Assembly (NCBI RefSeq): GCF_000174015.1
Contig: NZ_ACFE01000002.1
Span: 62,001 to 126,000 of the forward strand
From: Lancefieldella rimae ATCC 49626
Lineage (GTDB): Bacteria > Actinomycetota > Coriobacteriia > Coriobacteriales > Atopobiaceae
Direction: 5' to 3'
DNA: 64,000 nucleotides
Shown here: one piece after another, positions 1 to 64,000 of the stretch
Numbering within the stretch: position 1 is the stretch's first letter
Layout: each line of letters begins with the position of its first letter
Made by a program: the position numbers and the translations under genes
The notes under the pieces: generated by a model
What the model saw: the letters and a program-made list of their open reading frames with translations, nothing else
Told to the model about the DNA's origin: nothing
The model's database searches: none

Positions 1-340
1 CTTTGGTGATGTTGCGCATCACATCATCAATCACTGTGACGGGCAAAGCCTTATCAGGGATAGAGGCGAACGCCTGCATGGGCGCATCGGACTTGAGAGC
101 CTCAATAACGCTCTCGTAGTACTTGGTCTCGGTGCTCGTCAGCTGGCGGAAACCACGCGCGGAAAGGATAGCCGCGTCATTTGTGGCAACGGCCTCCTTG
201 TACTGCGCAGCAACATCCTCAGCAATGGCGAGCTGCAATGCAGCAAAACCCTCCTCGATTTGCTGCGTGTCCTCGGATGCAAAAGCAGCGGCAAGCTGCT
301 TGGAGGCATCGCGAGAAATGTTATTTAGCGTAATTGGCAT
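1..340 (-). CDS. Phage major capsid protein, HK97 type (N-terminal part)
   Basis: This is the first 113 codons of a protein cut by the left edge. It begins MPITLNNISRDASKQLAAAF, and the segment reads as the helical N-terminal arm of an HK97-fold capsid protein, ending in a DDVMRNITK stretch like those found where the folded domain starts. The identification rests on position as much as sequence: it follows terminase, portal and ClpP-type protease in the standard head-gene order, with only 11 bases to the protease stop codon. A GGAG-like site (GGAGACAAACT) precedes the ATG at 340. The capsid shell domain itself is outside the window, so the family call is strong by context and moderate by sequence. 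Confidence 0.75.
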   Translation of the reverse strand, partial: MPITLNNISRDASKQLAAAFASEDTQQIEEGFAALQLAIAEDVAAQYKEAVATNDAAILSARGFRQLTSTETKYYESVIEALKSDAPMQAFASIPDKALPVTVIDDVMRNITK

Positions 341-351
341 AGTTTGTCTCC

Positions 352-1134
352 TTAATTGTCGCCAAAAATACGGGCGAGGCGCTGAAAGTGCGTCTCGGTA
401 GTGCCTTGGTCTTGTACTTCCTTTGGCTCTAGCTTTGGCTCAGGGTCAACGGGTGCAGGCTTTGACGTCTGTACCGGAATATCAACGTTTGTGAGCAAAA
501 GCGCAGCCATTACCGTCTCACGGGCGGACTGCGTAGGCGTATCTGCCTCCTTGCTGCCACTAACCTCAGTGGCAAGTCCCCACTCGAGGGCTTGCTCGGG
601 GCTTACCCACGTCTCGGCATCCATAACAGCATCTAACGTCTCGCGATCGAGTGACGTACCTGTCATGTAAGCCGTTTTAGACAGCTCCGCGATGGTATCG
701 AGCGTGTCGGCCTGCTTGCGCAGATCTTGCGCATTGCCGCGAGCCGAAACCCACGGATTGTGGAGCATCAAAAGCGATGCCGGACGCATGATGCGGCGCG
801 AGCCTGCCATAAAGATGACCGATGCAATCGAGCAGGCAAAGCCATCACATACCGTCACGACCTCACGGCCGCAATCGCGAAGCGCGTTGTAAATCGCCAC
901 GCCTTGCATAACCTCGCCGCCGTAAGAATTGATGTGTACCTCTACCGTCTTTACATCGTCGGAAAGCTCCGACAATGCCTTGACAATATCAAGGCCGCCT
1001 GTCGTAGACGGGTCTTCCTTATCAAAAAGAAGCACAAAGAAAGAACCATCGGTAATGTCACCATAAATGGTGAGCTTTGCCACATCCGGCTCGTCTTGCG
1101 TCACAACCAGCTGCATTACTTTTTCGGTATCCAT
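352..1134 (-). CDS. Phage prohead (head maturation) protease, ClpP-like
   Basis: A 260-residue ClpP-fold serine protease that would cleave scaffold or capsid arms during head assembly. The ClpP core covers about residues 20-185. Ser102 in GFACSIAS is the likely nucleophile and His125 in LMLHNPW the general base; the NSYGGEV motif near 70 is the oxyanion-side strand turn. The C-terminal 60 residues are proline- and acid-rich and may act as a scaffold-like tail. The ATG lies immediately after the portal stop codon (TAA then ATG) and uses a GGGGGTGA ribosome site inside the end of portal, so the two genes are translationally linked. The order portal-protease-capsid is that of HK97-like phages. 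Confidence 0.92.
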   Translation of the reverse strand: MDTEKVMQLVVTQDEPDVAKLTIYGDITDGSFFVLLFDKEDPSTTGGLDIVKALSELSDDVKTVEVHINSYGGEVMQGVAIYNALRDCGREVVTVCDGFACSIASVIFMAGSRRIMRPASLLMLHNPWVSARGNAQDLRKQADTLDTIAELSKTAYMTGTSLDRETLDAVMDAETWVSPEQALEWGLATEVSGSKEADTPTQSARETVMAALLLTNVDIPVQTSKPAPVDPEPKLEPKEVQDQGTTETHFQRLARIFGDN

Positions 1135-2295
1135 TTATTCACCCCCGCCCGCCGACTCGTGGTTTTTTGTTCGTTGGTATTCATCCGCCCAAAGCTCGTC
1201 TAGCGGGTCTTGGCCGGTGAAGCCGCGTATCTCGTTAGGACTGTCAATCGAGCTGCCTACGAGCTTCTCAATTTCTCCGGCAACCGCGAAAAGGTCTACG
1301 TGCCGGACGTGCGTAGTGTCTACGACGGCGCGGGCGCCCTCTGCCCACTGGCTTTGCGTATACGTCTTGCGCGTAAGCTCCTCGCCGATAGCTGCGGCGA
1401 GTGGATCAACGGCAAACGTTAAAAAGCTCGACAAGAGCTCGGTGAAGTTGTTGGTGTTGCCATAAAGAAGCGAGGTTGGCATACGGAAACACTCCGCGAC
1501 CGTCTCGAACATGTCCTTGCGTATCTCTGCTACCTGTGAAGACGTCACGGGGTTTGCATTGGTGCCCTCAGATACCCTTGATATAACCTGACCACTGTGC
1601 AGTGGCCACACGGCCGCACCGTTTGCCTTGATAAATCGCTCAAGGTTTTTCTGCAAGTTCTCGCGCTGCTCTTTTTGTTGCTCAGGCGTGCCATTAAGGC
1701 TGCTCCCAAGCTCAAATACCCACTTCGGCGCGTTGTGGTCACGCATGGCGGCGATAACGGAACCTGCAAGGGCTTGATATTGCTGCTCAGCCGCTCGCAT
1801 AATCGACGAAACGCCGTTTGATGCGGAAAGGTCGAAATAGTACACATCGCGGGCGCGGTACGTACCTGGTATCTGCCTGCGAGCGGACATAATGCCGCTA
1901 AAGGTATCCTCACCTTGTCCTTGCTCACGTATAAAGCCGCTCGCAAGGTAAATTTGATAGCCGGAACCTGTTTTTACCGGCACGATAAGCGCCTCGCCTC
2001 TCTTGCAGAGAAGCTCACGAACAAGCCCGTCTATAAGCTCAGCGCGGGATTGATTGGGGTTTGGCGACACATTCCAAAGCCACGCACCATCGTCAAAGGT
2101 GCGCTCATTTTTACTGCTATAAAACCTGATTTCTGACTTTTGCAGAGCCGCAGATACATACGAGGCCATTGTGTCGCGTGCTATCTCCATCCACTTGCAC
2201 GCCTCAAGGTCATATGCTGCCGTAATTGTCGCAGGCTTACCGTCTCGGCCAAGTACATGGCCGAGGAAGTCTACGATACGCTCGCGAAATGCCAT
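1135..2295 (-). CDS. Phage portal protein, HK97 family
   Basis: About 386 residues, normal for the HK97 portal family, which forms the dodecameric ring through which DNA enters the head. It begins MAFRERIVDFLGHVLG and has the family's N-terminal helix, a CKWMEIARDTMASYVSAALQ segment, and the FRMPTSLLYG motif seen in this family near residue 285. A GTG one codon upstream (2298) is possible, but ATG at 2295 overlaps the TGA of the preceding gene (TGATG) and is the more natural coupled start. It lies directly between a methyltransferase-like gene and the prohead protease. Confidence 0.93.
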   Translation of the reverse strand: MAFRERIVDFLGHVLGRDGKPATITAAYDLEACKWMEIARDTMASYVSAALQKSEIRFYSSKNERTFDDGAWLWNVSPNPNQSRAELIDGLVRELLCKRGEALIVPVKTGSGYQIYLASGFIREQGQGEDTFSGIMSARRQIPGTYRARDVYYFDLSASNGVSSIMRAAEQQYQALAGSVIAAMRDHNAPKWVFELGSSLNGTPEQQKEQRENLQKNLERFIKANGAAVWPLHSGQVISRVSEGTNANPVTSSQVAEIRKDMFETVAECFRMPTSLLYGNTNNFTELLSSFLTFAVDPLAAAIGEELTRKTYTQSQWAEGARAVVDTTHVRHVDLFAVAGEIEKLVGSSIDSPNEIRGFTGQDPLDELWADEYQRTKNHESAGGGE

Positions 2296-3107
2296 CACTC
2301 ACCGCCTTTACGATCAAGAATGTCAATGATTGCTCTCTCTCTCTGCGAAAGCTCAAAGACGAGAGGAGCAGCTTTTGCTTTTGCTTTTGCTTTTGCTTTT
2401 GCTTTTGCTTTTGCTATGTCAGATGCCTTTGCGCTACCGACTAAAAACCCGCTGCCAAAGATTGATTTTTTAATCGATGTCTGAGCATCAAGACGCGCTA
2501 TCTTTGCGGATGATCTACGGCCAATACGGACAGCCTCGCCGCCCTTTGAAAGCTCATTGAGCATCGATGCGGTAACGACGTTATCGGGATACTCGTATCG
2601 CGGGAGCTCTTTTTTCTCTGTGGCGGCAAGTGCCTCCATGGCATCATCGATTACCCGTCTCAAGCCTGGTACGCTCATGGCGACATAATCTCCGGCAAGG
2701 TTTGTCACAAAAGAGGTACGAACTTCTGCGCCATTGGCATATACAATCGACGCACCGGCGCAAATCGCGCAGTCGTCAATTTTGCTCCCAAAAATCGTCA
2801 TTGCCGGGGCAAAAAGAAAGTACTTGATACCTCGCGCGAGATACCAGCGTCTAATCTCAGCCAAAATCGAAAAAGGCGGGTTATCGACAACATAGCAGCC
2901 CTCGGGATAGGCCGTACACTGATAGTCTCCGCCTGGCTTAAAAGGCCTCACGATAGGAGCGTCTGCCGGTATATCGTACTCATGTCTGCACCACTCAAGA
3001 ATTGCATCGTAGATTGGCTGCGGTGTATAGCAGTCATCTGTCGTCTTTTTAGGCTTAAACTTATCGACAAAGCCCTCATAGTCGTAAAAGCTTCGCTGGT
3101 CTGGCAT
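2295..3107 (-). CDS. Putative phage DNA adenine methyltransferase-like protein
   Basis: About 270 residues. A VVDNPPFSILAEI segment carries the D/N-P-P-F catalytic signature of N6-adenine methyltransferases, and TTDDCYTPQPIYDAILEW resembles the N-terminal part of phage Dam-like proteins. A clear glycine-rich SAM motif (FxGxG) is not obvious, so activity is uncertain. The C-terminus has a run of Ala-Lys repeats encoded by a perfect hexanucleotide repeat, then a short helical tail. The likely start is the internal ATG at 3107, which has GAGGA just upstream; an ATG at 3122 is also in frame. A strong terminator separates it from terminase, and its stop overlaps the portal start. A methyltransferase between terminase and portal is an unusual place for one. 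Confidence 0.62.
   Translation of the reverse strand: MPDQRSFYDYEGFVDKFKPKKTTDDCYTPQPIYDAILEWCRHEYDIPADAPIVRPFKPGGDYQCTAYPEGCYVVDNPPFSILAEIRRWYLARGIKYFLFAPAMTIFGSKIDDCAICAGASIVYANGAEVRTSFVTNLAGDYVAMSVPGLRRVIDDAMEALAATEKKELPRYEYPDNVVTASMLNELSKGGEAVRIGRRSSAKIARLDAQTSIKKSIFGSGFLVGSAKASDIAKAKAKAKAKAKAKAAPLVFELSQRERAIIDILDRKGGE
2371..2412 (-). repeat. Perfect 6-bp tandem repeat (7 copies) inside a coding region
   Basis: Seven uninterrupted copies of gctttt (plus strand) read as (Ala-Lys)n on the coding strand of the methyltransferase-like gene. Because the unit is six bases, gain or loss of copies changes protein length without shifting frame. The repeat lies about 70 codons after the last conserved-looking segment, in a linker before the C-terminal helix. 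Confidence 0.95.
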
Positions 3108-3128
3108 ACAGTCCTCTTTCATGGCATT

Positions 3129-3149
3129 AAAAAACCGCCCTTTGGCGGC
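3129..3149 (-). terminator. Intrinsic terminator after terminase large subunit
   Basis: On the minus strand a CCGCC/GGCGG stem with a short loop is followed by six T residues, directly after the terminase stop codon and before the methyltransferase-like gene. It would stop or attenuate late transcription between packaging and head genes. Confidence 0.8.
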
Positions 3150-4832
3150 TTAGAAAAACATTGGCTCAAAGTCCACTGCGACAACCTCTGATTGCTCTGG
3201 AAGCTTGTCTGCGACTACAAAGGCATGCACGAGCGCCATAAACGGATCTGTCTTGCGGCTATGAGGCTCGATTTTGCCGTAGGTAAAATTATCGTTTGGT
3301 GCAGGTACAAGCTTTGCGTTGTTGGTGGCCCATCTCATAAGCGGACTATCTCCCCAAGCTATCGAGTGTGTCGCAAACGCACTGTCAATGACCGGCTGCA
3401 CGCACATAATGTCAGACGGCCGCGTAAGCCATACCTGCTGGCGCTCACCTTTGAGCGAGCTGTCAAAGCCTGCTGCCTTAAGTGCCTTTTTAAGCAGAGA
3501 AATACGGTAGTTATCTATCGACACCATGCGCACGTCATACGCCGCAGATATCGCACTTACCCACGCAGCAACGCTTTCCGGCGACACCTCGACATCGTCT
3601 ACGATGTCAAGTTGCCCTAAAGCCGCCCACTCGTTAAGTGGGGCTTTTACCTCTCCGGCATCGCTTGAGTGCGTGCACCACCACGCATGAGGAATTACCT
3701 GATACTTGTCTCCAAGCTTAAAGAGCGCAACGGCTCCCACCATATCGGTAGTTTTTGCGTAGTCAATGCCGATAATGCAAGGCATACCGCTCAAAGACGA
3801 TATATCAATCGGCGTGGACGCTGCCAAGAGGTTAGCCCACGACGTAACCGCGATGGCTTTGCGCTCCTGAGGGAGGTTAAAACGCTTTGTCGGCGTCATC
3901 GGGTGCTTTTGTGGGTTACGCCGCCACTCGCGCACGTCTTTACGATACCGCTCAAGCAGTACCTTTGACGTCATGAGGCGCGGATTTGCCTTAACCCAAC
4001 AGCTCTCGTCGTCTATCTCGTCGATGCTATCGAGCTTGCAGATAAACGGTAAAAGGCCACCGTCGGGCGCCTTGCCGTCCAAGATCGCTCGTGCCTCAGC
4101 CTTTTTTTCGTCTAAGACGCCGTCGCGAACATCTCCGTCAGTTGTAGTAAAAAGCCTTCTCGGGTGCTCCTTTTTTCCAAGGCCGCCGGTGAAGACCTCC
4201 ATAGCATCGGAGGTTTGATAGGCGTGAACCTCATCGAAAAAAACAGCGCCGGAGCGCATGCCGTCTTTGCTCTCAGAGTTACCGCTCCAGTACTTAAAGC
4301 GTGCGCCGGTATCAAGGTTGTAAAGCTCAACCTTATTCCACGTAAACGCTTGACCCCAGAAGTCGGGGCGTCGCTCAAACATGCGCCAAAGGTCGTCGTA
4401 TCCAATCTTGGCCTGACTCTCAACCGTGGCGCAAATGTCTACGTCGTAGTCCTGTATGCCGTTTGCCGGGGAAATCAAGCAAAAAGCGAGATATCCGGCA
4501 AAGCCGGTTTTACCAAAACCGCGGCCAACATATAGGAGCAGATCGTCAAAGCGCGGAAAAAAGCCCTCTCGAAAGGTACAGAGCCAAAGAGCCACGAGGA
4601 ACTTTTCCTCGGCTCCAAGCTCAAAGGGAAAGTGCTTCTGATAGCCCATATAACGCTCAAGGCGCTCTTTATCGATAAAAAGCCGTTCCGTGGCGAATAT
4701 GTGCCGCACCATCTTACACAGCTGGTGCATCTCATGAGATGCCTTGATACTGCCTCGCTCAACAAGTCGGAGCCATCCGGTAATCTCAGGACAATCTATC
4801 CGCTTGTGAAGCCTGTATGTCGTCTTCGCCAC
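3150..4832 (-). CDS. terL: Phage terminase large subunit
   Basis: A 560-residue packaging motor that cuts concatemeric DNA and pumps it into the prohead using ATP. The ATPase domain has Walker A GRGFGKT (residues 103-109) and Walker B VFFDE (197-201). The C-terminal RNase H-like nuclease shows IGIDYAKTTDMVGAVALF near residue 350, a VSIDNYR segment and a late DPFMALVHAF motif supplying acidic metal ligands. The start is GTG at 4832, two bases after... the small-subunit stop region; no ATG in frame fits better. The length and domain order are normal for phages with HK97-type heads. Confidence 0.96.
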   Translation of the reverse strand: MAKTTYRLHKRIDCPEITGWLRLVERGSIKASHEMHQLCKMVRHIFATERLFIDKERLERYMGYQKHFPFELGAEEKFLVALWLCTFREGFFPRFDDLLLYVGRGFGKTGFAGYLAFCLISPANGIQDYDVDICATVESQAKIGYDDLWRMFERRPDFWGQAFTWNKVELYNLDTGARFKYWSGNSESKDGMRSGAVFFDEVHAYQTSDAMEVFTGGLGKKEHPRRLFTTTDGDVRDGVLDEKKAEARAILDGKAPDGGLLPFICKLDSIDEIDDESCWVKANPRLMTSKVLLERYRKDVREWRRNPQKHPMTPTKRFNLPQERKAIAVTSWANLLAASTPIDISSLSGMPCIIGIDYAKTTDMVGAVALFKLGDKYQVIPHAWWCTHSSDAGEVKAPLNEWAALGQLDIVDDVEVSPESVAAWVSAISAAYDVRMVSIDNYRISLLKKALKAAGFDSSLKGERQQVWLTRPSDIMCVQPVIDSAFATHSIAWGDSPLMRWATNNAKLVPAPNDNFTYGKIEPHSRKTDPFMALVHAFVVADKLPEQSEVVAVDFEPMFF

Positions 4833-4833
4833 A

Positions 4834-5235
4834 TTACAACGTCAACCTTTCATCTGGCTTTTTCTCCTTAAATGCGGTTTGCCGCGATTTAACGGGGTCA
4901 AGCCCCAGCTGCTCACGTGCGAGCATGTCAAGCGCTTTGGTGTTGCCGTCAAGTGCGCTTTTGTACATCGTCTTGCGAATAAGGGCGCGCCCTTGTGCGT
5001 GGAACTTTTTCTCTGCTCGCTCAAACGTCAAACCAAATGCCTTGCTACACAGGCCGTCAAGGTCTGCGATATCGCAATCCATAACGGCACACACATCATC
5101 AATAGCATTAAATGCCTGCATCAGCCCGCAGAATTGCTCTGCCTGCTCCTCGCTCCATGCAGTTACCTTTTTCGGTGGCCGTGCTTTTTTGGTGTACTTG
5201 CCACGCTTTTTACCTTGCTTTTTCTCCTCTGCCAT
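4834..5235 (-). CDS. terS: Phage terminase small subunit (putative)
   Basis: A 133-residue basic protein directly upstream of terL, with a Lys/Arg-rich N-terminus (residues 1-25), a helical middle part that could form the DNA-binding helix-turn-helix (QAFNAIDDVCAVMDCDIADL), and a C-terminal segment ending LDPVKSRQTAFKEKKPDERL. Small terminases diverge strongly, so the call leans on position and size. A good AGGAG ribosome site sits five bases before the ATG. Its start overlaps the end of the upstream 93-residue gene by 26 bases. Confidence 0.75.
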   Translation of the reverse strand: MAEEKKQGKKRGKYTKKARPPKKVTAWSEEQAEQFCGLMQAFNAIDDVCAVMDCDIADLDGLCSKAFGLTFERAEKKFHAQGRALIRKTMYKSALDGNTKALDMLAREQLGLDPVKSRQTAFKEKKPDERLTL

Positions 5236-5491
5236 TTATGCTCCTAAAAAGGCAAATCATCGTAAAGCCCTGCTTGCTTTTTCTTCTTGTTTTTCTTTTT
5301 GCGGATTGCTCTGCGAAGTCTGCCGCGTGCTCATACTCGACCATTCCAAGGGTATTCTCGTAGATTTTTGGACGCAAATATCGCTTATTTTCGATGCCGT
5401 CTTCTCGACTTTGAATTGCAACATCTGACAAAGAGAAATCGAGGTCAGCAGCAATGCTGCCAAAGTCTGACGGTAAGGAAAAATCAAGCAT
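5210..5491 (-). CDS. Small phage protein, unknown function
   Basis: A 93-residue product with an acidic N-terminal half (MLDFSLPSDFGSIAADLDFS) and a strongly basic C-terminal half (AKRKTRRKSKQG). A GGAG site precedes the ATG by about five bases. I recognise no family. It sits between HNH nuclease and small terminase, where HK97-type phages often encode small packaging accessory proteins. The 26-base overlap with terS favours co-translation. Confidence 0.55.
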   Translation of the reverse strand: MLDFSLPSDFGSIAADLDFSLSDVAIQSREDGIENKRYLRPKIYENTLGMVEYEHAADFAEQSAKRKTRRKSKQGFTMICLFRSINGRGEKAR

Positions 5492-5593
5492 ATAGGCTCC
5501 GTTTTTAAGAGAAAGAAAAAAAGAAAAACACCGCGCGTATCAAAATCCTGTGGGTGACCGCCGGTCTACCTGCGGTTTTGTTAATTCGGGGTT

Positions 5594-5607
5594 TACCCCC
5601 GGGGGTA
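5594..5607. other. GC-rich palindrome in HNH-terminase gap (cos-like candidate)
   Basis: The 163-base gap between the HNH gene and the 93-residue gene contains TACCCCCGGGGGTA, a perfect 14-base palindrome, flanked by a second inverted repeat (ACCGC/GCGGT, 5555-5575 region). Phages that use an HNH protein with terminase usually have their cos site near these genes, so this is the natural place to look. No read-end evidence is available; the assignment is a hypothesis. Confidence 0.35.
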
Positions 5608-5654
5608 TTTCCGCCGTTTTTCCGTAAAAAACCGTTAACGACTTAATAAATGTA

Positions 5655-6029
5655 TCACCACATTTCATCAGTTAGAGCCGCCTGCGCCCTAACATTTTTA
5701 CCAAACCGCCCATGCGCTATGTCGTGCGCCGCATGAGACAACGGTATCAAGTTGCGAATCAAATTACCGTCGGCATCGAGCGCGAACTCTGAGAGCGCCC
5801 AGCCAGGATACTCGTCAACGTGCATCACGTGATGCACAGTCTCAGCCGGTACGTATCTGCTCGGCTCAAGACCAAGCTCGTACTGGCTCTCGCCGTGGAA
5901 CTCAGCAAGTACTCGAGCGCGTAGCCGTCTCCAACGCGCGGAATTATAAAACGCTCTGTCGTGGCCGTTACGCTTTCGCTGCTCACGGAGGAGCGCATCA
6001 AGCTCCCAGTCATACCTTGGTACAATCAT
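5655..6029 (-). CDS. Phage HNH endonuclease
   Basis: About 124 residues starting MIVPRYDWELDALL. The HNH fold is visible as ETVHHVMHVDEYP (first His pair) followed by NLIPLSHAAHDIAHG (Asn and last His). The YNSARWRRLRARVLAE segment is the typical N-terminal helix of phage HNH proteins located beside terminase, which stimulate cos cleavage. The open frame continues upstream, but that part crosses a terminator hairpin at 6045-6072, so I prefer the ATG at 6029 with an AGGTAG-like ribosome site. Confidence 0.88.
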   Translation of the reverse strand: MIVPRYDWELDALLREQRKRNGHDRAFYNSARWRRLRARVLAEFHGESQYELGLEPSRYVPAETVHHVMHVDEYPGWALSEFALDADGNLIRNLIPLSHAAHDIAHGRFGKNVRAQAALTDEMW

Positions 6030-6044
6030 CTGTCTACCTAAAAC

Positions 6045-6072
6045 AAAAGCCCTCACTCTCGTAAGGGCTTTT
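6045..6072 (-). terminator. Hairpin terminator between early operon and HNH gene
   Basis: AAAAGCCCT and AGGGCTTTT form a perfect nine-base stem with a ten-base loop; both flanks are A/T-rich so it could work in either direction. It separates the early operon ending at 6150 from the late HNH-terminase operon. Confidence 0.75.
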
Positions 6073-6149
6073 GCAACTCTCGATAAAAACAACCACGCTA
6101 ACACAGTAGCACATATTGGCGTGACAAAGTGCGACAAAATGCGACAGGA

Positions 6150-6542
6150 TTAGTACTCCTTAAGCAAACGCTTGTACTGCCTGTATATTTCACGATTGAC
6201 TAAAACAATGTCTCTATCAGTCAAGGAATACTCATGGGCTCTTTTGAGAGCTTTACGAGCATCAGCAAGAGCATCTATCACCGGTAGAGCTTCATAGCCT
6301 ATCTTATCGCGGTCTCCCCAGCTAGACACATGGTTAATAATCCACTCGGCGTTGTCATCAAGTATCTTGGCCTCAAACTTGCGCTCGAGTAAATCAAGTG
6401 ATGTTGATATGCTTTCATACTCATCGCATAAATCGCGGTACTTGTCCTCGATATCCGTAAGCCGCTTGCTGATACACCAATCGGCAAATAGAATCGCCGT
6501 CATCTCAACAAGAACCACCACTGATAACACGGCATTAATCAT
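6150..6542 (-). CDS. Phage membrane-anchored coiled-coil protein, unknown
   Basis: A 130-residue protein with one N-terminal membrane segment (about residues 4-22, AVLSVVVLVEMTAILFADW) followed by a charged helical region that looks like a coiled coil (residues 25-60). No family recognised. Its ATG overlaps the stop of the upstream gene by four bases (ATGA type), as do the next four genes, so this is the last gene of a tightly coupled early operon. Confidence 0.6.
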   Translation of the reverse strand: MINAVLSVVVLVEMTAILFADWCISKRLTDIEDKYRDLCDEYESISTSLDLLERKFEAKILDDNAEWIINHVSSWGDRDKIGYEALPVIDALADARKALKRAHEYSLTDRDIVLVNREIYRQYKRLLKEY

Positions 6543-6742
6543 CTCAATTCCTCCTCATTATCCTTGAGCCATACATACATACAGCGCAGATCGTCTACCA
6601 CATCGGCAAGCCCTGAGCGCTGCACTCGTACCGAGACCGTGCCGACTGCATTACTCAGCGTGTAATAAGTGCTTGGTGCCGGTAGCCCCTCTATGTACTC
6701 TGTCGTAAAGGACAAGTGCATACACTCCGGTAACTCCGTCAT
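6539..6742 (-). CDS. Small phage protein, unknown
   Basis: A 67-residue product with an acidic C-terminal end (WLKDNEEELR). It looks like a small beta-rich fold followed by a helix. No family recognised. Four-base overlaps at both ends with its neighbours support that it is a real, translationally coupled gene. Confidence 0.55.
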   Translation of the reverse strand: MTELPECMHLSFTTEYIEGLPAPSTYYTLSNAVGTVSVRVQRSGLADVVDDLRCMYVWLKDNEEELR

Positions 6743-7098
6743 TTTGTCTCCTCCTCGCGCTTGCTCTTACCATCACGCCTGTATGCTGCGTGGTCTTGCT
6801 CTTGCCTTTTATCGAGCTCGTCTTTGAGCTCTTGCGATATCTGATCGCCATACTCGCGGCGAATGTACTGTATCAACTTAGCAAGGGAGCGGAGATTGTC
6901 AGCAAGTGTGCGCCGATGTGGGAGTACTACCAGCACTCCATCAGCTCCGATAGTCGTGCTATCGAGACAATGCGCGTCTATCTTTTGTACGAGTACACCG
7001 TCTTGCACCTCATATCTTGGCGCCAAATTGCGCTTGAGGTATAACCCTTTAAGCGGCTCTGCGTGTACGCGATTACGTACTGCTTTTATTTTCGTCAT
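6739..7098 (-). CDS. Phage early protein, unknown
   Basis: A 119-residue product with a basic N-terminus (MTKIKAVRNRVHAEPLKGL) and a long charged C-terminal helix (QELKDELDKRQEQDHAAYRR). No family recognised. Coupled by four-base overlaps to the sigma-like regulator upstream and the small gene downstream. Confidence 0.55.
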   Translation of the reverse strand: MTKIKAVRNRVHAEPLKGLYLKRNLAPRYEVQDGVLVQKIDAHCLDSTTIGADGVLVVLPHRRTLADNLRSLAKLIQYIRREYGDQISQELKDELDKRQEQDHAAYRRDGKSKREEETK

Positions 7099-7568
7099 TG
7101 AGTAGCAACTCCTTTACCATCTCTAACCTTTGCCAATCCGTATGCTTCGCACATATCGAGCGCCGTATCGGCGAACCTTTGACATGCTCGAGCGCTGTAA
7201 TTCATGCTCTTTGAAACCTCTTGCCAGCTCATGGCCTTGAGGTAGCGAAGCTCCAGCGCGTCTGTGCACTCATAGCCTGCAAGCGCCAAAAGGCCGCTCT
7301 TACGGTCTCTCCCGTAAATGATGTCGTAAGCGGCATTGATGATCTCCACAAGCTCGCCCATGCGCTTGATGTATCGGCTCTCTGCATCAACTGCCTGCTC
7401 CACAGCAGGCATACCACTCTGCGCGGTGCCGTGCGCTATCGTGGGTTTTGAGTAATCGATGCCGCCTATATCCAGCCGATACGGCAAGCCCTCAAGCTTT
7501 GAGCGTATGCTTTGCAGCTCGCGTACCGCTTCTCGCGCCTGCTCGAAGTAATCCCGCGCGTAGCTCAT
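7095..7568 (-). CDS. Phage sigma-like/ArpU-RinA-type late transcription regulator (putative)
   Basis: A 157-residue protein. Residues about 105-140, LELRYLKAMSWQEVSKSMN followed by YSARACQRFADTALD, read as a sigma-70 region 4-like helix-turn-helix, the layout of ArpU/RinA-type activators that turn on packaging genes. The N-terminal two thirds is helical and includes an ERYIKRMGELVEII-like segment common in these proteins. Its place as one of the last early genes, just before HNH and terminase, fits that role. It overlaps the DUF4406-like gene by four bases. Confidence 0.7.
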   Translation of the reverse strand: MSYARDYFEQAREAVRELQSIRSKLEGLPYRLDIGGIDYSKPTIAHGTAQSGMPAVEQAVDAESRYIKRMGELVEIINAAYDIIYGRDRKSGLLALAGYECTDALELRYLKAMSWQEVSKSMNYSARACQRFADTALDMCEAYGLAKVRDGKGVATQ

Positions 7569-7948
7569 AGCGCGCCAACTTGAGCTTTAATTTCGTCAAG
7601 AGCTATCTGATCGAGCATCAAAACCTTTGTGCCGATGCTCTTAGCAACTGCCTGCTCAAGCATAGAGCCGCAACTTTTTGGCGACCCGGGCAAGCATATA
7701 AGCGCGTCGTATTTGTTTTCCGTGAGGACATGGAGACATATCCGCATAGCGTCCTCCCAGCTTTTGTTCGCATCTATGACGGCCACCGGATTAAATACGA
7801 CCTTAGCCCCTTCCTGACGCAGCCACTTTTCCACTGCATCAAAGGCAGGCTTGTTGCGATCCTCGATGCCGCTTACGGCTCCTGAGACAAAGTACCATCT
7901 GTCCTTAAAAACTCCATCTGCTTTCGCTTCACCCATCATCCACCCCAT
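7565..7948 (-). CDS. DUF4406-like nucleoside deoxyribosyltransferase-fold protein
   Basis: A 127-residue protein with the DUF4406 pattern: YFVSGAVSGIEDRNKPAFDA at the start of the fold, a WLRQEGAKVVFNP strand-helix unit, WEDAMRICLHVL, and a loop CLPGSPKSCGSMLEQAVAKS that corresponds to the substrate-binding loop of deoxyribosyltransferase-like proteins. In phages such proteins are thought to act on nucleosides or nucleotides; the substrate is not known. Start ATG at 7948 has AGGAG 11 bases upstream; ATGs at codons 4 and 5 are alternatives. Confidence 0.8.
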   Translation of the reverse strand: MGWMMGEAKADGVFKDRWYFVSGAVSGIEDRNKPAFDAVEKWLRQEGAKVVFNPVAVIDANKSWEDAMRICLHVLTENKYDALICLPGSPKSCGSMLEQAVAKSIGTKVLMLDQIALDEIKAQVGAL

Positions 7949-8040
7949 TCTTTTTTTCTCTCCTAAACCATTGAAACAAACGTTCGTCTATTACTAGTAA
8001 GGTTTAGTAGTAAGTCTTTTCTTTTCTTTTCTTTATCTTT

Positions 8041-8090
8041 GTATTACGACCGTATATACGCTAGTAATACGTTCGTAATACGACCGTATA
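8041..8090. repeat. Iteron-like direct repeats next to the replisome-organiser gene
   Basis: The 155-base gap between 7949 and 8103 holds acgaccgtata twice (8046-8056 and 8080-8090, period 34) and the heptamer gtaatac/gtattac three times (8041-8047, 8064-8070, 8075-8081), beside a 25-base pyrimidine tract (8015-8040). Repeats next to an A/T-rich homopurine tract and just after a replication gene look like a phage origin. They could instead be operators. Confidence 0.5.
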
Positions 8091-8103
8091 AAACCGCAGG
8101 TAT

Positions 8104-8523
8104 TCATTCCTTTTTTGACCACCTTTTAGCGATGGCTTTAGCGCCGGCGGCTCTCTTTTTTCCAACAATGAGCGCATTTTCAAGTAAACGCTCTGAGACG
8201 ATTTTCCCCTCGCGCAAAGAGTCAGAATTGATAAGTCCGACATCTGCAAAACAGGAAAGATTCTTCTCCACTTCCTCGAAACTTTGACACCAGAGATAGT
8301 CCATAAGCGTCAATATGTCTTCGTCGTTTTTGTAGGAAAGAATGTGGCCGTCTGTGAGCGCCAGAGCCTCACAGAGCAACCAGAAAGTACATACACCCTC
8401 TTTTCCAAGCCGGAAGCGTACGCGCTTTATTTTCATGTCGTCATGAGCATTGGAATCGTGCAGGAAGCTCTCAAGCGGACGGGCAGCCATTGCGTCGCTG
8501 TCGTACAGTGGTTGTTTCTTCAT
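8104..8523 (-). CDS. Phage replisome organiser N-terminal-domain protein (Lin1244/Lin1753-like, DUF4373)
   Basis: A 139-residue protein matching the N-terminal domain of Lin1244/Lin1753-like replisome organisers: HDSNAHDDMKIKRVRFRLG, GVCTFWLLCEAL and NLSCFADVGLINSDSL segments line up with the usual winged-helix domain. The typical longer C-terminal region is absent, so this is a single-domain version ending in a basic tail (AKAIAKRWSKKE). An AAGGAG site precedes the ATG. It is the only clear replication protein of the prophage in this window. Confidence 0.72.
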   Translation of the reverse strand: MKKQPLYDSDAMAARPLESFLHDSNAHDDMKIKRVRFRLGKEGVCTFWLLCEALALTDGHILSYKNDEDILTLMDYLWCQSFEEVEKNLSCFADVGLINSDSLREGKIVSERLLENALIVGKKRAAGAKAIAKRWSKKE

Positions 8524-8533
8524 GATTTCTCCT

Positions 8534-8842
8534 TTAAGCGGGAATGATGCAGTCGAGTATTTCTTCCGGTGTCATCGGACGTGGGTCTACGTAGTCGATG
8601 TCATCAAGTGGCATAACCTCGACCATATCCGGATAACCGTATGTAATGCCGTAGCGGATGCCTGAGTCCTCTGTATAGCCATATATGGCGCTTATGGTCT
8701 CAGTGCCACTCCGAAACTGTGTACGCTCGATTACATGGATGCCAGCGTCCCCACGATCCATGTAATCTGACTTGTCTTCCCACGAAATACGACGCGCGGA
8801 AAGCGCATCTCTTAAACGCTGCATTGGCTCAGATAGTTTCAT
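8534..8842 (-). CDS. Phage protein, unknown
   Basis: A 102-residue acidic protein (several Asp/Glu-rich stretches, VMPLDDIDYVDPRPM). It has alternating short strands such as GTETISAIYGY and IRYGITYGY. No family recognised. An AAGGAA site lies about ten bases before the ATG; the stop is ten bases before the replisome-organiser start, so they share an operon. Confidence 0.55.
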   Translation of the reverse strand: MKLSEPMQRLRDALSARRISWEDKSDYMDRGDAGIHVIERTQFRSGTETISAIYGYTEDSGIRYGITYGYPDMVEVMPLDDIDYVDPRPMTPEEILDCIIPA

Positions 8843-8869
8843 AAAAAGTTATTCCTTTCTTGTAGTGGA

Positions 8870-8892
8870 GTAGATAATTACTTCTTATCTAC
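8870..8892. promoter_or_regulatory. Inverted repeat between internal integrase and 102-residue gene
   Basis: GTAGATAA and TTATCTAC form a perfect eight-base inverted repeat around a seven-base spacer. It lies just upstream of the gene starting at 8842, where an operator would sit. No T-run follows on the minus strand, so it is less likely to be a terminator. Confidence 0.4.
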
Positions 8893-8970
8893 TTTTGGAA
8901 AATGGAAACACTCTAAAAAGCTTTGTTTAACTCTTGCTTTTCTCCTTTTGCAAAAAGTGTCAAAAACGCT

Positions 8971-8993
8971 CCATTGCAAAAAATTGCAAATGG
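8971..8993 (-). terminator. Hairpin after internal integrase
   Basis: On the minus strand CCATTTGCAA and TTGCAATGG pair with a short T-rich loop and one bulged base, followed by AGCGTTTTTG. It starts about ten bases after the integrase stop and is a plausible weak terminator; it could also be an integrase arm site. Confidence 0.5.
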
Positions 8994-9003
8994 TTTGTAA
9001 AAC

Positions 9004-10209
9004 TTAAGGTGCAGAATTAAAGGTCTGTGTAACGCGCTTTGCGGCCGTCTCGAAAGCTTCTGCGGCGGCTCGGTCTCGTCCCGGAAGTACGTGTGCATAG
9101 ATCCTAAGTGTTGTTGCTTCGTCGGCGTGTCCCAAGCGCTCCGAGAGCGTCTTTAGATCCACGCCATTAGCAAGGCACCATGAAGCGTGCGTGTGCCGGA
9201 GCGTGTGGAAAGTAATGCCAGCAGGAAGCTCAAGAGAGCGCCTGAGAGCGGTAAACGCGCTTGATACCTTAGTAGGTCTCATAAACGCGCCTGTGACGCT
9301 TACAAGGGGTGTAGCGCCCTTTATAGCCACTCCCATACGCTTACCTTGCAGCTGTGAATACCTATCAATCAAAGCGAGGTCTGCGTCGGTGATGGAGACG
9401 TTTCTGTGACGTCTGCCCTTTGTCACGTCTCGACGGTACGGTTGGCGGCGTGGCTCCTCGATAACCGTGCCGGACACGTGAATATAGCGCTGCATGTGGT
9501 TTACATCTTGTCGGCGCAAGGCGCAGACCTCGCCGCAGCGCATACCGGTCTTTAAGGCAAGCCATGCCGCAAAGGCATAGACCGTCTCAAAGCTATACTC
9601 TTGAGCAGTAAAAGACTTATCCAGCACGCCTGTAATTGCTTTGTCTATCTCGGCAAAGCCCCACTCCTCCATCGAGACCGCCTCGTGTCGCTCTTGCGAT
9701 GGTTTAGCGACATTGAAAAGCGGGTTTATCGAGCAAATGCCGGAGGCAACAAAGTAGTTGTAGGCACTCCTTAGGAATTGGTGGACGTTGATAACAGTAT
9801 TGCGTGATAGCCCCGCTCCTCCGTCTTCTCGCGGTTTTAAGAGCTGCTGTTCAAATGCGGTAAAGTCCGCAGGTACAAGCGTGTCAACCGTGGCTCGTGG
9901 TAGATACTTTAAGATGTGGTTTTTGACAAAGCTTTGGTATTGTCTGATGGTGTTTGGGCTTGCGCCGTTGCGGCGCTTTAACTCCGTATACTCGCACAAA
10001 AGCTGCACCAGATTGGTACTCTTGACCTTGCCGTCGGCGGTAAGGTGAGCTGCCCACAGCTCGGCCATAGCCTGCGCTTCTTCTTCGGTTGTCGCTGCCG
10101 AAAAAGACGTGTAAGGCTGTATCAACTTGCCGCTAAAATCTCGCCCAAGATACAGACGGCAACACCATATTCCCTTAGCGTTACGCTTAACGATTGGTTT
10201 TAGCTGCAT
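9004..10209 (-). CDS. Tyrosine integrase (second, internal to the prophage)
   Basis: A 401-residue site-specific recombinase. The N-terminal arm-binding domain (1-60, AP2-like GIWCCRLYLGRDFSGK) is followed by a SAM-like core-binding domain (about 65-165) and the catalytic domain with Arg near 224 (TGMRCGEVCALR), His335-x-x-Arg338 (HTLRH), His361 (LGHAD) and Tyr371 (RIYAHV). All catalytic residues are present. It is of ordinary Tn916/lambda-Int-like length. It lies in the middle of the early genes, far from either prophage end, and is not the integrase next to the attachment fragment. The ribosome site is weak. Confidence 0.93.
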   Translation of the reverse strand: MQLKPIVKRNAKGIWCCRLYLGRDFSGKLIQPYTSFSAATTEEEAQAMAELWAAHLTADGKVKSTNLVQLLCEYTELKRRNGASPNTIRQYQSFVKNHILKYLPRATVDTLVPADFTAFEQQLLKPREDGGAGLSRNTVINVHQFLRSAYNYFVASGICSINPLFNVAKPSQERHEAVSMEEWGFAEIDKAITGVLDKSFTAQEYSFETVYAFAAWLALKTGMRCGEVCALRRQDVNHMQRYIHVSGTVIEEPRRQPYRRDVTKGRRHRNVSITDADLALIDRYSQLQGKRMGVAIKGATPLVSVTGAFMRPTKVSSAFTALRRSLELPAGITFHTLRHTHASWCLANGVDLKTLSERLGHADEATTLRIYAHVLPGRDRAAAEAFETAAKRVTQTFNSAP

Positions 10210-10528
10210 TTTTTACCGCTTTCGCTGCTCGCTCTTTCTCGTCCGCGAGTTGCCACTTACGCCATACGTCATAATGTTTTTCTGACATGAAATCCAAAAA
10301 TGTCTGCTGATCTATGCCGTCTCCGGAGTCGTAATTGCCCCACACATCGTCATCAAACATTTCGTCTACGTAAGGCTTGCACCTGCTGCACGCGCGCCAC
10401 TCGTAAATGAAGTCAACCTTGAGCGTAGAGGTTATGTATTTCTCGCCTGTATGTATCTCTTTGTCGCACCACGAACAGTGGTGCGTCTTGCGTGCTTTTA
10501 CTTCATGTTGTGGATTAATTTCAATCAT
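10187..10528 (-). CDS. Zinc-binding phage protein, unknown
   Basis: About 113 residues starting MIEINPQHEVKARKTHHC. CSWC (near 19) and ACSRC (near 45) give two CxxC pairs suited to one zinc ion; the middle holds KEIHTGEKYITSTLKVDF strands. The C-terminus is basic and overlaps the integrase start by 23 bases. Of two nearby starts, ATG at 10528 has AGGAG at the better distance. Similar short CxxC proteins of unknown role are common in phage early regions. Confidence 0.6.
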   Translation of the reverse strand: MIEINPQHEVKARKTHHCSWCDKEIHTGEKYITSTLKVDFIYEWRACSRCKPYVDEMFDDDVWGNYDSGDGIDQQTFLDFMSEKHYDVWRKWQLADEKERAAKAVKNAAKTNR

Positions 10529-10727
10529 GATCATCGCTCCTCTCACCCCATGCGCAGAAGCCGTCTAAATTATCCTCTGGGATTACGAATCCAAAGCCAT
10601 CGCAGATGTAGCCACAAAGCGGATTGTAATGCTGGTGGCTGCAATCTCGACATCTCACGATTGGTTCATCTGTGAGCCAATGCCCGCTGTTGCCGTCGGT
10701 ACCAACGATGTATTCACCTTCTGTCAT
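10521..10727 (-). CDS. Small cysteine-rich phage protein
   Basis: A 68-residue acidic protein with CRDC, then CGYIC and a final CAW (five cysteines, probable zinc knuckle). No named family. It overlaps the gene before it by four bases and the one after it by eight, so it is translated as part of the chain. Confidence 0.58.
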   Translation of the reverse strand: MTEGEYIVGTDGNSGHWLTDEPIVRCRDCSHQHYNPLCGYICDGFGFVIPEDNLDGFCAWGERSDDHD

Positions 10728-10993
10728 CGTGGCTCCTCTAGCTCATATGTTTGTTCAAAGACATCTGGCTTGCATGGATAAAGCTCACCTTTGACACCTT
10801 TAATAATCCAGTCGTTAGGACTTACTACCATCTCGCCCTCTAAGGTTTTAATGCACCAGCAGCTATCTCCATCTGCATCTCTTGTTTGACAGAAAATACC
10901 TGCTGCCTGTGCATCAACTAACCATTGAGGCGGTGTCATATCAGGTGTGTACTGCACGGCCTCAATTACTACAGGCTTCTTACGATATTTCAT
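10724..10993 (-). CDS. Conserved phage protein (MKYRKKPVVIEA family)
   Basis: A 89-residue protein beginning MKYRKKPVVIEAVQYTP and ending with WIIKGVKGELYPCKPDVFEQTYE. This pair of segments is a familiar pattern in many phages and prophages of Gram-positive bacteria; the function is unknown. ATG at 10993 has AAGGAG five bases upstream and is preferred over an upstream in-frame ATG that would overlap the methyltransferase gene. Confidence 0.75.
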   Translation of the reverse strand: MKYRKKPVVIEAVQYTPDMTPPQWLVDAQAAGIFCQTRDADGDSCWCIKTLEGEMVVSPNDWIIKGVKGELYPCKPDVFEQTYELEEPR

Positions 10994-11003
10994 TGCTTCT
11001 CCT

Positions 11004-11540
11004 TTACGTCGCCAATGCAAATGTTTGATTGTCGATATAGTCCTCTGCCGGTAGAGCGGCTTGCTCTTGCGGCTCCCTCATAAAAAGTATCCAATGCGTC
11101 TTAGACGCTTTAGGGCGGCGATTACCGATGATTGGTTTTGCCGGACAAAGTGCCAGTACATCTTTAAGCGGGATATCACACTCGCACCACTTAAAGACAA
11201 GGACACCGTAGGGCTTGAGCACTCTCAGGCACTCGCGAAAGCCTTTGGCCAAGTCCTCGCGCCATGTGTGACTATCCAGGCTGCCGTAATAATCACTTCT
11301 CCAGCCGCGCTTACCGATAAGATGCGGCGGGTCAAAGATGACGAGGCTAAAACTTTCGTCCGGGAAAGGTAGCTCCCGGAAGTCGGCCACCATATCAGGG
11401 CTGACATCAAGCGTCCTGCCATTGAGAAGTACCGGATGTCGCGGATGTGCGTCGCACTTAAGTACGCGCGCATCCTCTTTGTCAAAGTAAAAACTACGTG
11501 GCCCGCAGGCCACGTCTAGGACTGGTGGTAAAGTCATCAT
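11004..11540 (-). CDS. Class I SAM-dependent methyltransferase (phage)
   Basis: About 178 residues. VLDVACGPRSFYFDKED gives a SAM-binding motif I, LKCDAHPRHPVLL motif II, and SLVIFDPPHLIGK the catalytic DPPH of an amino-group methyltransferase; GFRECLRVLKPYGVLVFKWCECD is the usual strand 5 region. DPPH points to N6-adenine or N4-cytosine DNA, but RNA or protein substrates cannot be excluded. An upstream in-frame extension lacks homology; ATG at 11540 follows GGTGAG and overlaps the previous stop (ATGA). Confidence 0.78.
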   Translation of the reverse strand: MMTLPPVLDVACGPRSFYFDKEDARVLKCDAHPRHPVLLNGRTLDVSPDMVADFRELPFPDESFSLVIFDPPHLIGKRGWRSDYYGSLDSHTWREDLAKGFRECLRVLKPYGVLVFKWCECDIPLKDVLALCPAKPIIGNRRPKASKTHWILFMREPQEQAALPAEDYIDNQTFALAT

Positions 11541-11899
11541 CTCACCGCCTGTATGATCTCTTGTACAAGCATGCCTTGCGGATGTAAGCACCAGCCGAGG
11601 GCACTGTTTGCAAAAATCAGGAGCGGCACAAAAAGGAAGATTACAGCTATCACACAAAACGCTATTGCTACCCCAAGACACTCCCGCTGTGGTCGGCTGC
11701 ATCGCTTATATAAGTGAGCGAGCAATACAAGAGCTACGACAAAAGCTGCTAAAAGGACGCCAAATACAGCTACTGCATAAATCGATTGCATGACTCTCAG
11801 TTGTGCATACTGCTCAATAGCTGATGCCGTGATGTCATAGGCTGTGCCGAGTCGCTTTGATAGCTCGTCAATGACTTTGGCAAGTATTTGGTCACTCAT
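11537..11899 (-). CDS. Phage membrane protein with two membrane spans
   Basis: A 120-residue protein with an N-terminal helical part (1-35) and two hydrophobic segments, about 40-62 (YAVAVFGVLLAAFVVALVLL) and 75-98 (VAIAFCVIAVIFLFVPLLIF). No family recognised. It overlaps both neighbours (8 and 4 bases) and is part of the early operon. A superinfection or holin-like role would be guesswork. Confidence 0.6.
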   Translation of the reverse strand: MSDQILAKVIDELSKRLGTAYDITASAIEQYAQLRVMQSIYAVAVFGVLLAAFVVALVLLAHLYKRCSRPQRECLGVAIAFCVIAVIFLFVPLLIFANSALGWCLHPQGMLVQEIIQAVR

Positions 11900-12230
11900 C
11901 CTTACTCACCACCACTCGTGAACCACAGTTGGGACAATACTTAGTCTCGTCAAGATGTGTACCATGTGGTAGCTCATATCCGCACGACTGACACACGATG
12001 TATTCCATGCAAAAATCAAGGTCTAGCTCGCATGTAGGGTCTATGAGGTCGGCTAAACGGTCAAAGAAAGGCTCAAAGGTACGGCCTGTATCCTGTGTAC
12101 CTATGATGTGATCGATTGTACAAAACGCTGAACGTATGCTTGAGGCACTATCGCCGTCTAGCTCTCGCCCGGCCTCCCGCAGCTTTACTGTTACCTCATG
12201 GCGCTCTTCTGGAGTAATGCAATCACTCAT
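11892..12230 (-). CDS. Zinc-ribbon phage protein A
   Basis: A 112-residue protein with a helical N-terminal domain (ITPEERHEVTVKLREAGREL) and a C-terminal zinc ribbon made of CQSC and CPNC. The middle contains FDRLADLIDPTC. It is clearly a paralogue of the gene at 12417-12731: same order of RxEV..KLRE, LADLIDPTC and YCPxCGxRVV. An AAGGTAGG site precedes the ATG. Function unknown; ribbon proteins of this kind may bind nucleic acid or host proteins. Confidence 0.65.
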   Translation of the reverse strand: MSDCITPEERHEVTVKLREAGRELDGDSASSIRSAFCTIDHIIGTQDTGRTFEPFFDRLADLIDPTCELDLDFCMEYIVCQSCGYELPHGTHLDETKYCPNCGSRVVVSKDE

Positions 12231-12424
12231 TGCCTACCTTCCTTCATAATTTTGAGTTCCGTCTCAAGCAGGAATGCCATCTCAGCCCATTTTCTAAGCC
12301 GCAAGACAGTTACACTGACTGCGCCTGTGTAGTGTCCGTTTTGATCACACCACCCGCACGCACTCCTTAGGTCATTGCTAAGAGTATGATCAGGTATAAT
12401 TTCAGCCTTAATATCACTACGCAT
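12227..12424 (-). CDS. Small phage protein, unknown
   Basis: A 65-residue product lying between the two paralogous zinc-ribbon genes, overlapping them by eight and four bases. It has a CGWC pair and a C-terminal amphipathic helix (LRKWAEMAFLLETELKIM). No family recognised. Confidence 0.5.
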   Translation of the reverse strand: MRSDIKAEIIPDHTLSNDLRSACGWCDQNGHYTGAVSVTVLRLRKWAEMAFLLETELKIMKEGRQ

Positions 12425-12731
12425 AAATGCTCACCACCCTTGCGCCGCAGTACGGGCAATAATTAGGCTCGGTCACATCTCCACACCAGCCACAGGCAGA
12501 GCATGCAAAGTCGTAGCCATCGCCATTAGTGCCTTCTTCACCGCCGAAGTCGTGACATGTAGGGTCTATGATGTCTGCGAGCAGCTCATAGACGTCCTCC
12601 GGCTCGCGAAACGTGTTCACGGGGTCCGCGATGCTGATGGCATCACAGATGCTCTCAACAATCTCTTCGCGGTAGTAGGTCCTGTGCCGCAATTCCCGCA
12701 GCTTTGCTGCTACCTCTTGGCGCTCAGTCAT
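12417..12731 (-). CDS. Zinc-ribbon phage protein B
   Basis: About 104 residues from MTERQEVAAKLREL. It has the same layout as its neighbour at 11892: N-terminal helix, YELLADIIDPTC, and a C-terminal ribbon with CSACGWC and CPYC. The extra CGWC makes five to six cysteines in the ribbon. Start ATG at 12731 has AGGTGG upstream and overlaps the stop of the 165-residue gene. The two genes look like an old tandem duplication with one small gene between them. Confidence 0.63.
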   Translation of the reverse strand: MTERQEVAAKLRELRHRTYYREEIVESICDAISIADPVNTFREPEDVYELLADIIDPTCHDFGGEEGTNGDGYDFACSACGWCGDVTEPNYCPYCGARVVSIYA

Positions 12732-13221
12732 TGCTACCACCTAGCTTTCTTAGCTCCATAGCAATATCTTGGAGCTTGAGACTGGCAGCAGCGTCATTAA
12801 GACAATGTGTAATGTCCTCTATGGCACGTGCTATGCTTTCATGATCGCTGATAGGGTCAGCGTGGGTAACCAATTCCGGTGAACTCCAGCTAATGAGCTT
12901 CTCTGGTATCTCATAAACGATACGAGTCATAGTCTCATATATCTTTATAGCTTTAACTGTCCTTTTTGCTCCATGACACAACACGGTGTCCCCGATGCGT
13001 ATCGGTACGCCGTTTTTATCAAGCGGCAACTCGACCATGTCTGACGTGTCGCAAAGGTCATTGATAACCAAACTCATCTTTTTATAATCATCATCGACAG
13101 GAGTGTTATTAGGGATAAGATCTCCCGTCAAGACAAAATAAGGGTTATCGCGCTCTTTCTTGCCATTAACCCTTTGCGCTCTCTTAGCGATTTCCTCGCG
13201 CTCTTGTTTAGCGAGCATCAT
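12724..13221 (-). CDS. Phage protein with a GVPIRIGDTV segment, unknown
   Basis: A 165-residue protein. The middle part, LPLDKNGVPIRIGDTVLC, resembles short beta-barrel segments found in many phage proteins of intestinal and oral actinobacteria and clostridia, and may bind a ligand or nucleic acid. The ends are helical and charged. I do not recognise a named family. It overlaps the zinc-ribbon gene downstream. Confidence 0.55.
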   Translation of the reverse strand: MMLAKQEREEIAKRAQRVNGKKERDNPYFVLTGDLIPNNTPVDDDYKKMSLVINDLCDTSDMVELPLDKNGVPIRIGDTVLCHGAKRTVKAIKIYETMTRIVYEIPEKLISWSSPELVTHADPISDHESIARAIEDITHCLNDAAASLKLQDIAMELRKLGGSND

Positions 13222-13239
13222 TAACTCCTCAATTTGTAA

Positions 13240-13500
13240 TTATTCCAACCAACTTTTAACCGTGGCATCCCAGTGATTTTTGTTTCCGACTCCTACGAGC
13301 CACTTCTCATAAGTCCCTTTAAGCTCGATAGGACAGCGAATAATGATTGAGTGGGGTGCGTTGCCACCTGATGGGGCGAGTAGCCTTACAACCGCTTCCT
13401 TTGGCTCTTGATGTGACGAGCGCCCTTTGAGCTCTGCAAGCTCCTCAGGTGTCACAACGCCTGAAAATACGGTATCCATAGCTAATCCCATCTCTTTCAT
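13240..13500 (-). CDS. Small phage protein, unknown
   Basis: About 86 residues (MKEMGLAMDTVFSGVVTPEE). It has a central beta-strand pair (EAVVRLLAP, HSIIIRCPIE) and a Trp-rich C-terminus. Start ATG at 13500 has GAGGAG five bases upstream and overlaps the previous stop (ATGA); a GTG two codons earlier is less likely. No family recognised. Confidence 0.55.
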   Translation of the reverse strand: MKEMGLAMDTVFSGVVTPEELAELKGRSSHQEPKEAVVRLLAPSGGNAPHSIIIRCPIELKGTYEKWLVGVGNKNHWDATVKSWLE

Positions 13501-13679
13501 GCGCACTCCTCAGATTTGAGCTGCTTATAAAGCCAGCAAAGGCACACGGCTATAGCAGCAAAAATGGCTATCATCACCGCAAAAAACAGGCCATTTGGTA
13601 TATCGATACTCTCGACAATGCCCGGGATAAAAGCTGCACCAAAAATCACTATGCAGCCAATAAATCCGTCTCTAGTCAT
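13497..13679 (-). CDS. Small phage membrane protein
   Basis: About 60 residues from MTRDGFIGCIVIF with two hydrophobic segments (5-22 and 30-50) and a short basic-acidic tail. The ATG at 13679 overlaps the antirepressor stop. No family recognised. Confidence 0.5.
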   Translation of the reverse strand: MTRDGFIGCIVIFGAAFIPGIVESIDIPNGLFFAVMIAIFAAIAVCLCWLYKQLKSEECA

Positions 13680-14418
13680 CGATAACCACCTCCGCGCAGT
13701 AGCGGTCAACGAAATATGCCTGACCTTTTCCGGTTACAAGTGGAGTCTTTTGGATGGTCGTGCTACCGTCGGCATGGCCGATTACGGTCTCTTTGATACG
13801 GAATAGCCCCATATCCATGGCGCGCTGCGTCGGAACATTGCGCGAGCGGCCAAAGCTGCATAAATAGCCATCAGAGCGCAAGCGCTCAAATAGTCGGTTT
13901 TGCCCGATGTTAAGGCCGTTTTGGCGCATGATCTTAGCCAGAGAACCAACGAGAATGCAGCCATCAGATGCGGCTACTGCATCAGCAAAGCGAGCGCGTG
14001 GTGCCAGCTCCTCTATCTGCTGTTTTTGGCGCCGCATTGTCTCGTCTGCGATTTTAAGGGCGCGGGCGAGGATTACTTCGGGCGGCTCGTTGACTTCAGC
14101 AGCGATATATCCGCCGTCGCGATGTATCGCAGGTAGAACTTCATGCGTCACCCAGCGCTTATACGCCTTAGCCCCGGGCTTGCGAGACGATAAAACAAGC
14201 GACAAAAGCCCCGGAAGCGAAACAATAGTCATGTCCTGAGCACCGCCAACGGTGTGCGTTGAACGCACTGCCTTTTCGTCATCGTCTAGGCGGCGGGTAG
14301 CCGTCCTGTCCAAACCAAGAGAATCAGTAACATCTTTTGCCACAAACCACGGCTCACCGTTGATTGTAGTGGTACGCAACTGACCGAACTCGTCGCTTGT
14401 AAAAACTGTTAATGACAT
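13672..14418 (-). CDS. Phage antirepressor (BRO-N plus KilAC/ANT domains)
   Basis: A 248-residue protein with an N-terminal BRO-N domain (about 5-100: TINGEPWFVAKDVTDSLGL, YKRWVTHEVLPAIHRDGGYI) and a C-terminal KilAC/ANT domain (about 140-245: GSLAKIMRQNGLNIGQNRLF, VTGKGQAYFVDRY). Proteins with this architecture bind repressors or operators and favour lytic growth. It follows AGGAGGCGTGT and is the second gene of the rightmost early operon, after the excisionase-like gene. Confidence 0.92.
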   Translation of the reverse strand: MSLTVFTSDEFGQLRTTTINGEPWFVAKDVTDSLGLDRTATRRLDDDEKAVRSTHTVGGAQDMTIVSLPGLLSLVLSSRKPGAKAYKRWVTHEVLPAIHRDGGYIAAEVNEPPEVILARALKIADETMRRQKQQIEELAPRARFADAVAASDGCILVGSLAKIMRQNGLNIGQNRLFERLRSDGYLCSFGRSRNVPTQRAMDMGLFRIKETVIGHADGSTTIQKTPLVTGKGQAYFVDRYCAEVVIDD

Positions 14419-14427
14419 ACACGCCTC

Positions 14428-14676
14428 CTAAACATTGAAAGGCTTAATAGACGCAGCCCATGCAAGGACAGCGTCTCGGTGATAGCGGTTGTTTTTAACT
14501 CCTGGAAGATGTAGCGCAGGAAGGGGGTCAATCTCACGTTTAGTCCACTCGCGTATACGCTCCTGATGTACACCAAAAAGACGCGCGACCTCGGGAACCG
14601 TAAGGAATACATGATTGATAGGCACTTGTATTACCGTCAGTTCTTCCTTATCAGCTGGTATAATTACAGAGTCCAT
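14428..14676 (-). CDS. Excisionase-like/MerR-type helix-turn-helix protein
   Basis: About 82 residues. VFLTVPEVARLFGVHQERI followed by REWTKREIDPLPALHLPG is the winged-helix DNA-binding domain of the excisionase/HTH_17 group (about residues 23-65), with a KNNRYHRDAVLAWA ending typical of the group. Start ATG at 14676 after AAAGG; a GTG three codons upstream is possible. It may act as excisionase for the neighbouring integrase or as an early regulator. Confidence 0.75.
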   Translation of the reverse strand: MDSVIIPADKEELTVIQVPINHVFLTVPEVARLFGVHQERIREWTKREIDPLPALHLPGVKNNRYHRDAVLAWAASIKPFNV

Positions 14677-14685
14677 AGGGGACAC

Positions 14686-14880
14686 CTTTCGGACAAGCCC
14701 TTACGCAGTTGCGCCTGTGTGAGGGCAATTTAATTTAGATATAAAGTTCCTGACGGTTCTTCTCATGAGAGCCGACAACATGCATCCTGCAGGCGCTGCC
14801 GGCTCCCCCGGTTTGCGTCAAGGATGGGTATGCGATTTTCAAGGTGCAAAATTACAAAAAGAGCATCGTGAAGAGTTTGT
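14686..14880 (-). promoter_or_regulatory. Non-coding early-region leader
   Basis: About 195 bases between the Cro-like gene and the excisionase-like gene. On the minus strand it contains a GAGCCGGCA...TGTCGGCTC inverted repeat (about 14768-14808) with no T-run, and an A/T-rich TTTATATCTAAAT stretch near 14735-14750 that could hold a minus-10. No convincing coding sequence. It may be a leader with a conditional terminator. Confidence 0.4.
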
Positions 14881-15078
14881 TTAATCAACATCAAGTGGCA
14901 AAAAAATATCGCTAACGCGAGTTCCAAGGAAATCGCATACAATTTTTGCTTGCTCAAATGTCATCTTTTCTTGATTTTTTTCATAGAACGAATAGGTTTG
15001 ACGAGATATTCCTAGTTTTGCGGCAACGGCAGACTGCTTGACGCCTTTTGCCTCTCTGTATTCTTTCAACCTTGGCAT
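14881..15078 (-). CDS. Cro-like XRE-family regulator
   Basis: A 65-residue single-domain helix-turn-helix protein: MPRLKEYREAKGVKQSAVAA then KLGISRQTYSFYEKNQ as the recognition region. It is divergently transcribed from the CI-type repressor, the classic position of Cro. A GGGGGC site lies four bases before the ATG. The C-terminal tail (TRVSDIFLPLDVD) is the usual end of this family. Confidence 0.9.
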   Translation of the reverse strand: MPRLKEYREAKGVKQSAVAAKLGISRQTYSFYEKNQEKMTFEQAKIVCDFLGTRVSDIFLPLDVD

Positions 15079-15183
15079 GAAAGCCCCCTTTCGCTTAGTA
15101 GGTTAATTAAACAAACGTTGATTGTCAAGCTAATTTTACTAAAATGGTAAGAAAAACAAACATATACGAGAAAGACAACAGAA
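15079..15183. promoter_or_regulatory. Divergent lysis-lysogeny switch region
   Basis: The 105 bases between cro-like and repressor genes. On the minus strand TTGACA (complement of 15123-15128) and TAACCT (15100-15105) are separated by 17 bases, a good promoter for the early operon. TTAC-TAAAATG-GTAA (15136-15150) is an inverted repeat suited to a repressor operator, and acaaac occurs at 15111 and about 15155. The repressor promoter is not clear to me. Confidence 0.6.
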
Positions 15184-15837
15184 ATGTCACTCGCTTCAAA
15201 CATCAAGTATTACCGCCAGCGTGAAAACTTAACGCAAGAAGAACTCGCCGAGAAGGTTGACGTTGCACGCTCAACAGTTACTCAATGGGAGACCGGTTGG
15301 TCTCAACCAAGAATGGGGGCTATTCAGAGAATAGCTTCGGTGCTCAATGTTTCAGTTAGTGACCTTGTTGCCGACAGCATTTCCATGAATAGTACTTCTC
15401 GCCCTGCTGCTTCTATCACACCTACACCTTCAAGGGTTGCCTATGCGCCGCTGCTTGGTCGTGTGCATGCCGGAGACGCTCAAGAGCCCGTTATGCTTGA
15501 AGAGAAGATATCAGCTCCTTATGAAGTGATTCAGCACCGGCCTCACGCTTACTTCCTAGAGGTTGAGGGAATGTGTATGGGCAATGTATATCCTGAGGGC
15601 TGCTATGTTCTCGTAGACCCGGATGTAGTGCCGCAGAACGGCTCTATCGCCGTCGTGTCTATTGATGGAGCGGATTACGTTATGAGACGGATGTTTCGAG
15701 GTGCAAATACGCTCGTACTGTCGCCTGATACGTATGTGGAGGGTTTTGAGGATATTGTTGTGAGTAATCCGGATGATCATGAAGTGAAGTTCGCTGGAGC
15801 GGTTGTATGGTTCCAAGCGGCTAAGGAAATGGAGTAG
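15184..15837 (+). CDS. CI-type repressor with LexA/S24 fold (altered catalytic dyad)
   Basis: A 217-residue lysogeny repressor. Residues 1-62 form an XRE helix-turn-helix (QEELAEKVDVARSTVTQWE). Residues 85-215 form a LexA-like S24 domain with an Ala96-Gly97 pair at the expected cleavage site (GRVHAGD). The usual VEGDSM nucleophile motif reads VEGMCM, so Ser is replaced by Cys131, and the usual lysine position (YVMRRMF) carries Arg168. The fold is kept but self-cleavage may be lost or changed. It starts the plus-strand lysogeny operon, 13 bases before the exonuclease gene. Confidence 0.9.
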   Translation: MSLASNIKYYRQRENLTQEELAEKVDVARSTVTQWETGWSQPRMGAIQRIASVLNVSVSDLVADSISMNSTSRPAASITPTPSRVAYAPLLGRVHAGDAQEPVMLEEKISAPYEVIQHRPHAYFLEVEGMCMGNVYPEGCYVLVDPDVVPQNGSIAVVSIDGADYVMRRMFRGANTLVLSPDTYVEGFEDIVVSNPDDHEVKFAGAVVWFQAAKEME

Positions 15838-15850
15838 ATGGGGAGCATAG

Positions 15851-16606
15851 ATGGATAGAATGTTGAGCCGAGGTTCTAACTACTATAAGAGACTCCTTGC
15901 GATACCTGCAGAGAAAATCCTTTGCATAGATACAGAGACAACCGGACTTGACCCTAGAAAAGATGAGATCATACAGCTATCTATGATAGATGGTCATGGG
16001 AAGAGCATCTTTGAGTCGCTTATATGTCCGCCTACACGAAAAAGATGGCCTAATGCTCAAGAAATCAATGGCATTACACCTAAAATGGTTAAAGGAAAGC
16101 CGGAACTTGAAGAAGTTGCTGATCAGGTGCAGGAAGCTATAAATGCAGCCGATCTTATCGTTGGATACAACCTGCCTTTCGATATTTCTATGATGGAGGC
16201 AGAGGGCTTTGATTTCTCCGATAAAGAACAATACGATTTGATGGAAGACTATGCGCAGGTTTTTGGAAGATGGAGCAGCGCTAAAGATGATTATCTTTGG
16301 ACGAAGCTTACTACAGCAGCAAAGCACTATGGGATTAAGTTTGCCGCACATGATGCAGGGGAAGATGCGAGAGCAACTATAAAGCTCTTCTATGCAATGC
16401 TTTCCGATCCTGAGTTCATGGCGGCGGCTGTAGCTAAAGATAGAGCTTATGTGAAAATACAAAAAGAAACAGAGAGAGCCACTCAAGAACAAAAGGTACA
16501 AAAGACAACTTGTCTTATCGTAGTGATAATTTTGATGGTTTTCTTCGGAATAATTATTCTGAGTATTATATCTTGGCTCTCTTCCTGTGTTCGCTTGCTC
16601 GGGTAA
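15851..16606 (+). CDS. Membrane-anchored DEDDh 3'-5' exonuclease-like protein
   Basis: A 251-residue protein. Residues 20-195 form a DnaQ-like exonuclease: CIDTETTGLDPRKDEIIQLS (motif I, Asp/Glu), LIVGYNLPFDISMM (motif II Asp) and HDAGEDARATIKLFYAML (motif III, His then Asp). A charged linker leads to one strongly hydrophobic segment (about 219-243, CLIVVIILMVFFGIIILSI) at the C-terminus, so the nuclease would hang from the membrane on its cytoplasmic side. It is co-transcribed with the repressor (GGGGAG site) and thus expressed in the lysogen, which suggests an exclusion or defence role rather than replication. Confidence 0.82.
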   Translation: MDRMLSRGSNYYKRLLAIPAEKILCIDTETTGLDPRKDEIIQLSMIDGHGKSIFESLICPPTRKRWPNAQEINGITPKMVKGKPELEEVADQVQEAINAADLIVGYNLPFDISMMEAEGFDFSDKEQYDLMEDYAQVFGRWSSAKDDYLWTKLTTAAKHYGIKFAAHDAGEDARATIKLFYAMLSDPEFMAAAVAKDRAYVKIQKETERATQEQKVQKTTCLIVVIILMVFFGIIILSIISWLSSCVRLLG

Positions 16607-16621
16607 AGTTAGGGATACATT

Positions 16622-17689
16622 GTGTCTATTGACAAGCTCCCATCGGGTAAGTGGCGCGTTCGCGTTGAAATGGGACACGATAGCTCCGGCAAGAGGCTAC
16701 GTGCGCAAAGAGTAGTGCCAACAAAAAAAGAAGCAAAAGCTGTAGAGCATATGCTCTCTGAACTTCACAGAACTGATGCGCTCATTAGAGAGCGTATCAG
16801 GTTTGATGATTTTGTATGGCAGTATTATCTACCATACACGTCAGAAAGAGTGCGCTATACAACCCTAGCGGCCTATAAAAGAGACATTGGGCATCTTCTG
16901 CCCGCCTTTGGCCATATGATGGTCGACGAAATCGATAAAGTACACATACAGTCGCTTATAAACACTTCCAGCACGTATAAGGTTGCGAAGAACTCAAGGG
17001 ATTGTTTGCGGCAGATACTCAACTATGCCGTTGAACTTGGATTCATAAAAATCAATCCGGCAAGAGCAAAGTTTGATTTTCCTGCTCCTGAAATATATCC
17101 AGAAGAGCACAACGGAACTTGGCTAACGACATTCGAGCAACACGATCTATTTTTGGCCAAGATAGACCATCCAAGATTTAAGCTTGTCGCCGAACTCGGC
17201 CTGGGGCTTGGTCTGAGGCGTGGTGAAATCTTTGGACTGGATTGGGAGGATATAGACCTCGAGAAACGCATCGTCCACATTCAAAGGACGTATGCCCGCC
17301 AGGAGCACAAACACGAGTTAATGTCTCCTAAAACTAAAAAGAGCAACAGATATATTCCACTTAGAAAAGAACTGGCTTACTACCTATCCAAAGAATACGA
17401 GTTGAGGGGACATCCAACCGGTGCTGTAGTGGTTAGTCCTAATAAGAGACGATCAAATCCAGTTTCAACCTCACAGGGTTGGTTGAAATACTTACGAGAA
17501 AACAACCTTGAAGAGGTAAGTATCTTAAATATGCGTCATAGTTTCGCCACAGCTTGCATGAATGCCGGAATGGATGTTACAAAGGTTTCTAAGTTGCTCG
17601 GCCATACGAACATCACAACCACAGTGAGTAGGTATGTACGATACAAGCCCGAGGATATGGTGAAAGATTTTGACGCTCTTTTTGAATAA
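16622..17689 (+). CDS. int: Prophage tyrosine integrase (end of element)
   Basis: A 355-residue site-specific recombinase with GTG start after AGGG. It has an arm-type N-terminal domain (GKWRVRVEMGHDSSGKRLRA), a core-binding domain (60-155) and a catalytic domain with Arg near 200 (GLGLRRGEIFGLDW), Arg305 (LNMRHS), His328 (LGHTN) and Tyr338 (SRYVRY). The first His of the usual H-x-x-R is Leu302 here. It points towards, and lies about 100 bases from, a tRNA-Ser 3' fragment, so this is the enzyme that most likely inserted the prophage. Confidence 0.92.
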   Translation: MSIDKLPSGKWRVRVEMGHDSSGKRLRAQRVVPTKKEAKAVEHMLSELHRTDALIRERIRFDDFVWQYYLPYTSERVRYTTLAAYKRDIGHLLPAFGHMMVDEIDKVHIQSLINTSSTYKVAKNSRDCLRQILNYAVELGFIKINPARAKFDFPAPEIYPEEHNGTWLTTFEQHDLFLAKIDHPRFKLVAELGLGLGLRRGEIFGLDWEDIDLEKRIVHIQRTYARQEHKHELMSPKTKKSNRYIPLRKELAYYLSKEYELRGHPTGAVVVSPNKRRSNPVSTSQGWLKYLRENNLEEVSILNMRHSFATACMNAGMDVTKVSKLLGHTNITTTVSRYVRYKPEDMVKDFDALFE

Positions 17690-17795
17690 AAGAGAAAGAT
17701 TTTGGGTCACGTATGGGTCAGAGCATAAATATTTCATTTGGAAAACGGCAGTTAGAATAGTCTATAAATGAATCTGAAAGGTTTTGTTCTCGGTT

Positions 17796-17822
17796 TTCGA
17801 ATCCCCAGCTCTCCGCCATTTT
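17796..17822 (+). other. Right attachment site: 3' end of tRNA-Ser
   Basis: TTCGAATCCCCA then GCTCTCC, G and CCA read as the T-loop and 3' T-stem, 3' acceptor strand, serine-type discriminator G and CCA of a tRNA-Ser. The bases before TTCGAAT do not pair with CCCCA, so the match to a tRNA starts here and this is a fragment, not a gene. Integrases commonly use such 3' tRNA segments; the whole tRNA-Ser would be at the other prophage end, left of the window. Confidence 0.78.
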
Positions 17823-17833
17823 AATTTCATGTG

Positions 17834-17876
17834 TCTCTGTCTGAACCTACCGTAAACTCAGACAGAGATATTTTTA
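17834..17876 (+). terminator. Terminator of the original host tRNA-Ser
   Basis: TCTCTGTCTGA and TCAGACAGAGA form a perfect 11-base stem with a 13-base loop, followed by TATTTTTATC. It lies just beyond the attachment fragment and probably ended the tRNA-Ser transcript before the phage inserted, which supports the prophage boundary. Confidence 0.8.
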
Positions 17877-18011
17877 TCTAACCATACCGTTCTTCTTTTC
17901 TTTATCATCCTCTCAATACCTCTCTTTCCCAAAACCACATTTCAGAGAAGCTGAAATGGTTCCCTCTATCTCCCCTACAGGTATTGACTCTAACTTTTTT
18001 CGTGAAAACAC
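17877..18011. other. Non-coding host sequence beyond the prophage
   Basis: No gene seen. Pyrimidine-rich sequence between the tRNA-Ser terminator and the tRNA-Arg promoter. Confidence 0.5.
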
Positions 18012-18040
18012 TTGCATTTTACAAACAGGTCTGTCATATT
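18012..18040 (+). promoter_or_regulatory. Promoter of tRNA-Arg(ACG)
   Basis: TTGCAT (18012-18017) and CATATT (18035-18040) with a 17-base spacer, about 10 bases before the tRNA 5' end. Confidence 0.65.
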
Positions 18041-18050
18041 GTTAGCGCAC

Positions 18051-18127
18051 GCGGCGTTACCTCAGCTGGATAGAGGACCTGACTACGAATCAGGGCGTCA
18101 TAGGTTCGAATCCTATACGCCGCACCA
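18051..18127 (+). tRNA. tRNA-Arg(ACG)
   Basis: A 77-base cloverleaf with acceptor GCGGCGT/ACGCCGC, anticodon loop CTACGAA (ACG), T-loop TTCGAAT and encoded CCA. ACG is read as inosine-wobble in bacteria and decodes CGU/CGC/CGA. Confidence 0.97.
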
Positions 18128-18136
18128 TTGAATTTT

Positions 18137-18163
18137 AAGGCTCCTAAACGGGAGCCTTTTTTA
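18137..18163 (+). terminator. Terminator after tRNA-Arg
   Basis: AGGCTCC/GGAGCCT stem with a six-base loop followed by a T-run (TTTTTTAT). Confidence 0.9.
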
Positions 18164-18197
18164 TACAAAATATCAGTTACTTTTACAGATGCCCCTC

Positions 18198-18539
18198 TTA
18201 CAATTCTCTCAGACAACAATCACTTTCAGAACCTAGACTCTTATAGGTATAGTGAATGCTTTGTGCGTCACAGATATCAAGAATATCTGCAATGCATTCC
18301 GTCTTCTCTGCAACCAACTGCCAAAATAAATCTTCAGAGGACTGACGTCCATACCGAGACTCTAAAGCATCTTTGAGCTGCAGAGCGCTTGTATCGTCTA
18401 GCAGCAAGTAAGAAACATGCTCGTCTTCACCAAAACCAACCTGAGAGGGATGGCCGGATACATACGCTCTCAAGGTAAGAGATCCGTCTTGAGACCGCTT
18501 GATGGTTAATTCTTCTTTGTCTGGGATATCGTGCTTCAT
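18198..18539 (-). CDS. Conserved small protein, unknown
   Basis: About 113 residues from MKHDIPDKEELTIKRSQDGS. It is acidic, with strands (SLTLRAYVSG, EHVSYLLLDD) followed by a helical C-terminal half with several cysteines (ECIADILDICDAQ). ATG at 18539 has AGAGGAAG six bases upstream and is better than an ATG 12 codons earlier. No family recognised; no operon partner is close. Confidence 0.6.
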   Translation of the reverse strand: MKHDIPDKEELTIKRSQDGSLTLRAYVSGHPSQVGFGEDEHVSYLLLDDTSALQLKDALESRYGRQSSEDLFWQLVAEKTECIADILDICDAQSIHYTYKSLGSESDCCLREL

Positions 18540-18762
18540 GTACGTCTTCCTCTCTCTTGGTTCTCTATATCCCATTTTAGCATATTTAGAACATAAGTTC
18601 TATGAAATCTCAAAATTCTGTCCTCTTCCGGACTGCGTTACATACGCTACAGTTACACATGCCCAGCCGAAATAATTTTCTATTTTGTTTACCGAGAACA
18701 AAGGTATCGTCGAGACTTCGGTCATTTTTATGGAGCTTCAAAAGTCCTCATGAAAGTCTTTT

Positions 18763-20046
18763 TTAGTCTTCAGGTCGGATGACTTCAACACCGCCCATGT
18801 ATGGAACAAGCGCTTCGGGAACGGTTACGGAACCGTCCTCATTTTGATAATTCTCAAGAATGGCAGCCATGGTACGCCCAACCGCAAGGCCGGAACCATT
18901 CAATGTGTGCACGAGCTGTGTCCCTTTGACCGCAGGATCCTTAAAGCGGATGCCTGCACGTCTTGCTTGAAAATCCTTGCAATTTGAACAAGAAGAAATC
19001 TCTTTATAGTTGTTGTAGCTGGGAAGCCACACTTCAATGTCATAACATTTTGCCGCAGAAAATCCCAAATCTCCCGTACAAAGTGTTACCACATGATACG
19101 GAAGTTTAAGCAACTGGAGGATCTTCTCGGCCTCTGTAACCATGGACTCAAGCTGATTCATGGAATCTTCCGGCTTGGAAAACTTTACCATCTCAACCTT
19201 ATCGAACTCGTGGACTCGGATAATTCCACGCGTATCTCGTCCCGCCGATCCTGCCTCCTCACGGAAACACGGTGTAAATGCCGTGTAGAGAAGTGGCAAC
19301 TGGTCTGCGTCAAGAATCTCTCCACGATGGATATTGGTAAGTTGAACCTCCGCAGTTGGAATGAGATAAAGGTCGGGTTGTACGTGATAGAGATCATCCT
19401 CAAACTTGGGAAGCTGGCCTGTTCCAAAGAGCGAATCATGATTGGTGATGACCGGCGGCCAAAATTCCTTAAAACCGGCTTTATTGTGCTGGTCAATCAT
19501 AAAGTTGATAAGCGCGCGCTCCATACGGGCACCAAGTCCACCAAGAAGATAGAACCGTGTTCCGGCAAGCTTTACGCCCCTATCAAAGTCAATAATCCCC
19601 AAGTCAACGCCGAGATCCCAATGTGCTTTAGGTTCAAAATCAAATTCAGTCGGGGTACCCCAGCGGCGAACTTCAGGATTGTCGGAATCATCAACGCCAT
19701 ACGGCACCGACTCATCCGGAATGTTTGGAATCGCAGCCACAAGCGCCGTCAGCTCTTCTTCAACGCTACCGCGACGCTGATCAAGCTCGGCTATGCGCTC
19801 CTTGTTGGCGCTAACCTGCTGCTTTGCTGCCTCAGCTTCATCCTTTTTACCCTCACGCATAAAAAGGCCGATTTGTTTTGAGATGGCATTGCGCTCTGCC
19901 TGCAAACTTTCAACCTCAGCAATAACCGAACGACGCTCGGCATCAAGCTCAAAGAACTTCTCACGATCCCAATGGGCATTTTGACGAGATGCACAGGCAG
20001 CATCAATTACATCGGGGTTCTCACGAACAAACTTGATGTCAAGCAT
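18763..20046 (-). CDS. serS: Seryl-tRNA synthetase
   Basis: A 427-residue class II synthetase that charges tRNA-Ser. Residues 1-110 are the long coiled-coil arm that grips the tRNA; the core has motif 2 ([19 protein letters not shown]) and motif 3 ([20 protein letters not shown]). Length and order are standard. It starts [12 protein letters not shown] with a ribosome site AAGGAG. It stands alone between tRNA-Arg and tRNA-Leu. No T-box-like leader was seen in its 140-base upstream region. Confidence 0.98.
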
Positions 20047-20121
20047 TCAATATCTCCTTGAACGACAATAATGTGTGTCTGATGTAACACAGATTCTATT
20101 TTTGCACAGTTATATTTCCGG

Positions 20122-20150
20122 TTGCAATTTTTCAAGTATATACTTGTAAT
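20122..20150 (+). promoter_or_regulatory. Promoter with palindromic operator before a small membrane protein gene
   Basis: TTGCAA (20122-20127) and TGTAAT (20145-20150) are spaced by 17 bases. The spacer contains the perfect 14-base palindrome CAAGTATATACTTG (20133-20146), which would block polymerase if a dimeric repressor bound it. Confidence 0.55.
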
Positions 20151-20189
20151 GCTCGATATAAAGCAACACTTCTCTTTTGGAGTTTTTGT

Positions 20190-20396
20190 ATGAATGCAAT
20201 TGGTGATCTTTTTACATGGCTCTTTACCGATCAAACCGGCGTTTTGTGCCTTGTCGGCGGGGGAATCCTCTTCTTTCTCCTTATCTCGCTTGTTCTTGAG
20301 CGCAGAACAAAAAGGCGCTATTACAACCACGAGAAGAGCGATGATGACTGGAGCCTCTTTGACGATGACGAGCCATCGGACTCCGATAAAGCATAA
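20190..20396 (+). CDS. Small single-span membrane protein
   Basis: A 68-residue protein: one membrane segment (about 16-36, TGVLCLVGGGILFFLLISLV), a basic patch (ERRTKRRYYN) that places the tail in the cytoplasm, and a very acidic C-terminus (DDDWSLFDDDEPSDSD). A GGAG site precedes the ATG. No family recognised. Divergent from serS, followed by a hairpin and tRNA-Leu on the other strand. Confidence 0.65.
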   Translation: MNAIGDLFTWLFTDQTGVLCLVGGGILFFLLISLVLERRTKRRYYNHEKSDDDWSLFDDDEPSDSDKA

Positions 20397-20398
20397 AG

Positions 20399-20421
20399 AA
20401 AAAGCCCCGAGTCGGGGCTTC
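20399..20421 (-). terminator. Terminator after tRNA-Leu
   Basis: AAGCCCCG/CGGGGCTT stem with a three-base loop; on the minus strand it is followed by TTTCTTT, so it serves tRNA-Leu and perhaps also ends the 68-residue gene on the plus strand. Confidence 0.8.
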
Positions 20422-20431
20422 ATATAAAAAA

Positions 20432-20518
20432 TGGTGCGGGCGAAGGGACTTGAACCCCCACGGGCTGTTGCCCATATGCACCTGAAGCATACGCGTCTGC
20501 CAATTCCGCCACGCCCGC
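20432..20518 (-). tRNA. tRNA-Leu(CAG)
   Basis: An 87-base type II tRNA with acceptor GCGGGCG/CGCCCGC, long variable arm (GGGCAACAGCCC region), anticodon loop TTCAGGT (CAG), T-loop TTCAAGT and encoded CCA. Confidence 0.97.
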
Positions 20519-20651
20519 ATGCTCGGCAATAATACTACATTTTCTGCTTTTCTTGCATGGGATTCTTCCATAAACTTGTAAACGAACATTTAGGAGTAAA
20601 ATAACGCTTGTCACAGGCGACACATACACTTTAAACACACAAGGAGCCGCC

Positions 20652-22463
20652 GTGAGAGACACCGGATCTACTCATATTACGCAATATACCAAGCGCAGGA
20701 GGGCTATCGTTCCTGCAGATCAGATATCTGATGCCTCTGAGACGGATCAACCTGAGATGCTTCTTGGCCGCTACCGCGTGCTCGCGCGTTGTGGACATGG
20801 CGGGTTTGGTACCGTATGCACATGCTGGGACACGCGTCTCCAACGCCGAGTTGCAATAAAACGTATGCCCTTGACCGATATCGCCGACCATCAGGGTATT
20901 CTTACTTCAACGATTGATGAAGCGCTCGCAGAAGCGCGGACGGCTTGTCTTCTGGCGCACCCCAATATCGTGAGCGTTCACGATTTTGAATCGGATGAAG
21001 CATATGCATATCTCGTTATGGAGTTTGTTGACGGTCTCAATCTTTCGGAACTGCTCGCCCGTGTAGAAGGCGGCGCGCTTACCCATGACGAGCTTGCCCA
21101 TGTTGTCGCTTCTCTTGGACGCGCCCTCGCGTATGCGCATGAAAACGGTGTTCTGCACCTGGATATCAAGCCCACCAACGTCATGATTGACAGACAAGGT
21201 ACGGTAAAGCTTGCAGACTTTGGCATGGCCACTCTTGCCTCCGCTACAGGCTACGGCGACGCACGAGGGGGCACCGTGGGCTACATGCCTCCCGAACAAA
21301 TAGAGGGGTTTCTCGTCGATGAGCGCGCCGACGTCTTCTCACTTGCGGCCGTAGTGCGACAAGCACTAACCGGTCATAATATATATGCCGGTAAAAGTGC
21401 AAAAGAATCTCTCGCCAAGATACTCAAACAACCGCATACGCTTGAGACAGAAGATCCAACCCTATCCCGCGCGGCAATTGACGAGCTGAACCAGGCACTC
21501 TCTTTTGACAGCGCTCGCAGACCAGCTGATGTAGCCGAGTTCAGTAACAACCTTTCATACGAACTGGGCGACAAGACCGCCGGCGAGAAGAGCTTGCGGG
21601 AATTAATAGGACAAACCAGAGAGGAAGAAGACGGACCGTTAGACGATACCCGTCTGCCGCTTGACGTTCGGTATCCCCGGCTTTTCTCGGCTCTTTCACG
21701 TATCGCATCAGCCGCTACAACCGCGCTGCTTGTATTTCCCCTGCTCAAATCCCTGGTGCCTGAATCCATGTCTTTCCAACTCACGGGTGTTGTACTGTCT
21801 GCAGCAGCCGCGGCGCTCTGGACCCCTTTAGGTTCGGCTTTGGTGCTTTCGGCTTTTATATATGCACTCGCATCCATAAGTCCTACAAGTACATCGTTTC
21901 CCCTTGCGGCAGTCTCCACGCTTCTCTCCGGTACATGGTGGATACTCGCGGGAAGGACAAATCGTTTTGCCACAAGCGCCGGACTTTTTCCGGCCCTCTT
22001 CCCTATGTGTGTTGCAGCTCCGGGACTTGCAGGAGCGACTCTAAAACCCCTGCCTGCATGTCTTACGGGAGCTTTTGGGTATCTTTTTGGCATCGCCTTC
22101 TCAAAAGCCATGCCTCTGCAATTTGCGGCAACTCCCCTCTTTTTTGATTTATTGTCCGCCATGAGCCGGGCTTCATTTTGGATTATGTGTTTAGGCTGTG
22201 CTTTGTCATCATACGCGGCAGCGCTCGTAAGTAAGAAAAGAAGTCGTATTCGCATGGTTTTCGGACAGATCGTTGGGCTTGTTCTCTTTTTAGGTACGAT
22301 TTTTTTAGCTTCTTACGTGGAAAATAAAAGTTTTTTGCCTAGTGTCAACTGGGTTCCCATCATTTTTGCGGTAACCTTGTGTGTACTTGTATGCATAGTA
22401 ATTGTCCTGACAGGCCCACATTCGTACGGCCGTGAAGGCGAGGATATGAATGAGCTTTATTAG
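20652..22463 (+). CDS. Ser/Thr protein kinase with polytopic membrane domain
   Basis: A 603-residue protein. The kinase domain (about 40-305) has GHGGFGTV (48-55), VAIK (Lys70), HLDIKPTN (Asp171, Asn176), DFG (189-191) and PPE (215). The HRD arginine is Leu, so it is a non-RD kinase and may not need activation-loop phosphorylation. The C-terminal half (about 345-595) has some seven or eight hydrophobic segments of unknown fold. GTG start after AAGGAG. It opens the wall-signalling cluster; its end overlaps fhaA by 14 bases. It takes the place of the PknA gene in the usual actinobacterial order but is built differently. Confidence 0.88.
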   Translation: MRDTGSTHITQYTKRRRAIVPADQISDASETDQPEMLLGRYRVLARCGHGGFGTVCTCWDTRLQRRVAIKRMPLTDIADHQGILTSTIDEALAEARTACLLAHPNIVSVHDFESDEAYAYLVMEFVDGLNLSELLARVEGGALTHDELAHVVASLGRALAYAHENGVLHLDIKPTNVMIDRQGTVKLADFGMATLASATGYGDARGGTVGYMPPEQIEGFLVDERADVFSLAAVVRQALTGHNIYAGKSAKESLAKILKQPHTLETEDPTLSRAAIDELNQALSFDSARRPADVAEFSNNLSYELGDKTAGEKSLRELIGQTREEEDGPLDDTRLPLDVRYPRLFSALSRIASAATTALLVFPLLKSLVPESMSFQLTGVVLSAAAAALWTPLGSALVLSAFIYALASISPTSTSFPLAAVSTLLSGTWWILAGRTNRFATSAGLFPALFPMCVAAPGLAGATLKPLPACLTGAFGYLFGIAFSKAMPLQFAATPLFFDLLSAMSRASFWIMCLGCALSSYAAALVSKKRSRIRMVFGQIVGLVLFLGTIFLASYVENKSFLPSVNWVPIIFAVTLCVLVCIVIVLTGPHSYGREGEDMNELY

Positions 22464-23580
22464 TGATTTTGAAGATCGTATCGGTTCTGTCTTTGGTTCT
22501 GCACCACAGGGATACGCAGAGCCGTTCTCTTTTAAGAAGCTCGCAAAGCGTGCGGCTAAAGAGATGGAACATGAAACGTACGAGATTGACGGCATAGACA
22601 CCGCTCCGGCTCTCTATACCATCTTGGTCTCTCCTACCGACGACTCGCTCATGCGTCCCTTGTACGCTGATTTGACCGCCGAAGTTGCGGCCTTTGTGGC
22701 TGCACAAGCGGAGCGTAGAAACTACATCTTCGTAGGAACGCCGCTGGTGCGCTTTATGGTAGATCCATCTCTTAAATCAGGGAAATTTGCGGTCTTTGCC
22801 GAGAACATCGACAGCACCACGCTCGATCGTCTCCGCGACGAAGAACGCGCCTTTCTCGGCGGCAATTCAAGCGTCGGCGGTGCAGCGGCTGTTCTCCCCA
22901 ATAAAAATCGAGCTCCCCATGGTCCTGCTCGCCAAGCCGGGGTGTCTCTGCAGCACGTCTCGGCGGCGGCCGTTCCCTCTATACCGGATGCGCCCTTGTA
23001 TCCGGAGTCCCCTTCCGATCCACCCGCCGGATTTACCGGTACGGATGCCGGTCTTGCGGTAATGCCGATGGACTTTGTGGAGGCAGAAGGTTCCATCCCC
23101 GTAGTTTCAGCCGCCGAATCAACCCCCATGCCCGTTCTTACCAATATTGACGGCGCTGCGGATAACATTCCCCCCGTTGCGGCCATTCCTACGGCATCTC
23201 CTGTTCCAAGTACCCAACGTCGTCAGATGCCATCCGATCCACGTCGTTCAATCGGCCACAATACCGGTCGGGCGCTTGATCCACAAAACCAAACTCCTTT
23301 CTGCATCCTGATAGACCGCCAAAGTGGACGTTCATATCGGGTTGAAGCACCGACTGCTATTATCGGTCGCGAGCGCTCCCAGGCAGATGTGGTATTGCGT
23401 GATCCCAATGTTTCACGCCGCCACGCCGAACTGCGGTATGATGGTCGTCATTGGCATATCGCAGACTTGCGTTCAACAAACGGAACGCTTGTAAACGATA
23501 TCGATGTCGATGAGATTATTCTGCACGATGGAGACCTTATCACCGTTGGTCTCGTGAACCTCGAGTTCCGGGAGAACTAA
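22450..23580 (+). CDS. fhaA: FhaA-like protein (DUF3662 plus FHA domain)
   Basis: A 376-residue protein with an N-terminal DUF3662 domain (about 1-115, MSFISDFEDRIGSVFGSAPQ and DDSLMRPLYADLTAEV), a proline/alanine-rich disordered linker (140-270) and a C-terminal FHA domain (about 295-375; IIGRERSQADVVLRD, VSRRHAELRYDG, STNGTLVND), which binds phosphothreonine. In mycobacteria FhaA binds the pseudokinase MviN and helps control peptidoglycan synthesis. Coupled to the kinase and to fhaB (TAATGA). Confidence 0.92.
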   Translation: MSFISDFEDRIGSVFGSAPQGYAEPFSFKKLAKRAAKEMEHETYEIDGIDTAPALYTILVSPTDDSLMRPLYADLTAEVAAFVAAQAERRNYIFVGTPLVRFMVDPSLKSGKFAVFAENIDSTTLDRLRDEERAFLGGNSSVGGAAAVLPNKNRAPHGPARQAGVSLQHVSAAAVPSIPDAPLYPESPSDPPAGFTGTDAGLAVMPMDFVEAEGSIPVVSAAESTPMPVLTNIDGAADNIPPVAAIPTASPVPSTQRRQMPSDPRRSIGHNTGRALDPQNQTPFCILIDRQSGRSYRVEAPTAIIGRERSQADVVLRDPNVSRRHAELRYDGRHWHIADLRSTNGTLVNDIDVDEIILHDGDLITVGLVNLEFREN

Positions 23581-23993
23581 TGATTGACCTTGTGTTATTC
23601 GCAGGACGCGTCCTTCTTGTTATCCTCCTTTACGTGTTTCTCTTTGCGGTTATGCGCACGGGAATTGGATTGGTACGCGGACAGCGTAAAGATGGTGCCA
23701 TCTGGTATGTTGATGTCGAGAAGGGCATTCGCTCGTTGCGCGGACTTCATGCGGACATCTTGGGACCTGTGGTGATAGGCCGGTCCCCCTCATCCGATAT
23801 CGTTGTCGATGAGCCGTATGTTTCCGCTTCACATGCACGTTTTACGTTGCAGGGTCCCGCTCTTGTTCTTGAAGATCTTGGATCCACCAACGGCACAATG
23901 GTAAACGGCCACATTATCGAACAACCGGTTACTCTTCGCGAAAATGATGAGGTGCAGGTCGGCGATGTAATCATGCGTGTGGGACGTCGATAA
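23580..23993 (+). CDS. fhaB: FhaB-like protein (membrane-anchored FHA domain)
   Basis: A 137-residue protein with one N-terminal membrane helix (about 3-27) and an FHA domain (about 55-135; VIGRSPSSDIVVDEPYVSAS, HARFTLQG, GSTNGTMVNGHII). The SxxH and TNGT motifs for phosphothreonine binding are intact. In mycobacteria the equivalent protein (FhaB/FipA) links PknA/PknB to cell division. It is followed after eight bases by the phosphatase gene. Confidence 0.92.
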   Translation: MIDLVLFAGRVLLVILLYVFLFAVMRTGIGLVRGQRKDGAIWYVDVEKGIRSLRGLHADILGPVVIGRSPSSDIVVDEPYVSASHARFTLQGPALVLEDLGSTNGTMVNGHIIEQPVTLRENDEVQVGDVIMRVGRR

Positions 23994-24001
23994 GAGCAGC
24001 G

Positions 24002-25273
24002 ATGGGAACACCTGAGAACACAGTCGACAAAACGCCTGCCGCAGAGCCTGTACACGCTCCGGGAAGATGCGAGCTCTCCCTTGAAGGAAGAACGGATACA
24101 GAGTTTATCAGTGGATCCAACTCTTTCATATCATGGGGAGCCCGCTCTGACGTGGGCCTCGTACGCGAGCACAACGAAGACTCGTTTCTTCTGCGCACAC
24201 CTCTCTTTGCGGTCTGCGACGGCATGGGCGGTCATGCCGCCGGAGAAGTGGCAAGTTCCATCGCCGTAAAAGTTATCGGCGAGGAGGCTCCCAACACGGC
24301 CGACGACGTCCTTCTTGGTGCGGCAATTGAAGCCGCCAATCAAGCCGTCATTGAAGCCCCCCAAAAAGGCATCGGAAAGGCCGGCATGGGCTCTACCGCT
24401 TCGGCCATTTTTATTGAAGGCAACCAGATGGCCGTTGCGCACGTAGGCGATTCTCGCATTTACCTACTCCATCACGGCACATTGGTACGAGTTACCCATG
24501 ATCATAGCTACGTAGAAGAACTGGTGGATTCGGGTCAGATTACCGCCGATGAAGCCCGCAATCACCCTTCGCGCTCCGTCGTAACACGTGCGCTGGGCTC
24601 CGATCCGGAAATGTATGCCGATCATTTTACCTTGGAAGTTTCTGACGGGGACCGCATCATTCTTTGTTCCGACGGTCTTTCCAGCATGATACTTGACGAC
24701 GAGATAGAGTCCATTGCCGTCTCCAACATCACTCCGCAAAACGCTGCGGACAGCCTTGTTTCGGCGGCCCTTACCGCCGGAGGAGCGGATAACATCACGG
24801 TTATTGTGGTCGATATTCTCGATGACGGCCTTGTCGAGAAGAACCGCCGCCGCTTTACTCGCGGTATTCTCGCAACCTCCATATCCATCATTGCTCTTCT
24901 TGTCGTCTCCTTGGTTATCGCCGTGCTCTTTATCAGAAGTGAATACTACATAGGCATAAACGGTTCTACCGTTGCCATCTACCAGGGAGTTCCTTCAAAA
25001 ATAGCCGGAGTTCCATTATCAAATTTGATAGATACCACTACCATCGAAGTAAAGAATCTTCCACAATCCGTACAAGATAAGCTGGCGTTGGGAATTCGCG
25101 TTAAAGATGAAACGGAGGCGCGCGAAACCGTCGAAGACTATCGTGAACAGATCAACGATGCCGACATAAAGGCGGCCAAACGTGCTGACGACGCAAAATC
25201 AGAAGGCGAGCCCACCGGTGAGACTGAAACAACCGCACCGAATGCCTCTTCACAAAACTCGGGAGGTGAGTAG
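24002..25273 (+). CDS. pstP: PP2C-type Ser/Thr phosphatase (PstP-like)
   Basis: A 423-residue protein. The PP2C domain (about 42-275) has [36 protein letters not shown] and HVGDSRIYL with the metal-binding aspartates. A membrane span follows at about 292-315, then an outer domain of about 100 residues rich in acidic and Thr/Gln residues. It would remove phosphate from the kinases and FHA partners of the cluster. The N-terminal 40 residues before the catalytic domain are longer than usual. It ends two bases before the next gene. Confidence 0.95.
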
Positions 25274-25275
25274 AA

Positions 25276-28137
25276 GTGGAGACGTCTCGAAACTCTCGCA
25301 GAAACATCGAGCTGGTACTGCTTATTCTTGCCGCTGTCCCCATGTTTCTTCTCTACGCCATGTATATGGTCACTTCAAAATCAGAGGTTAATCTTTCCTC
25401 CATGGCAACGCCCATTGCCCTTTTTGTTGCGTTTACCGTTGCGCACATTGCAAACAGAATCTTAGCGCCTGCTGCCGATCCTGCAATTTTGCCTATCGTA
25501 TTTGCGCTTTCCGGCATAGGGATCACGTTTGTAACACGACTTGCACCTACCGCTGCGCCAAATCAAATCCTTTGGCTTTTTGTGTCGGTTGTTGCCATGA
25601 TTGTAACTTTGGCCGTTATACGCGATCTCGATACCCTCGCACGCTACAAATACACCATAGGCTTTATAGGAGTTATTTTGCTCCTCTTGCCCATGGCAAT
25701 AGGACAGGAGCGCTGGGGGTCTAAACTTTGGCTTTCCTTCGGCTCATTCACCTTCCAACCGGGAGAAATCGCAAAAATAGCACTCGTTCTCTTTCTTGCC
25801 TTTTACCTTGGAATAAACCGAGAAGCCCTGTCCGTCTCCATGCGCAAAATTGGACCGTTTCGTCTCCCGCGCCTGAAGATGTTGCTTCCTCTTTTTATCA
25901 TGTGGGGCATAAGTCTTCTTATAGTTATTTTTGAAAGAGACCTCGGAAGCGCTCTTCTTTTCTTTATCTTCTTCGTCATAATGCTCTATGTTGCCACGGG
26001 CCGTGTGAGCTATGTCCTTGTCAGCCTTCTCCTTTTGGCTCTAGGCGGCATTGTCTTGTACCACTTCTTCGGCCATGTCCAGCAGCGCGTGGATATCTGG
26101 CTCAATCCTTTTAAAGACCCATCGGGCGACGGTTTTCAGATTGTGCAGTCGCTTTACTCCATCGCCGATGGCGGCCTTTCCGGCGTCGGTATCGGCAAGG
26201 GACTCCCCACCTATATTCCCGTTGTTGAATCGGACTTCATTTTCTCCGCTATCAGCGAAGAAATGGGCCTGTTTGGCGCAAGTGCAATCATCATGCTCTT
26301 TATCCTTCTGGGCATCCGTGGTCTTGCTACTGCCGCTCGTGCAAAATCGGACGCTTCGGCATTTGCGGCAGCGGGACTTATAAGCGTCCTCGTTTTCCAG
26401 GCATTCTTGATTATCGGGGGCGTCACCAAACTTCTGCCTTTAACGGGCGTTACTCTGCCTTTCATGAGTCAGGGCGGCTCATCCCTTCTCTCCAGCTTCA
26501 TTATTGTTGCTCTCCTTCTTCGTGCGGGAGACGAAGGAACTGGACATGAAACTGAGCTTAAATCGAGCAGTCCCGCAAACGAGCAGCACCTTGCCATTTC
26601 TGCCGGCGGAGCCCATGCAAGTAACATACTTCACGGATTGCACGCGCGCGGCGGCTTTGATATCCAAACGGAAGAATCGGGCGTATTGGGACGCATTGCT
26701 CTCGGTAAGCGCTTGACCTCATTGATTACGGTTTTTGCCGTCCTTTTTGCCGTCCTTCTCGGCAATCTTACCTATCTGATGACCATCGATGCACCGCATA
26801 TTCAATCTCTCTCCACCAACAACCACACCATTACCAAAAGCGCACATGTTCAGCGCGGATCCATTATCACATCTGACGGAGTGACTCTCGCAGAGAGTGT
26901 AAAGCAAGACGACGGGACCTATGTACGCACTTATCCGCAAGACGGCATGGCCGCTCATACCGTAGGCTATATCTCCACGCAATACGGAACTTCCGGAATT
27001 GAACAGACCATGAACGAAACCCTCACGGGCCACTCCTCTCACTCTGACTGGAAAGGCGCACTCTATTCCATGGCAGGAGTCACCACACCGGGATCTTCGG
27101 TGGTACTTACAATCAATTCGCAAATGCAGGCTGCCGTAGAGCAGATTCTCGAAGGTCATACCGGATCTGTCGTTGTGATGGATCCTTCTACAGGCGCAAT
27201 CCTTGCAAAGGCTTCTTCTCCTTCATATAAACAGTCGGAGCTTGCAAGCGCCATCTCATCGGATAGTGGCAGCGAGCTTGTTGATCGGAGTACCCAATCT
27301 CTCTATTCTCCCGGATCTTCCTTTAAAACCATTACGCTCTCAGCGGCACTTGATACCAATACCACCACTCTTGATACCAAATATGATGCACCTGGCGTTA
27401 TGGACCTTGGGGGCGGAACCATCCATAACTATGCCAATGAAGATATGGGCAACATCACCCTCAGTGAGGCCTTTGCTCGCTCTTCAAATACCGCCCTCGC
27501 ACAAGTTGGAACTCAACTGGGAGCTCAAAATCTTGTCAGTTATGCCAATGGCTTTGGCTACGGAAAAGAGCTTGGGCAAGATTTCTATACCACGCCTTCT
27601 CTCATGCCTAATCCGTCGGAAATGACCGAATGGGAACTTGGTTGGTCCTCTTGCGGTCTTCCTGTTGGACAGCATGAAAGCCCCGCAGGTCCTCAGACGA
27701 CCGTTATGCAAAATGCCGTTGTCGCTTCGGCAATTGCAAACGGCGGTGTCGTTATGAATCCGTATGTGGTTGACCACATTCTCTCTCCTGAGGGCACCGT
27801 GGTATCAACTACTTCCCCGCACTCTTTGGGGCAGGTTGTTTCCGCTGAAACTGCCGGAAAGGTTCGCGAGGCCATGCTTGGTGTCGTTGAGCATGGAACC
27901 GGCATGGGCGCCCGTGTACAGGGTACCCGCGTCGCAGGAAAAACCGGTACGGCCGATGTTGAAAACGGTAATTTCAACTCCTTTTTTATCGGTTTTGCTC
28001 CGTATGAAAAACCTTCGCTCGTGGTTTCGGTTGTCATTGAGGGTAATGGAGAGAATGTTCTTGGCGAGGGTGCAAAGGTTGGTGGACAGGTTATTGCAAA
28101 ATGCCTGCAGATTCAATCACTTGGAGCGGCCTCATGA
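25276..28137 (+). CDS. SEDS (FtsW/RodA) and class B penicillin-binding protein fusion
   Basis: A 953-residue single chain that joins a SEDS peptidoglycan glycosyltransferase (about 1-420, ten or so spans; [39 protein letters not shown]) to a transpeptidase (about 475-950). The PBP has its own membrane segment (about 478-498), Ser681-x-x-Lys684 (SSFK), Ser736-Ser-Asn738 and Lys889-Thr-Gly-Thr. In most actinobacteria rodA and pbpA are two adjacent genes in this place; here they are one frame with no stop. GTG start at 25276 with GGAGGTGAG upstream. It would polymerise and cross-link wall in one molecule. Confidence 0.94.
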
Positions 28138-28236
28138 TGTTTTGTAAGGTTTTACAAGATGCGCTTCTCAGCCTCAAACGGCGTTTAGTTAGCTAAGATT
28201 GCAAGCAAGAAGCTCTGTGTACTGATAGGAGAGTAT

Positions 28237-30195
28237 ATGCCAGGTAGAATGCTCGGTGGGCGTTACCAGGTTCAAGACAAGATTGGTACGGGTGGTATGG
28301 CCACCGTATACCGAGGACAAGATGAAGTTTTGGGACGCACGGTAGCCATCAAAACAATGCTGCCACAGTATGCCAATGATCCTTCGTTTGCCGCCCGCTT
28401 TAAGCAGGAGGCTCAAGCAGCTGCAGCACTCTCGAGCCCTTATATCGTATCCGTGTATGACTGGGGCAAAGACGGTGAGTCATACTACATCGTCATGGAG
28501 TATCTCCGGGGAACTGACCTCAAAAGCGGTATCCGCAAACACGGAGCGCTTGATTCCCGTAAAGTCGCTCAAATTGGCTCCCAGATTGCCCAAGCACTCT
28601 CGGTAGCTCATAAACACGACATCATCCATCGCGATATCAAGCCCCAAAATATTATGGTGCAGCCCGACGGCAATATCAAAGTCATGGATTTTGGTATCGC
28701 GCGCGCCAAGAACAGTCACTTAACCACCGATAATGCTGTTCTTGGAACGGCTCATTACGTCTCTCCAGAGCAAACACAGGGAAAAGAGCTTGGACCTACA
28801 ACCGATATTTATTCCTTGGGTATCGTTATGTACGAAGCAGCAACGGGACGTGTTCCCTTTGAGGGAGACGATGCCATCAGCGTTGCTCTAAAACAGGTTA
28901 ATGAGGCTCCTCAGGCACCCACGTTGCTTAATCCTTCGGTAGATCCAATTCTTGAATCCATCATTTTAAAGTGTATGGAAAAAGATCCGAGTAACCGCTA
29001 TCAGACAGCAGATGACCTCTATTATGCATTACGCGACTATCTTATGGGTCGTGGAAGCAGGGTGAGCAGTACGGCTCTTATGGGAGCCATCCCCACCAAT
29101 AAGATGGATCGTCGAGGCTTTGGCGGCACCCAGGCAATCCCGGTTGCGGTCGCCAGCCGCACCGGCAATACAGATAAAATGCGTCCCATTAAAGCAACCG
29201 AACAAGCTCAGATGGAAGAAGAAGAGCGTGCCCGTAAGCGCCGTCGTAATACCGTCTTGGGCGTTCTTCTCGCCCTTCTCATTTTTGCCGGAGCCGTCTT
29301 TGGTATCACAAACATTCTTTCTCATCAGTCACAGCAATATGCCGTTCCCAACCTCGTAGGCATGAAAAAAAACGACGTCATCAACGCACTTAACGATAAG
29401 GACAGCCACTTCAAGCTCGGAGAAATTAAAGAAGACTACAACGATGATGCGCCCGAAGGCCAGGTTATTGAACAAACGCCCAGTGCAAATAAGATGGCCG
29501 AGGATGGCACCAAGATTGATATTGTCGTCTCAAAGGGTGCCAAACCTGCCGCAACAGTTAAAGTCCCGGATTTGACTAAGATGACTTCGGATGAAGCCCA
29601 GCGAGCTTTGGGACAAGTGGGACTTAAGGGTAAGCAAGGTGACGACGTTGACGATGATTCCGTACCGGTCGGCTATATCGCAAAGCAGGATGAAGCACCA
29701 AACTCCGATGCCAAAGCCGGCGATACCATCACCTATCACCTTTCCAAAGGACCGGAAGAGATTACGGTTCCGGATGTTATTGGTCTTACGGAAGCACAAG
29801 CAACCAAAAAGCTTGAAAGCGCCGGATTTAAGGTACGCACGCAAGATAAGAGCAAAGGCAACCAAAATGCTACCGTCTCTGCAGTAAGCCCGTCAGTTGG
29901 ATCTAAGGGTGAGAAGGGTGACACCGTAACAATTACTATCGGCGAAGATCCCAAGAAGCAGCCAGTGCCAAACGTCATCGGTAAAGAGTACCATGAGGCA
30001 CAGCAGCTCCTCCAAGAGGCTGGTTTCTCACCAAACACCATATGGGTTTACGACAACGACATCGAAAGCGGCAAAGTCGTCAGTCAGTCTCCACAATCCG
30101 TAGAGCCTGGCGGCACCGTCACCATTAGCGTGTCTTCCGGACCAAATCCAACCACGTCAACAAGCACTACTACTACAACGTCACCAACAACGTAG
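28237..30195 (+). CDS. pknB: PknB-like Ser/Thr kinase with four PASTA domains
   Basis: A 652-residue protein. The kinase domain (about 9-275) has GTGGMATVYRG, VAIK, HRDIKPQN and DFG; it is an RD kinase. A basic juxtamembrane linker with Thr residues leads to one membrane span (about 335-357), then four PASTA repeats (about 365-435, 438-505, 508-570, 573-640), which bind peptidoglycan fragments. The C-terminal tail is a Thr/Ser run. It follows the fused SEDS-PBP gene after about 100 bases and completes the cluster. Confidence 0.96.
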   Translation: MPGRMLGGRYQVQDKIGTGGMATVYRGQDEVLGRTVAIKTMLPQYANDPSFAARFKQEAQAAAALSSPYIVSVYDWGKDGESYYIVMEYLRGTDLKSGIRKHGALDSRKVAQIGSQIAQALSVAHKHDIIHRDIKPQNIMVQPDGNIKVMDFGIARAKNSHLTTDNAVLGTAHYVSPEQTQGKELGPTTDIYSLGIVMYEAATGRVPFEGDDAISVALKQVNEAPQAPTLLNPSVDPILESIILKCMEKDPSNRYQTADDLYYALRDYLMGRGSRVSSTALMGAIPTNKMDRRGFGGTQAIPVAVASRTGNTDKMRPIKATEQAQMEEEERARKRRRNTVLGVLLALLIFAGAVFGITNILSHQSQQYAVPNLVGMKKNDVINALNDKDSHFKLGEIKEDYNDDAPEGQVIEQTPSANKMAEDGTKIDIVVSKGAKPAATVKVPDLTKMTSDEAQRALGQVGLKGKQGDDVDDDSVPVGYIAKQDEAPNSDAKAGDTITYHLSKGPEEITVPDVIGLTEAQATKKLESAGFKVRTQDKSKGNQNATVSAVSPSVGSKGEKGDTVTITIGEDPKKQPVPNVIGKEYHEAQQLLQEAGFSPNTIWVYDNDIESGKVVSQSPQSVEPGGTVTISVSSGPNPTTSTSTTTTTSPTT

Positions 30196-30253
30196 AGCTT
30201 GTCAGGCACAAGGCGCACCTAAAGAAGCATCATATAAGAGCTTCTCCTGAAAA

Positions 30254-30287
30254 ATGCCCACTTTCAAAATCATCTGAAAGTGGGCAT
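30254..30287. terminator. Bidirectional terminator between pknB and the XRE gene
   Basis: ATGCCCACTTTCA and TGAAAGTGGGCAT form a perfect 13-base stem with an eight-base loop between convergent genes; T-rich sequence follows on the plus side (GTATTTTACG) and A-rich sequence precedes it. Confidence 0.85.
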
Positions 30288-30308
30288 GTATTTTACGCGT
30301 TGATATGC

Positions 30309-31049
30309 TTAATCGAACCAGATTTTAACAATGTCTCCATCACTTGAAACGATATTGATCAGCGTTCCGGACTCTCCCTCTTTGGCCGCCGCTACAAGCT
30401 CATCAATATCAATCTCTTCAAGCTGCGCGCGCGTCTCCTTGTCAATGGAGCGGCCTCCGATTTGAAGCCCTGATTTCATGGCAAACTTTGCAAGTGCCAG
30501 AGGAACACACATATCTACTACGTCCCCATCTTCTGACTCGACGTAAATGTGCAGGCCATGCTTTTTTGAATTGCCCAAACGCACAGTTGCCTGCTCTTTC
30601 CCGGAAACACCGTTCTTTGGTTTTCTCAGCTCGGTGCTAAAGAACTTCCCTAATCCAAAACGACCTACTTCTTCTTCCTCGACATCTGCTTCATCATCTG
30701 TCGCCGTATCCTCTTCTGCAAAATTACCTATTGCGAGATTTTGCTCTTTGCCGGCTTCCCTCTTGTCCGAGCTCTCATCTGCCTCTTTTGTTATAGACAT
30801 AGAGACATCAAGCCCTTTTCGCTCTTGCGTAGAGGCGCCACGTAAGAGTTCATCGATGCTCACGCCCAAAAATTGTGCCAATTGCGGCAACAGCGAAATG
30901 TCCGGATAATTAATATCATTTTCCCATTTACTGACTGCCTGTGGACTCACGCTCAACTCACGAGCCAACCGTTCCTGCGTTGCTGCTTTGGCAAGACGGA
31001 GCCGTGCAATACGCCGACCAAGCGTCTCCTGAGAATTTGTCATGTGCAC
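30309..31049 (-). CDS. XRE-family regulator with C-terminal SHOCT-like domain
   Basis: A 246-residue protein. Residues 10-70 form a helix-turn-helix (QERLARELSVSPQAVSKWEN). A long acidic linker (about 75-140) leads to a C-terminal unit with LHIYVESEDGDVVDMCVPLA, LAKFAMK and INIVSSDGDIVKIWFD, which resembles the beta-strand plus helix domain seen in DUF2089/SHOCT-like envelope stress regulators. No partner gene. The role and the domain name are inferences. Confidence 0.78.
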   Translation of the reverse strand: MHMTNSQETLGRRIARLRLAKAATQERLARELSVSPQAVSKWENDINYPDISLLPQLAQFLGVSIDELLRGASTQERKGLDVSMSITKEADESSDKREAGKEQNLAIGNFAEEDTATDDEADVEEEEVGRFGLGKFFSTELRKPKNGVSGKEQATVRLGNSKKHGLHIYVESEDGDVVDMCVPLALAKFAMKSGLQIGGRSIDKETRAQLEEIDIDELVAAAKEGESGTLINIVSSDGDIVKIWFD

Positions 31050-31290
31050 TCCTCACCCTTGTGTTTTTATCGGATGCTTTTTATGCGGAACCGCTTCCAT
31101 AACTATCACTCGTATCACATCTTCCAACAAGAACGCAGCGGTTGATACCACCTACCAATTGTTGATTTCATCTCAACCATACGTTGATTTCGCAGGTTAA
31201 CATGGAAATCTTTGATGCAGGAATCCACATTTCAATGCTTGCTACGTCCCGTATGATCCTCCGCAAATCCGTTCTAACGAGTCGTTCTAT
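31050..31290. other. Intergenic region, nothing recognised
   Basis: No gene, repeat or clear promoter was found apart from A/T-rich patches; it lies upstream of the XRE gene and downstream of the tRNA-Arg terminator. Confidence 0.4.
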
Positions 31291-31321
31291 AAAAACAGGC
31301 CGAGAGTAAAATCCCGACCTG
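31291..31321 (-). terminator. Terminator after tRNA-Arg(CCT)
   Basis: On the minus strand CAGGTCGGGA pairs with TCTCGGCCTG (two G-T pairs) followed by TTTTTAT. Confidence 0.78.
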
Positions 31322-31332
31322 TGCTGATTTCT

Positions 31333-31408
31333 GGTGCCCTCGGGCCGATTCGAACGGCCGACACCCGCTTTAGGAGAGCGGTGCTCTATCCCCTGAGCTA
31401 CGAAGGCT
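31333..31408 (-). tRNA. tRNA-Arg(CCT)
   Basis: A 76-base cloverleaf: acceptor GCCTTCG with CGAGGGC (G-T pairs), anticodon stem CCGCT/AGCGG, anticodon loop CTCCTAA (CCT), T-loop TTCGAAT, CCA encoded. Reads AGG. Confidence 0.96.
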
Positions 31409-31484
31409 TACGTGAGTAATTTTACTCACCAATAGCGCCCTGCGCAATAAAAAGACTAAGCGAGAAAACCTCGAATTTCTCTAC

Positions 31485-32141
31485 TTACTTATTTTCTGTC
31501 TTACGAGCTTTCTTCTCGGCCTTCTTTGCTTCTTTTGCGGCTTCACACGCAGCAACTTTTTCTCCAAGCTTTTTATCGGTCATACCTACCACCTGGCGCT
31601 CAACACGCTTGCGGATGGGACGCAACTTTACAAAGCTAAAAATAACCGAACCAAAGATGAACACATACGCAATGATAAGCGCAATGGCAGACACAAGCCC
31701 AACCCCTGAGCCAAGGTTTCTGGCTTCAGGAAATGCCGTCGTTAGCACAAACGTCACTATCGTTGCAGCAAAACCAATACCTAAAATGACCCACCAGATA
31801 CGCTCGACCCGGTGATACTCAGGATCGTTTCTCAGCAAAATCTCAAAGCCGCGATTTCTAAAGTCATCATGCGCACGCTCGCGCTGCCGAGCAGCACGTT
31901 TTTGCTCTTTTGTTGTCGGGGTGCCACCCTTGGCTGACTTAGACCCCGAAACACTTGAAATGCGCACAGAAGCCGCCGCTTCACGAGAAGGCTTGGCGGA
32001 AGCAGCAGACCTGCGCGGAGCATATTTAACCGTCTGTCCGTTGCTCTTCTCGCTCTCTTTTTGTGATTTCTTTGACGCTACTGATGCAGCGGTTTCCTGT
32101 GCTTCTTCAGCAGCACCTTTAATCGTGTCACGCAGTAACAT
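31485..32141 (-). CDS. Two-span membrane protein with basic disordered N-terminus
   Basis: A 218-residue protein. Residues 1-90 are Ala/Ser/Lys-rich and look disordered. Residues 85-115 form a charged helix (RAARQRERAHDDFRNRGFE), then two membrane spans (about 118-140 and 148-172) and a very basic coiled C-terminus (KEAKKAEKKARKTENK). It looks like a coriobacterial family of unknown role. Its start overlaps the end of purC by 14 bases. Confidence 0.62.
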   Translation of the reverse strand: MLLRDTIKGAAEEAQETAASVASKKSQKESEKSNGQTVKYAPRRSAASAKPSREAAASVRISSVSGSKSAKGGTPTTKEQKRAARQRERAHDDFRNRGFEILLRNDPEYHRVERIWWVILGIGFAATIVTFVLTTAFPEARNLGSGVGLVSAIALIIAYVFIFGSVIFSFVKLRPIRKRVERQVVGMTDKKLGEKVAACEAAKEAKKAEKKARKTENK

Positions 32142-33042
32142 GGGACTCCTTCATTGACTCGAATTTGGTACCAGTAATAATCTCAAACGCCGTTTGATAA
32201 CGCTTGGATGTTCCCTCAATAACCTCTTGCGGAAGATGCGGAGGCTCACCCTGCATATCCCAATGCGCCTTCAACCAATCGCGCACATACTGCTTATCAT
32301 AGCTTGGCTGAACGCTTCCCGCAGTATATCCCTCAGACGGCCAAAAGCGGCTTGAGTCAGGCGTAAGACACTCATCAATGAGGGTAAGCTCTCCGTCGAT
32401 AAAGCCAAACTCAAACTTTGTGTCTGCAATAAGAATGCCCCTTGTTGCGGCATACTCTGCGGCAGCTTTATAGAGCTCAAGCGATGCCTCACGCAAGCGC
32501 TCTGCGACATCTGCTCCGACAATCTCGGCACATCTCTCAAACGAGATGTTCTCATCGTGCTTTCCCAGCTCCGCCTTAGTCGAGGGCGTAAAGAGCGCTT
32601 CGGGAAGCTTTGAAGCCTCATGCAGCCCTTCGGGAAGTTTAATGCCACAAACCGTACCGTCTTGATCATACGTCTTCTTACCTGAGCCGGTGAGATATCC
32701 TCGAACAATACACTCAATCGGAATGGTCTTGGCTTTTTTAACCAGCATTGCTCTTCCGGAAAGATACTCGGCATAAGGTACAAAGGAGGCCGGTATCTTA
32801 TTGGGAAGCACGGAAAGCATGTGATTGGGAATCAGGTCTTTAAAGCGCTCAAACCAAAATGCGCTGATTCGAGTTAAGACCTCACCTTTATACGGTATTT
32901 CATCCGGAAGAATAACGTCAAAAGCGCTGATGCGATCACTTGCCACCATAAGCAACTCATCGCCGCAATCATAGATATCACGAACTTTTCCGTGAGAATC
33001 AGGACGCAATTTGTCAGACACGCTTACCTCACTTCTGCACAT
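32128..33042 (-). CDS. purC: Phosphoribosylaminoimidazole-succinocarboxamide synthase
   Basis: A 304-residue SAICAR synthase that joins aspartate to CAIR using ATP, in purine synthesis. It shows HGKVRDIYDCGDELLMVASD at the N-terminus, IPIECIVRGYLTGSG and LIDECLTPDSSRFWP near the ATP and substrate sites. The length is that of the long (yeast/actinobacterial) type. The start is ATG 33042 or a GTG about six codons later. The other purine gene of the window, purB, lies about 4 kb away. Confidence 0.97.
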   Translation of the reverse strand: MCRSEVSVSDKLRPDSHGKVRDIYDCGDELLMVASDRISAFDVILPDEIPYKGEVLTRISAFWFERFKDLIPNHMLSVLPNKIPASFVPYAEYLSGRAMLVKKAKTIPIECIVRGYLTGSGKKTYDQDGTVCGIKLPEGLHEASKLPEALFTPSTKAELGKHDENISFERCAEIVGADVAERLREASLELYKAAAEYAATRGILIADTKFEFGFIDGELTLIDECLTPDSSRFWPSEGYTAGSVQPSYDKQYVRDWLKAHWDMQGEPPHLPQEVIEGTSKRYQTAFEIITGTKFESMKESHVTA

Positions 33043-33142
33043 GCGAATCTTTACCGACTTTGATTGTAAGCCAACAAAGGAATAAATTGAGGGCGGTATG
33101 CAATCATTACGAAATTTTCTAGTTCAACCCCATACGAGATGC

Positions 33143-34246
33143 CTATGTATGCGGAATATGGAGTGAAAACGTCGTTCCTCTCCCCAGTTCCGACTCGATT
33201 GAAATGGTCCCATTGTGGCGATCGAGTATTTCTTTCGTAATGGAAAGGCCGACTCCAAGGCCTCCTGACGCACGCTCTCTGCTTGAATCGGAACGCCAGA
33301 ATCGCGAGAAGGTCTGCGGTATGTCTTCCTTCGCAATGCCTATACCGGTATCTGAAACAGAAATGACAACATCTCCCCGGCTCTCTTCAACGGTAACGCT
33401 TACCAGACCGTTGACGTCTGTATAGCGCATGGCATTACTCAAAAGATTGACAATCGCCTCTCGAATCATGTCGGCATCAACTTTCACAAAGCATTGATCG
33501 CGCCCCGTTTTATTAATAAACTGCAGGCAGATTTTACGTTCTCGGAAAAGTGGCTCTTGAGATTTGACGAGACTCTGTACCAAAGCAATAAGGTCATTTT
33601 TCACGGGACGGATTGAAGTCGAGCCATTTTCAAGCCGCGACAGATGCAGCATCGCATCAACCAAGCGAGAAAGACGACGCGCTTCGGATGCAACGTTTTC
33701 AAGCCGTTCTTGATCGGCTGGAAGAACTCCGTCCTGCATGGCTTCAACCGTAGCTAAAATGGCCATCAGAGGCGTTCTCAGCTCATGAGCCACATCGCTT
33801 GTCAGACGGTGTTCAAGCTTTAAGTCCTTCTCGAGAGCCGTAGCCATATCGTCAAATGTCTCTCCAAGACGTCCTAGCTCATCACTACCACGCACTCCGG
33901 AGCGCGCAGAAAGATCCCCGTTGCGAATCTGAAAAGCAGTGTTGGTAAGACTACTGATAGGTCTGGTGAGCGACCTTGATACCAAGTAACCGATGAAACA
34001 TGCCAAAACAATGGCTCCGGCCGCTGCAAGGAAAAAGGAATCGTAGAACTCTTTGGACAAATCTTCATTCCACATATATACCAAAATGGTAATTAAGAGC
34101 AATGCCGTCATAAACGCCGTAATACCAAAGAAAAACGTAATGCGCGTAGAAAACGCACGTGGTTTTGATGGCTCAGGTTTAATCGTGTTCCACGAATGCT
34201 TAGACGATTCCTGACTCTTCTGATTTAGATGGGCATGACTTGGCAT
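33143..34246 (-). CDS. Sensor histidine kinase
   Basis: A 367-residue kinase with two membrane spans (about 32-56 and 67-90) joined by a very short loop, so it has almost no outer sensor. HAMP (about 90-142) follows, then the HisKA box SDVAHELRTPL, N box EAIVNLLSNAMRYT, G1 VSDTGIGI and G2 GGLGVGLSI. Such short-loop kinases usually sense the membrane or work with a partner. It is co-directional with the response regulator 12 bases upstream. Confidence 0.94.
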   Translation of the reverse strand: MPSHAHLNQKSQESSKHSWNTIKPEPSKPRAFSTRITFFFGITAFMTALLLITILVYMWNEDLSKEFYDSFFLAAAGAIVLACFIGYLVSRSLTRPISSLTNTAFQIRNGDLSARSGVRGSDELGRLGETFDDMATALEKDLKLEHRLTSDVAHELRTPLMAILATVEAMQDGVLPADQERLENVASEARRLSRLVDAMLHLSRLENGSTSIRPVKNDLIALVQSLVKSQEPLFRERKICLQFINKTGRDQCFVKVDADMIREAIVNLLSNAMRYTDVNGLVSVTVEESRGDVVISVSDTGIGIAKEDIPQTFSRFWRSDSSRERASGGLGVGLSITKEILDRHNGTISIESELGRGTTFSLHIPHT

Positions 34247-34257
34247 TGGTATGAAAT

Positions 34258-34983
34258 CTACTCTTCAGCGGTATCACTATATGCGTTTGGAGCCGCCTCA
34301 AAACGATACCCAACTCCATGCACAGTAAATAGCCAGTGAGGATTGCGCGGATCGTCACCAAGCTTTGCGCGAAGATTCTTTACATGAGAGTCAATCGTCC
34401 GCTCATAGCCTTCAAAGTCATATCCAAGCACTTTTTCGACAAGCTCCATACGTGAATAGACACGACCAGGATATCGTGCCAGCGTTGTAAGGAGCTTAAA
34501 CTCTGAGGCCGTTAGATCAACCTCTTCGCCTCTGATGAGTATTTTGTGACCCGAGATATCGATAGTAAGCGCTCCATACTCAAGCACTTCAGGCTGTGGC
34601 TCAGATTCTTTGTGCGCGCGACGAAAGAGAGCCCGAACTCGAGCTACAAGTTCGCGCGGCGAGAAGGGCTTGACCAAATAGTCATCGGCTCCAAGTTCAA
34701 GGCCAATAATGCGATCCTCAACCTCTCCTTTTGCAGTCAACATAATAATTGGGACATTGGAAACATCTCTGATTGCCCTGCAAACTCTCTCTCCTGATAA
34801 TTTGGGAAGCATCAAATCAAGAATAACTAAGTCAAATGAGTGTTTCTGAAATTCTTCAACAGCGCTCTGACCGTCACCAACACCACGAACCGCATAGTTC
34901 TCACGTTCCAGATACGCAGAAACAGCATCGCGGATAACCGTCTCATCCTCGACAATTAAAATTCTTTTTTCGTCTGTCTCCAT
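34258..34983 (-). CDS. OmpR-family response regulator
   Basis: About 241 residues from METDEKRILIVEDE. The receiver domain (5-120) has the phosphorylation Asp in DLVILDLMLP and the VKPFSP lysine; the C-terminal winged helix (about 140-232) has ASEFKLLTTLARYPGRVYSR and TIDSHVKNLRAKLGD. ATG at 34983 has AAGGAAG just upstream and is preferred to an ATG seven codons earlier. It is the partner of the kinase downstream. Confidence 0.95.
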   Translation of the reverse strand: METDEKRILIVEDETVIRDAVSAYLERENYAVRGVGDGQSAVEEFQKHSFDLVILDLMLPKLSGERVCRAIRDVSNVPIIMLTAKGEVEDRIIGLELGADDYLVKPFSPRELVARVRALFRRAHKESEPQPEVLEYGALTIDISGHKILIRGEEVDLTASEFKLLTTLARYPGRVYSRMELVEKVLGYDFEGYERTIDSHVKNLRAKLGDDPRNPHWLFTVHGVGYRFEAAPNAYSDTAEE

Positions 34984-35099
34984 AGCTTCCTTTTGTCCTC
35001 CCATGAAAACGACAATACTTTCTATATGAAACGCTCAAGACCCACTTTAAAATAAATTCGTGAAACCCTATTTATCTTAACTCAAACTACTCAGTTCTT

Positions 35100-36335
35100 C
35101 TACAAAGGAAAGCACCGAACGCAAACCGATGCCGGATATCCGGAATCCGGCGCCTTAACGGTTGAAAACGTAACCAACGATGAGCTCGTTCCTTCACGAG
35201 CGGGAAATTCACCAAAATCAAGACTTCTGTCGGTTGCATAAAGCCAGCGACATACCTGCTTTTCAACATCAACAAGCACGTATGACGCTCGATTCTTCAC
35301 AATATACAGGCCGTCTTTTCCCAGAGAACCTGTAAGAGGCTCCCTGTCAATACAGAGAACACCTTCCCCGCTTGACGGCAAAATGTATGTCCCCATTTGG
35401 CCCAAAAGACCACCGGAGTCATAGCTCTTCTCGATTGAAATAAGAAACTTCTCGCCAATTTGCGTGGCAAAATAGGGTTGAACCGATTGAGGAAGAATGA
35501 TTTGATCAAGCTTTGTCTTGAGGTTGTCGCTTAACTGATATGCAACCACGCCATAGTAGACACCGGATCCGGCATTGACCCGCGGCGTTAAAACAACGAC
35601 TCCATTGGATATGCTTGGCGCTGTCGCAAAACGCCCGTTTGACTCTACACCGGTTGTGGCCTGCGCATCTCCGACCTTCCACGCATAACAATACGATGCG
35701 TCGCTCCGCTTTTTTCCCTGCAGTGACGGCTCGACTATCCATACAATGGACGTACCGGATACCGAAAACAGAGCCGGATCATAATCAGACGTTCCCTGGT
35801 AGAGCGTTTGAACACTGCCGGTTAATTTTCCGTCGGAAAACTCAGAGACATACAGTGTCCAGTCTCTCGTGGATGTATCCAACTCAATCCACGCATACAG
35901 TGAGTCTGAGCAGCGAACATCGTAGATAACCGCAGTAGTGTTATTCATCTGTGTCTGCGATACCACGGGTAAAACTTCTCCTGAGGCAACCGAAAGCACC
36001 GATGCCATCACCAAAGGCGCCGCCGTTGCTCCAGCGGCAGTCAGAGGAATCCAATCACCTTCAGCGGGACGAAGCACGCTTCCCAGCGGCAATGTATACG
36101 ATTGCGAAGGCTCTGTCGTATAGTCCTCAGACGAATACGCGTCAAGAACCTTTGTTGCCGAGTTTTTGTCAAGGACTAAAGACTTTCCCGAACCTTCATC
36201 GGAACTATGGTGACAGCCTGCCGAGACACCAATAACGGCAGAAACGATGCCACCTGCCGCAGTTGCCCGGAAGAAACCGCGGCGCGTGATACCGCCATGA
36301 GAATACGGGGCTTTAAATCTTCTCAAATCAGACAA
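35100..36335 (-). CDS. Tat-exported lipoprotein, beta-propeller-like, unknown
   Basis: A 411-residue protein. TRRGFFRATAAGG (about residues 17-29) is a twin-arginine signal and SAGC (about 37-40) a lipobox, so it is exported folded and lipid-anchored. The rest is beta-rich with repeated YVSE/LDTSTRDWTLYVSEF and YCYAWKVGD units, suggestive of a WD/TolB-like propeller. No enzyme motif was seen. It lies between the two-component system and purB, all on the minus strand, and may be a target of the system. Confidence 0.7.
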   Translation of the reverse strand: MSDLRRFKAPYSHGGITRRGFFRATAAGGIVSAVIGVSAGCHHSSDEGSGKSLVLDKNSATKVLDAYSSEDYTTEPSQSYTLPLGSVLRPAEGDWIPLTAAGATAAPLVMASVLSVASGEVLPVVSQTQMNNTTAVIYDVRCSDSLYAWIELDTSTRDWTLYVSEFSDGKLTGSVQTLYQGTSDYDPALFSVSGTSIVWIVEPSLQGKKRSDASYCYAWKVGDAQATTGVESNGRFATAPSISNGVVVLTPRVNAGSGVYYGVVAYQLSDNLKTKLDQIILPQSVQPYFATQIGEKFLISIEKSYDSGGLLGQMGTYILPSSGEGVLCIDREPLTGSLGKDGLYIVKNRASYVLVDVEKQVCRWLYATDRSLDFGEFPAREGTSSSLVTFSTVKAPDSGYPASVCVRCFPL

Positions 36336-36346
36336 ATTTCACCCCT

Positions 36347-37693
36347 TTAATCCAGATCAAGGCGCTCAAGACGCTCAAAGAGAACCTTCGACCTTGTAAG
36401 GAACGACCATGGATCAAAAATGGTATCAAGCTGCTCTTTGGTGAGTGTGCATGCCGGATCGGCCTCAAGGCGCTCACGGAACGCAGGTCCGTCCGTTCCC
36501 TGCTGGATATCGCTCCATACCTGCATGGCGTTTGATTGAACAACCTTATACGCTTCTTCGCGAGTTATCCCCGTGTTTACGAGGGCGAGAAGAGCCTTGG
36601 ACGAGAAAAGCATACCTCGTGTCTTATTGAGATTTGCTTTCATTTGTTCAGGGTAAAGCACCATACCTTCAAGCAAAAACTCAAGCTTGGTAAGCATATG
36701 GTCAAGAGCAATGAAACTGTCGGCTTGCGCAACGCGTTCGGCAGAAGAATGTGAAATATCTCGCTCGTGCCAAAGAGCCACATTGTCAAAAGCCACCTGA
36801 GCGTTTGCTTTTACCACACGGGAGAGTCCACAGATTTTCTCGGCAGTTATAGGATTGCGTTTATGAGGCATGGCCGAAGACCCCTTTTGACCCTTGCGGA
36901 ACGGCTCTTCCGCCTCAAGCGTATCGGTTTTCTGAAGCGCTCGCATCTCGGTTGCAATCCGCTCACACGTTGCGGCCACCGTTGCAAGAACGCCTGCAAG
37001 GTAAGCGTGGTGATCGCGAGAAATAACCTGCGTTGAGAGTGGATCATGCGCAAGACCGAGCTTCTCGCACACATACTCTTCAACAAACGGATCAATTGAA
37101 GAGTAGGTCCCTACGGCTCCCGAAATTGCACCGTATGCAACATTCTTACGAGCATCCCTCAAACGATCAAGATCACGCTTAAGCTCCCATGCCCAGCTAC
37201 CAAATTTCATGCCAAATGTCATGGGTTCGGCATGAATGCCATGCGTGCGTCCGACACAAAGCGTATCGCGCTCCTCAAACGCGCGCTGCTTGCAAATTTT
37301 TGCACAGCTTTGTACCCGACGAATCAAAATATCGCACGCCTGCGTGAGCTGATAACAAAGCGCAGTATCGCCAAGATCGGTAGAGGTCATCCCGTAGTGA
37401 ACCCACCGGCTTGGTTTCGGTTCGCCATCTGAGATATCGGCATCAATATAGGAACCCATATTCGTAAGAAATGCAATCACGTCATGATTGGTCACCGCTT
37501 CAATCTCATCGACTTCCTCACGATTAAAGTTTGCGTGTGCGCGAATCCATGCGGCTTCTTCTCGCGTAATGCCAATAGTGCCTAACTCAGCTTGCGCTTC
37601 ACAGGCAAGAACCTCAATCTCCTGCCAAATGGTATATTTGTTTTCAAGTGAGAAAATATGACCCATTTCTTTTCCGGTATAACGATCAATCAC
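36347..37693 (-). CDS. purB: Adenylosuccinate lyase
   Basis: About 448 residues. It cleaves SAICAR and adenylosuccinate in purine synthesis. The fumarase-superfamily signature GSSAMPHKRNPITAEK (about 262-277) is intact, with the catalytic His in RTHGIHAEPMTFG and the serine loop preceding it. Start GTG at 37693: AGAGGAG lies seven bases upstream, while the ATG 11 codons earlier is inside the terminator hairpin of tRNA-Lys. Confidence 0.97.
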   Translation of the reverse strand: MIDRYTGKEMGHIFSLENKYTIWQEIEVLACEAQAELGTIGITREEAAWIRAHANFNREEVDEIEAVTNHDVIAFLTNMGSYIDADISDGEPKPSRWVHYGMTSTDLGDTALCYQLTQACDILIRRVQSCAKICKQRAFEERDTLCVGRTHGIHAEPMTFGMKFGSWAWELKRDLDRLRDARKNVAYGAISGAVGTYSSIDPFVEEYVCEKLGLAHDPLSTQVISRDHHAYLAGVLATVAATCERIATEMRALQKTDTLEAEEPFRKGQKGSSAMPHKRNPITAEKICGLSRVVKANAQVAFDNVALWHERDISHSSAERVAQADSFIALDHMLTKLEFLLEGMVLYPEQMKANLNKTRGMLFSSKALLALVNTGITREEAYKVVQSNAMQVWSDIQQGTDGPAFRERLEADPACTLTKEQLDTIFDPWSFLTRSKVLFERLERLDLD

Positions 37694-37726
37694 CTTGGAT
37701 CTCCTCTGCTCTATTCCAAAAGACAA

Positions 37727-37756
37727 AAGGTCAGGTATCGTGTGATACCTGACCTT
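37727..37756 (-). terminator. Terminator after tRNA-Lys
   Basis: AAGGTCAGGTATC and GATACCTGACCTT pair in a 13-base stem with a four-base loop; on the minus strand TTGTCTTTTGG follows. Confidence 0.85.
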
Positions 37757-37764
37757 GAAGTTCC

Positions 37765-37840
37765 TGGTGGGCCGTTAGGGAATCGAACCCTAGACCTTGG
37801 GATTAAAAGTCCCCTGCTCTGCCATCTGAGCTAACGGCCC
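37765..37840 (-). tRNA. tRNA-Lys(TTT)
   Basis: A 76-base cloverleaf with acceptor GGGCCGT/ACGGCCC, anticodon loop CTTTTAA (TTT), T-loop TTCGATT and encoded CCA. Confidence 0.97.
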
Positions 37841-37892
37841 GTTATCTGTCAGGCGTGGCAATTTTACCACGCGCGTAGATAGTGTAACAGTT

Positions 37893-39170
37893 TTACTCCC
37901 AAGCCCACTGACCATTTACAAAGATTGGTGTTTCTTCTCCATTAACAGAAACTCCCCATATATTCAAATCATCCGTTCCAATCATGAAATCCACGTGGGT
38001 AGTGCTTTGGTTAATCCCATGGGCAAGAAGCTCTTCTCGACTCATATCAAGACCACCTTCAATACATTCAGGGAAGCCCATACCAAGCGCAAGGTGGCAA
38101 CTCGCGTTCTCATCGTAGAGCGTATCGTAGAACAAAATCCCGCTTTGTCTGATGGGAGTGTTTTTTGAAATAAGAGCACACTCCCCTAAATACGACCCAC
38201 CGTCCTGCTCTATGATTGACGTCAAGACGTCTTTTCCAATCTCGGCATCATAATCAACGACTTTTCCCTTTTCAAACTTAAACCAGAAGTTTTTTACAAC
38301 CTGCCCAACATGAATAAGGGGAAGCGCTGAATATACAATGCCGTCCACTCGATTTCTATCCGGAGACGTAAACACTTCCTCCGTTGGGATATTGGGGAAA
38401 AACGCCACACCGCTCTGCGTTTTTCCAGCTCCACCGTCCCAAAGGTGTCCCGCATTCATGCCAATGGTCAGCTCCGTACCGTTCTCTGAACGATACACCA
38501 ACCTATCAAATCGATGAGAATTCAAGAATCGTTTTGTCTTTTCAAATGTTGCGTTGTGTGTTTCCCAAGTGCTCTCAGGATCTTCTCCACTTGCCCGGGC
38601 AACATCCAAGATTGCAACCCAAAGACGATACACGGCTTCCGCTTCCGAAAGATTTGGGAAGACTTCTTTTGCCCAGGGAGCAACGGGTACACCCGCGATG
38701 CACCACGCATTGCGACCAAAATCCAATCCACTGCGAAACACGTCACAGTCAATGTTTCGCGCCCGGGATTCCGCCGCCGGTTTTGCCGGATCAATTCCCT
38801 TCAAAATATTGGGATCGCGTGCTTCCAAAAACAGGAACGCCGCCCCTTCTTCCGCAAGTGAATTGAGCTGTTCTTTTACCCATGAGGGAGTCTTTGAAAG
38901 TCTCTCTACTGATACGTTCTCGTACTTAATACGAGTTGATTCTGCGTCACTCCAAAGAACCGTTACAAATCCCGCTCCGGCGGCATAGGCAGCGCGCTCT
39001 ATTCTTCTCGCAAAGTCAGCTATTTGAATTGGCGCGGAAACAACGAGACTCTGTCCCTTTTGGACCGCACAGCCCTTTCTTACGAGAAGCTCTGCGTAAC
39101 GATCTATCTGTTCAGAGAGCGCATCCGTTGCAATCTTTGCCTCTTGATCAGTCATTGGAATCGGAGTCAT
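37893..39170 (-). CDS. M29-family aminopeptidase
   Basis: About 425 residues, normal for the AmpS/PepS/AmpT group of co-catalytic metallopeptidases. The conserved core is visible: GVAFFPNIPTEEVFTSPDRN with two glutamates, GECALIS, HLALGMGFPE and THVDFMIGTDDLNI supply His, Glu and Asp metal ligands. It would trim peptides from their N-terminus in the cytoplasm. ATG at 39170 with AGAGGGA upstream is preferred; the longer frame runs into the tRNA-Gly terminator. Confidence 0.93.
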   Translation of the reverse strand: MTPIPMTDQEAKIATDALSEQIDRYAELLVRKGCAVQKGQSLVVSAPIQIADFARRIERAAYAAGAGFVTVLWSDAESTRIKYENVSVERLSKTPSWVKEQLNSLAEEGAAFLFLEARDPNILKGIDPAKPAAESRARNIDCDVFRSGLDFGRNAWCIAGVPVAPWAKEVFPNLSEAEAVYRLWVAILDVARASGEDPESTWETHNATFEKTKRFLNSHRFDRLVYRSENGTELTIGMNAGHLWDGGAGKTQSGVAFFPNIPTEEVFTSPDRNRVDGIVYSALPLIHVGQVVKNFWFKFEKGKVVDYDAEIGKDVLTSIIEQDGGSYLGECALISKNTPIRQSGILFYDTLYDENASCHLALGMGFPECIEGGLDMSREELLAHGINQSTTHVDFMIGTDDLNIWGVSVNGEETPIFVNGQWAWE

Positions 39171-39188
39171 GCTGTCCCTCTCATAAAG

Positions 39189-39206
39189 AAGGCCCCGAAG
39201 GGCCTT
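39189..39206 (-). terminator. Terminator after tRNA-Gly
   Basis: AAGGCCC-TTCG-GGGCCTT on the minus strand, a stable UUCG tetraloop hairpin, followed by CTTTATG. Confidence 0.8.
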
Positions 39207-39215
39207 AAGTATCCT

Positions 39216-39290
39216 TGGAGCGGGCAACGGGATTCGAACCCGCGGATGATGGCTTGGGAAGCCATTGCCTTACCACTTGGCGATGCCCGC
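39216..39290 (-). tRNA. tRNA-Gly(CCC)
   Basis: A 75-base cloverleaf with acceptor GCGGGCA/TGCCCGC, anticodon loop TTCCCAA (CCC), T-loop TTCGAAT, discriminator U and CCA. It reads GGG. Confidence 0.96.
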
Positions 39291-39519
39291 GTGCACAGTG
39301 CATTTTACCATAGTCAAGCAGACGCACTTTCCTCGTCTTCATGCTTTTCTCGTTTCTTACGCCGCTCTGCTTTGCGACAAATGTGAAGAATTTGTTTATC
39401 AAAGATTTGCCATATAGAAAGTTCTTCATCAAAGATGTAACCGGTTTTATCTCGAGAAGACACGTGTGCTTGACCTTACCTACCTTTTTGAAAACAAAGT
39501 GTTCGCGCAGACAAATACC

Positions 39520-39546
39520 GGTCAAAGAACGGTCAGAATCCGGTCA
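39520..39546 (+). promoter_or_regulatory. Three GGTCA direct repeats, 11-base period, upstream of the adhesin
   Basis: GGTCA occurs at 39520-39524, 39531-39535 and 39542-39546, exactly one helical turn apart, 44 to 70 bases before the adhesin start. Response regulators of the OmpR type often bind such arrays. The rest of the 300-base gap (39291-39589) shows no gene. Confidence 0.5.
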
Positions 39547-39589
39547 GATTGCTTCTTTAGCATTCTTTTCACCTATTGAAAGGAGTGTC

Positions 39590-41857
39590 ATGAACGCTTG
39601 TACTACCCTCTTCACACATGTGCCATCTCTGTCGTCCAGCCTCCGCAAGAGACAACGATGCTTTGTCTTGCTCTCGTGGATACTGCCGCTTTTAATTGGC
39701 AGCGCTCTTTTGGTACAACTCTATCAACTCTGGCTTCCGCGCACGGTTTTTGCCAAAGAGTCCGAGACCATTACGGTAGCCGACCGTAAAGATTTTCCCG
39801 ATGGTCGCAATATCCCTCAATGGATGGGATCAAACGGTGCTTTTCTCTACTGTGGGGATGAACTCAATAAAACAGGAGCTCAATATGGGGACACCCTCGC
39901 CGTTATGAATCCCGAGGATTATCACAACCTTAGAACCGCGGATGGCGCTAATAACGGATCATATAGCGAGCGTCAGCTGAAGGCGCTTGATTTTATCCTC
40001 TATCACGGTGCTCGCGGAGACCAACCGGAGAATTTAATCTATGGAATTTCCGCCGATTGGCGCGCACGCGAAGTAACACAGTTTGCCATCTGGGGTATCT
40101 TGCGCGGAGATCCTCATCTTGTAACCACCGTACTGCCTGAAGCAGGCATGGCGCGTGCTGCCGAAGCTTTGGCCAAAGACGCTCTTGCATACGCCGATTC
40201 CGGCGGAGGCGGGCCTGAGGAAGGCTCAGCAAAACTCCTTGTTCCTCCCTCAAACAGACAAGTTCTTCTTTTTATGACAACAAAAACCGAGGCCCCTAAA
40301 GGACAGCTCAAGATTAAAAAACACTCTGCACTCTCACAGAACATATTTCAGGAAAAGGCTCTCTTCTCCTTAGACAAAGCCGTATACGGCATCTTCTCCG
40401 ATAAGGAATGTTCAACCAAAATCTGCGAAGTTGTCACCAACGGTGTCGGCGAAACCGATAGCGCCGAACTTCCTGAAGGGACATATTACGTCAAAGAAAT
40501 ACACCCTCCGCTTGGACATATGCTTGATCCGGCAATACATGAAGTAACCGTTGTCGGAAACACTGCCGTTGAACTCCCTTGCGAAGATGTTCCCTATGGC
40601 GCGACCGGACTCACCCTCAAAAAAGAAGATATGGAACTGCAAAGCGGTCCTCAGGGTAGTGCCACTTTAAAGGGTGCTGAGTTCAGTGTCTCATATTTCG
40701 CAAATACCGAAGGCACAACGGAGGGAAAGCCTTTGGCATCTTGGGTATTTACAACCGACGAACACGGTATAGCAGAGTTTAGCGAGAACTCAAAAGTACG
40801 CGGCGACGAGCTTCCAACTCACAATGGAGCTTCCTGGATGCCGCTCGGAACATACACGATTCAAGAAACAAAAGCTCCTGCGGGCTATACCCTTCCAGAT
40901 GCCTCGCCCTCCATTTACATACTTTCACTTGAAGATGAAAAACCTGTTTGGAAAAAACTAAACGACGGAAACGCAACCTCACATGATGTTCAGTCCATTA
41001 CTTTTAAAGATACCGTGAAGCTCGGAAGCCTCCATGTTACTAAACAAGCGCACGATCCTCTGTACACGGACGTACATGCTCCCGAGGTTACCCAGACGCC
41101 CTCTCTGAGCGGCGCTGAAATTGAAATCACCAATGAATCCGAGCACCCTATACTCTATAAGGGTATATGGGTAGCGCCTCACGAAAAAGTCGCTTCCATT
41201 GCTACCGATGACAGTGGTTCTGCACAAATCGATGGACTTCCCTTTGGTACCTATCAATTAAAGGAAGTAACAGCTCCCGACGGCTTTGCCCTTAACACTA
41301 GTTGGAATCCTATGGTCTCTGTATCTGAGGACCAAACAGTTGTAGAAGCTCCTCCTCTTGTTGATAATCGCATCTGCATGGCCACTGAACTTGCTACGTT
41401 GAACAACACACATGAGGCAACTGCCGAGAAGGAAATCAAACTGGTAGATCACGTCTCATACGAGGGGCTTACCCCTGGCCAAGAATATGAAGTAAACGTT
41501 GATCTCCATCCAGCAGGACAAGATCCTTCTCCCGAAAATAAGCTTTCTTCTGCCCACGTCACATTCACACCAGAAAAATCAGAGGGAACCGTTGATGTTC
41601 CTATAGCACTCTCCGGAGATAATCTTCCGGATGCGGTAACGGCACATGACACCATTACGCAACACGGTACAAACGTAACCTCTCACACGGACAAACACTC
41701 AAAATCCCAAACGGTCAATATCACCAAACCCAAAAAACCAGTCAAGAAAGAAGTTATCCCCTATACCGGAAACGAGAGTTTTACCATTCCCGTTATTGTT
41801 TGTTCGGGTGCAGGTCTTATTCTCTTTGCCTTCGTATCAAGCAAACATCGTGCATAG
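39590..41857 (+). CDS. Thioester-domain and SpaA/VaFE-repeat surface adhesin with C-terminal sorting signal
   Basis: A 755-residue wall protein starting MNACTTLFTHVPS after AAAGGAG (39579-39585); the frame upstream is not supported. A signal/anchor region (24-45) is followed by a thioester domain: Cys88 (FLYCGDEL) and Gln164 (TQFAIW) are the residues that form the internal Cys-Gln bond in such adhesins. Next come two or three SpaA-type prealbumin-like domains (about 240-620; EGTYYVKEI, GTYTIQETKAPAGYTLPD, GTYQLKEVTAPDGFAL) and one VaFE-like unit (about 625-710). IPYTG (723-727), a hydrophobic stretch and SSKHRA form a sortase signal, a variant of LPxTG. No sortase gene is nearby. Confidence 0.9.
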   Translation: MNACTTLFTHVPSLSSSLRKRQRCFVLLSWILPLLIGSALLVQLYQLWLPRTVFAKESETITVADRKDFPDGRNIPQWMGSNGAFLYCGDELNKTGAQYGDTLAVMNPEDYHNLRTADGANNGSYSERQLKALDFILYHGARGDQPENLIYGISADWRAREVTQFAIWGILRGDPHLVTTVLPEAGMARAAEALAKDALAYADSGGGGPEEGSAKLLVPPSNRQVLLFMTTKTEAPKGQLKIKKHSALSQNIFQEKALFSLDKAVYGIFSDKECSTKICEVVTNGVGETDSAELPEGTYYVKEIHPPLGHMLDPAIHEVTVVGNTAVELPCEDVPYGATGLTLKKEDMELQSGPQGSATLKGAEFSVSYFANTEGTTEGKPLASWVFTTDEHGIAEFSENSKVRGDELPTHNGASWMPLGTYTIQETKAPAGYTLPDASPSIYILSLEDEKPVWKKLNDGNATSHDVQSITFKDTVKLGSLHVTKQAHDPLYTDVHAPEVTQTPSLSGAEIEITNESEHPILYKGIWVAPHEKVASIATDDSGSAQIDGLPFGTYQLKEVTAPDGFALNTSWNPMVSVSEDQTVVEAPPLVDNRICMATELATLNNTHEATAEKEIKLVDHVSYEGLTPGQEYEVNVDLHPAGQDPSPENKLSSAHVTFTPEKSEGTVDVPIALSGDNLPDAVTAHDTITQHGTNVTSHTDKHSKSQTVNITKPKKPVKKEVIPYTGNESFTIPVIVCSGAGLILFAFVSSKHRA

Positions 41858-41897
41858 TTCAAAAGGAGCAAAACGAATCGATTCATTACATATAGAA

Positions 41898-41927
41898 GAG
41901 GTCGTATGAAGCACTTCATACGACCTC
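41898..41927. terminator. Bidirectional terminator between adhesin and M28-like gene
   Basis: GAGGTCGTATGAAG and CTTCATACGACCTC form a perfect 14-base stem with a two-base loop (tight cruciform-like palindrome) between convergent genes. Confidence 0.8.
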
Positions 41928-41953
41928 AAGACACTCACTATTATTTTCTTAGA

Positions 41954-43879
41954 TTAGGAGCGTCGGATAAGCTCTGTAACAAGAGCTGCCACATCAACGC
42001 ACTGTTCGGAATCGACATTCTCATAAACGTCAGTTGCCCGGCGACTCTGGGCAGGAAGTTTATTCTCGTCAAGTCCCATAAGAGTTACGGAACGAACTGA
42101 ATTTCTCATCGCCTGTGTGCTGTCCGTAGAATCCCAGTCATACTCAGTAGTTGAGATATCAATGTGGAGATTGTCCGCTGCTGTTGTAAGCATGCGAATC
42201 ATACGCCTATCCGCACGCCGCGTATTTATGGATCCCTCGTTTTTAAGAATGCTGAGCTGACCGGCACCAATACAATCAAGGTTAATGAGGAAGGCTCCGC
42301 GAATATCAGTTCTGTGTTTAGAGAGGAAATTATCCATGCCCGCATGATCAAAATCTGACGCGCCAAGAGCAACAAACCAAATGTCGTGAGAAATAAGCCT
42401 ATCGTCCGTCATGGCAAGGATTGCGTCACGCAAATCTTCTGCTTCCGGTTTCTCGGACTTTGCTTCTTTATCCTGATCGGTCACCGCTCCGTCTTGAGAC
42501 TCTTCCGAGGTATCCGCCGCACGAAGACCGTCACGCGTAGCTGCTCCGCCTTTCCAATCATCAGAAGGAGTGGTGTCTTTGCGTCCAAAGAGCTTAAACG
42601 AACGACGTTTTGCTTCTGGTGTTGGGGAGATGGGGGCAACTGTCTCTGAGTCAGTTTTGGGCAGTCTTTCTTCTTCCCTCTCTGCATCTTCTGTGCTTTG
42701 GTTATCTGCTCTGTCATACCGAGTATCATCCATATCCACAAACGGATCCACTTCGTCTCCGGATGGATCAGGAAGATCAAACAGAGAAGCGCGTCGAGCC
42801 AAGTTGTTCTTTTCGGCAACTTTTCCGGTAAGTGGAGCCGCTATCGTTGCATCAGCATCATCAGGAGTCTCTGCACCTTCAAGAGGCTTATCGACGTTCT
42901 GGTGTACCTGCTGCATGGTCGCATCGACTTCATCTTCAACCGTTCCTTCTTCAACAACATCCTTGAGCTCTGCGGTTTCGGTTGCATCAGGTGTTTGCTC
43001 GGTTTGTTCATGCTCTACGTACTCAATCTCGCAGTCTTCAGGAAGAATCTGCAAAGACTCAAGTACCTCTGCCCCACGACGTGTACCCTGGCTTTCAGGA
43101 GGAGTAAGAAGATATGTGGACTTAGAAGGACGCTTGGATTCAGGGCGACGTCCGGTTGGTCGAACATTTTCAAGAATGCCGAGCATGGCAGCCACAGAAG
43201 ACTTGTTGTCGTTTGCGCCGATTGTACAGGGAGCGAACCGCTCAACGATTTTGGATACCGAAACAACAAGCACCGGAAGCGTAAGGACAATGCCTACAAT
43301 CCAAAGAAATATCCGCACACCACTAGGAAGAAAGCGAAATATCTGCAATGCCGAACAAATAACGACCGCTGCAACGCAATACTTACTATATTTCTTTACG
43401 AGATATACATACTGAGCAACTGGAGTAGTGTAGAGGAAATTCTCATGTGGAGCATCATAGTGGGCGACAATAACAATAGGGCGATTTCCCTTTGTTACCA
43501 GTTCACCGGTAGCCTCATGCTTTGCCACAACGTTCTGACTCCGCATACGCGAGCCAATGCGTGCAAACACATTGTTCCCGTTAAGATACTTCAATACAAA
43601 CAAAGCTGCAGCACCCAGCGTTATTACAACACCCAAAATAAAGAGAACCACATTGCTTAAACCCGAAAGGATGATGCCCACAAACAGAAGAATTGCAAAG
43701 AAGGCAACTTCTATGCCATTGCTTGAATGAACATCAAATTCCTCAACAGAGGGTTCAAGGCCGTGCTGACGAATCTCATCGGCAATAAGTTGTGCTGCCT
43801 GGAATTCCTCCTGGCTACCTGCTGGAGCAATGTCAATTTGCTCGTCAAGATAGTCCACATAGTCGTGTGTAATTGCCAT
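41954..43879 (-). CDS. Membrane M28-peptidase-like protein with long acidic insert, probably inactive
   Basis: A 641-residue protein. After an N-terminal cap (1-55) come two close membrane segments (about 57-97), then VAHYDAPH (His140, Asp142) and GANDNKSS (Asp224), which look like M28 zinc ligands, and two further spans (about 168-208). A disordered, acidic, Thr/Glu/Asp-rich insert (about 240-470) splits the domain. The C-terminal part has FVALGASDFDHAGMDNF where M28 enzymes have the catalytic Glu-Glu pair, and lacks the last His. Hence substrate binding is conceivable but hydrolysis is doubtful. It is alone between two divergent/convergent genes. Confidence 0.72.
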   Translation of the reverse strand: MAITHDYVDYLDEQIDIAPAGSQEEFQAAQLIADEIRQHGLEPSVEEFDVHSSNGIEVAFFAILLFVGIILSGLSNVVLFILGVVITLGAAALFVLKYLNGNNVFARIGSRMRSQNVVAKHEATGELVTKGNRPIVIVAHYDAPHENFLYTTPVAQYVYLVKKYSKYCVAAVVICSALQIFRFLPSGVRIFLWIVGIVLTLPVLVVSVSKIVERFAPCTIGANDNKSSVAAMLGILENVRPTGRRPESKRPSKSTYLLTPPESQGTRRGAEVLESLQILPEDCEIEYVEHEQTEQTPDATETAELKDVVEEGTVEDEVDATMQQVHQNVDKPLEGAETPDDADATIAAPLTGKVAEKNNLARRASLFDLPDPSGDEVDPFVDMDDTRYDRADNQSTEDAEREEERLPKTDSETVAPISPTPEAKRRSFKLFGRKDTTPSDDWKGGAATRDGLRAADTSEESQDGAVTDQDKEAKSEKPEAEDLRDAILAMTDDRLISHDIWFVALGASDFDHAGMDNFLSKHRTDIRGAFLINLDCIGAGQLSILKNEGSINTRRADRRMIRMLTTAADNLHIDISTTEYDWDSTDSTQAMRNSVRSVTLMGLDENKLPAQSRRATDVYENVDSEQCVDVAALVTELIRRS

Positions 43880-44074
43880 ACTGCTTTCCTTTACGGATGG
43901 ACAACTCTCTGATACATACGCGATAAGTATACTTCTTATCTAAAAAATGAAAGCGTACAGTTGCAGGTAATATAAGAAATTGATGAATACTGTACAAGAC
44001 TCGCCCAGTCTCTCTAAGATAAGTATCGTATTTGTTATGGCATCCTTACCGCACAATACAGAGAGGTTCCCTTC

Positions 44075-45067
44075 GTGCCTAAAGAAGAGTTTACTGACAT
44101 ATCCACAGATGAGAGCGGTGCTCGTGAGCTTATCTCCTTTGTTCTCTATCTCTTTGAAGCCAACCGTCCTGTCTCACAAACAACTCTGCAAAGAATTTTT
44201 TGTGCAGAAAAGTCCCACGAAGCTGCTCGAAAAAAATTAGGGCGTTTTTGTGAACGCGCCAAGATGCTCGGAATCACTATCAAAAAAACAGGAAATTTCT
44301 CAACTGGAACCCTCGAAATTGATCCTATTTCTTTTTATTCTCCAACAAACCTTCCTCCCGAAGATACTCTTTTGGGATTTATAAAAGCCTGTGAGGCGCT
44401 TCTCGCCGGCAATACACTCCCCTACGCAGACACGCTTCGGGTAGCACTTGCAAAACTAGACCCTACTTTTGTTGCCTTGGAGATGCCTTTCGACAACAGA
44501 CCCTCGCATCAATCTGAAAAATCGCGAATTTTAGATACTCTGTTTTCTGCTCTCGATAAGACCTGTGCCGTAGAAGCGTGCTACGAAGACGCATCGACCC
44601 ATGAAAAAACGCTCCTACTTGCACCTTATGGCCGTTTTGCAGCATATGGCGGTGAATATTTTGTTGCTGCCCAACTTTCTCAAAATGGCACCTTATCATA
44701 CCCACCAAAGACATACCGAATCGATCGGTTTAAATGGGTACGTCTGCACCCAGAGATTTCATTCGAAATTCCTGCCGGCTTCTCCATTCAAGACTTTTAT
44801 TTCTTCCCCTTTGAATTTGGCTCGCAGGATCCTGTACAACTAACGTTTAAGCTCATGAAAAACACTCCCATCCCCTTACAGCGCCAACTAAAACAGCGCG
44901 CAATTTATGAACCACAAACGGATTGCTGGTCTCTTTCCGTGCGAAATATATCCGAGGCTGTCGTATGGGCAATTGCAAATGACATACTTCCCGTTGCTCC
45001 TCAACCGTTTGTTACCATGTGGAAAGAGTATCTTTTAGGCGGGGTGAACCACTATGCCAACAAATAG
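44075..45067 (+). CDS. WYL-domain regulator (PafB/PafC-like), first of pair
   Basis: A 330-residue protein with an N-terminal helix-turn-helix (about 15-75, RPVSQTTLQRIFCAEKSHEA) and a WYL-like sandwich domain in the middle (about 165-240; LLLAPYGRFAAYGGEYFVAA in place of the W-Y-L core, then TYRIDRFKWV). The C-terminal part resembles the WCX domain. GTG start with an AGAGG site. Its end overlaps the next gene by 14 bases, and the pair matches the PafB-PafC arrangement of actinobacteria, which controls DNA-damage genes. Confidence 0.75.
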   Translation: MPKEEFTDISTDESGARELISFVLYLFEANRPVSQTTLQRIFCAEKSHEAARKKLGRFCERAKMLGITIKKTGNFSTGTLEIDPISFYSPTNLPPEDTLLGFIKACEALLAGNTLPYADTLRVALAKLDPTFVALEMPFDNRPSHQSEKSRILDTLFSALDKTCAVEACYEDASTHEKTLLLAPYGRFAAYGGEYFVAAQLSQNGTLSYPPKTYRIDRFKWVRLHPEISFEIPAGFSIQDFYFFPFEFGSQDPVQLTFKLMKNTPIPLQRQLKQRAIYEPQTDCWSLSVRNISEAVVWAIANDILPVAPQPFVTMWKEYLLGGVNHYANK

Positions 45068-46061
45068 TAACTCCGGACGAGACGGGCAAATAAGCGTTGC
45101 GCGAAAACTCCTTGTTCTTATTGAAGCCCTGAGCGCAGAGGGCGCTTATATCGACAAAAAAGAAGTTGCTCGACGCCTCGGCCTTTCTGATACCGAGGCT
45201 CACCTCCTCTTTTATCTCCTACTTTCAACGGACCGTGGTGAATATCAACCGCTTCCTTTTGTCTCAGATGACTCTCTTTCCTATATAGCGGCGCATACCC
45301 CTCTGAAACCTTCTCTTTTTGATCGCCGACCGGCTCTCACCTATTCTGAAACACTGTCTCTAGCAGTGGTTTTTCGCGCACTTAAAATATCGGCCGATAG
45401 TCCCTTACAAAAGCTTCTCTCTCCGCCCGTCTCCTCACATGTCGTTTCTGAAAAACTCATAGATCGAGTTGTTCAGCCGGAAGTTTCCGACACCGAGCAA
45501 GCACGCCTTTTTATCTGTGCCAAAGCAATCGCGGCGCAGGAAAAGTTGCTTTTCTCTTACCGACACACAAATTCTCTTGATAAGAACAAAGAGCACCCCT
45601 CAGACGAGAGAAGCGTTCTTCCCCTTGAAGTAGTCTGGGATGTCTCCGGCTGGAAACTTGAAGCATTTGATTTAAAGAAGCACGACACGCGAACCTTTTT
45701 TATTCACCGCATGGAAAACCTCAAAGCGGCCTCTTTGGACTTTGAGGAGCTTAAGCAGGCATATCTTCCTGCAGAAACAGCGGATGTTCCTAGGGTCACC
45801 CTCTTTTTTGACGATAAGAAATATCTGTCGCTTTTTGGATGGCATGACCTTCAGATTGTTCAAGACAATACTGATGACGCTCTCTCTAAGCCAATTGATT
45901 CATCTAAACTTATCGTAGCCTCCGTGCCCTTTTTCAAAAACGAATGGCTTCCGCGGCACGTATTGGCCTGTCACGGACATGTATGGACCGATGATCCCGC
46001 CCTCATCAATGACATACAAAACCTTGCTCAAAAACTTCTCCGCAAGTCAGACAATCGTTAA
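45054..46061 (+). CDS. WYL-domain regulator (PafB/PafC-like), second of pair
   Basis: A 335-residue protein with N-terminal helix-turn-helix (about 15-60, EVARRLGLSDTEAHLLFY), a WYL-type domain (about 165-220; LPLEVVWDVSGWKLEAFDLK and RTFFIHRMENL) and a WCX-like C-terminus. It is translated with the first regulator and ends in a four-base convergent overlap with the DinG-like gene. Partner proteins in Mycobacterium (PafB and PafC) act together on the RecA-independent SOS promoters; the same role here is inferred. Confidence 0.75.
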   Translation: MPTNSNSGRDGQISVARKLLVLIEALSAEGAYIDKKEVARRLGLSDTEAHLLFYLLLSTDRGEYQPLPFVSDDSLSYIAAHTPLKPSLFDRRPALTYSETLSLAVVFRALKISADSPLQKLLSPPVSSHVVSEKLIDRVVQPEVSDTEQARLFICAKAIAAQEKLLFSYRHTNSLDKNKEHPSDERSVLPLEVVWDVSGWKLEAFDLKKHDTRTFFIHRMENLKAASLDFEELKQAYLPAETADVPRVTLFFDDKKYLSLFGWHDLQIVQDNTDDALSKPIDSSKLIVASVPFFKNEWLPRHVLACHGHVWTDDPALINDIQNLAQKLLRKSDNR

Positions 46062-49000
46062 GCCCCATGTTCTTCTCGCCAGCGGACAATAAAATTCTTT
46101 ACGTCTTCTCTGCATATAATATCCGCCTGCTTTTTTGGAAGAGAATTTAAGAACTGCTTTCCGTATCGCTTGGACACAACCCGAGAATCCGCAAGAACAA
46201 GTATGCCCTTATCGCTGCCACTGCGGATGAGTCTGCCTGCGGCCTGTTTCGTAGCAATAACGGCTTCCGGCAATGCGTATCTCCACCACGCGCGCTCTTC
46301 TCGCTGTGAGCGCTCTTTGGAAATCGGATCATTTGGGCTTGCAAACGGAAGCCGAGGAATAACTACACAACGCAGCGTATCTCCTGCGGCATCAAATCCC
46401 TCCCAAAACGATTTAAGCGCAAAAAGCGAACATGCCTCGTCCGCAACAAAGCGATCACGAAGACGTCGTGCGGATCCGCTTCGTTCTTGACATTCAAGCA
46501 ATAAACCTCGCTCTGCAAGACGGGGCTTGAGCCTCTCGTAGAGCTGCTCCATATCTCGACGATTTGTGAACAGCGTTAGAACGGAGCCTCCCATACCAAC
46601 ATGAATATCATAGAGAGCGTCTTCGAGAACTTGCAGATATCTGGCATCGTTTGGCTCGGGGATGTCTTTTGGAACAACAACTGCCATATTCTCATCAAAA
46701 TCAAAACTTGAATCAAGTTCTCTGCTTTGGTGTGAAAAATCTCCTTTACTTAACCCGATTGCCGCATCAAAGTGATCAAAGTTATGCGAAACCGCCATGG
46801 TTGCCGAGGTAAAGACAACCGAGTGCATCTCGGGAAGCCATTTTTGTGCAAGCTCCTCTCCAATATCGAGCTTCTCGGCACAAAGCATTTCTTGTCCCCT
46901 ATTGGATTTTGATCGAGAGAGCTGTGCGGAATATACGTAGCTTGTATCTTTTCCCGCGCATATCAGCTGTAGGCCAAAGAAAAACTCTGACAAAAACGAC
47001 GTTGATTCCTTAAGGTTTGCCGCCAGTTTGGCATCTACCGGACTCAAGGCAGCTCCTGCTTCATCAAAGGCTTTAATGGCGGGCTCCAAAGTCTCAATAC
47101 AACGTGCTCCCGCATCTGCCACTTCTTTCCACTCTTCGGTCTCTCGTATTTCTCCGTCAATCCAAAGCGACACATTGCTGTATCCGCCGTCGCCTTTTGC
47201 AAGCGGCAGGAGTGCATGTACGCATGAAAAGAACCCGGACGAGGCAACCATCGCGCGAGCCGTTGAGTATGCGGCCTTCACGATCATGCGCTCGAGAAGA
47301 GATGCTCCTTCAAGCTTTGCGGAAGCCGCGATGATTGATGAAAGGGTGCCACTTTTTTGCGTGCCTAAAAACTCAAAACCCGCGCCGATCTTGTCGCCCT
47401 GTAATTCAATTGCCCACTGTCGGCGTGCCTCAGCTTCAAAGCCATGGGCTTCGTCAATCACCCAATGCCTGATAGGAGGAAGTATCCTGCCATCAACGGA
47501 AACGTTTCTAAGGAGGAGCGAGTGATTAGTTACCACGACATCAGATTCAGCGGCCCGCCGACGCGCACCATGTATAAGACACTCATGCGGAAAATAAGGA
47601 CATTGGTTGCGCAAGCACTCGCGAGAAGTCGTCGTAAGGAGCTTACGGGGCACATAGCGCCACCTGATACCAAGCGCATCCAAATCACCGTCAATCGACT
47701 GGCATGAAAACGCATACGAGACGGCAAGCGCAGTGAGCATGTCAGCCGCAATGGAAGCCTGCGATCGACTCTCATGCTTATACAGACCAAGCGGCAGCTC
47801 TTCCTCCACTGCCCTGTCCATCCTGTGAAGACACGGATAGTGATCGTAGCCTTTAAGACTACAAAACGTTACGCCGCCGGGAATCACCCGATTAAGGGCC
47901 GGAAGCTCATGAGACACAAGCTGATCGGTAAGGGCATTTGTCTTGGTAGCAATACCAACGGTAACGTTGTTTGCTTTTGCGAACAAAACCTCCGGCAACA
48001 AATACGCAATCGATTTACCTACACCGGTGCCTGCCTCAATTGCTCTATGTGATGATGTGGCGAGCGCTTTTCTCACTTCAAGCGACATTTCACATTGCTC
48101 CGGTCGCACCTCATATGCATCATACATACGAGAAATAAGGCCCTGCGGAGCAAATGCCTGTTTTATTTCAGATGCCGAAGGAACCTTGGGCGGCGGATCC
48201 TGATCTCTTGCGTCAGCGCGGACCTTTCCTTTTTTGCTGGCGACAAGTACGCTGCGTATATCTCTCATTGAAAATGGTCGTGGTGATGTTCTTGTCGTCC
48301 CTGCCGCAAGAGCAGCCGCGACACCAGTGGTTATTTCATTTGATTGTGGACCAAGGGGAGCCCCCGTCCCTTTCGCCGCTTCTTGCTTCATGGCGGCAAT
48401 GTGGGCAAAAATTGGTCGTATTGTCCACTCAACATCCTCGTGCATTTCTGCAAACATATCGAGAAGACCACGGGGGAGATCCAGTAATCCCAAAAGTATA
48501 ATGCGCCACATCCCTACAAGCGCGTCAACGTCGTCGCTTGCACGATGCGTTACCCGAAGCGCTCCAAAGGCCTCAGCCATACGTGAAAGCTTATGAGAAG
48601 ACAGTCGCGGAAGTGCAATGCGTGAAAGAGAAAGCGTATCAATCCACGTGTTGGAAACTTCGTGCCCCCCGGGAACTCTTTCTATAAAAGTTCGGTCAAA
48701 AACGGCGTTATGTGCAAGAACAGGGAGACCTCCGACAAAATCTGCAAGTGCACTTACGGCCTCTTTAGCGCGCGGAGCTCCCGCGACGTCTTCATCGGTG
48801 ATGTGAGTAAGCGCCACTATTTCCGGCGGAATAGGTTTTCGAGGGTCTACAAATGTTTCAAAGCGCTCGACAATCTCTCTGCCGGAAATTTTTGCCGCAG
48901 ATATTTCTATCAAACCACACGTCTTAAAAGAAAGGCCGGTTGTTTCGGTGTCGAGAACAACAATGTCTTCTTCAAGAAGATCAAACTCTGTCGTTTTGGC

Positions 49001-49153
49001 ACGCTCGGCAAGCGTAAGATACGACGCTCGAATGTTTTCGGGAGTGTCGGGAAGAAGAAGATCTTGAAGCTTCCGTTGTGTGTCATCTCGCTGCGTGAGA
49101 GCTTCAGACTCAAAGCTCTTCTCGCCGGAAAGATTTGTATCCGCTGTCTGCAT
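46058..49153 (-). CDS. DinG-like DEDDh exonuclease-helicase
   Basis: A 1031-residue protein. The N-terminal DEDDh exonuclease (about 60-215) has VLDTETTGLSFKTCGLIEIS, VLAHNAVFDRTF and HRASDDVDALVG. The C-terminal XPD/DinG-type helicase (about 330-1020) has EAGTGVGKSIAYLLP (Walker A), VIDEAHGFE (DEAH) and AAGRLIRSGSDKGILVLADS (motif VI). Cys residues in RECLRNQCPYFPHECLIHGA suggest the iron-sulphur cluster of this family. It would unwind and trim damaged or stalled DNA. It sits convergent to the WYL pair and just ahead of ddl. Confidence 0.94.
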   Translation of the reverse strand: MQTADTNLSGEKSFESEALTQRDDTQRKLQDLLLPDTPENIRASYLTLAERAKTTEFDLLEEDIVVLDTETTGLSFKTCGLIEISAAKISGREIVERFETFVDPRKPIPPEIVALTHITDEDVAGAPRAKEAVSALADFVGGLPVLAHNAVFDRTFIERVPGGHEVSNTWIDTLSLSRIALPRLSSHKLSRMAEAFGALRVTHRASDDVDALVGMWRIILLGLLDLPRGLLDMFAEMHEDVEWTIRPIFAHIAAMKQEAAKGTGAPLGPQSNEITTGVAAALAAGTTRTSPRPFSMRDIRSVLVASKKGKVRADARDQDPPPKVPSASEIKQAFAPQGLISRMYDAYEVRPEQCEMSLEVRKALATSSHRAIEAGTGVGKSIAYLLPEVLFAKANNVTVGIATKTNALTDQLVSHELPALNRVIPGGVTFCSLKGYDHYPCLHRMDRAVEEELPLGLYKHESRSQASIAADMLTALAVSYAFSCQSIDGDLDALGIRWRYVPRKLLTTTSRECLRNQCPYFPHECLIHGARRRAAESDVVVTNHSLLLRNVSVDGRILPPIRHWVIDEAHGFEAEARRQWAIELQGDKIGAGFEFLGTQKSGTLSSIIAASAKLEGASLLERMIVKAAYSTARAMVASSGFFSCVHALLPLAKGDGGYSNVSLWIDGEIRETEEWKEVADAGARCIETLEPAIKAFDEAGAALSPVDAKLAANLKESTSFLSEFFFGLQLICAGKDTSYVYSAQLSRSKSNRGQEMLCAEKLDIGEELAQKWLPEMHSVVFTSATMAVSHNFDHFDAAIGLSKGDFSHQSRELDSSFDFDENMAVVVPKDIPEPNDARYLQVLEDALYDIHVGMGGSVLTLFTNRRDMEQLYERLKPRLAERGLLLECQERSGSARRLRDRFVADEACSLFALKSFWEGFDAAGDTLRCVVIPRLPFASPNDPISKERSQREERAWWRYALPEAVIATKQAAGRLIRSGSDKGILVLADSRVVSKRYGKQFLNSLPKKQADIICREDVKNFIVRWREEHGA

Positions 49154-49158
49154 ATGCC

Positions 49159-50133
49159 TTATTGTGCTTGGGTTTTACCGTGTTCTTCAAGAGCATACTC
49201 AATGAAGCGCGTGCAGAGCTCAGAAAACGGAATACCGTCCGTGCGTGCTGAATCAGGAATAAGCGAGCGTTCCGTCATTCCGGGAATCATGTTTGTCTCA
49301 AGAATAACCGGGGTTCCGTCGGCTTTTACAATAAAGTCACTGCGAGAAACGCCTCTGCAACCCAAGGCCTTATGAGCGCATATAGCAAGCTCTTGAGCAC
49401 GCGCATACACATCGGGCGCAAGCCTGGCGGGAGTAATGTGATGGAGCGATGCGGGCTCTGCCTTCACCTCAATGCTATAGAACTCATCTTCAAAAACAAT
49501 CTCGACAATCGGGAGTGCCGTGGGATGGTCGTTTCCGATAACGGGAACCGTAATTTCAGTGCCCACCACACACTCTTCAATCAAAACTCTGTCGCCCTGA
49601 GCTCCCGCGTCTTCAATTGCTTGGAGAAGCTGATCTTTGTTCGTAACTCGCGTAACACCAAAACTTGATCCATTCGCTGCCGGTTTAACAAAAATGGGAA
49701 GCCCTAAATCTGTAACAACCTGCTCGATTTCCTCGTCGGTAAATTTCGTGCCGGCGCTGACATCGATACCTTTGGGCACGGGGATGCCGGCTTGCTTGTA
49801 CATAAGCTTCGATACTTCTTTTTCGGTTCCCATGGCTGAGGCGAGCACCCCGGAGAAGGTGTAGGGAATATGGAGAATTTCAAGTAAGCCTTGAATGCAG
49901 CCGTCCTCCCCATAGTGTCCGTGCATCGCGACAAACGCCACGTCATATGAGCTCTTCACAAGCTTTTCTATGGCACCGGGAAGTGCAATATCAAGCAGCT
50001 CAACCTTTTCAAAACCTGCCTGTTTAAGGGCCTTTTTGACTTCTTCTCCCGATTGCAGAGAAATTTCATGTTCGTCAGACCAACCTCCGGCCAAAACAAT
50101 GACTGAAAGCTTTTTTAATTCATCGCGCGTCAT
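49159..50133 (-). CDS. ddl: D-alanine-D-alanine ligase
   Basis: About 324 residues from MTRDELKKLSVIVLAGG. It makes the D-Ala-D-Ala end of the peptidoglycan stem. The ATP-grasp fold is clear: AGGWSDEHEISLQSGEEV, MHGHYGEDGCIQGLLEIL, VKPAANGSSFGVTRV and ETNMIPGMTERSLIP. AAGGAGCGTAC precedes the ATG at 50133; the longer frame to 50208 lacks homology and crosses the divergent promoter of rlmN. It ends six bases from the DinG-like gene. Confidence 0.96.
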   Translation of the reverse strand: MTRDELKKLSVIVLAGGWSDEHEISLQSGEEVKKALKQAGFEKVELLDIALPGAIEKLVKSSYDVAFVAMHGHYGEDGCIQGLLEILHIPYTFSGVLASAMGTEKEVSKLMYKQAGIPVPKGIDVSAGTKFTDEEIEQVVTDLGLPIFVKPAANGSSFGVTRVTNKDQLLQAIEDAGAQGDRVLIEECVVGTEITVPVIGNDHPTALPIVEIVFEDEFYSIEVKAEPASLHHITPARLAPDVYARAQELAICAHKALGCRGVSRSDFIVKADGTPVILETNMIPGMTERSLIPDSARTDGIPFSELCTRFIEYALEEHGKTQAQ

Positions 50134-50233
50134 GTACGCTCCTTCAAAGTCAGCTGCTAAAATACACCCAATAAAGATTTCTCTTATAAGAGGATACCGC
50201 GAGAACACAATAAGATTACGGACAAGGATAAAA

Positions 50234-51319
50234 ATGCAGTCAGATACTACCCCAAGCGATGCTTATTCCCCCCAAAAACCCTCCCCTTCGATTAAGCGTG
50301 GTCTAAAGACACTTTCCCATGCAGAAATCGTTGAACTTGTAGAGAATCTCGGACAACCAAAATTTCGCGCAAAGCAATTGGAAGATTGGATGTGGTCTAA
50401 GGGTGCAACTTCGTTTGATCAGATGAGCAACCTTCCAAAGTCACTTCGGGCGGGGCTTGCAAAGACAGTCTCTTTTCAAAGCATCACTCAGGTGACCCGT
50501 CAACTCTCCCAAGATGGCAGCCGTAAATATCTCCTCCAATATCCTGATAACGTATGCGTCGAATGTGTTGGCATGCCTACGGGAAATAAGCTCGCCGTTT
50601 GTGCTTCAACACAGGCAGGATGCGCTATGGGATGCGCTTTTTGTGCCACTGGAGCAGCCGGACTCACGCGGTCTCTCTCGGCATCTGAAATCTACGACCA
50701 GGTTCTTCACATCCGGAATGACTTTGAAATGCGTGTTTCAAGCGTTGTCTTTATGGGACAGGGAGAGCCCTTCATGAACTACGACAATGCTCTTGAAGCG
50801 CTGAGGCTTCTCAATTCCCCTCACGGTCTTGGCATTGGCGCACGTCATCTTACGATTTCTACCTGCGGTGTTATTCCAATGATTAAGCGCTTTGCAAACG
50901 AGCCGGAGCAGTTTACTTTGGCGGTCTCTCTCCACTCTGCCGTTCAAAAAACTCGTGACATACTTATGCCTGGAGTCCGAAAATACTCTCTTCTCCATCT
51001 GTATGACATCATGGGAGAGTATGTCGAGAAGACCGGACGGCGTCCCACCTATGAATATGCCCTTATTGGTGGCATAAACGACTCTGAAAACGAGCTTGGA
51101 GCCCTTCGTGATTTCTGCCGTGGAACCCTTGCACATGTTAATCTCATTCAATTAAACGAGATTCCAGGGTCTAAATTTCATCCTTCAACCCCAGCTCGCG
51201 CACAACAATTTGTCACGAAGCTGGGGGAAGTTGGCGTTGAGGCTACTATAAGAATTTCTCGCGGGGCGGACATTGATGCTGCCTGCGGACAGCTCAGTCA
51301 AAAACTTCGTCAGCTCTAA
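50234..51319 (+). CDS. rlmN: 23S rRNA/tRNA (adenine-C2) methyltransferase
   Basis: A 361-residue radical-SAM enzyme that methylates A2503 of 23S rRNA. CAMGCAFC is the three-cysteine cluster motif, preceded by EVCVECVG-like strand and followed by GLTRSLSASEIYDQV; VFMGQGEPFMNYDNAL, ISTCGVIPMI and SLHSAVQKTRD are family blocks. The final cysteine (AACGQL) is the methyl-accepting residue. Start ATG 50234 has AAGGA upstream; the long frame from 49970 is not supported because it runs through ddl. Confidence 0.97.
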   Translation: MQSDTTPSDAYSPQKPSPSIKRGLKTLSHAEIVELVENLGQPKFRAKQLEDWMWSKGATSFDQMSNLPKSLRAGLAKTVSFQSITQVTRQLSQDGSRKYLLQYPDNVCVECVGMPTGNKLAVCASTQAGCAMGCAFCATGAAGLTRSLSASEIYDQVLHIRNDFEMRVSSVVFMGQGEPFMNYDNALEALRLLNSPHGLGIGARHLTISTCGVIPMIKRFANEPEQFTLAVSLHSAVQKTRDILMPGVRKYSLLHLYDIMGEYVEKTGRRPTYEYALIGGINDSENELGALRDFCRGTLAHVNLIQLNEIPGSKFHPSTPARAQQFVTKLGEVGVEATIRISRGADIDAACGQLSQKLRQL

Positions 51320-51327
51320 GACAGTCG

Positions 51328-51361
51328 CTTGGATATTAGAACTTTTGTTCTAATATCCAAG
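51328..51361. terminator. Terminator of rlmN overlapping the end of the small membrane gene
   Basis: CTTGGATATTAGAAC and GTTCTAATATCCAAG form a perfect 15-base stem with a TTTT loop. The TAG of the minus-strand gene lies inside the stem. Confidence 0.75.
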
Positions 51362-51592
51362 CTCAGACCATTGATGGTCTATATCCTTTCTGTGCTCATC
51401 AAGGTTTATCGAATGATCCTCAATACCGGATGAATCTAAAGCAGAAAGAACTCTTTTTGTTGAAGAGATGGTCTTTTTCCCCGCTGTAAGCACTTTTCTT
51501 CGAGCGTCTTTTGTAAGAAGACAATAGGTTGTGGCAATTGTGGCTCCCGCAAAAATACCAGATACAAAAAGCAGCCGAGGTCTAATCCCCAC
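51350..51592 (-). CDS. Small membrane protein near parB
   Basis: About 81 residues beginning GTG-coded MGIRPRLLFVSGIF: one membrane span (about 8-28, FVSGIFAGATIATTYCLLT), then a basic segment and an acidic tail (INLDEHRKDIDHQWSELGY). It resembles YtxH-like small proteins in layout. AAGGAG sits nine bases before the GTG; an ATG three codons earlier is too close to that site. Overlaps the end of parB by about ten bases. Confidence 0.55.
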   Translation of the reverse strand: MGIRPRLLFVSGIFAGATIATTYCLLTKDARRKVLTAGKKTISSTKRVLSALDSSGIEDHSINLDEHRKDIDHQWSELGY

Positions 51593-52451
51593 GAAGACCA
51601 TCTCCTTGAGTAAGAAGGCCAACAAGTCTTGCCAGTTCTTCATCGTCCGAAAATTCTATTTCAATCTTATTCTTCCCGCGAATATTTCGAACCTTCACTG
51701 TTGTGTCAAGTGCAAGACGTAGTTGTCGAGCAGCTCTCTTATACGTTTGAGGTAATGGTTGACGCTGAACCTTTACGTTCTCTCTGCCAGAAAAAAGTGG
51801 TGCAAGGTTTTCTGTCTGTCTCACCGACAAATTTTCTTCTATTACCTTCTGAGCAAGCTTTAAGCGTCCTTCTTCGCCGGCAACCGCTAAAATTGCACGA
51901 GCATGCCCCGCCGAGAGCTGTCCCAAAGCCATATACTCCTGAATTTCTTTTGGAAGATCTAATAAACGCAAGGTATTTGTAATGGCTGAGCGAGACTTTG
52001 AAATAATCTTTGAGAGCTGTTCTTGAGTAAGGCCATCTTTTTTTATAAGTTCCTGATATCCTCGTGCTTCTTCAATAGGACTCAAATTTGATCTCTGAAG
52101 GTTTTCAATAAGAGCCAGCTTAAATACTTCTTCATCAGATATGTCCCTGATAATGACGGGGACGTCCTTCAAACCAGCTTTTTTAGCCGCTTGATAGCGT
52201 CTTTCTCCGGCAACTATTTCAAATCCTGAACCTTTTTTCCTAACAAGTAACGGTTGTAATACACCGTTTTGTTTTATGGAATCCGCAAGCTCTTCAAGTT
52301 CTGTCTCGTCAAATTGCTTACGCGGTTGATCTTTATTTGGTTTTAGCTTTGAAACCGCAAGCACTGTCGTTTCTTTTGGCCTTCCTGTCTCTGCATTAGC
52401 TTCGTTAATTAATGATGAGAGACCTTTACCTAACCCTGATTTTTTAGCCAC
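51582..52451 (-). CDS. parB: Chromosome partitioning protein ParB
   Basis: A 289-residue CTPase that binds parS and spreads along DNA. The CTP-binding N-terminal domain has IKQNGVLQPLLVR and GERRYQAAKKAG; the middle helix-turn-helix KDGLTQEQLSKIISKSRSAI recognises parS; the C-terminal part is the dimerisation domain. The short N-terminus (AKKSGLGKGLSSLINEANAE) has the region that contacts ParA. It overlaps parA by eight bases. Confidence 0.97.
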   Translation of the reverse strand: MAKKSGLGKGLSSLINEANAETGRPKETTVLAVSKLKPNKDQPRKQFDETELEELADSIKQNGVLQPLLVRKKGSGFEIVAGERRYQAAKKAGLKDVPVIIRDISDEEVFKLALIENLQRSNLSPIEEARGYQELIKKDGLTQEQLSKIISKSRSAITNTLRLLDLPKEIQEYMALGQLSAGHARAILAVAGEEGRLKLAQKVIEENLSVRQTENLAPLFSGRENVKVQRQPLPQTYKRAARQLRLALDTTVKVRNIRGKNKIEIEFSDDEELARLVGLLTQGDGLRGD

Positions 52452-53241
52452 GACGAATCACTTCCTTTGCAAGCTTCACGTATGCAAGAGAGCCTTTACT
52501 AATACGAGCGTACATACTTATTGGTAGTCCATGACTTGGAGCTTCCGCTATTTTAATGTTTCGGGGAATAAGAGTTTTAAACATCTTGTTGCCAAAGTAG
52601 TTTGAAACTTCTTCAACTACTTGCTTTGAAAGAGTGGTACGGCTGTCAAACATGGTCATTACCACGCCGAACACTTCAAGATCCGGGTTAAGATTACTTT
52701 GAACCATGGCCATAGATTCAAGAAGTTTTGAAACTCCTTCAAGGGCATAATATTCACACTGAATTGGAACAAGAAGACTATCGGCTGCGACAAAAGCGTT
52801 TATAGTAAGAAGACCAAGCGACGGGGGACAGTCAATAAATACATAATCAAACTCGTCTTTTACCTCTTCAATTGCTTTCTTTAATACATACTCTCGATTT
52901 TCCTTATTTACAAGTTCAATTTCAGCACCGGCAAGTTGTATGGTTGCGGGAACAACAAAAACACGTTCTTCTGGAGTTGGAAGAATGAGGTCTTTAATGG
53001 AATATTCGTTGAGAATCACATCGTAAATATCATGTTCAAGCTCTTCTTTTTCTATTCCATACCCACTTGTAGCGTTTCCTTGGGGATCAAAATCAATAAG
53101 AAGTACTTTCTTCTTTGTCTCTCCAAGGGCAGCGGTTAAGTTGACAGCTGTCGTTGACTTTCCAACTCCGCCTTTTTGGTTAATAATCGCAATAACCTTA
53201 CAATCCTTCTCGGGATATGCACGCTTTTGGTCTTTATAGTC
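52444..53241 (-). CDS. parA: Chromosome partitioning ATPase ParA/Soj
   Basis: About 265 residues from MDYKDQKRAYPEKDC. The deviant Walker A KGGVGKSTTAVNL (about 24-36) and YVFIDCPPSLGLLTINA are intact; DPQGNATSGYG is also typical. It segregates origins with ParB. GGAGGAA is two bases before the ATG at 53241; an ATG eight codons upstream is less likely. Confidence 0.96.
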   Translation of the reverse strand, partial: DYKDQKRAYPEKDCKVIAIINQKGGVGKSTTAVNLTAALGETKKKVLLIDFDPQGNATSGYGIEKEELEHDIYDVILNEYSIKDLILPTPEERVFVVPATIQLAGAEIELVNKENREYVLKKAIEEVKDEFDYVFIDCPPSLGLLTINAFVAADSLLVPIQCEYYALEGVSKLLESMAMVQSNLNPDLEVFGVVMTMFDSRTTLSKQVVEEVSNYFGNKMFKTLIPRNIKIAEAPSHGLPISMYARISKGSLAYVKLAKEVIRRG

Positions 53242-53294
53242 CATATTTCCTCCGAATTGACCCAAAACGTTACCGACATAATAATCTTGCCGAA

Positions 53295-53310
53295 TGTTTC
53301 ACGTGAAACA
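53295..53310. promoter_or_regulatory. parS site 1
   Basis: TGTTTCACGTGAAACA, the exact bacterial parS consensus, between rsmG and parA. It is the centre of a 28-base perfect palindrome (53289-53316). Confidence 0.97.
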
Positions 53311-53347
53311 TTCGGCATTTCTTTACGCAACAATCGTACACTAATTG

Positions 53348-54082
53348 TCATCCGCAAAGTGGATGTTTTTTTGCTTCTCCATTTTTTCTCGGTAAGATTA
53401 TTCTCGATTTCTTATTCTTTTGAAAAATGAGAATCTCCCGATGTCCAAATTCGTTCGGTAACTCAAATGTTTCACGTGAAACCATTTTAAATCCACAAAG
53501 TTTTGCCATCTGAAGTGCGTCTTGAAGCTCTTTTTCCTCAATATTTGCCTTTTGTAAAAGGAGTTTTCCTTGGTCCATCAGAAACGGCTCGGCGTATTCC
53601 ATAACAACATTTGCTTTTGCTACAGCTCGGGCAACAACAAATCGAAAGCTTCTTTTCATTTTTGCTTCTATTTCTTCTGCACGCATTTGTTTTGCAATAA
53701 TTCTATCCTGTATTCCAAGCTGCTCGGCAAACTCATTTACCGCAGAAATCTTCTTTCCAATAGAATCAATAAGAAGCCCTTTACACCCTAAGACACAGCC
53801 AAGAGGAATTCCAGGAACTCCACCTCCGGTTCCTATGTCACAAAAAGAATCTTCTTCTGAACATAGCATAAATTTTGACAGCAAAAGGGAGTCCAATATA
53901 TGGAGTACGAGTGCACTGTCTATATCAGTAATACGGGTTAAATTGAGAGTTTTGTTTTTCTCAAATAATAATTCAAGATACGTGAGAAGAAATTTCCGTT
54001 GTTCATGCGTTGTAGAAAGATCATATATATTAAGAAGTCTCAAAAGTTTCTTCTCGTTCTCCTCTGTATATACTTTCTCCAT
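53348..54082 (-). CDS. rsmG: 16S rRNA (guanine-N7) methyltransferase
   Basis: A 244-residue SAM enzyme that methylates G527 of 16S rRNA. EDSFCDIGTGGGVPGIPLG is the SAM motif; VVARAVAKANVVMEYAEPFL is a family block. It carries about 20 extra residues at the C-terminus after the usual end (KKSRIILPRKNGEAKKH). A second parS lies in its coding sequence. It sits between jag and parA, as in many Gram-positive bacteria. Confidence 0.96.
   Translation of the reverse strand: MEKVYTEENEKKLLRLLNIYDLSTTHEQRKFLLTYLELLFEKNKTLNLTRITDIDSALVLHILDSLLLSKFMLCSEEDSFCDIGTGGGVPGIPLGCVLGCKGLLIDSIGKKISAVNEFAEQLGIQDRIIAKQMRAEEIEAKMKRSFRFVVARAVAKANVVMEYAEPFLMDQGKLLLQKANIEEKELQDALQMAKLCGFKMVSRETFELPNEFGHREILIFQKNKKSRIILPRKNGEAKKHPLCG
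53468..53483. promoter_or_regulatory. parS site 2 (one mismatch)
   Basis: TGTTTCACGTGAAACC, one base from the consensus, inside rsmG, 158 bases from site 1 on the far side of the intergenic region. Confidence 0.9.
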
Positions 54083-54149
54083 ATCCAGTGACTCCTTACT
54101 CTCAGTAAAATGACAAAACCTTCTATAGCAGAAACTCTTGTCAAAAAGA

Positions 54150-54171
54150 AAGGGAGGATTTCTCCTCCCTT
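54150..54171 (-). terminator. Terminator after jag
   Basis: On the minus strand AAGGGAGGA and TCCTCCCTT form a nine-base stem with a four-base loop, followed by TCTTTTTG. It separates the jag-yidC operon from rsmG. Confidence 0.85.
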
Positions 54172-54195
54172 AGTGTACTTGTTATAAGAAAAAAC

Positions 54196-54795
54196 TTAAA
54201 CATTCACTGCCGTAATAACAACACGCCTATACGGATCCTCACCTTCAGAATGGGTGGTAACTTGATCCTCTCCACGAAGCGCAATATGTACAAGACGACG
54301 CTCGTACCCATTCATAGGAGCAAGAGCTATACGATTTCCATTTTTCTTCACGCGTTCAGCGGCAGAGCGCGCCATGCTTTGAATCTTTGCTCGACGACGA
54401 CTCTTATATGATTCTACGTCCACAACTATTGGATAATGGAAGTGAAGAGAAGCACTCATAAGTGAGGAGAGTACCATTTGAAGGGCGTCCAGCGTATTTC
54501 CATGGCGACCAATAAGAATAGCTAAATCCCCACCCGTAATATCGAGAATAAGTTCTCCCTCGTCTCCATCGTACTCATCAATCTCACATTCATGCTCACC
54601 AAAAAAGGAGAGAAGATGCTTAAGATACAGAACCGCCTTATCGGCTATCTTGTCCATCTCAGAATCCGTTAAAGCGATACCATTTTCATAATGAGATCTA
54701 ATCTCGCTAAATTCGTCCGTTATGCCTTCTACAGAGAGAGAAACCTGGGAAAGATCGCTCTCGTCCATATCAATTTCTTCCACGCCATCCTCCAT
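54196..54795 (-). CDS. jag: RNA-binding protein Jag/KhpB
   Basis: A 199-residue protein with a KH domain (about 55-125; LAILIGRHGNTLDALQMVLS with the GxxG loop) and an R3H domain (about 130-198; LAPMNGYERRLVHIALRGED). The N-terminus is short and acidic and lacks a full Jag_N domain. It binds RNA and affects cell division and membrane-protein insertion in Gram-positive bacteria; the exact role here is inferred. It follows yidC by about 70 bases. Confidence 0.94.
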   Translation of the reverse strand: MEDGVEEIDMDESDLSQVSLSVEGITDEFSEIRSHYENGIALTDSEMDKIADKAVLYLKHLLSFFGEHECEIDEYDGDEGELILDITGGDLAILIGRHGNTLDALQMVLSSLMSASLHFHYPIVVDVESYKSRRRAKIQSMARSAAERVKKNGNRIALAPMNGYERRLVHIALRGEDQVTTHSEGEDPYRRVVITAVNV

Positions 54796-54867
54796 TATTA
54801 TATAAAAATATTAACTATTATCTTTTCAGAACTTCGCCAAGCTCTTATTTTAAAGCAACGTAGATTT

Positions 54868-55626
54868 CTAGTTCTTTTTATGCTGACGCGGCTTTCTCTC
54901 TTTACGTACTACATCAACCTCAATAGGCTTATTTTCCATCTGTGCAGATACCTTGGCTTTTTCTGACTCAAGAATCTTATTTGTGATAAGTTTCTGCTGA
55001 ATAACCTGCCAAAGAGAAGACGTTACGTAATACAAAAGGACAGCGGCAGGAACGGTCCAACCAAACCAAAGCATCACAAGAGACATCATGCCTCCCATAA
55101 GCATCTGCTGTTGTTTCTGCTCAGAAGCCCCGTTGTTGGCATTCATCATCATAGGAATAAAGGTAAGTACACCAAAAAGTATGACAAAAACGAGGTACGG
55201 AATTACCCCGGTAATGCCAGAAGAAGCAAAAACCTCAGCAGGTGAAGATGCAATGGAGGAGAGGATTCCATAAAAGTGAGCATCATGAGGGACGTTTCTT
55301 GCAACGGTAAAGAGTGCAAAGAAGATAGGCATCTGTAAAAAAATTGGGAGACATCCGCCGAGAGGATTGAACTTTATCTCAGCATAGAGTTTGCGCATTT
55401 CCTCTTGCTGTCTAACCGGATCGTCTGCATATCGATCTTGAATCTCTTTAAGTTTTGGCTGCACCACTTGCATGCGAGCCATCGACGCTGTTTGCTTATT
55501 TGTAAGCGGTACAAGAAGCAAACGGATAATGACGGTTAAAATAATGACCGCAAGACCCCAGTCACCACAAAACCCTTGGATTCCCGAAAGAATCGAAGTA
55601 AGTAAGTTAATAATCCAATCCCACAT
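54868..55626 (-). CDS. yidC: Membrane protein insertase YidC
   Basis: About 252 residues. It has five spans, with the conserved arginine in VIIRLLLVPLTNKQ, the amphipathic hairpin QPKLKEIQDRYADDPVRQQ, and GGCLPIFLQMPIFFALF. The C-terminal tail is basic (KERKPRQHKKN), as in ribosome-binding YidC proteins. GGAGGAACT precedes ATG at 55626. It inserts small membrane proteins with or without SecYEG. Confidence 0.96.
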   Translation of the reverse strand: MWDWIINLLTSILSGIQGFCGDWGLAVIILTVIIRLLLVPLTNKQTASMARMQVVQPKLKEIQDRYADDPVRQQEEMRKLYAEIKFNPLGGCLPIFLQMPIFFALFTVARNVPHDAHFYGILSSIASSPAEVFASSGITGVIPYLVFVILFGVLTFIPMMMNANNGASEQKQQQMLMGGMMSLVMLWFGWTVPAAVLLYYVTSSLWQVIQQKLITNKILESEKAKVSAQMENKPIEVDVVRKERKPRQHKKN

Positions 55627-55646
55627 AGTTCCTCCGATCCGCTCCT

Positions 55647-55883
55647 TCACGGAACGGGATCATAGCCTCCGGCATGAAAAGGATGGCACCTAAGAATCCG
55701 TTTAATGGCAAGTTTGCTTCCTTTTCCAACACCGTATTTTTGTATCGCCTGAACTGCATATTCTGAACAGGTTGGCGTATAAATACAATGTGCCCGAAAC
55801 AAAGGAGATATGTTTCGTTGGTAGAAGCGAATTGCGCTTAAAAAACAGCGAGCGAGAAAAGAAGTTCTTCTCGATACATTCAT
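55647..55883 (-). CDS. yidD: Membrane protein insertion efficiency factor YidD
   Basis: A 78-residue protein with the family's [20 protein letters not shown] block and [20 protein letters not shown] end. It has an N-terminal amphipathic helix ([14 protein letters not shown]). Its start overlaps rnpA by four bases. Confidence 0.95.
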
Positions 55884-56203
55884 AAGATACCAACTTTTCC
55901 GAGTAACCTTTGTAACTCACGTGAGACATCCTGTAAGGATGCATTATGAGTTTGAGGCGTTGCAAAAAGAATAATACCGTATCCTTCCACAGGTAGGCTT
56001 TCTATACGAGCAGCTTCTCGTAATACTCGCTTACATCTGTTTCTAACTACGGCATTCCCTAGTCTTTTTGGTGCTACAAAAGCAACACGAGCCTCGCCGT
56101 CCTCACAAGTCTTTGCTACTCGGATACAGATAAGAGAGCCATAGGCTCTCTTTCCGCAAGAGAAGACCCTTTCGAACTCACGGGGAGACTTAATGGTCTT
56201 CAT
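55880..56203 (-). CDS. rnpA: Ribonuclease P protein component
   Basis: A 107-residue basic protein. [20 protein letters not shown] is the RNR motif; the N-terminus has [20 protein letters not shown]. It aids RNase P RNA in cutting tRNA 5' leaders. It is 11 bases after rpmH. Confidence 0.96.
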
Positions 56204-56214
56204 AGAAACAAATC

Positions 56215-56349
56215 CTAAACGGTAAGGCGCTTGCGCCCCTTAAGGCGGCGACGAGCGAGCACGGCACGACCGTTCTTGGTTGCCATACGTGCACGAAAAC
56301 CATGGGTGGTAGCGCGCTTGCGCTTATTAGGCTGGTAGGTACGCTTCAT
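56215..56349 (-). CDS. rpmH: 50S ribosomal protein L34
   Basis: A 44-residue protein, [20 protein letters not shown] and on to KGRKRLTV, standard for L34. The upstream frame to 56430 is not part of the gene. It is the first gene of the leftward operon that starts at the origin. Confidence 0.98.
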
Positions 56350-56396
56350 AACTATTCCCTCCCGGACGGGTACTATATCGAGCAAAAAGCTTTCAA

Positions 56397-56426
56397 ATTG
56401 TACGCGCCTTATACCAAATTTGTCAA
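56397..56426 (-). promoter_or_regulatory. Strong promoter for the rpmH operon
   Basis: On the minus strand TTGACA (56426-56421) and TACAAT (56402-56397) with an 18-base spacer, about 48 bases from the rpmH start. It is close to the sigma-70 consensus. Confidence 0.85.
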
Positions 56427-56429
56427 TCA

Positions 56430-56700
56430 AATTGCAGATACTTATAAAGGTTTGCTTTTACTTTCGAAGAAAGATTGATACTTGTGTTGTAGAAGCCGTC
56501 TTTCATTTCATCAATATATATCTGAATGAAATGTTTCTTTTCGTTCAAAATGATATGAAATGATACTATTATTTCAGCGCTTTTCTATTTGTATTATAGT
56601 TTTCAACATATTGTTTATTATTTGTTGAAAACTGTTATTCATTTGAAATGTTGTGAAAAGTTTTTAACATAATGTTGAAAACTTGTTGAAAAGGAAGTTT
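56430..56700. other. Replication origin region: A/T-rich with repeats and DnaA boxes
   Basis: About 270 A/T-rich bases. ATGAAATG occurs three times (56504-56511 inverted, 56526-56533, 56555-56562). TTTTCAACA or its complement occurs at 56600-56608, 56623-56631, 56673-56681 and 56684-56692, plus a TTTTTAACA variant at 56661-56669 and TTGTGAAAA at 56651-56659. Genes diverge on both sides, parS sites lie 3 kb away, and dnaA follows. No TTATCCACA was found. This is the most likely oriC. Confidence 0.85.
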
Positions 56701-56701
56701 T

Positions 56702-57583
56702 GTGGTGCGGGATTTTTATCCGTTTGTAGAAGAATCACCAACCGATGTTTCTTCTACAAACAACAAAGACAACATGGAAGAACTTACTGTTCGTTATGAA
56801 ACGCGTATTGCCGTATACGACGATGTTGCCGCCGCTCCCCGTGTTGTTGTAATTGAACCCACAGAAATTCGTTCATATCTTGAAGAAATCGTTCAAGCGG
56901 TTAACCGCCTCTCTCACGAGCAAGGTGGTCAAATTCCTTTTATGGTAATGCGTGAGATTGTAGAAAACTTTATCCACGCACATTTTGCGTCTCCTACCAT
57001 TACCATCCTTGACCACGGTAACACCATTCGTTTTTCAGATAGGGGACCGGGTATTAAAGAAAAGGAACTTGCTCTTCAATATGGGACTTCAAGTGCCACT
57101 GAATCAATGAAACACTATATTAGAGGCGTTGGCTCAGGCCTTCCATATGCTCAGCAATACATGATTGATAAAGGTGGGAGTCTTACCATTGAAGATAACA
57201 TCTCAGGAGGAACCGTTGTTACTATTTCAACACGATCTGCCTCTGATGCCCACACACAAACACGTCCTTCAACAGAAAAGATAGAGATCTTTTCAAGAGA
57301 AACTTCTTCTCAAGGTTCTTTTAAACAAGACAGCTCTTCTCGTGATAAAAACCCAGATACATCACACTTTTCTCTTTCTAAAATAGAAATCTCACCAAGA
57401 GGACAAAAGGTCTTTGCATATCTCTCAGAGCATGAACTTGTTGGTCCAACAGAACTTGTTCGTATGTATGATCTTTCAATTCCAACCTGGTCTCGTGAAC
57501 TGAAAAGTTTAGAAGAGATTGGCCTTATTAAAAAGATAGGCCAAAAGTACCAGCTTACGCAGGCCGGACTTGCTTTGCTTTAG
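56702..57583 (+). CDS. GHKL ATPase with C-terminal winged helix, next to dnaA
   Basis: A 293-residue protein. Residues about 50-180 form a Bergerat ATP-binding fold: N box REIVENFIHAHF (84-95), G1 DRGPG (113-117), G2 GVGSG (142-146). No HisKA or receiver domain is present, so it is not an ordinary sensor kinase. A disordered Ser/Thr-rich linker (about 180-225) leads to a winged-helix-like domain (about 229-293; VGPTELVRMYDLSIPTWSRE, LGLIKKIG-like wing). GTG start after AAGGAAG; ATG at 56774 is an alternative. DnaA-type boxes flank it on both sides, suggesting a role in origin control. I do not recognise a described protein. Confidence 0.8.
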   Translation: MVRDFYPFVEESPTDVSSTNNKDNMEELTVRYETRIAVYDDVAAAPRVVVIEPTEIRSYLEEIVQAVNRLSHEQGGQIPFMVMREIVENFIHAHFASPTITILDHGNTIRFSDRGPGIKEKELALQYGTSSATESMKHYIRGVGSGLPYAQQYMIDKGGSLTIEDNISGGTVVTISTRSASDAHTQTRPSTEKIEIFSRETSSQGSFKQDSSSRDKNPDTSHFSLSKIEISPRGQKVFAYLSEHELVGPTELVRMYDLSIPTWSRELKSLEEIGLIKKIGQKYQLTQAGLALL

Positions 57584-57609
57584 GTTCTTTTATCAAGAAT
57601 CTGCGAAAG

Positions 57610-57649
57610 TTTTCAACAATTCCACAAAACGAAGGCGAAGTTTTCAACA
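57610..57649. other. DnaA-box pair between the GHKL gene and dnaA
   Basis: TTTTCAACA at 57610-57618 and 57641-57649, period 31 (three helical turns), with ATTCCACAA between. It lies just before dnaA and would let DnaA autoregulate. Confidence 0.8.
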
Positions 57650-57698
57650 ATCCAGAGTATACTAAATGACCCTTTTAACACTTGTCGTTTGGTGGGTA

Positions 57699-59261
57699 AT
57701 GGACATTTCGCTTGAATCAAGTGCGACAGAGTTGTGGCAGGATACCATTGATCTTCTTATTCAAGAGGATCAACCGGCTCCTTTTGTTGCTATGTTACAG
57801 AGCTGCATCCCTTTATCTCTTGAGGGGTCGGTTTTGTCTGTCAAAACAAACCTGCGAGGTGCCTATAACAACATTGTAAAAAATCAACCCGTTGTAGAAC
57901 ATTATCTCTCCCAAGCCGCTTTTAGGGATACAAAGCTTTCTATTAGCTTTGTAAAACAAACAAAAGATTCGCCGGTACAAGAAAAAAGTGAAAAGACCTC
58001 TTTTAACCCTTTTACTTCAGTTGTATCTCCTGAAGAGATACATAGTTGGAATGAATCTTCTCACCAAAATACACAGACCTCTCATACCACCCAGAGAAAG
58101 CATCTTTCTAAAAAGAACATAATAGATGCAAAAAAGAGGAACAACCCTCTTATTGAGAAGAAAATTACTGATGAAACGTCAAAACTCACGTTTGATAGAT
58201 TTGTTGTTGGTGAAGAGAATGAATTTGCTTTTGAACAAGCTCTTCGTGTAGCAAACGATGAAAAAGGGAAAGGAAACCCTCTTTTTATCTATGGGAGTAG
58301 TGGTCTTGGTAAGACACATCTTCTGCGCTCAATACAAAACTACATTATAGAGAACGACCCAAGCCGGCTTTGTGTCTATAAAAACGCCACTTCTTTCATT
58401 GACGACTACACGCGCGCCATGAGAAACAAAGCTGATGGCGCACCTCAAATTCTCACTGAAGCCTATCAAGACATTGATGTTCTAATCATTGACGATGTAC
58501 AAAAACTTGCCGGAAAAGCGGGTACATTAAGTTTCTTTTTTGATACGTTTAACTCTCTTAAAACAGACGGGAAACAGATTGTTCTCGCTGCTGATAGAAC
58601 CCCTTCTGATCTTGGACTTGGAGCCGAGGGATTTGATGAGCGTATTACTACCAGAGTGAGCTCCGGTATTGTTATTGGTATAGAACAACCAAGTTATGAA
58701 ATGAAAGTAAACCTCATTAACACGTTTTGTGAGCGCATTCACAACGAAGCTGTTACAGAAGGGCTTACATATCTACAAGGCACGCTTTCTGAAGAAACAA
58801 TTCAATATATGGCCGAGAGAAGCGGTCAAAGCATCCGTGTTATTGAAGGATTCTGTAATCGTTGTGTCGGCGAACAAACGCGCGCAGAAGAAAAGGGTAA
58901 ATCCATTACTCGTGACGATATCGATAAGATTGCCTCAACCGTTTGGCCTAAAGAGACAAAAATCATTACGGTTACTAAGATTCAACAGGCTGTAACTTCT
59001 CGATATGGTATTAGCCATGATGATTTGGTCGGTCAAAAACGCAGTCAAGACATAGCAGAAGCACGTCATGTTGCAATTTGGCTCTCTCGAAATCTTTGCG
59101 ATCTCACGCTTGGCGACATAGGCAAGAACTTTGGAGGTCGTTCTCATGCAACCGTTAAACATAGTATTAAGGTTGTTGATGATTGGCAGAGAGAAAATAA
59201 ACAACTTTATGACCGTGTGTTTCATCTTCAAAGAGACATCACCGAAGGAAAGAGTGAGTAA
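57699..59261 (+). CDS. dnaA: Replication initiator DnaA
   Basis: About 520 residues from MDISLESSATELWQDTIDLL. Domain I (1-85), a long polar domain II (85-165), AAA+ domain III with GSSGLGKTHLL, VLIIDDVQKLAG and an arginine-finger region, and domain IV (about 410-500). The DnaA signature, usually GGRDHTTV, reads GGRSHATV (Ser482, Ala484 in this numbering). GGTGGGTA lies before ATG at 57699; ATG at 57666 is in frame but lacks a good ribosome site. It binds the variant boxes around it. Confidence 0.97.
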   Translation: MDISLESSATELWQDTIDLLIQEDQPAPFVAMLQSCIPLSLEGSVLSVKTNLRGAYNNIVKNQPVVEHYLSQAAFRDTKLSISFVKQTKDSPVQEKSEKTSFNPFTSVVSPEEIHSWNESSHQNTQTSHTTQRKHLSKKNIIDAKKRNNPLIEKKITDETSKLTFDRFVVGEENEFAFEQALRVANDEKGKGNPLFIYGSSGLGKTHLLRSIQNYIIENDPSRLCVYKNATSFIDDYTRAMRNKADGAPQILTEAYQDIDVLIIDDVQKLAGKAGTLSFFFDTFNSLKTDGKQIVLAADRTPSDLGLGAEGFDERITTRVSSGIVIGIEQPSYEMKVNLINTFCERIHNEAVTEGLTYLQGTLSEETIQYMAERSGQSIRVIEGFCNRCVGEQTRAEEKGKSITRDDIDKIASTVWPKETKIITVTKIQQAVTSRYGISHDDLVGQKRSQDIAEARHVAIWLSRNLCDLTLGDIGKNFGGRSHATVKHSIKVVDDWQRENKQLYDRVFHLQRDITEGKSE

Positions 59262-59283
59262 TGAAGAAAACATGTTGGAAGTA

Positions 59284-59302
59284 TGTTGAAAGATGTTGAA
59301 AA
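59284..59302. other. DnaA-box-like repeats after dnaA
   Basis: TGTTGAAAG at 59284-59292 and TGTTGAAAA at 59294-59302, with a TGTTGGAAG copy at 59273 just before; an ATTTCAACA follows at about 59425. The 229-base dnaA-dnaN gap contains nothing else recognised. Confidence 0.6.
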
Positions 59303-59490
59303 CATCGAAGATATCTCAGAGAAGGGAATGCAAACAGAAAGATATGTCAAAAGAGGTTTAAAGATACACGTGAATACCGAAAGATTTTTCTGACCTCTAC
59401 CTGTTTCTTTTCACCTTTTTCTACATTTCAACAAAGCTTATTATTACTACTGTCCTTTTTCTTTTACTATTATATAAAGAAGGGAATGTT

Positions 59491-60591
59491 ATGAACTTCA
59501 CTGTTAGTCAGTCCTCATTACAAACCGCCCTTGATATCGTAATGAAAGGTATTGGATCAAATCCTTCATTACCTATTCTCTCTGGTGTATATCTGAAGGC
59601 TCAAGAAGGAACTCTTGAGATTCAATCAAACGATCTTACCGTCTCCATTAAACATAAAGTGGCAGCTAATGTTGAAGAAGAAGGAGAAACGGTTGTTTCT
59701 GCCAAAGTTCTGCAGACTATTGTAAAAAACCTTCCTGATGCGGCTATTACTTTTAAATATGAAGATGAAGGAATAAAGCTTACCTGCCAAAAGTCAACAT
59801 ATCACCTCACGGTTCTTCCTGTAGCAGATTGGCCGGCATTTCCTGAAGTTGTTCCCGAGAAGAGCATCGAGCTTCCGAGTGCACTTCTCTCTAAGATGGT
59901 TGATAAGATATATAGAGTGGTTTCCCATGATGTTTCTCGTCCTATTCTTCAAGGAATTTTCCTTACTGCAGAAGAAAACACCATTCGTCTTGTAGCAACC
60001 GACTCATTCCGCCTTGCGGTTTGTGATACGCATACCGATACTCCGACCGGAGAAAAGTTCGAAGCAATAATCTCGGGTGAAGCAATTCACAATGTTCTTT
60101 CAATGCGTACAATGACCGAAACCATTATGGTGGGAATAAGTGATAACCAAGTGGTGTTTACTTTTGGAAATACCACACATGTTTCAAGAAAGATTGAAGG
60201 AAACTATCCTGACTATAAAAAACTCTTAGCTCCCTCTTGTTCTACCGCAATAACACTCCCTATTGAAGAGACCTCTGCCGCAATTAAACATGTATCTGTC
60301 GTTGCTCTTCAAAACTTTGCAGTGCGACTTGATATTGACGCTGAAGGTGGAGAAATTTGTTTCTCATCCTCTTCACCTGATCAAGGAAATGCCTCTGAAA
60401 CTATAAAAGCAGACGTTGAAGGAAAATCACTTACGATTGGATTTAATTATCAATATGTATTTGACTGCTTAAATGCTCTCTCAGAGCAAAAAAGTGTTCG
60501 TTTTGAACTGTTAAGTGAAACACAACCTGCAGTATTTAAAGCAAGCGGTAAGATTAACTACCTCTACCTTCTTATTCCGGTTCATCTGTAA
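59491..60591 (+). CDS. dnaN: DNA polymerase III sliding clamp (beta)
   Basis: A 366-residue clamp protein with three repeated domains, starting MNFTVSQSSLQTAL and ending IPVHL. FLTAEENTIRLVATDSFRLA (domain 2) and KINYLYLLIP (end) are typical. It holds polymerase on DNA. AAGGGAATG-type ribosome site before the ATG. Confidence 0.97.
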   Translation: MNFTVSQSSLQTALDIVMKGIGSNPSLPILSGVYLKAQEGTLEIQSNDLTVSIKHKVAANVEEEGETVVSAKVLQTIVKNLPDAAITFKYEDEGIKLTCQKSTYHLTVLPVADWPAFPEVVPEKSIELPSALLSKMVDKIYRVVSHDVSRPILQGIFLTAEENTIRLVATDSFRLAVCDTHTDTPTGEKFEAIISGEAIHNVLSMRTMTETIMVGISDNQVVFTFGNTTHVSRKIEGNYPDYKKLLAPSCSTAITLPIEETSAAIKHVSVVALQNFAVRLDIDAEGGEICFSSSSPDQGNASETIKADVEGKSLTIGFNYQYVFDCLNALSEQKSVRFELLSETQPAVFKASGKINYLYLLIPVHL

Positions 60592-60600
60592 GTAGGGTTT

Positions 60601-61686
60601 GTGGGACTTATCGTCAACAACATATCGCTTGTAAATTTCCGCAACTTTCGGATGTTGAGTGTAGATTTTTCACAATCTATAACGATTCTTGTTGGACATA
60701 ATGCCGTAGGGAAAACAAACACAATAGAAGCACTTCAAATGCTTACTGCAGGGTATTCATTTAGAAAACCTACTCCAGTACAGCTTATGCTTGAAGGGGA
60801 GAAACAAAGTAAGATTCATGCCCATCTCACGGGAGACGGTCGGGTTATTGATCTTTCTTGTACAATTTCTTCCTTACGCCGACAGTATGAGAAAAATGGA
60901 AAGAAGTGTCATGCAACTGACATTCCAGGAGATCTTATGTCGGTTCTCTTTACGCCTGATGACCTTGCGTGCATTAAGAGAAGTGCCTCATATCGAAGGG
61001 GAGAGATTGATGACTTTGGAAAGCAGGCAAACAAAACGTACGCAAAAGTGCTTGCGGCATATTTGAGAAGTATTGAACAAAGAAATAGACTCTTAAAGGA
61101 AAATGTTGTTGACTTTAGTTTACTTAGTGCATGGGATACCTCAGTTGCTCTTGGTGGAGCAACGCTGCTTTGTGCGCGTCTAAAATTGTTTAGAAGACTT
61201 TCAGCCAAAACAAGTGAGATTTATAAACAAATCAGTGGGGGAGAAGACCTTGTTTTGCGGTACGAGTCGAGCATAGGAGAGATATCGGCTGATCAGACAA
61301 AAGAGGAATTACTGGATAAGTTCCTTTCATCTCTTAAGGATGCACATGGTGTTGATGAAAGACGTCAACAAACCACTGTTGGTCCTCATAGAGACGATAT
61401 TGTCTTTTTAATTAACGGAAAAGACGCTCGGATGTATGGATCTCAAGGTCAACAACGCTCCGTTATTCTCGCCCTTAAGATGGCAGAGGTTTTAGTATCA
61501 GAAGAGATTCTTGGTACAAAGCCACTTTTGCTTCTTGATGATGTCATGTCTGAACTTGATAAAAGTCGTCGTGAAGCAATCATGAATTTTACGTTTGGAG
61601 ATATTCAAACCGTTATTACCACAACTAATCTAGGATATTTTTCTCCGGATATGGTTGATGTTGCAAAAGTGGTGAGTTTTGAATGA
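60601..61686 (+). CDS. recF: DNA replication/repair protein RecF
   Basis: A 361-residue SMC-like ATPase that loads RecA at gaps. Walker A GHNAVGKTNTIEAL (about 31-44), signature GSQGQQRS (about 280), Walker B LLLLDDVMSELD. GTG start; the N-terminus MGLIVNNISLVNFRNFRML is standard. Its end overlaps the next gene by four bases. Confidence 0.96.
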   Translation: MGLIVNNISLVNFRNFRMLSVDFSQSITILVGHNAVGKTNTIEALQMLTAGYSFRKPTPVQLMLEGEKQSKIHAHLTGDGRVIDLSCTISSLRRQYEKNGKKCHATDIPGDLMSVLFTPDDLACIKRSASYRRGEIDDFGKQANKTYAKVLAAYLRSIEQRNRLLKENVVDFSLLSAWDTSVALGGATLLCARLKLFRRLSAKTSEIYKQISGGEDLVLRYESSIGEISADQTKEELLDKFLSSLKDAHGVDERRQQTTVGPHRDDIVFLINGKDARMYGSQGQQRSVILALKMAEVLVSEEILGTKPLLLLDDVMSELDKSRREAIMNFTFGDIQTVITTTNLGYFSPDMVDVAKVVSFE

Positions 61687-62249
61687 ATGCGCACCATGTG
61701 TCTTATAAAAAAGATGGTTTTCAAAATGAAGAGCAAGAGAAAAAAAGAGGGGGCGAGAAGAACCTTTCTTCTCTTTTAACTTCTTATTTTGAAAAGACTC
61801 GTGTTACGGATACCTCAAGCACTAACCACGCAGCCCTTCTCGCGTGGTACTGTGTGGCAGGGATCGCTGAGAAAGAGCATACAACAGGCGTATTTGTTGT
61901 ACCGGCAAAATACAACCAGTCGCCGAAACTAATTGTGTATGTTGATTCAAATTCGCTGCGTATCGATTGTATGGCTCGTCGAGAGGTATATCTGCAAAGG
62001 TTTGCCACTGTTGGTTATGAGTTTTCATGTATTGAATTTAAACTTTCGAAGTATAAAAAGAAGCAAATAACAGCCGATGTTCGTCTTGTGGCCGAGCCAG
62101 AGAAAAAATACTATACTGCTCCGGAAAGCGAACTGACCCAAGACCAAAGAGAAACAATTGAAAGTATTGTAAAAATACTTCCCGAGTCATATCGTGAGGA
62201 AGGATATAAGGCCGTCCTTGCTTCTTTTCTTCGTAGGAAGTGTGAATAG
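61683..62249 (+). CDS. DciA-like (DUF721) helicase operator protein
   Basis: A 188-residue protein. In actinobacteria the gene between recF and gyrB encodes a DUF721/DciA protein that helps load the DnaB helicase when DnaC is absent. The central part (LIVYVDSNSLRIDCMARREV, LQRFA) fits the KH-like DciA fold; the flanks are basic and low-complexity. Sequence similarity is only moderate by eye, so the name rests partly on position. It overlaps recF by four bases. Confidence 0.72.
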   Translation: MNAHHVSYKKDGFQNEEQEKKRGGEKNLSSLLTSYFEKTRVTDTSSTNHAALLAWYCVAGIAEKEHTTGVFVVPAKYNQSPKLIVYVDSNSLRIDCMARREVYLQRFATVGYEFSCIEFKLSKYKKKQITADVRLVAEPEKKYYTAPESELTQDQRETIESIVKILPESYREEGYKAVLASFLRRKCE

Positions 62250-62375
62250 TCGAGAAAAGGCAAAACCACCCCACAAATACGTTCAGGATGCGTAATGAGA
62301 CGTAATTTTAATGATGAGATGGTAAATTTTCGCATGGCCAAGGGTAATTTACGAAAAATGAAGTAGAATAAATAG

Positions 62376-64000
<1,625 letters not shown>

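What the first reader, a model, noticed from the sequence alone, without database searches (positions are those of the whole stretch)
15851..16606. Membrane-anchored DEDDh exonuclease in the lysogeny operon
A DnaQ-like exonuclease with a C-terminal membrane helix is co-expressed with the repressor and integrase. Expression in the lysogen and membrane placement suggest it attacks incoming DNA (superinfection exclusion or defence). Known phage exonucleases for recombination are soluble and lie in early operons.
Basis: partly seen in the sequence, partly recalled or inferred. Interest (0 to 1): 0.72.

Follow-up and report, generated by a model that had tools for sequence, protein, structure and literature searches.

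The report
Membrane-tethered exonuclease in lysogeny operons
A dormant virus in a bacterial genome carries a DNA-chewing enzyme that appears anchored to the cell membrane and is encoded next to the genes that keep the virus dormant; the same arrangement recurs in other phages, which suggests an overlooked way for resident viruses to keep rival DNA out.

Summary
ORF 15851-16606 (+) is a 251-aa DEDDh exonuclease with all five catalytic residues, a helical stalk and a very hydrophobic C-terminal helix. It lies 14 bp after a CI-type repressor and 16 bp before the integrase of a ~32.7-kb prophage in tRNA-Ser. AlphaFold2 gives pLDDT 95.4. Among 236 non-redundant related exonuclease loci, 28 sit between an HTH repressor and a tyrosine or serine integrase on one strand, and 21 of those 28 have a transmembrane segment, against 0 of 11 beside Cas genes and 30 of 197 elsewhere. 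The anchor is C-terminal in one group and N-terminal in others. Soluble relatives include exonucleases directly upstream of cas3-cse1. The best explanation is a lysogen-expressed, membrane-held 3'-5' exonuclease that attacks free ends of entering DNA (superinfection exclusion, SNIPE-like in principle but unrelated). This remains untested: neither activity nor protection can be shown here, and 7 of 28 lack a membrane segment. Rivals are blocking transformation, shielding the prophage from host immunity, RNA clean-up, and a role with the integrase.

The parts
15851..16606 (+). membrane-anchored DEDDh 3'-5' exonuclease gene (251 aa)
   Evidence: ORF and translation; RNase_T 5.2e-24; model pLDDT 95.4
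15929..15937 (+). motif I codons D27-x-E29
   Evidence: invariant in 34 sequences
16181..16183 (+). motif II codon D111
   Evidence: invariant in 34 sequences
16349..16366 (+). motif III codons H167 to D172
   Evidence: invariant in 34 sequences
16409..16513 (+). helical stalk, residues 187-221
   Evidence: one continuous helix 187-250 in the model
16514..16570 (+). predicted transmembrane helix, residues 222-240
   Evidence: Kyte-Doolittle 3.49; 1 of 20,000 shuffles as high
15184..15837 (+). CI-type repressor, HTH_3 + Peptidase_S24
   Evidence: Pfam 6e-15 and 4e-14; phrog_4 9.5e-35
16622..17689 (+). tyrosine integrase
   Evidence: Phage_integrase 2.2e-24; phrog_1 5.3e-62
14881..15078 (-). divergent Cro-like HTH protein
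   Evidence: HTH_3 6.3e-13
17796..17826 (+). att repeat (31 bp), right end of the prophage; the left copy lies outside the window at C8:47116 in tRNA-Ser(GCT)
   Evidence: exact repeat, tRNA

Best explanation
The gene encodes a tail-anchored inner-membrane protein whose DEDDh 3'-5' exonuclease domain stands in the cytoplasm on a helical stalk. It is made in the lysogen with the repressor and integrase and attacks free 3' ends of DNA as it crosses or leaves the membrane, such as the ends of an injected linear phage genome before it circularises. The circular chromosome and integrated prophage have no free ends, so placement plus end-dependence would separate self from non-self. This is superinfection exclusion by a tethered exonuclease. 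Shown here: the domain, intact active-site residues, predicted anchor, operon position, its recurrence, and anchors at different ends in different lineages. Inferred: co-transcription, membrane insertion, nuclease activity, substrate (3' DNA ends), and protection.
For: Gene order HTH repressor - exonuclease with C-terminal TM - integrase on one strand in 11 distinct elements (window, L025, L031, L034, L035, L041, L045, L155, L156, L158, L185). HTH_3 above Pfam's cut-off in 10 of 10 upstream genes tested. Downstream, 6 of 10 are serine recombinases by Pfam and the other 4 match phrog_1 integrase. A second set has an N-terminal TM or other leader in the same place. In all, 28 of 236 non-redundant loci lie between repressor and integrase and 21 of the 28 have a TM; 0 of 11 Cas-adjacent and 30 of 197 others do (Fisher p 9e-11, ascertainment not random). 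The anchor is C-terminal in one group and N-terminal in separately supported tree groups. More K/R on the exonuclease side of the TM in 18 of 21, implying a cytoplasmic domain. Active-site residues complete in 26 of 28. Models of both designs show TM - long helix - DEDDh domain. Precedents: SNIPE, a membrane nuclease that cuts phage DNA during injection (PMC13190303), and membrane-associated exclusion proteins encoded between repressor and integrase in lactococcal phages (PMC7693887).
Against: No experiment or phenotype. 7 of 28 lysogeny-operon exonucleases have no detected TM; five of these (L205, L267, L274, L276, L277) begin with a Cys cluster that looks like a zinc ribbon. One (L299) has lost the active-site residues. 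30 of 197 exonucleases outside such operons also score a TM. PADLOC's best model is the CRISPR-associated DEDDh family; the PDC-S48 defence candidate matches over the exonuclease part and at most a little beyond it. DEDDh enzymes also act on RNA and in repair.
Confidence: 0.5

Rival explanations
1. It blocks uptake of other DNA, mainly natural transformation (and perhaps plasmids), by degrading the incoming single strand at the membrane, so that recombination cannot cure the prophage.
For: Same anatomy. A ComEC-type channel (PF03772) is present in 9 of 9 host genomes tested. That transforming strands enter 3' end first in Gram-positive bacteria is recalled, not looked up.
Against: ComEC is so widespread that its presence says little (10 of 14 control genomes). 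No test that these hosts are competent.
Confidence: 0.13
2. It shields the prophage from host immunity by removing DNA fragments that would feed CRISPR spacer capture or nucleic-acid sensing, as TREX1 is known (recalled) to do for cytosolic DNA in mammals.
For: Close soluble relatives sit directly upstream of cas3-cse1-type genes (14 loci by our profile; Cas3 and Cse1 confirmed by Pfam for L026), and DEDDh domains trim prespacers (PMC10284694, passages). TREX1 shares exonuclease plus C-terminal TM (recalled) and the fold (Z 15.2).
Against: Cas1 occurs in 5 of 9 host genomes with the lysogeny form against 55 of 140 in the family: no clear link. The own genome has no match to Cas_CT1975, the type I-E Cas7 family (label recalled), and its one Cas1 match has a stop inside. 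The fold match is shared with many DEDDh enzymes.
Confidence: 0.12
3. It works with its operon partners: it processes DNA ends during integration or excision, or in a lysogenic repair or recombination step; the membrane anchor is incidental or keeps it away from the chromosome.
For: An integrase lies downstream within 1.1 kb in all 28 by the definition used; in many the gap is under 100 bp.
Against: Tyrosine and serine integrases of unrelated kinds follow it; neither class is known to need an exonuclease (recalled). Repeated gain of membrane anchors is hard to explain.
Confidence: 0.13
4. It degrades RNA or short oligonucleotides, a housekeeping-like or dinucleotide clean-up role carried by mobile elements.
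For: The DEDD fold includes RNase T. DEDD deoxydinucleases sit in genomic islands and prophages of Gram-positive bacteria (PMC11706625, abstract and passages).
Against: Nearest folds by Z are DnaQ proofreading domains, DinG and the S. thermophilus DnaQ domain. Pfam Rv2179c-like (exoribonuclease) matches three N-terminal-TM relatives (L281, L282, L286) but not the window protein.
Confidence: 0.12

Closest known systems
SNIPE (membrane-bound GIY-YIG nuclease with DUF4041; PMC13190303)
   Same: Nuclease held at the cytoplasmic face of the membrane by a single helix; would use the place of genome entry to tell self from non-self.
   Different: Different nuclease (DEDDh exonuclease, not GIY-YIG), no DUF4041, anchor at the other end in the window protein, encoded in lysogeny operons.
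Lysogeny-module superinfection exclusion proteins (Sie2009 type; PMC7693887)
   Same: Gene between repressor and integrase; membrane-associated product.
   Different: Sie2009 is described there as a small membrane-associated protein; Sie systems there prevent DNA injection. Here a full nuclease domain is attached.
CRISPR-associated DEDDh exonucleases (PADLOC DEDDh; Cas2-DEDDh trimmer, PMC10284694)
   Same: Same exonuclease domain; best PADLOC match (2e-35); soluble homologues in the same order abut cas3-cse1-type genes.
   Different: No Cas genes beside the prophage copies; membrane anchor; lysogeny operon.
TREX1
   Same: DEDDh domain followed by a C-terminal membrane helix (TREX1's anchor recalled); fold Z 15.2.
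   Different: Sequence identity 16% in the structural alignment; no closer to TREX1 than to other DEDDh enzymes; prokaryotic prophage gene.
PHROG 192 'DNA polymerase exonuclease subunit'
   Same: Best phage family match, 4.3e-46.
   Different: Matches the exonuclease part only (residues 19-195); the name implies a replication role, which the operon and the anchor do not suggest.

Membership tests
DEDDh (DnaQ-like) 3'-5' exonucleases | Five catalytic residues D-x-E, D, H-x4-D | tested here: met
   D27, E29, D111, H167, D172 invariant in 34 sequences
DEDDh (DnaQ-like) 3'-5' exonucleases | RNase_T domain and fold | tested here: met
   Pfam 86 bits, cut-off 24; DnaQ epsilon Z 19.1, rmsd 1.8 over 156 residues
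DEDDh (DnaQ-like) 3'-5' exonucleases | 3'-5' exonuclease activity | not testable with these tools
   needs enzyme assay
SNIPE | Membrane-anchored nuclease, cytoplasmic domain | tested here: met
   Hydrophobic helix 222-240; more K/R on the exonuclease side; prediction only
SNIPE | GIY-YIG nuclease and DUF4041 domains | tested here: not met
   Pfam finds only RNase_T, RNase_H_2 and DEDDh_C matches
Lysogeny-module superinfection exclusion genes | Gene between repressor and integrase in a temperate phage | tested here: met
Lysogeny-module superinfection exclusion genes | Membrane-associated product | tested here: met
   prediction only
Lysogeny-module superinfection exclusion genes | Confers resistance to other phages | not testable with these tools
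   needs plaque assays
CRISPR-associated DEDDh | Sequence match to the family model | tested here: met
   PADLOC PDLC01247, 2e-35
CRISPR-associated DEDDh | Gene beside cas genes or an array | tested here: not met
   Neighbours are repressor, integrase and phage genes; no array found in the window by our repeat script
TREX1 | DEDDh domain plus C-terminal TM | tested here: met
   TREX1's own anchor recalled
TREX1 | Closer to TREX1 than to other DEDDh enzymes | tested here: inconclusive
   TREX1 Z 15.2 lies below DnaQ, DinG and ExoX and is tied with RNase T and ISG20

The most novel reading that the evidence does not exclude
Temperate phages of Coriobacteriia and of other bacteria share an unrecognised class of exclusion system: a DEDDh exonuclease placed between repressor and integrase and tethered to the membrane by interchangeable anchors (C-terminal helix, N-terminal helix or helices), with a zinc-ribbon version alongside. 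It destroys the 3' ends of entering genomes (for instance 3' cohesive ends, so that the DNA cannot circularise), a prokaryotic counterpart in design of TREX1, and shares its enzyme with CRISPR spacer-trimming nucleases, exchanged between phages and CRISPR loci.
Probability: 0.35. Interest if true: 0.85.

Novelty: new variant of a known kind. Interest (0 to 1): 0.7.

Why it matters
If true, it adds an end-dependent, membrane-placed nuclease to the few systems that recognise phage DNA by where it enters, and it places that system in the lysogeny operon of many temperate phages, where it would shape which phages can co-infect. It links phage exclusion genes and CRISPR-associated exonucleases through one enzyme family, and it gives a single-gene system that is easy to test.

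Tried and rejected
Rejected: a replicative or proofreading phage exonuclease (membrane helix and operon do not fit, although PHROG names the domain so). Rejected: chance hydrophobic stretch (1 of 20,000 shuffles). Rejected: a lone oddity (11 distinct C-anchored loci and a second, mostly N-anchored set).

Led nowhere: single-sequence scans of viral contigs (only the same prophage) and genome contigs (none); promoter scan not above chance; no repeats in the divergent control region; no phage record covers 80% of the protein in one place; plasmid hits are distant; scans with L086 and L088 alone found mainly themselves; Clostridioides phages phiCD08011 and CD2301 carry a relative beside a gene annotated as type III restriction enzyme, and the phiCD08011 protein shows no membrane helix by eye (not scored); a faecal contig hit was a PolC-like 1469-aa frame; Cas1 co-occurrence shows no link. 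The tree does not settle whether CRISPR or phage copies came first: the groups are mixed and deep support is weak (80/59).

Rows dropped or limited: the tree left out 12 duplicate or truncated loci by hand, and rows under 75 bits or with under 120 aligned residues; the census used hits of at least 40 bits and at least 100 residues, 272 loci reduced to 236 at 90% identity; the active-site count for other loci used the first 120 of 197 (112 of 119 rows complete, reference included). The viral and genome scans hit row or keep limits, and the A4 scan was seeded with lysogeny-operon members, so frequencies are not population estimates. Without the A4 scan 14 loci qualify, 13 with TM; the A4 scan adds 14, 8 with TM (split made by hand from the listing).

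Literature: not found in print as such by these searches only: (open-licence PubMed Central; subscription papers and preprints largely missing). Seen: SNIPE abstract and passages, CRISPR trimmer passages (51), nuclease review passages (52), diDNase abstract and passages, mycobacteriophage passages, lactococcal and staphylococcal passages; the rest as search listings.

Full report
The gene. ORF 15851-16606 (+) encodes 251 residues. Pfam RNase_T matches residues 25-180 at 5.2e-24, PADLOC's CRISPR-associated DEDDh model at 2e-35 and PHROG 192 at 4.3e-46. D27, E29, D111, H167 and D172 are invariant across 34 aligned sequences. AlphaFold2 gives mean pLDDT 95.4: a DEDDh domain followed by one unbroken helix, residues 187-250. 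Residues 222-240 of that helix average Kyte-Doolittle 3.49, a value reached by 1 of 20,000 shuffles. The fold is that of DnaQ epsilon (Z 19.1), DinG (18.9), the S. thermophilus DnaQ domain (17.7), the exonuclease Cap18 (16.1) and TREX1 (15.2). A shared fold does not show function.

The locus. A divergent Cro-like gene (14881-15078, -) faces the repressor (15184-15837, HTH_3 + Peptidase_S24). The exonuclease starts 14 bp after the repressor, and the tyrosine integrase starts 16 bp after the exonuclease. A 31-bp repeat at window 17796-17826 recurs at contig position C8:47116, inside the 3' end of a tRNA-Ser(GCT), so the prophage spans about 32.7 kb; it has portal, terminase and head-protease genes. 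Four other species of the genus have no match at the thresholds used, as expected of a phage-borne gene. The host family is probably Atopobiaceae: a same-family genome has a contig of the same length and the same relative as a record titled Atopobiaceae bacterium. Co-transcription is inferred from gene spacing; promoter-like sites are no more frequent than in shuffles.

Recurrence with a C-terminal anchor. Searches of 140 family genomes, 297 order genomes, viral contigs and genome contigs gave 11 distinct elements with the order HTH repressor, exonuclease with C-terminal TM, integrase, all on one strand: window, L025 (= L180), L031, L034, L035, L041 (= L048), L045, L155 (= L186), L156, L158 and L185. 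Computed gaps run from -345 to +90 bp; the large negative ones come from taking the first possible start codon. All 11 have the TM. Pfam finds HTH_3 above cut-off in 10 of 10 upstream genes tested. Of 10 downstream genes, 6 are serine recombinases and 4 match the PHROG integrase family. The C-terminal anchors vary: one helix or two, and in L154, where no repressor or integrase was detected next to the exonuclease, a TM2 domain.

A second set. A profile from L088, L205 and L100 returned 76 viral loci. Many have an exonuclease in the same repressor-integrase position, with one or two N-terminal TM helices and a linker or charged stalk (L269-L273, L278, L281, L282, L286, L299), or an N-terminal Cys cluster like a zinc ribbon (L266, L267, L274, L276, L277). 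L266, L269 and L273 lack one of the two neighbours within the limits used. The model of L271 has pLDDT 93.5: one helix of about 100 residues, then the DEDDh domain. The two exonuclease domains are homologous (hhalign 100%, 5e-50). On the tree L088, L100, L205 and L176 form a group (99/98) apart from the Coriobacteriia set, and L086 falls in a third. L176, in the L088 group, has a C-terminal TM and an HTH gene 16 bp upstream. The anchor therefore changes end while the enzyme and its place stay.

Census. Of 236 non-redundant exonuclease loci (from 272), 28 lie between an HTH gene and an integrase on one strand, and 21 of these have a TM outside the exonuclease domain. Of 11 loci upstream of Cas genes, none has; of 197 others, 30 have (Fisher p 9e-11). 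The sample is not random and rows are related, so the p value is only indicative. TM calls rest on hydropathy. Positive residues are more frequent on the exonuclease side in 18 of 21, which points to a cytoplasmic domain. The active site is complete in 26 of 28; L276 is a frame that ends early and L299 has lost the residues.

The CRISPR link. Among relatives in the same order, 14 soluble copies lie next to cas3/cse1-type genes by our profile; Cas3 and Cse1 were confirmed by Pfam for L026 only. L037 and L027 have CRISPR arrays in the fetched stretch. The lysogeny and CRISPR copies are mixed in one weakly supported group (80/59), so the direction of exchange is open. DEDDh domains trim prespacers in type I-E systems (PMC10284694, passages). 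Cas1 presence does not follow the lysogeny form: 5 of 9 hosts against 55 of 140 in the family.

Mechanism. The most economical reading is a tethered 3'-5' exonuclease that meets DNA as it enters. A lysogen's circular chromosome offers no ends; an injected genome does. SNIPE shows that a membrane-bound nuclease can cut phage DNA during injection without harming an induced prophage (PMC13190303, abstract and passages). In lactococcal phages, genes between integrase and repressor encode membrane-associated exclusion proteins (PMC7693887, passages). The window protein is not a SNIPE: it lacks GIY-YIG and DUF4041. A specific guess is loss of 3' cohesive ends; that these are common in Gram-positive phages is recalled.

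Limits. There is no activity, localisation, expression or protection evidence. Seven of 28 lysogeny-operon copies lack a detected TM, so the membrane is not obligatory; a zinc ribbon might replace it. Rivals (transformation block, shielding from immunity, help to the integrase, RNA or oligonucleotide clean-up) stay open. Searches of open-licence papers found no description of this module (call numbers in Tried and rejected), which is weak evidence of novelty.

Noticed in passing
window 9004-10209 (-): A second tyrosine integrase (phrog_1, 3.9e-63) inside the same att-bounded prophage, facing the other way; possibly a nested element.
   Followed up: no
window 13672-14418 (-): Antirepressor (phrog_130, 2e-80) in the early region, opposite the repressor operon.
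   Followed up: no
window 11004-11702 (-): Phage DNA methyltransferase (phrog_954, 1e-63).
   Followed up: no
L160 5924-6772, L161 6060-6932, L162 5782-6627: Relatives with two C-terminal TM helices but altered catalytic residues, with no repressor or integrase detected beside them: apparently dead exonucleases kept with their anchor.
   Followed up: partly
L030, L031, L034, L035 (exonuclease ORFs): About 400-aa versions with a shared middle region (roughly residues 215-330) between exonuclease and TM; no Pfam match there in L031.
   Followed up: no
L154 6223-7251: Exonuclease fused to a TM2 membrane domain (PF05154, 7.8e-12).
   Followed up: no
L026-L029, L157, L165-L173; L037 6094-6687: Soluble relatives beside cas3/cse1-type genes, and L037 next to a long CRISPR array.
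   Followed up: partly
G000 C8:383820-384344 (outside the window): The host's only Cas1 match has a stop inside the frame, so its CRISPR adaptation may be broken.
   Followed up: no
L294 3-752 (also L285 4779-5834): Lysogeny-type exonucleases beside serine integrases; the C-terminal tail of L294 looks BRCT-like by eye; not tested with a library.
   Followed up: no

Follow-up and report, generated by a model that had tools for sequence, protein, structure and literature searches.

Which function might be served by a gene that joins an ATP-binding domain to a DNA-binding domain and lies immediately upstream of dnaA? The question is raised by an open reading frame (ORF) at 56702-57583 (+) of the window, i.e., the whole stretch of 64,000 nucleotides that was analyzed, which begins with GTG, encodes 293 amino acids, and was confirmed as real. 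Its divergent upstream neighbor is rpmH (56215-56430, − strand), as supported by tblastn synteny in relatives, and its downstream neighbor is dnaA (57666-59261, + strand), as recognized by Bac_DnaA (1.4e-44) and Bac_DnaA_C (1.9e-22). Since the DnaA proteins of relatives align only from residue 11-12 of the translation starting at 57666, dnaA more probably starts with the ATG at 57699; the gap between the two genes is 82 bp with the former start and about 115 bp with the latter. A sequence-only reading had described the ORF as a GHKL protein with a winged helix embedded in the origin, possibly a regulator of initiation or of dnaA expression. The ORF itself, its HATPase_c match, and orthologues beside dnaA throughout the class and the phylum identify it as the upstream partner of dnaA.

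Domain organization and nearest structural relatives

The GHKL (Bergerat-fold) ATP-binding domain spans residues 34-176 (56801-57229, + strand, as for all features within the gene). Residues 81-176 match Pfam HATPase_c with an E-value of 2.7e-9, which passes the curated cut-off, and the same profile was found in 46/46 family members at E up to 0.01. The N, G1, and G2 boxes are intact, as first described, and their residues are near-invariant in an alignment of 98 relatives: the N box, E85-x-x-E88-N89 (56954-56968), retains N89 in 98/98 and E85 in 93/98; the G1 box, D113-x-G115-x-G117 (57038-57052), retains D113, G115, and G117 in 98/98; and the G2 box, G142-V-G144-S-G146 (57125-57139), retains G142 and G146 in 98/98 and G144 in 97/98. 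The boxes and the Bergerat fold place the protein in the GHKL ATPase/kinase superfamily, in which E85 is the probable general base, i.e., the catalytic glutamate of the N box. The sequence-only reading was also right about HisKA: neither this nor any other phosphoacceptor-histidine domain gave a Pfam match in the window protein at E up to 1.

In an AlphaFold model of the window protein, for which 46 relatives were used, confidence is high for residues of about 34-176 (pLDDT mostly 84-98) and 230-293 (pLDDT 90-98) and low for the residues before 34 and for the intervening linker, residues 186-228 (57257-57385; pLDDT about 46-68), the length of which varies strongly between lineages. Residues 230-293 (57389-57580) are predicted to form a winged helix of the MarR/TrmB-like type, i.e., a three-helix HTH with a wing, and the modeled domain matches MarR-type chains with Z scores of 10.5-11.9. 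The window copy remains below the Pfam cut-offs (31.1 vs 35 bits for HVO_A0261_N, with HTH_45 also below), and a relative (L126) passes that of TrmB (36.6 vs 25.6 bits); the winged helix claimed at the outset is thus upheld. Among basic positions of the domain, R265 occurs in 86/98 relatives and K or R at position 282 in 90/98, conservation that is only suggestive as to DNA binding. Related proteins measure 240-516 aa, and no Pfam or NCBIfam model spans the whole protein. In Collinsella-like genomes (L080-L083), with proteins of up to 516 aa, the linker between the GHKL domain and the winged helix is expanded, long, and of low complexity (Q/P-rich in L081). A short N-terminal motif also recurs, M-x-RDFYPFVE in Atopobium-type genomes and MK-x-F-Y/F/L elsewhere (56702-56731 in the window); it precedes the low-confidence stretch and could be a docking peptide.

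The best fold match is DIP2311 of Corynebacterium diphtheriae (PDB 3lmm), with a Z score of 15.2 and 164 residues aligned in the GHKL part, and the Foldseek alignment to 3lmm covers nearly the whole model. We take DIP2311 to be an AlbA_2/Schlafen-type protein with HATPase_c_4 and winged-helix domains (COG2865); the two proteins thus share the order of GHKL domain and winged helix, and the fold match extends over both. Unlike this presumed type, the window protein shows no N-terminal AlbA_2 domain (no Pfam match) and has no room for one, and HATPase_c_4 is likewise without a match to it (E up to 1). Furthermore, its family is linked to dnaA, whereas nothing in the present data ties DIP2311 to that gene. 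The catalytic domains of sensor histidine kinases are likewise matched, by both the HATPase_c profile and the fold; however, the window protein lacks a HisKA or phosphorylatable-histidine domain as well as a sensor, and instead has a probable catalytic glutamate and a putative DNA-binding domain of its own.

A third resemblance, to SpoIIAB and RsbW, gives rise to the main rival explanation, in which the protein would be a GHKL serine/threonine kinase of the SpoIIAB/RsbW or BCKDH type, or a sequestering factor, its target being another protein (possibly DnaA or a sigma factor), while the winged helix would do no more than hold it close to the gene. In its favor, the fold comparison ranks SpoIIAB (Z 11.5 over 127 residues) with the top matches, Foldseek places BCKDH kinase high, HisKA is missing from the window protein as from SpoIIAB and RsbW, and the N box reads E-x3-N, with a glutamate (E85) four residues before N89 in 93/98 relatives, a position at which those kinases and the GHKL ATPases have one as well. 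In addition, the spIIAB model is weakly matched by 6/46 members (best 4.8e-7), the window copy being without a match. Fold similarity within the GHKL group cannot tell kinases from ATPases, however. Moreover, the winged helix, which SpoIIAB and RsbW do not share, is retained in every lineage inspected, including the shortest proteins of 240 aa; neither a STAS nor a sigma-factor gene was seen beside the gene in the window, so that the adjacent partner-switch genes of those systems are missing; and the linkage to dnaA is a further difference. We therefore regard a kinase or sequestering factor as unlikely, although it is the strongest competitor.

Occurrence and linkage to dnaA

Homologues occur in 281/298 Coriobacteriia genomes and in 112/120 sampled genera. 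The GHKL gene and dnaA were located separately in a subset of 80 genomes of the class (75 genera), 66 of which carry both, and in 66/66 the GHKL gene immediately precedes dnaA and shares its strand, so that the arrangement noticed in the window is the rule across Coriobacteriia. Eight of these 66 have the two genes at opposite ends of one contig, an arrangement that we attribute to the opening of a circular chromosome between them. Among the 14 negative genomes, ten are without a dnaA match too, and an assembly gap at oriC is suspected there; many of the genomes surveyed are drafts. The other four have dnaA without an adjacent GHKL gene, and no copy was found elsewhere in these genomes; the gene is thus not indispensable. 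A remnant of the gene or its fusion to DnaA was considered for these four lineages and rejected, as no significant trace was found at the loci.

The whole-genome survey covered Actinomycetota, in which a profile search returned matches at E below 1e-20 in about 20 families outside Coriobacteriia, probably including Rubrobacter; lineage names other than those of two Atopobiaceae records are our own attributions. Of 60 such genomes, 54 show the arrangement of the class, with the GHKL gene immediately ahead of dnaA and in the same orientation: in 49 the two are adjacent on one contig, and in five they occupy opposite ends of contigs that look like closed chromosomes. The other six comprise four in which the genes are split between contigs, the GHKL gene being terminal or nearly so on its contig, and two without a dnaA match. 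Absence from related genomes, which the sequence-only reading held would speak against its proposal, was thus looked for, and the idea survived, with other classes of the phylum also carrying the gene. Relatives on plasmids were restricted to partial, low-identity, histidine-kinase-like matches, and the matches in PHROGs were partial and weak.

This distribution bears on the suggestion that the protein regulates unrelated genes and has inherited its position next to dnaA by accident. Bacteria do preserve certain gene orders around dnaA very stably, and oriC or the dnaA promoter is no more than a putative target of the GHKL protein. Nevertheless, the neighbors of dnaA rearrange over such distances, yet no relocated copy away from dnaA was found in the genomes checked, and many lineages have frames that overlap or almost touch; an accident of position is therefore considered rather improbable. 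The linkage argues for a functional association, while remaining silent on the direction or kind of action.

The history of the gene was traced on a single-gene, midpoint-rooted DnaA tree of 91 loci with and 43 loci without it, which displays 11 presence/absence changes, at least eight of them on supported branches; the bearing lineages do not form one clade. Within the limits set by the rooting and by the use of one gene, this pattern fits ancestral presence in Actinomycetota followed by repeated loss. The median pairwise p-distance is 0.63 for the GHKL protein and 0.64 for DnaA, and a divergence equal to that of DnaA is a sign of strong constraint on the GHKL protein. Co-divergence of the two proteins (Spearman 0.47) was set aside as evidence of interaction, since it follows from shared phylogeny.

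The same survey informs the notion that the GHKL protein replaces the helicase loader DciA. No DciA profile match was obtained in the genome of the window, and three Rubrobacter-like genomes (G308, G336, G347) are without a match at E up to 0.01. In most of the lineages tested, however, DciA co-occurs with the GHKL gene, and a window ORF at 61683-62249 (+) occupies the place of the weak DciA match of a sister genome, so that a replacement of DciA is very improbable. This ORF follows recF and has no Pfam DciA match, and the sister genome (G047) has one at that position with E 4.2e-4; the ORF is probably a strongly diverged DciA. Unlike the three Rubrobacter-like genomes, the other tested lineages outside the class have a DciA match.

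Origin boxes and gene spacing

The cumulative GC skew of the window reaches its minimum at 56-60 kb, and the GHKL gene sits at oriC in this genome. The motif TTTTCAACA occurs nine times in the 64 kb against 0.99 expected, a number reached in 0/100 shuffles, and 7/9 sites fall within 56600-59302: four upstream of the GHKL gene (56600-56608, +; 56623-56631, −; 56673-56681, −; 56684-56692, −), two between the genes (57610-57618, +; 57641-57649, +), and one past dnaA (59294-59302, −). The classical form TTWTNCACA is not enriched (4 vs 5.25 expected in the window), and for this reason TTTTCAACA is only inferred to be a probable DnaA box. Support comes from related lineages of the class, which have TTATCCACA/TTTTCCACA at the corresponding places, so that the boxes of the window look like a shifted form. 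The DnaA of the window and of four further Atopobium-type genomes (L035, L086, L087, L089) carries the recognition motif GGR[S/T]HATV, not GGRDHTTV, and their five origins together contain 15 TTWTCAACA boxes and one TTWTCCACA box. In Atopobium-type genomes, the specificity of DnaA and its box thus appear to have shifted in concert.

Within the upstream cluster, an inverted box pair with a third tandem box (GTTTTTAACA TAA TGTTGAAAAC T TGTTGAAAAG; 56660-56693) is the local form of a phylum-wide element, namely TCCACA-N2/3-TGTGGA, an inverted pair ahead of the GHKL gene after which a third box usually stands. The core pair has a 2-bp spacer in 40 and a 3-bp spacer in six of 93 GHKL-bearing loci, and in 19 and eight, respectively, of 43 loci lacking the gene. 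A private operator, i.e., a dimer site for the winged helix, was accordingly rejected, the core pair being at least as common without the gene, and no operator specific to the GHKL protein was found. The inverted pair is best read as DnaA boxes, and throughout Actinomycetota such DnaA-like pairs, spaced by 2-3 bp, are found repeatedly ahead of dnaA, with or without the GHKL gene.

The claim that the gene lies between box clusters therefore holds for the window genome, whereas the layout of a gene embedded in the origin is local to Atopobium-type lineages. In most lineages, oriC is wholly upstream of the GHKL gene; in families other than Coriobacteriales, it is chiefly the 400-750 bp separating rpmH from the GHKL gene that hold the boxes; and in Rubrobacter-like loci, most boxes (11-17) are downstream of dnaA. 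The genus of the window, with 82 bp and two boxes between the genes, thus departs from the rule, and it is this departure that led to the idea of a gene within the origin. Because the linkage is constant while box placement differs between lineages, the conserved partner is evidently the dnaA gene more than the origin DNA.

Box placement also weighs on a mechanical role, in which a GHKL dimer would form a clamp worked by ATP, after the manner of MutL, GyrB, and Hsp90, that shapes oriC or helps to open it and is not a transcription regulator. Complete GHKL boxes with a probable catalytic glutamate, a match to MutL in sequence searches, and the position of the gene next to oriC in most lineages would be compatible with such a clamp; however, the transducer domain is absent, the linker can be short or as long as about 250 aa and is of low complexity in Collinsella-like proteins, which would suit a tether better than a lever, and the boxes of Rubrobacter-like loci lie mostly away from the gene. 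We consider a clamp improbable.

The spacing of the two genes is usually operon-like, with frames that overlap or all but touch in most lineages. In 64/93 loci, dnaA begins between -30 and +40 bp from the end of the GHKL gene (median 15), and 8/93 loci have the 4-bp overlap typical of coupled frames; start codons of relatives were assigned mechanically, so that single spacings may be off. From this spacing, co-transcription or co-expression of the two genes is predicted. Atopobium-type genomes have about 75-220 bp between the genes, in some cases with boxes, and dnaA may therefore have its own promoter there.

A putative ATP-dependent regulator made with DnaA

Linkage to dnaA that has persisted through deep divergence, a mostly operon-like spacing, intact nucleotide-binding residues, and the winged helix together underlie the reading to which we incline, by a modest preference, that the gene encodes an ancestral DnaA partner, i.e., an ATP-dependent DNA-binding regulator that acts on dnaA transcription or on initiation. 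The GHKL protein would be made together with DnaA, and its GHKL domain would bind ATP and dimerize; two winged helices on a flexible tether would then grip DNA at oriC or the dnaA promoter, and dnaA transcription or the assembly of DnaA at the origin would be tuned by the nucleotide state. Within this scheme, ATP-driven dimerization, the DNA target, and co-transcription are what we infer from the sequence. The link to initiation or dnaA expression in the sequence-only reading is thus well motivated by the conserved adjacency, and binding at the origin, or an effect on initiation, would be a further, presumptive step.

Known regulators of DnaA include Hda, YabA, SeqA, SirA, DiaA, and Soj, mostly from E. 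coli and B. subtilis, and MtrA, AdpA, CtrA, and Spo0A are regulators that bind oriC. The GHKL protein would resemble them in its role in initiation or dnaA control, which in its case alone is a proposal. To our knowledge, none of them is a GHKL-winged-helix protein, and we know of no described initiation regulator with a GHKL module. Neither the domains nor the concept of a regulator at oriC is new; the new part would be a GHKL module in an initiation regulator. Mycobacteria are reported to have no identified homologues of the regulators of DnaA (PMC5720831). No description of this dnaA-linked gene was found in the literature searched, from which subscription journals were largely missing, in agreement with the earlier remark that no system of such layout was known.

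The broader reading is that the family constitutes an undescribed, ancient class of regulators of replication initiation, old in Actinomycetota and made with DnaA, in which an ATP-sensing GHKL switch and a DNA-binding domain are combined in one protein. This reading appears to us evenly balanced, and we judge in the same way its corollary that the class was lost in several lineages, among them well-studied actinomycetes. The unstudied gene beside dnaA may be an overlooked regulator of the timing of chromosome copying. Kept beside dnaA in Coriobacteriia, which include human-gut and oral genera, in what is probably Rubrobacter, and in further lineages, it is a strong candidate for a missing regulator, and if, as is likely, well-studied actinomycetes have lost it, this could account for its having gone unnoticed.
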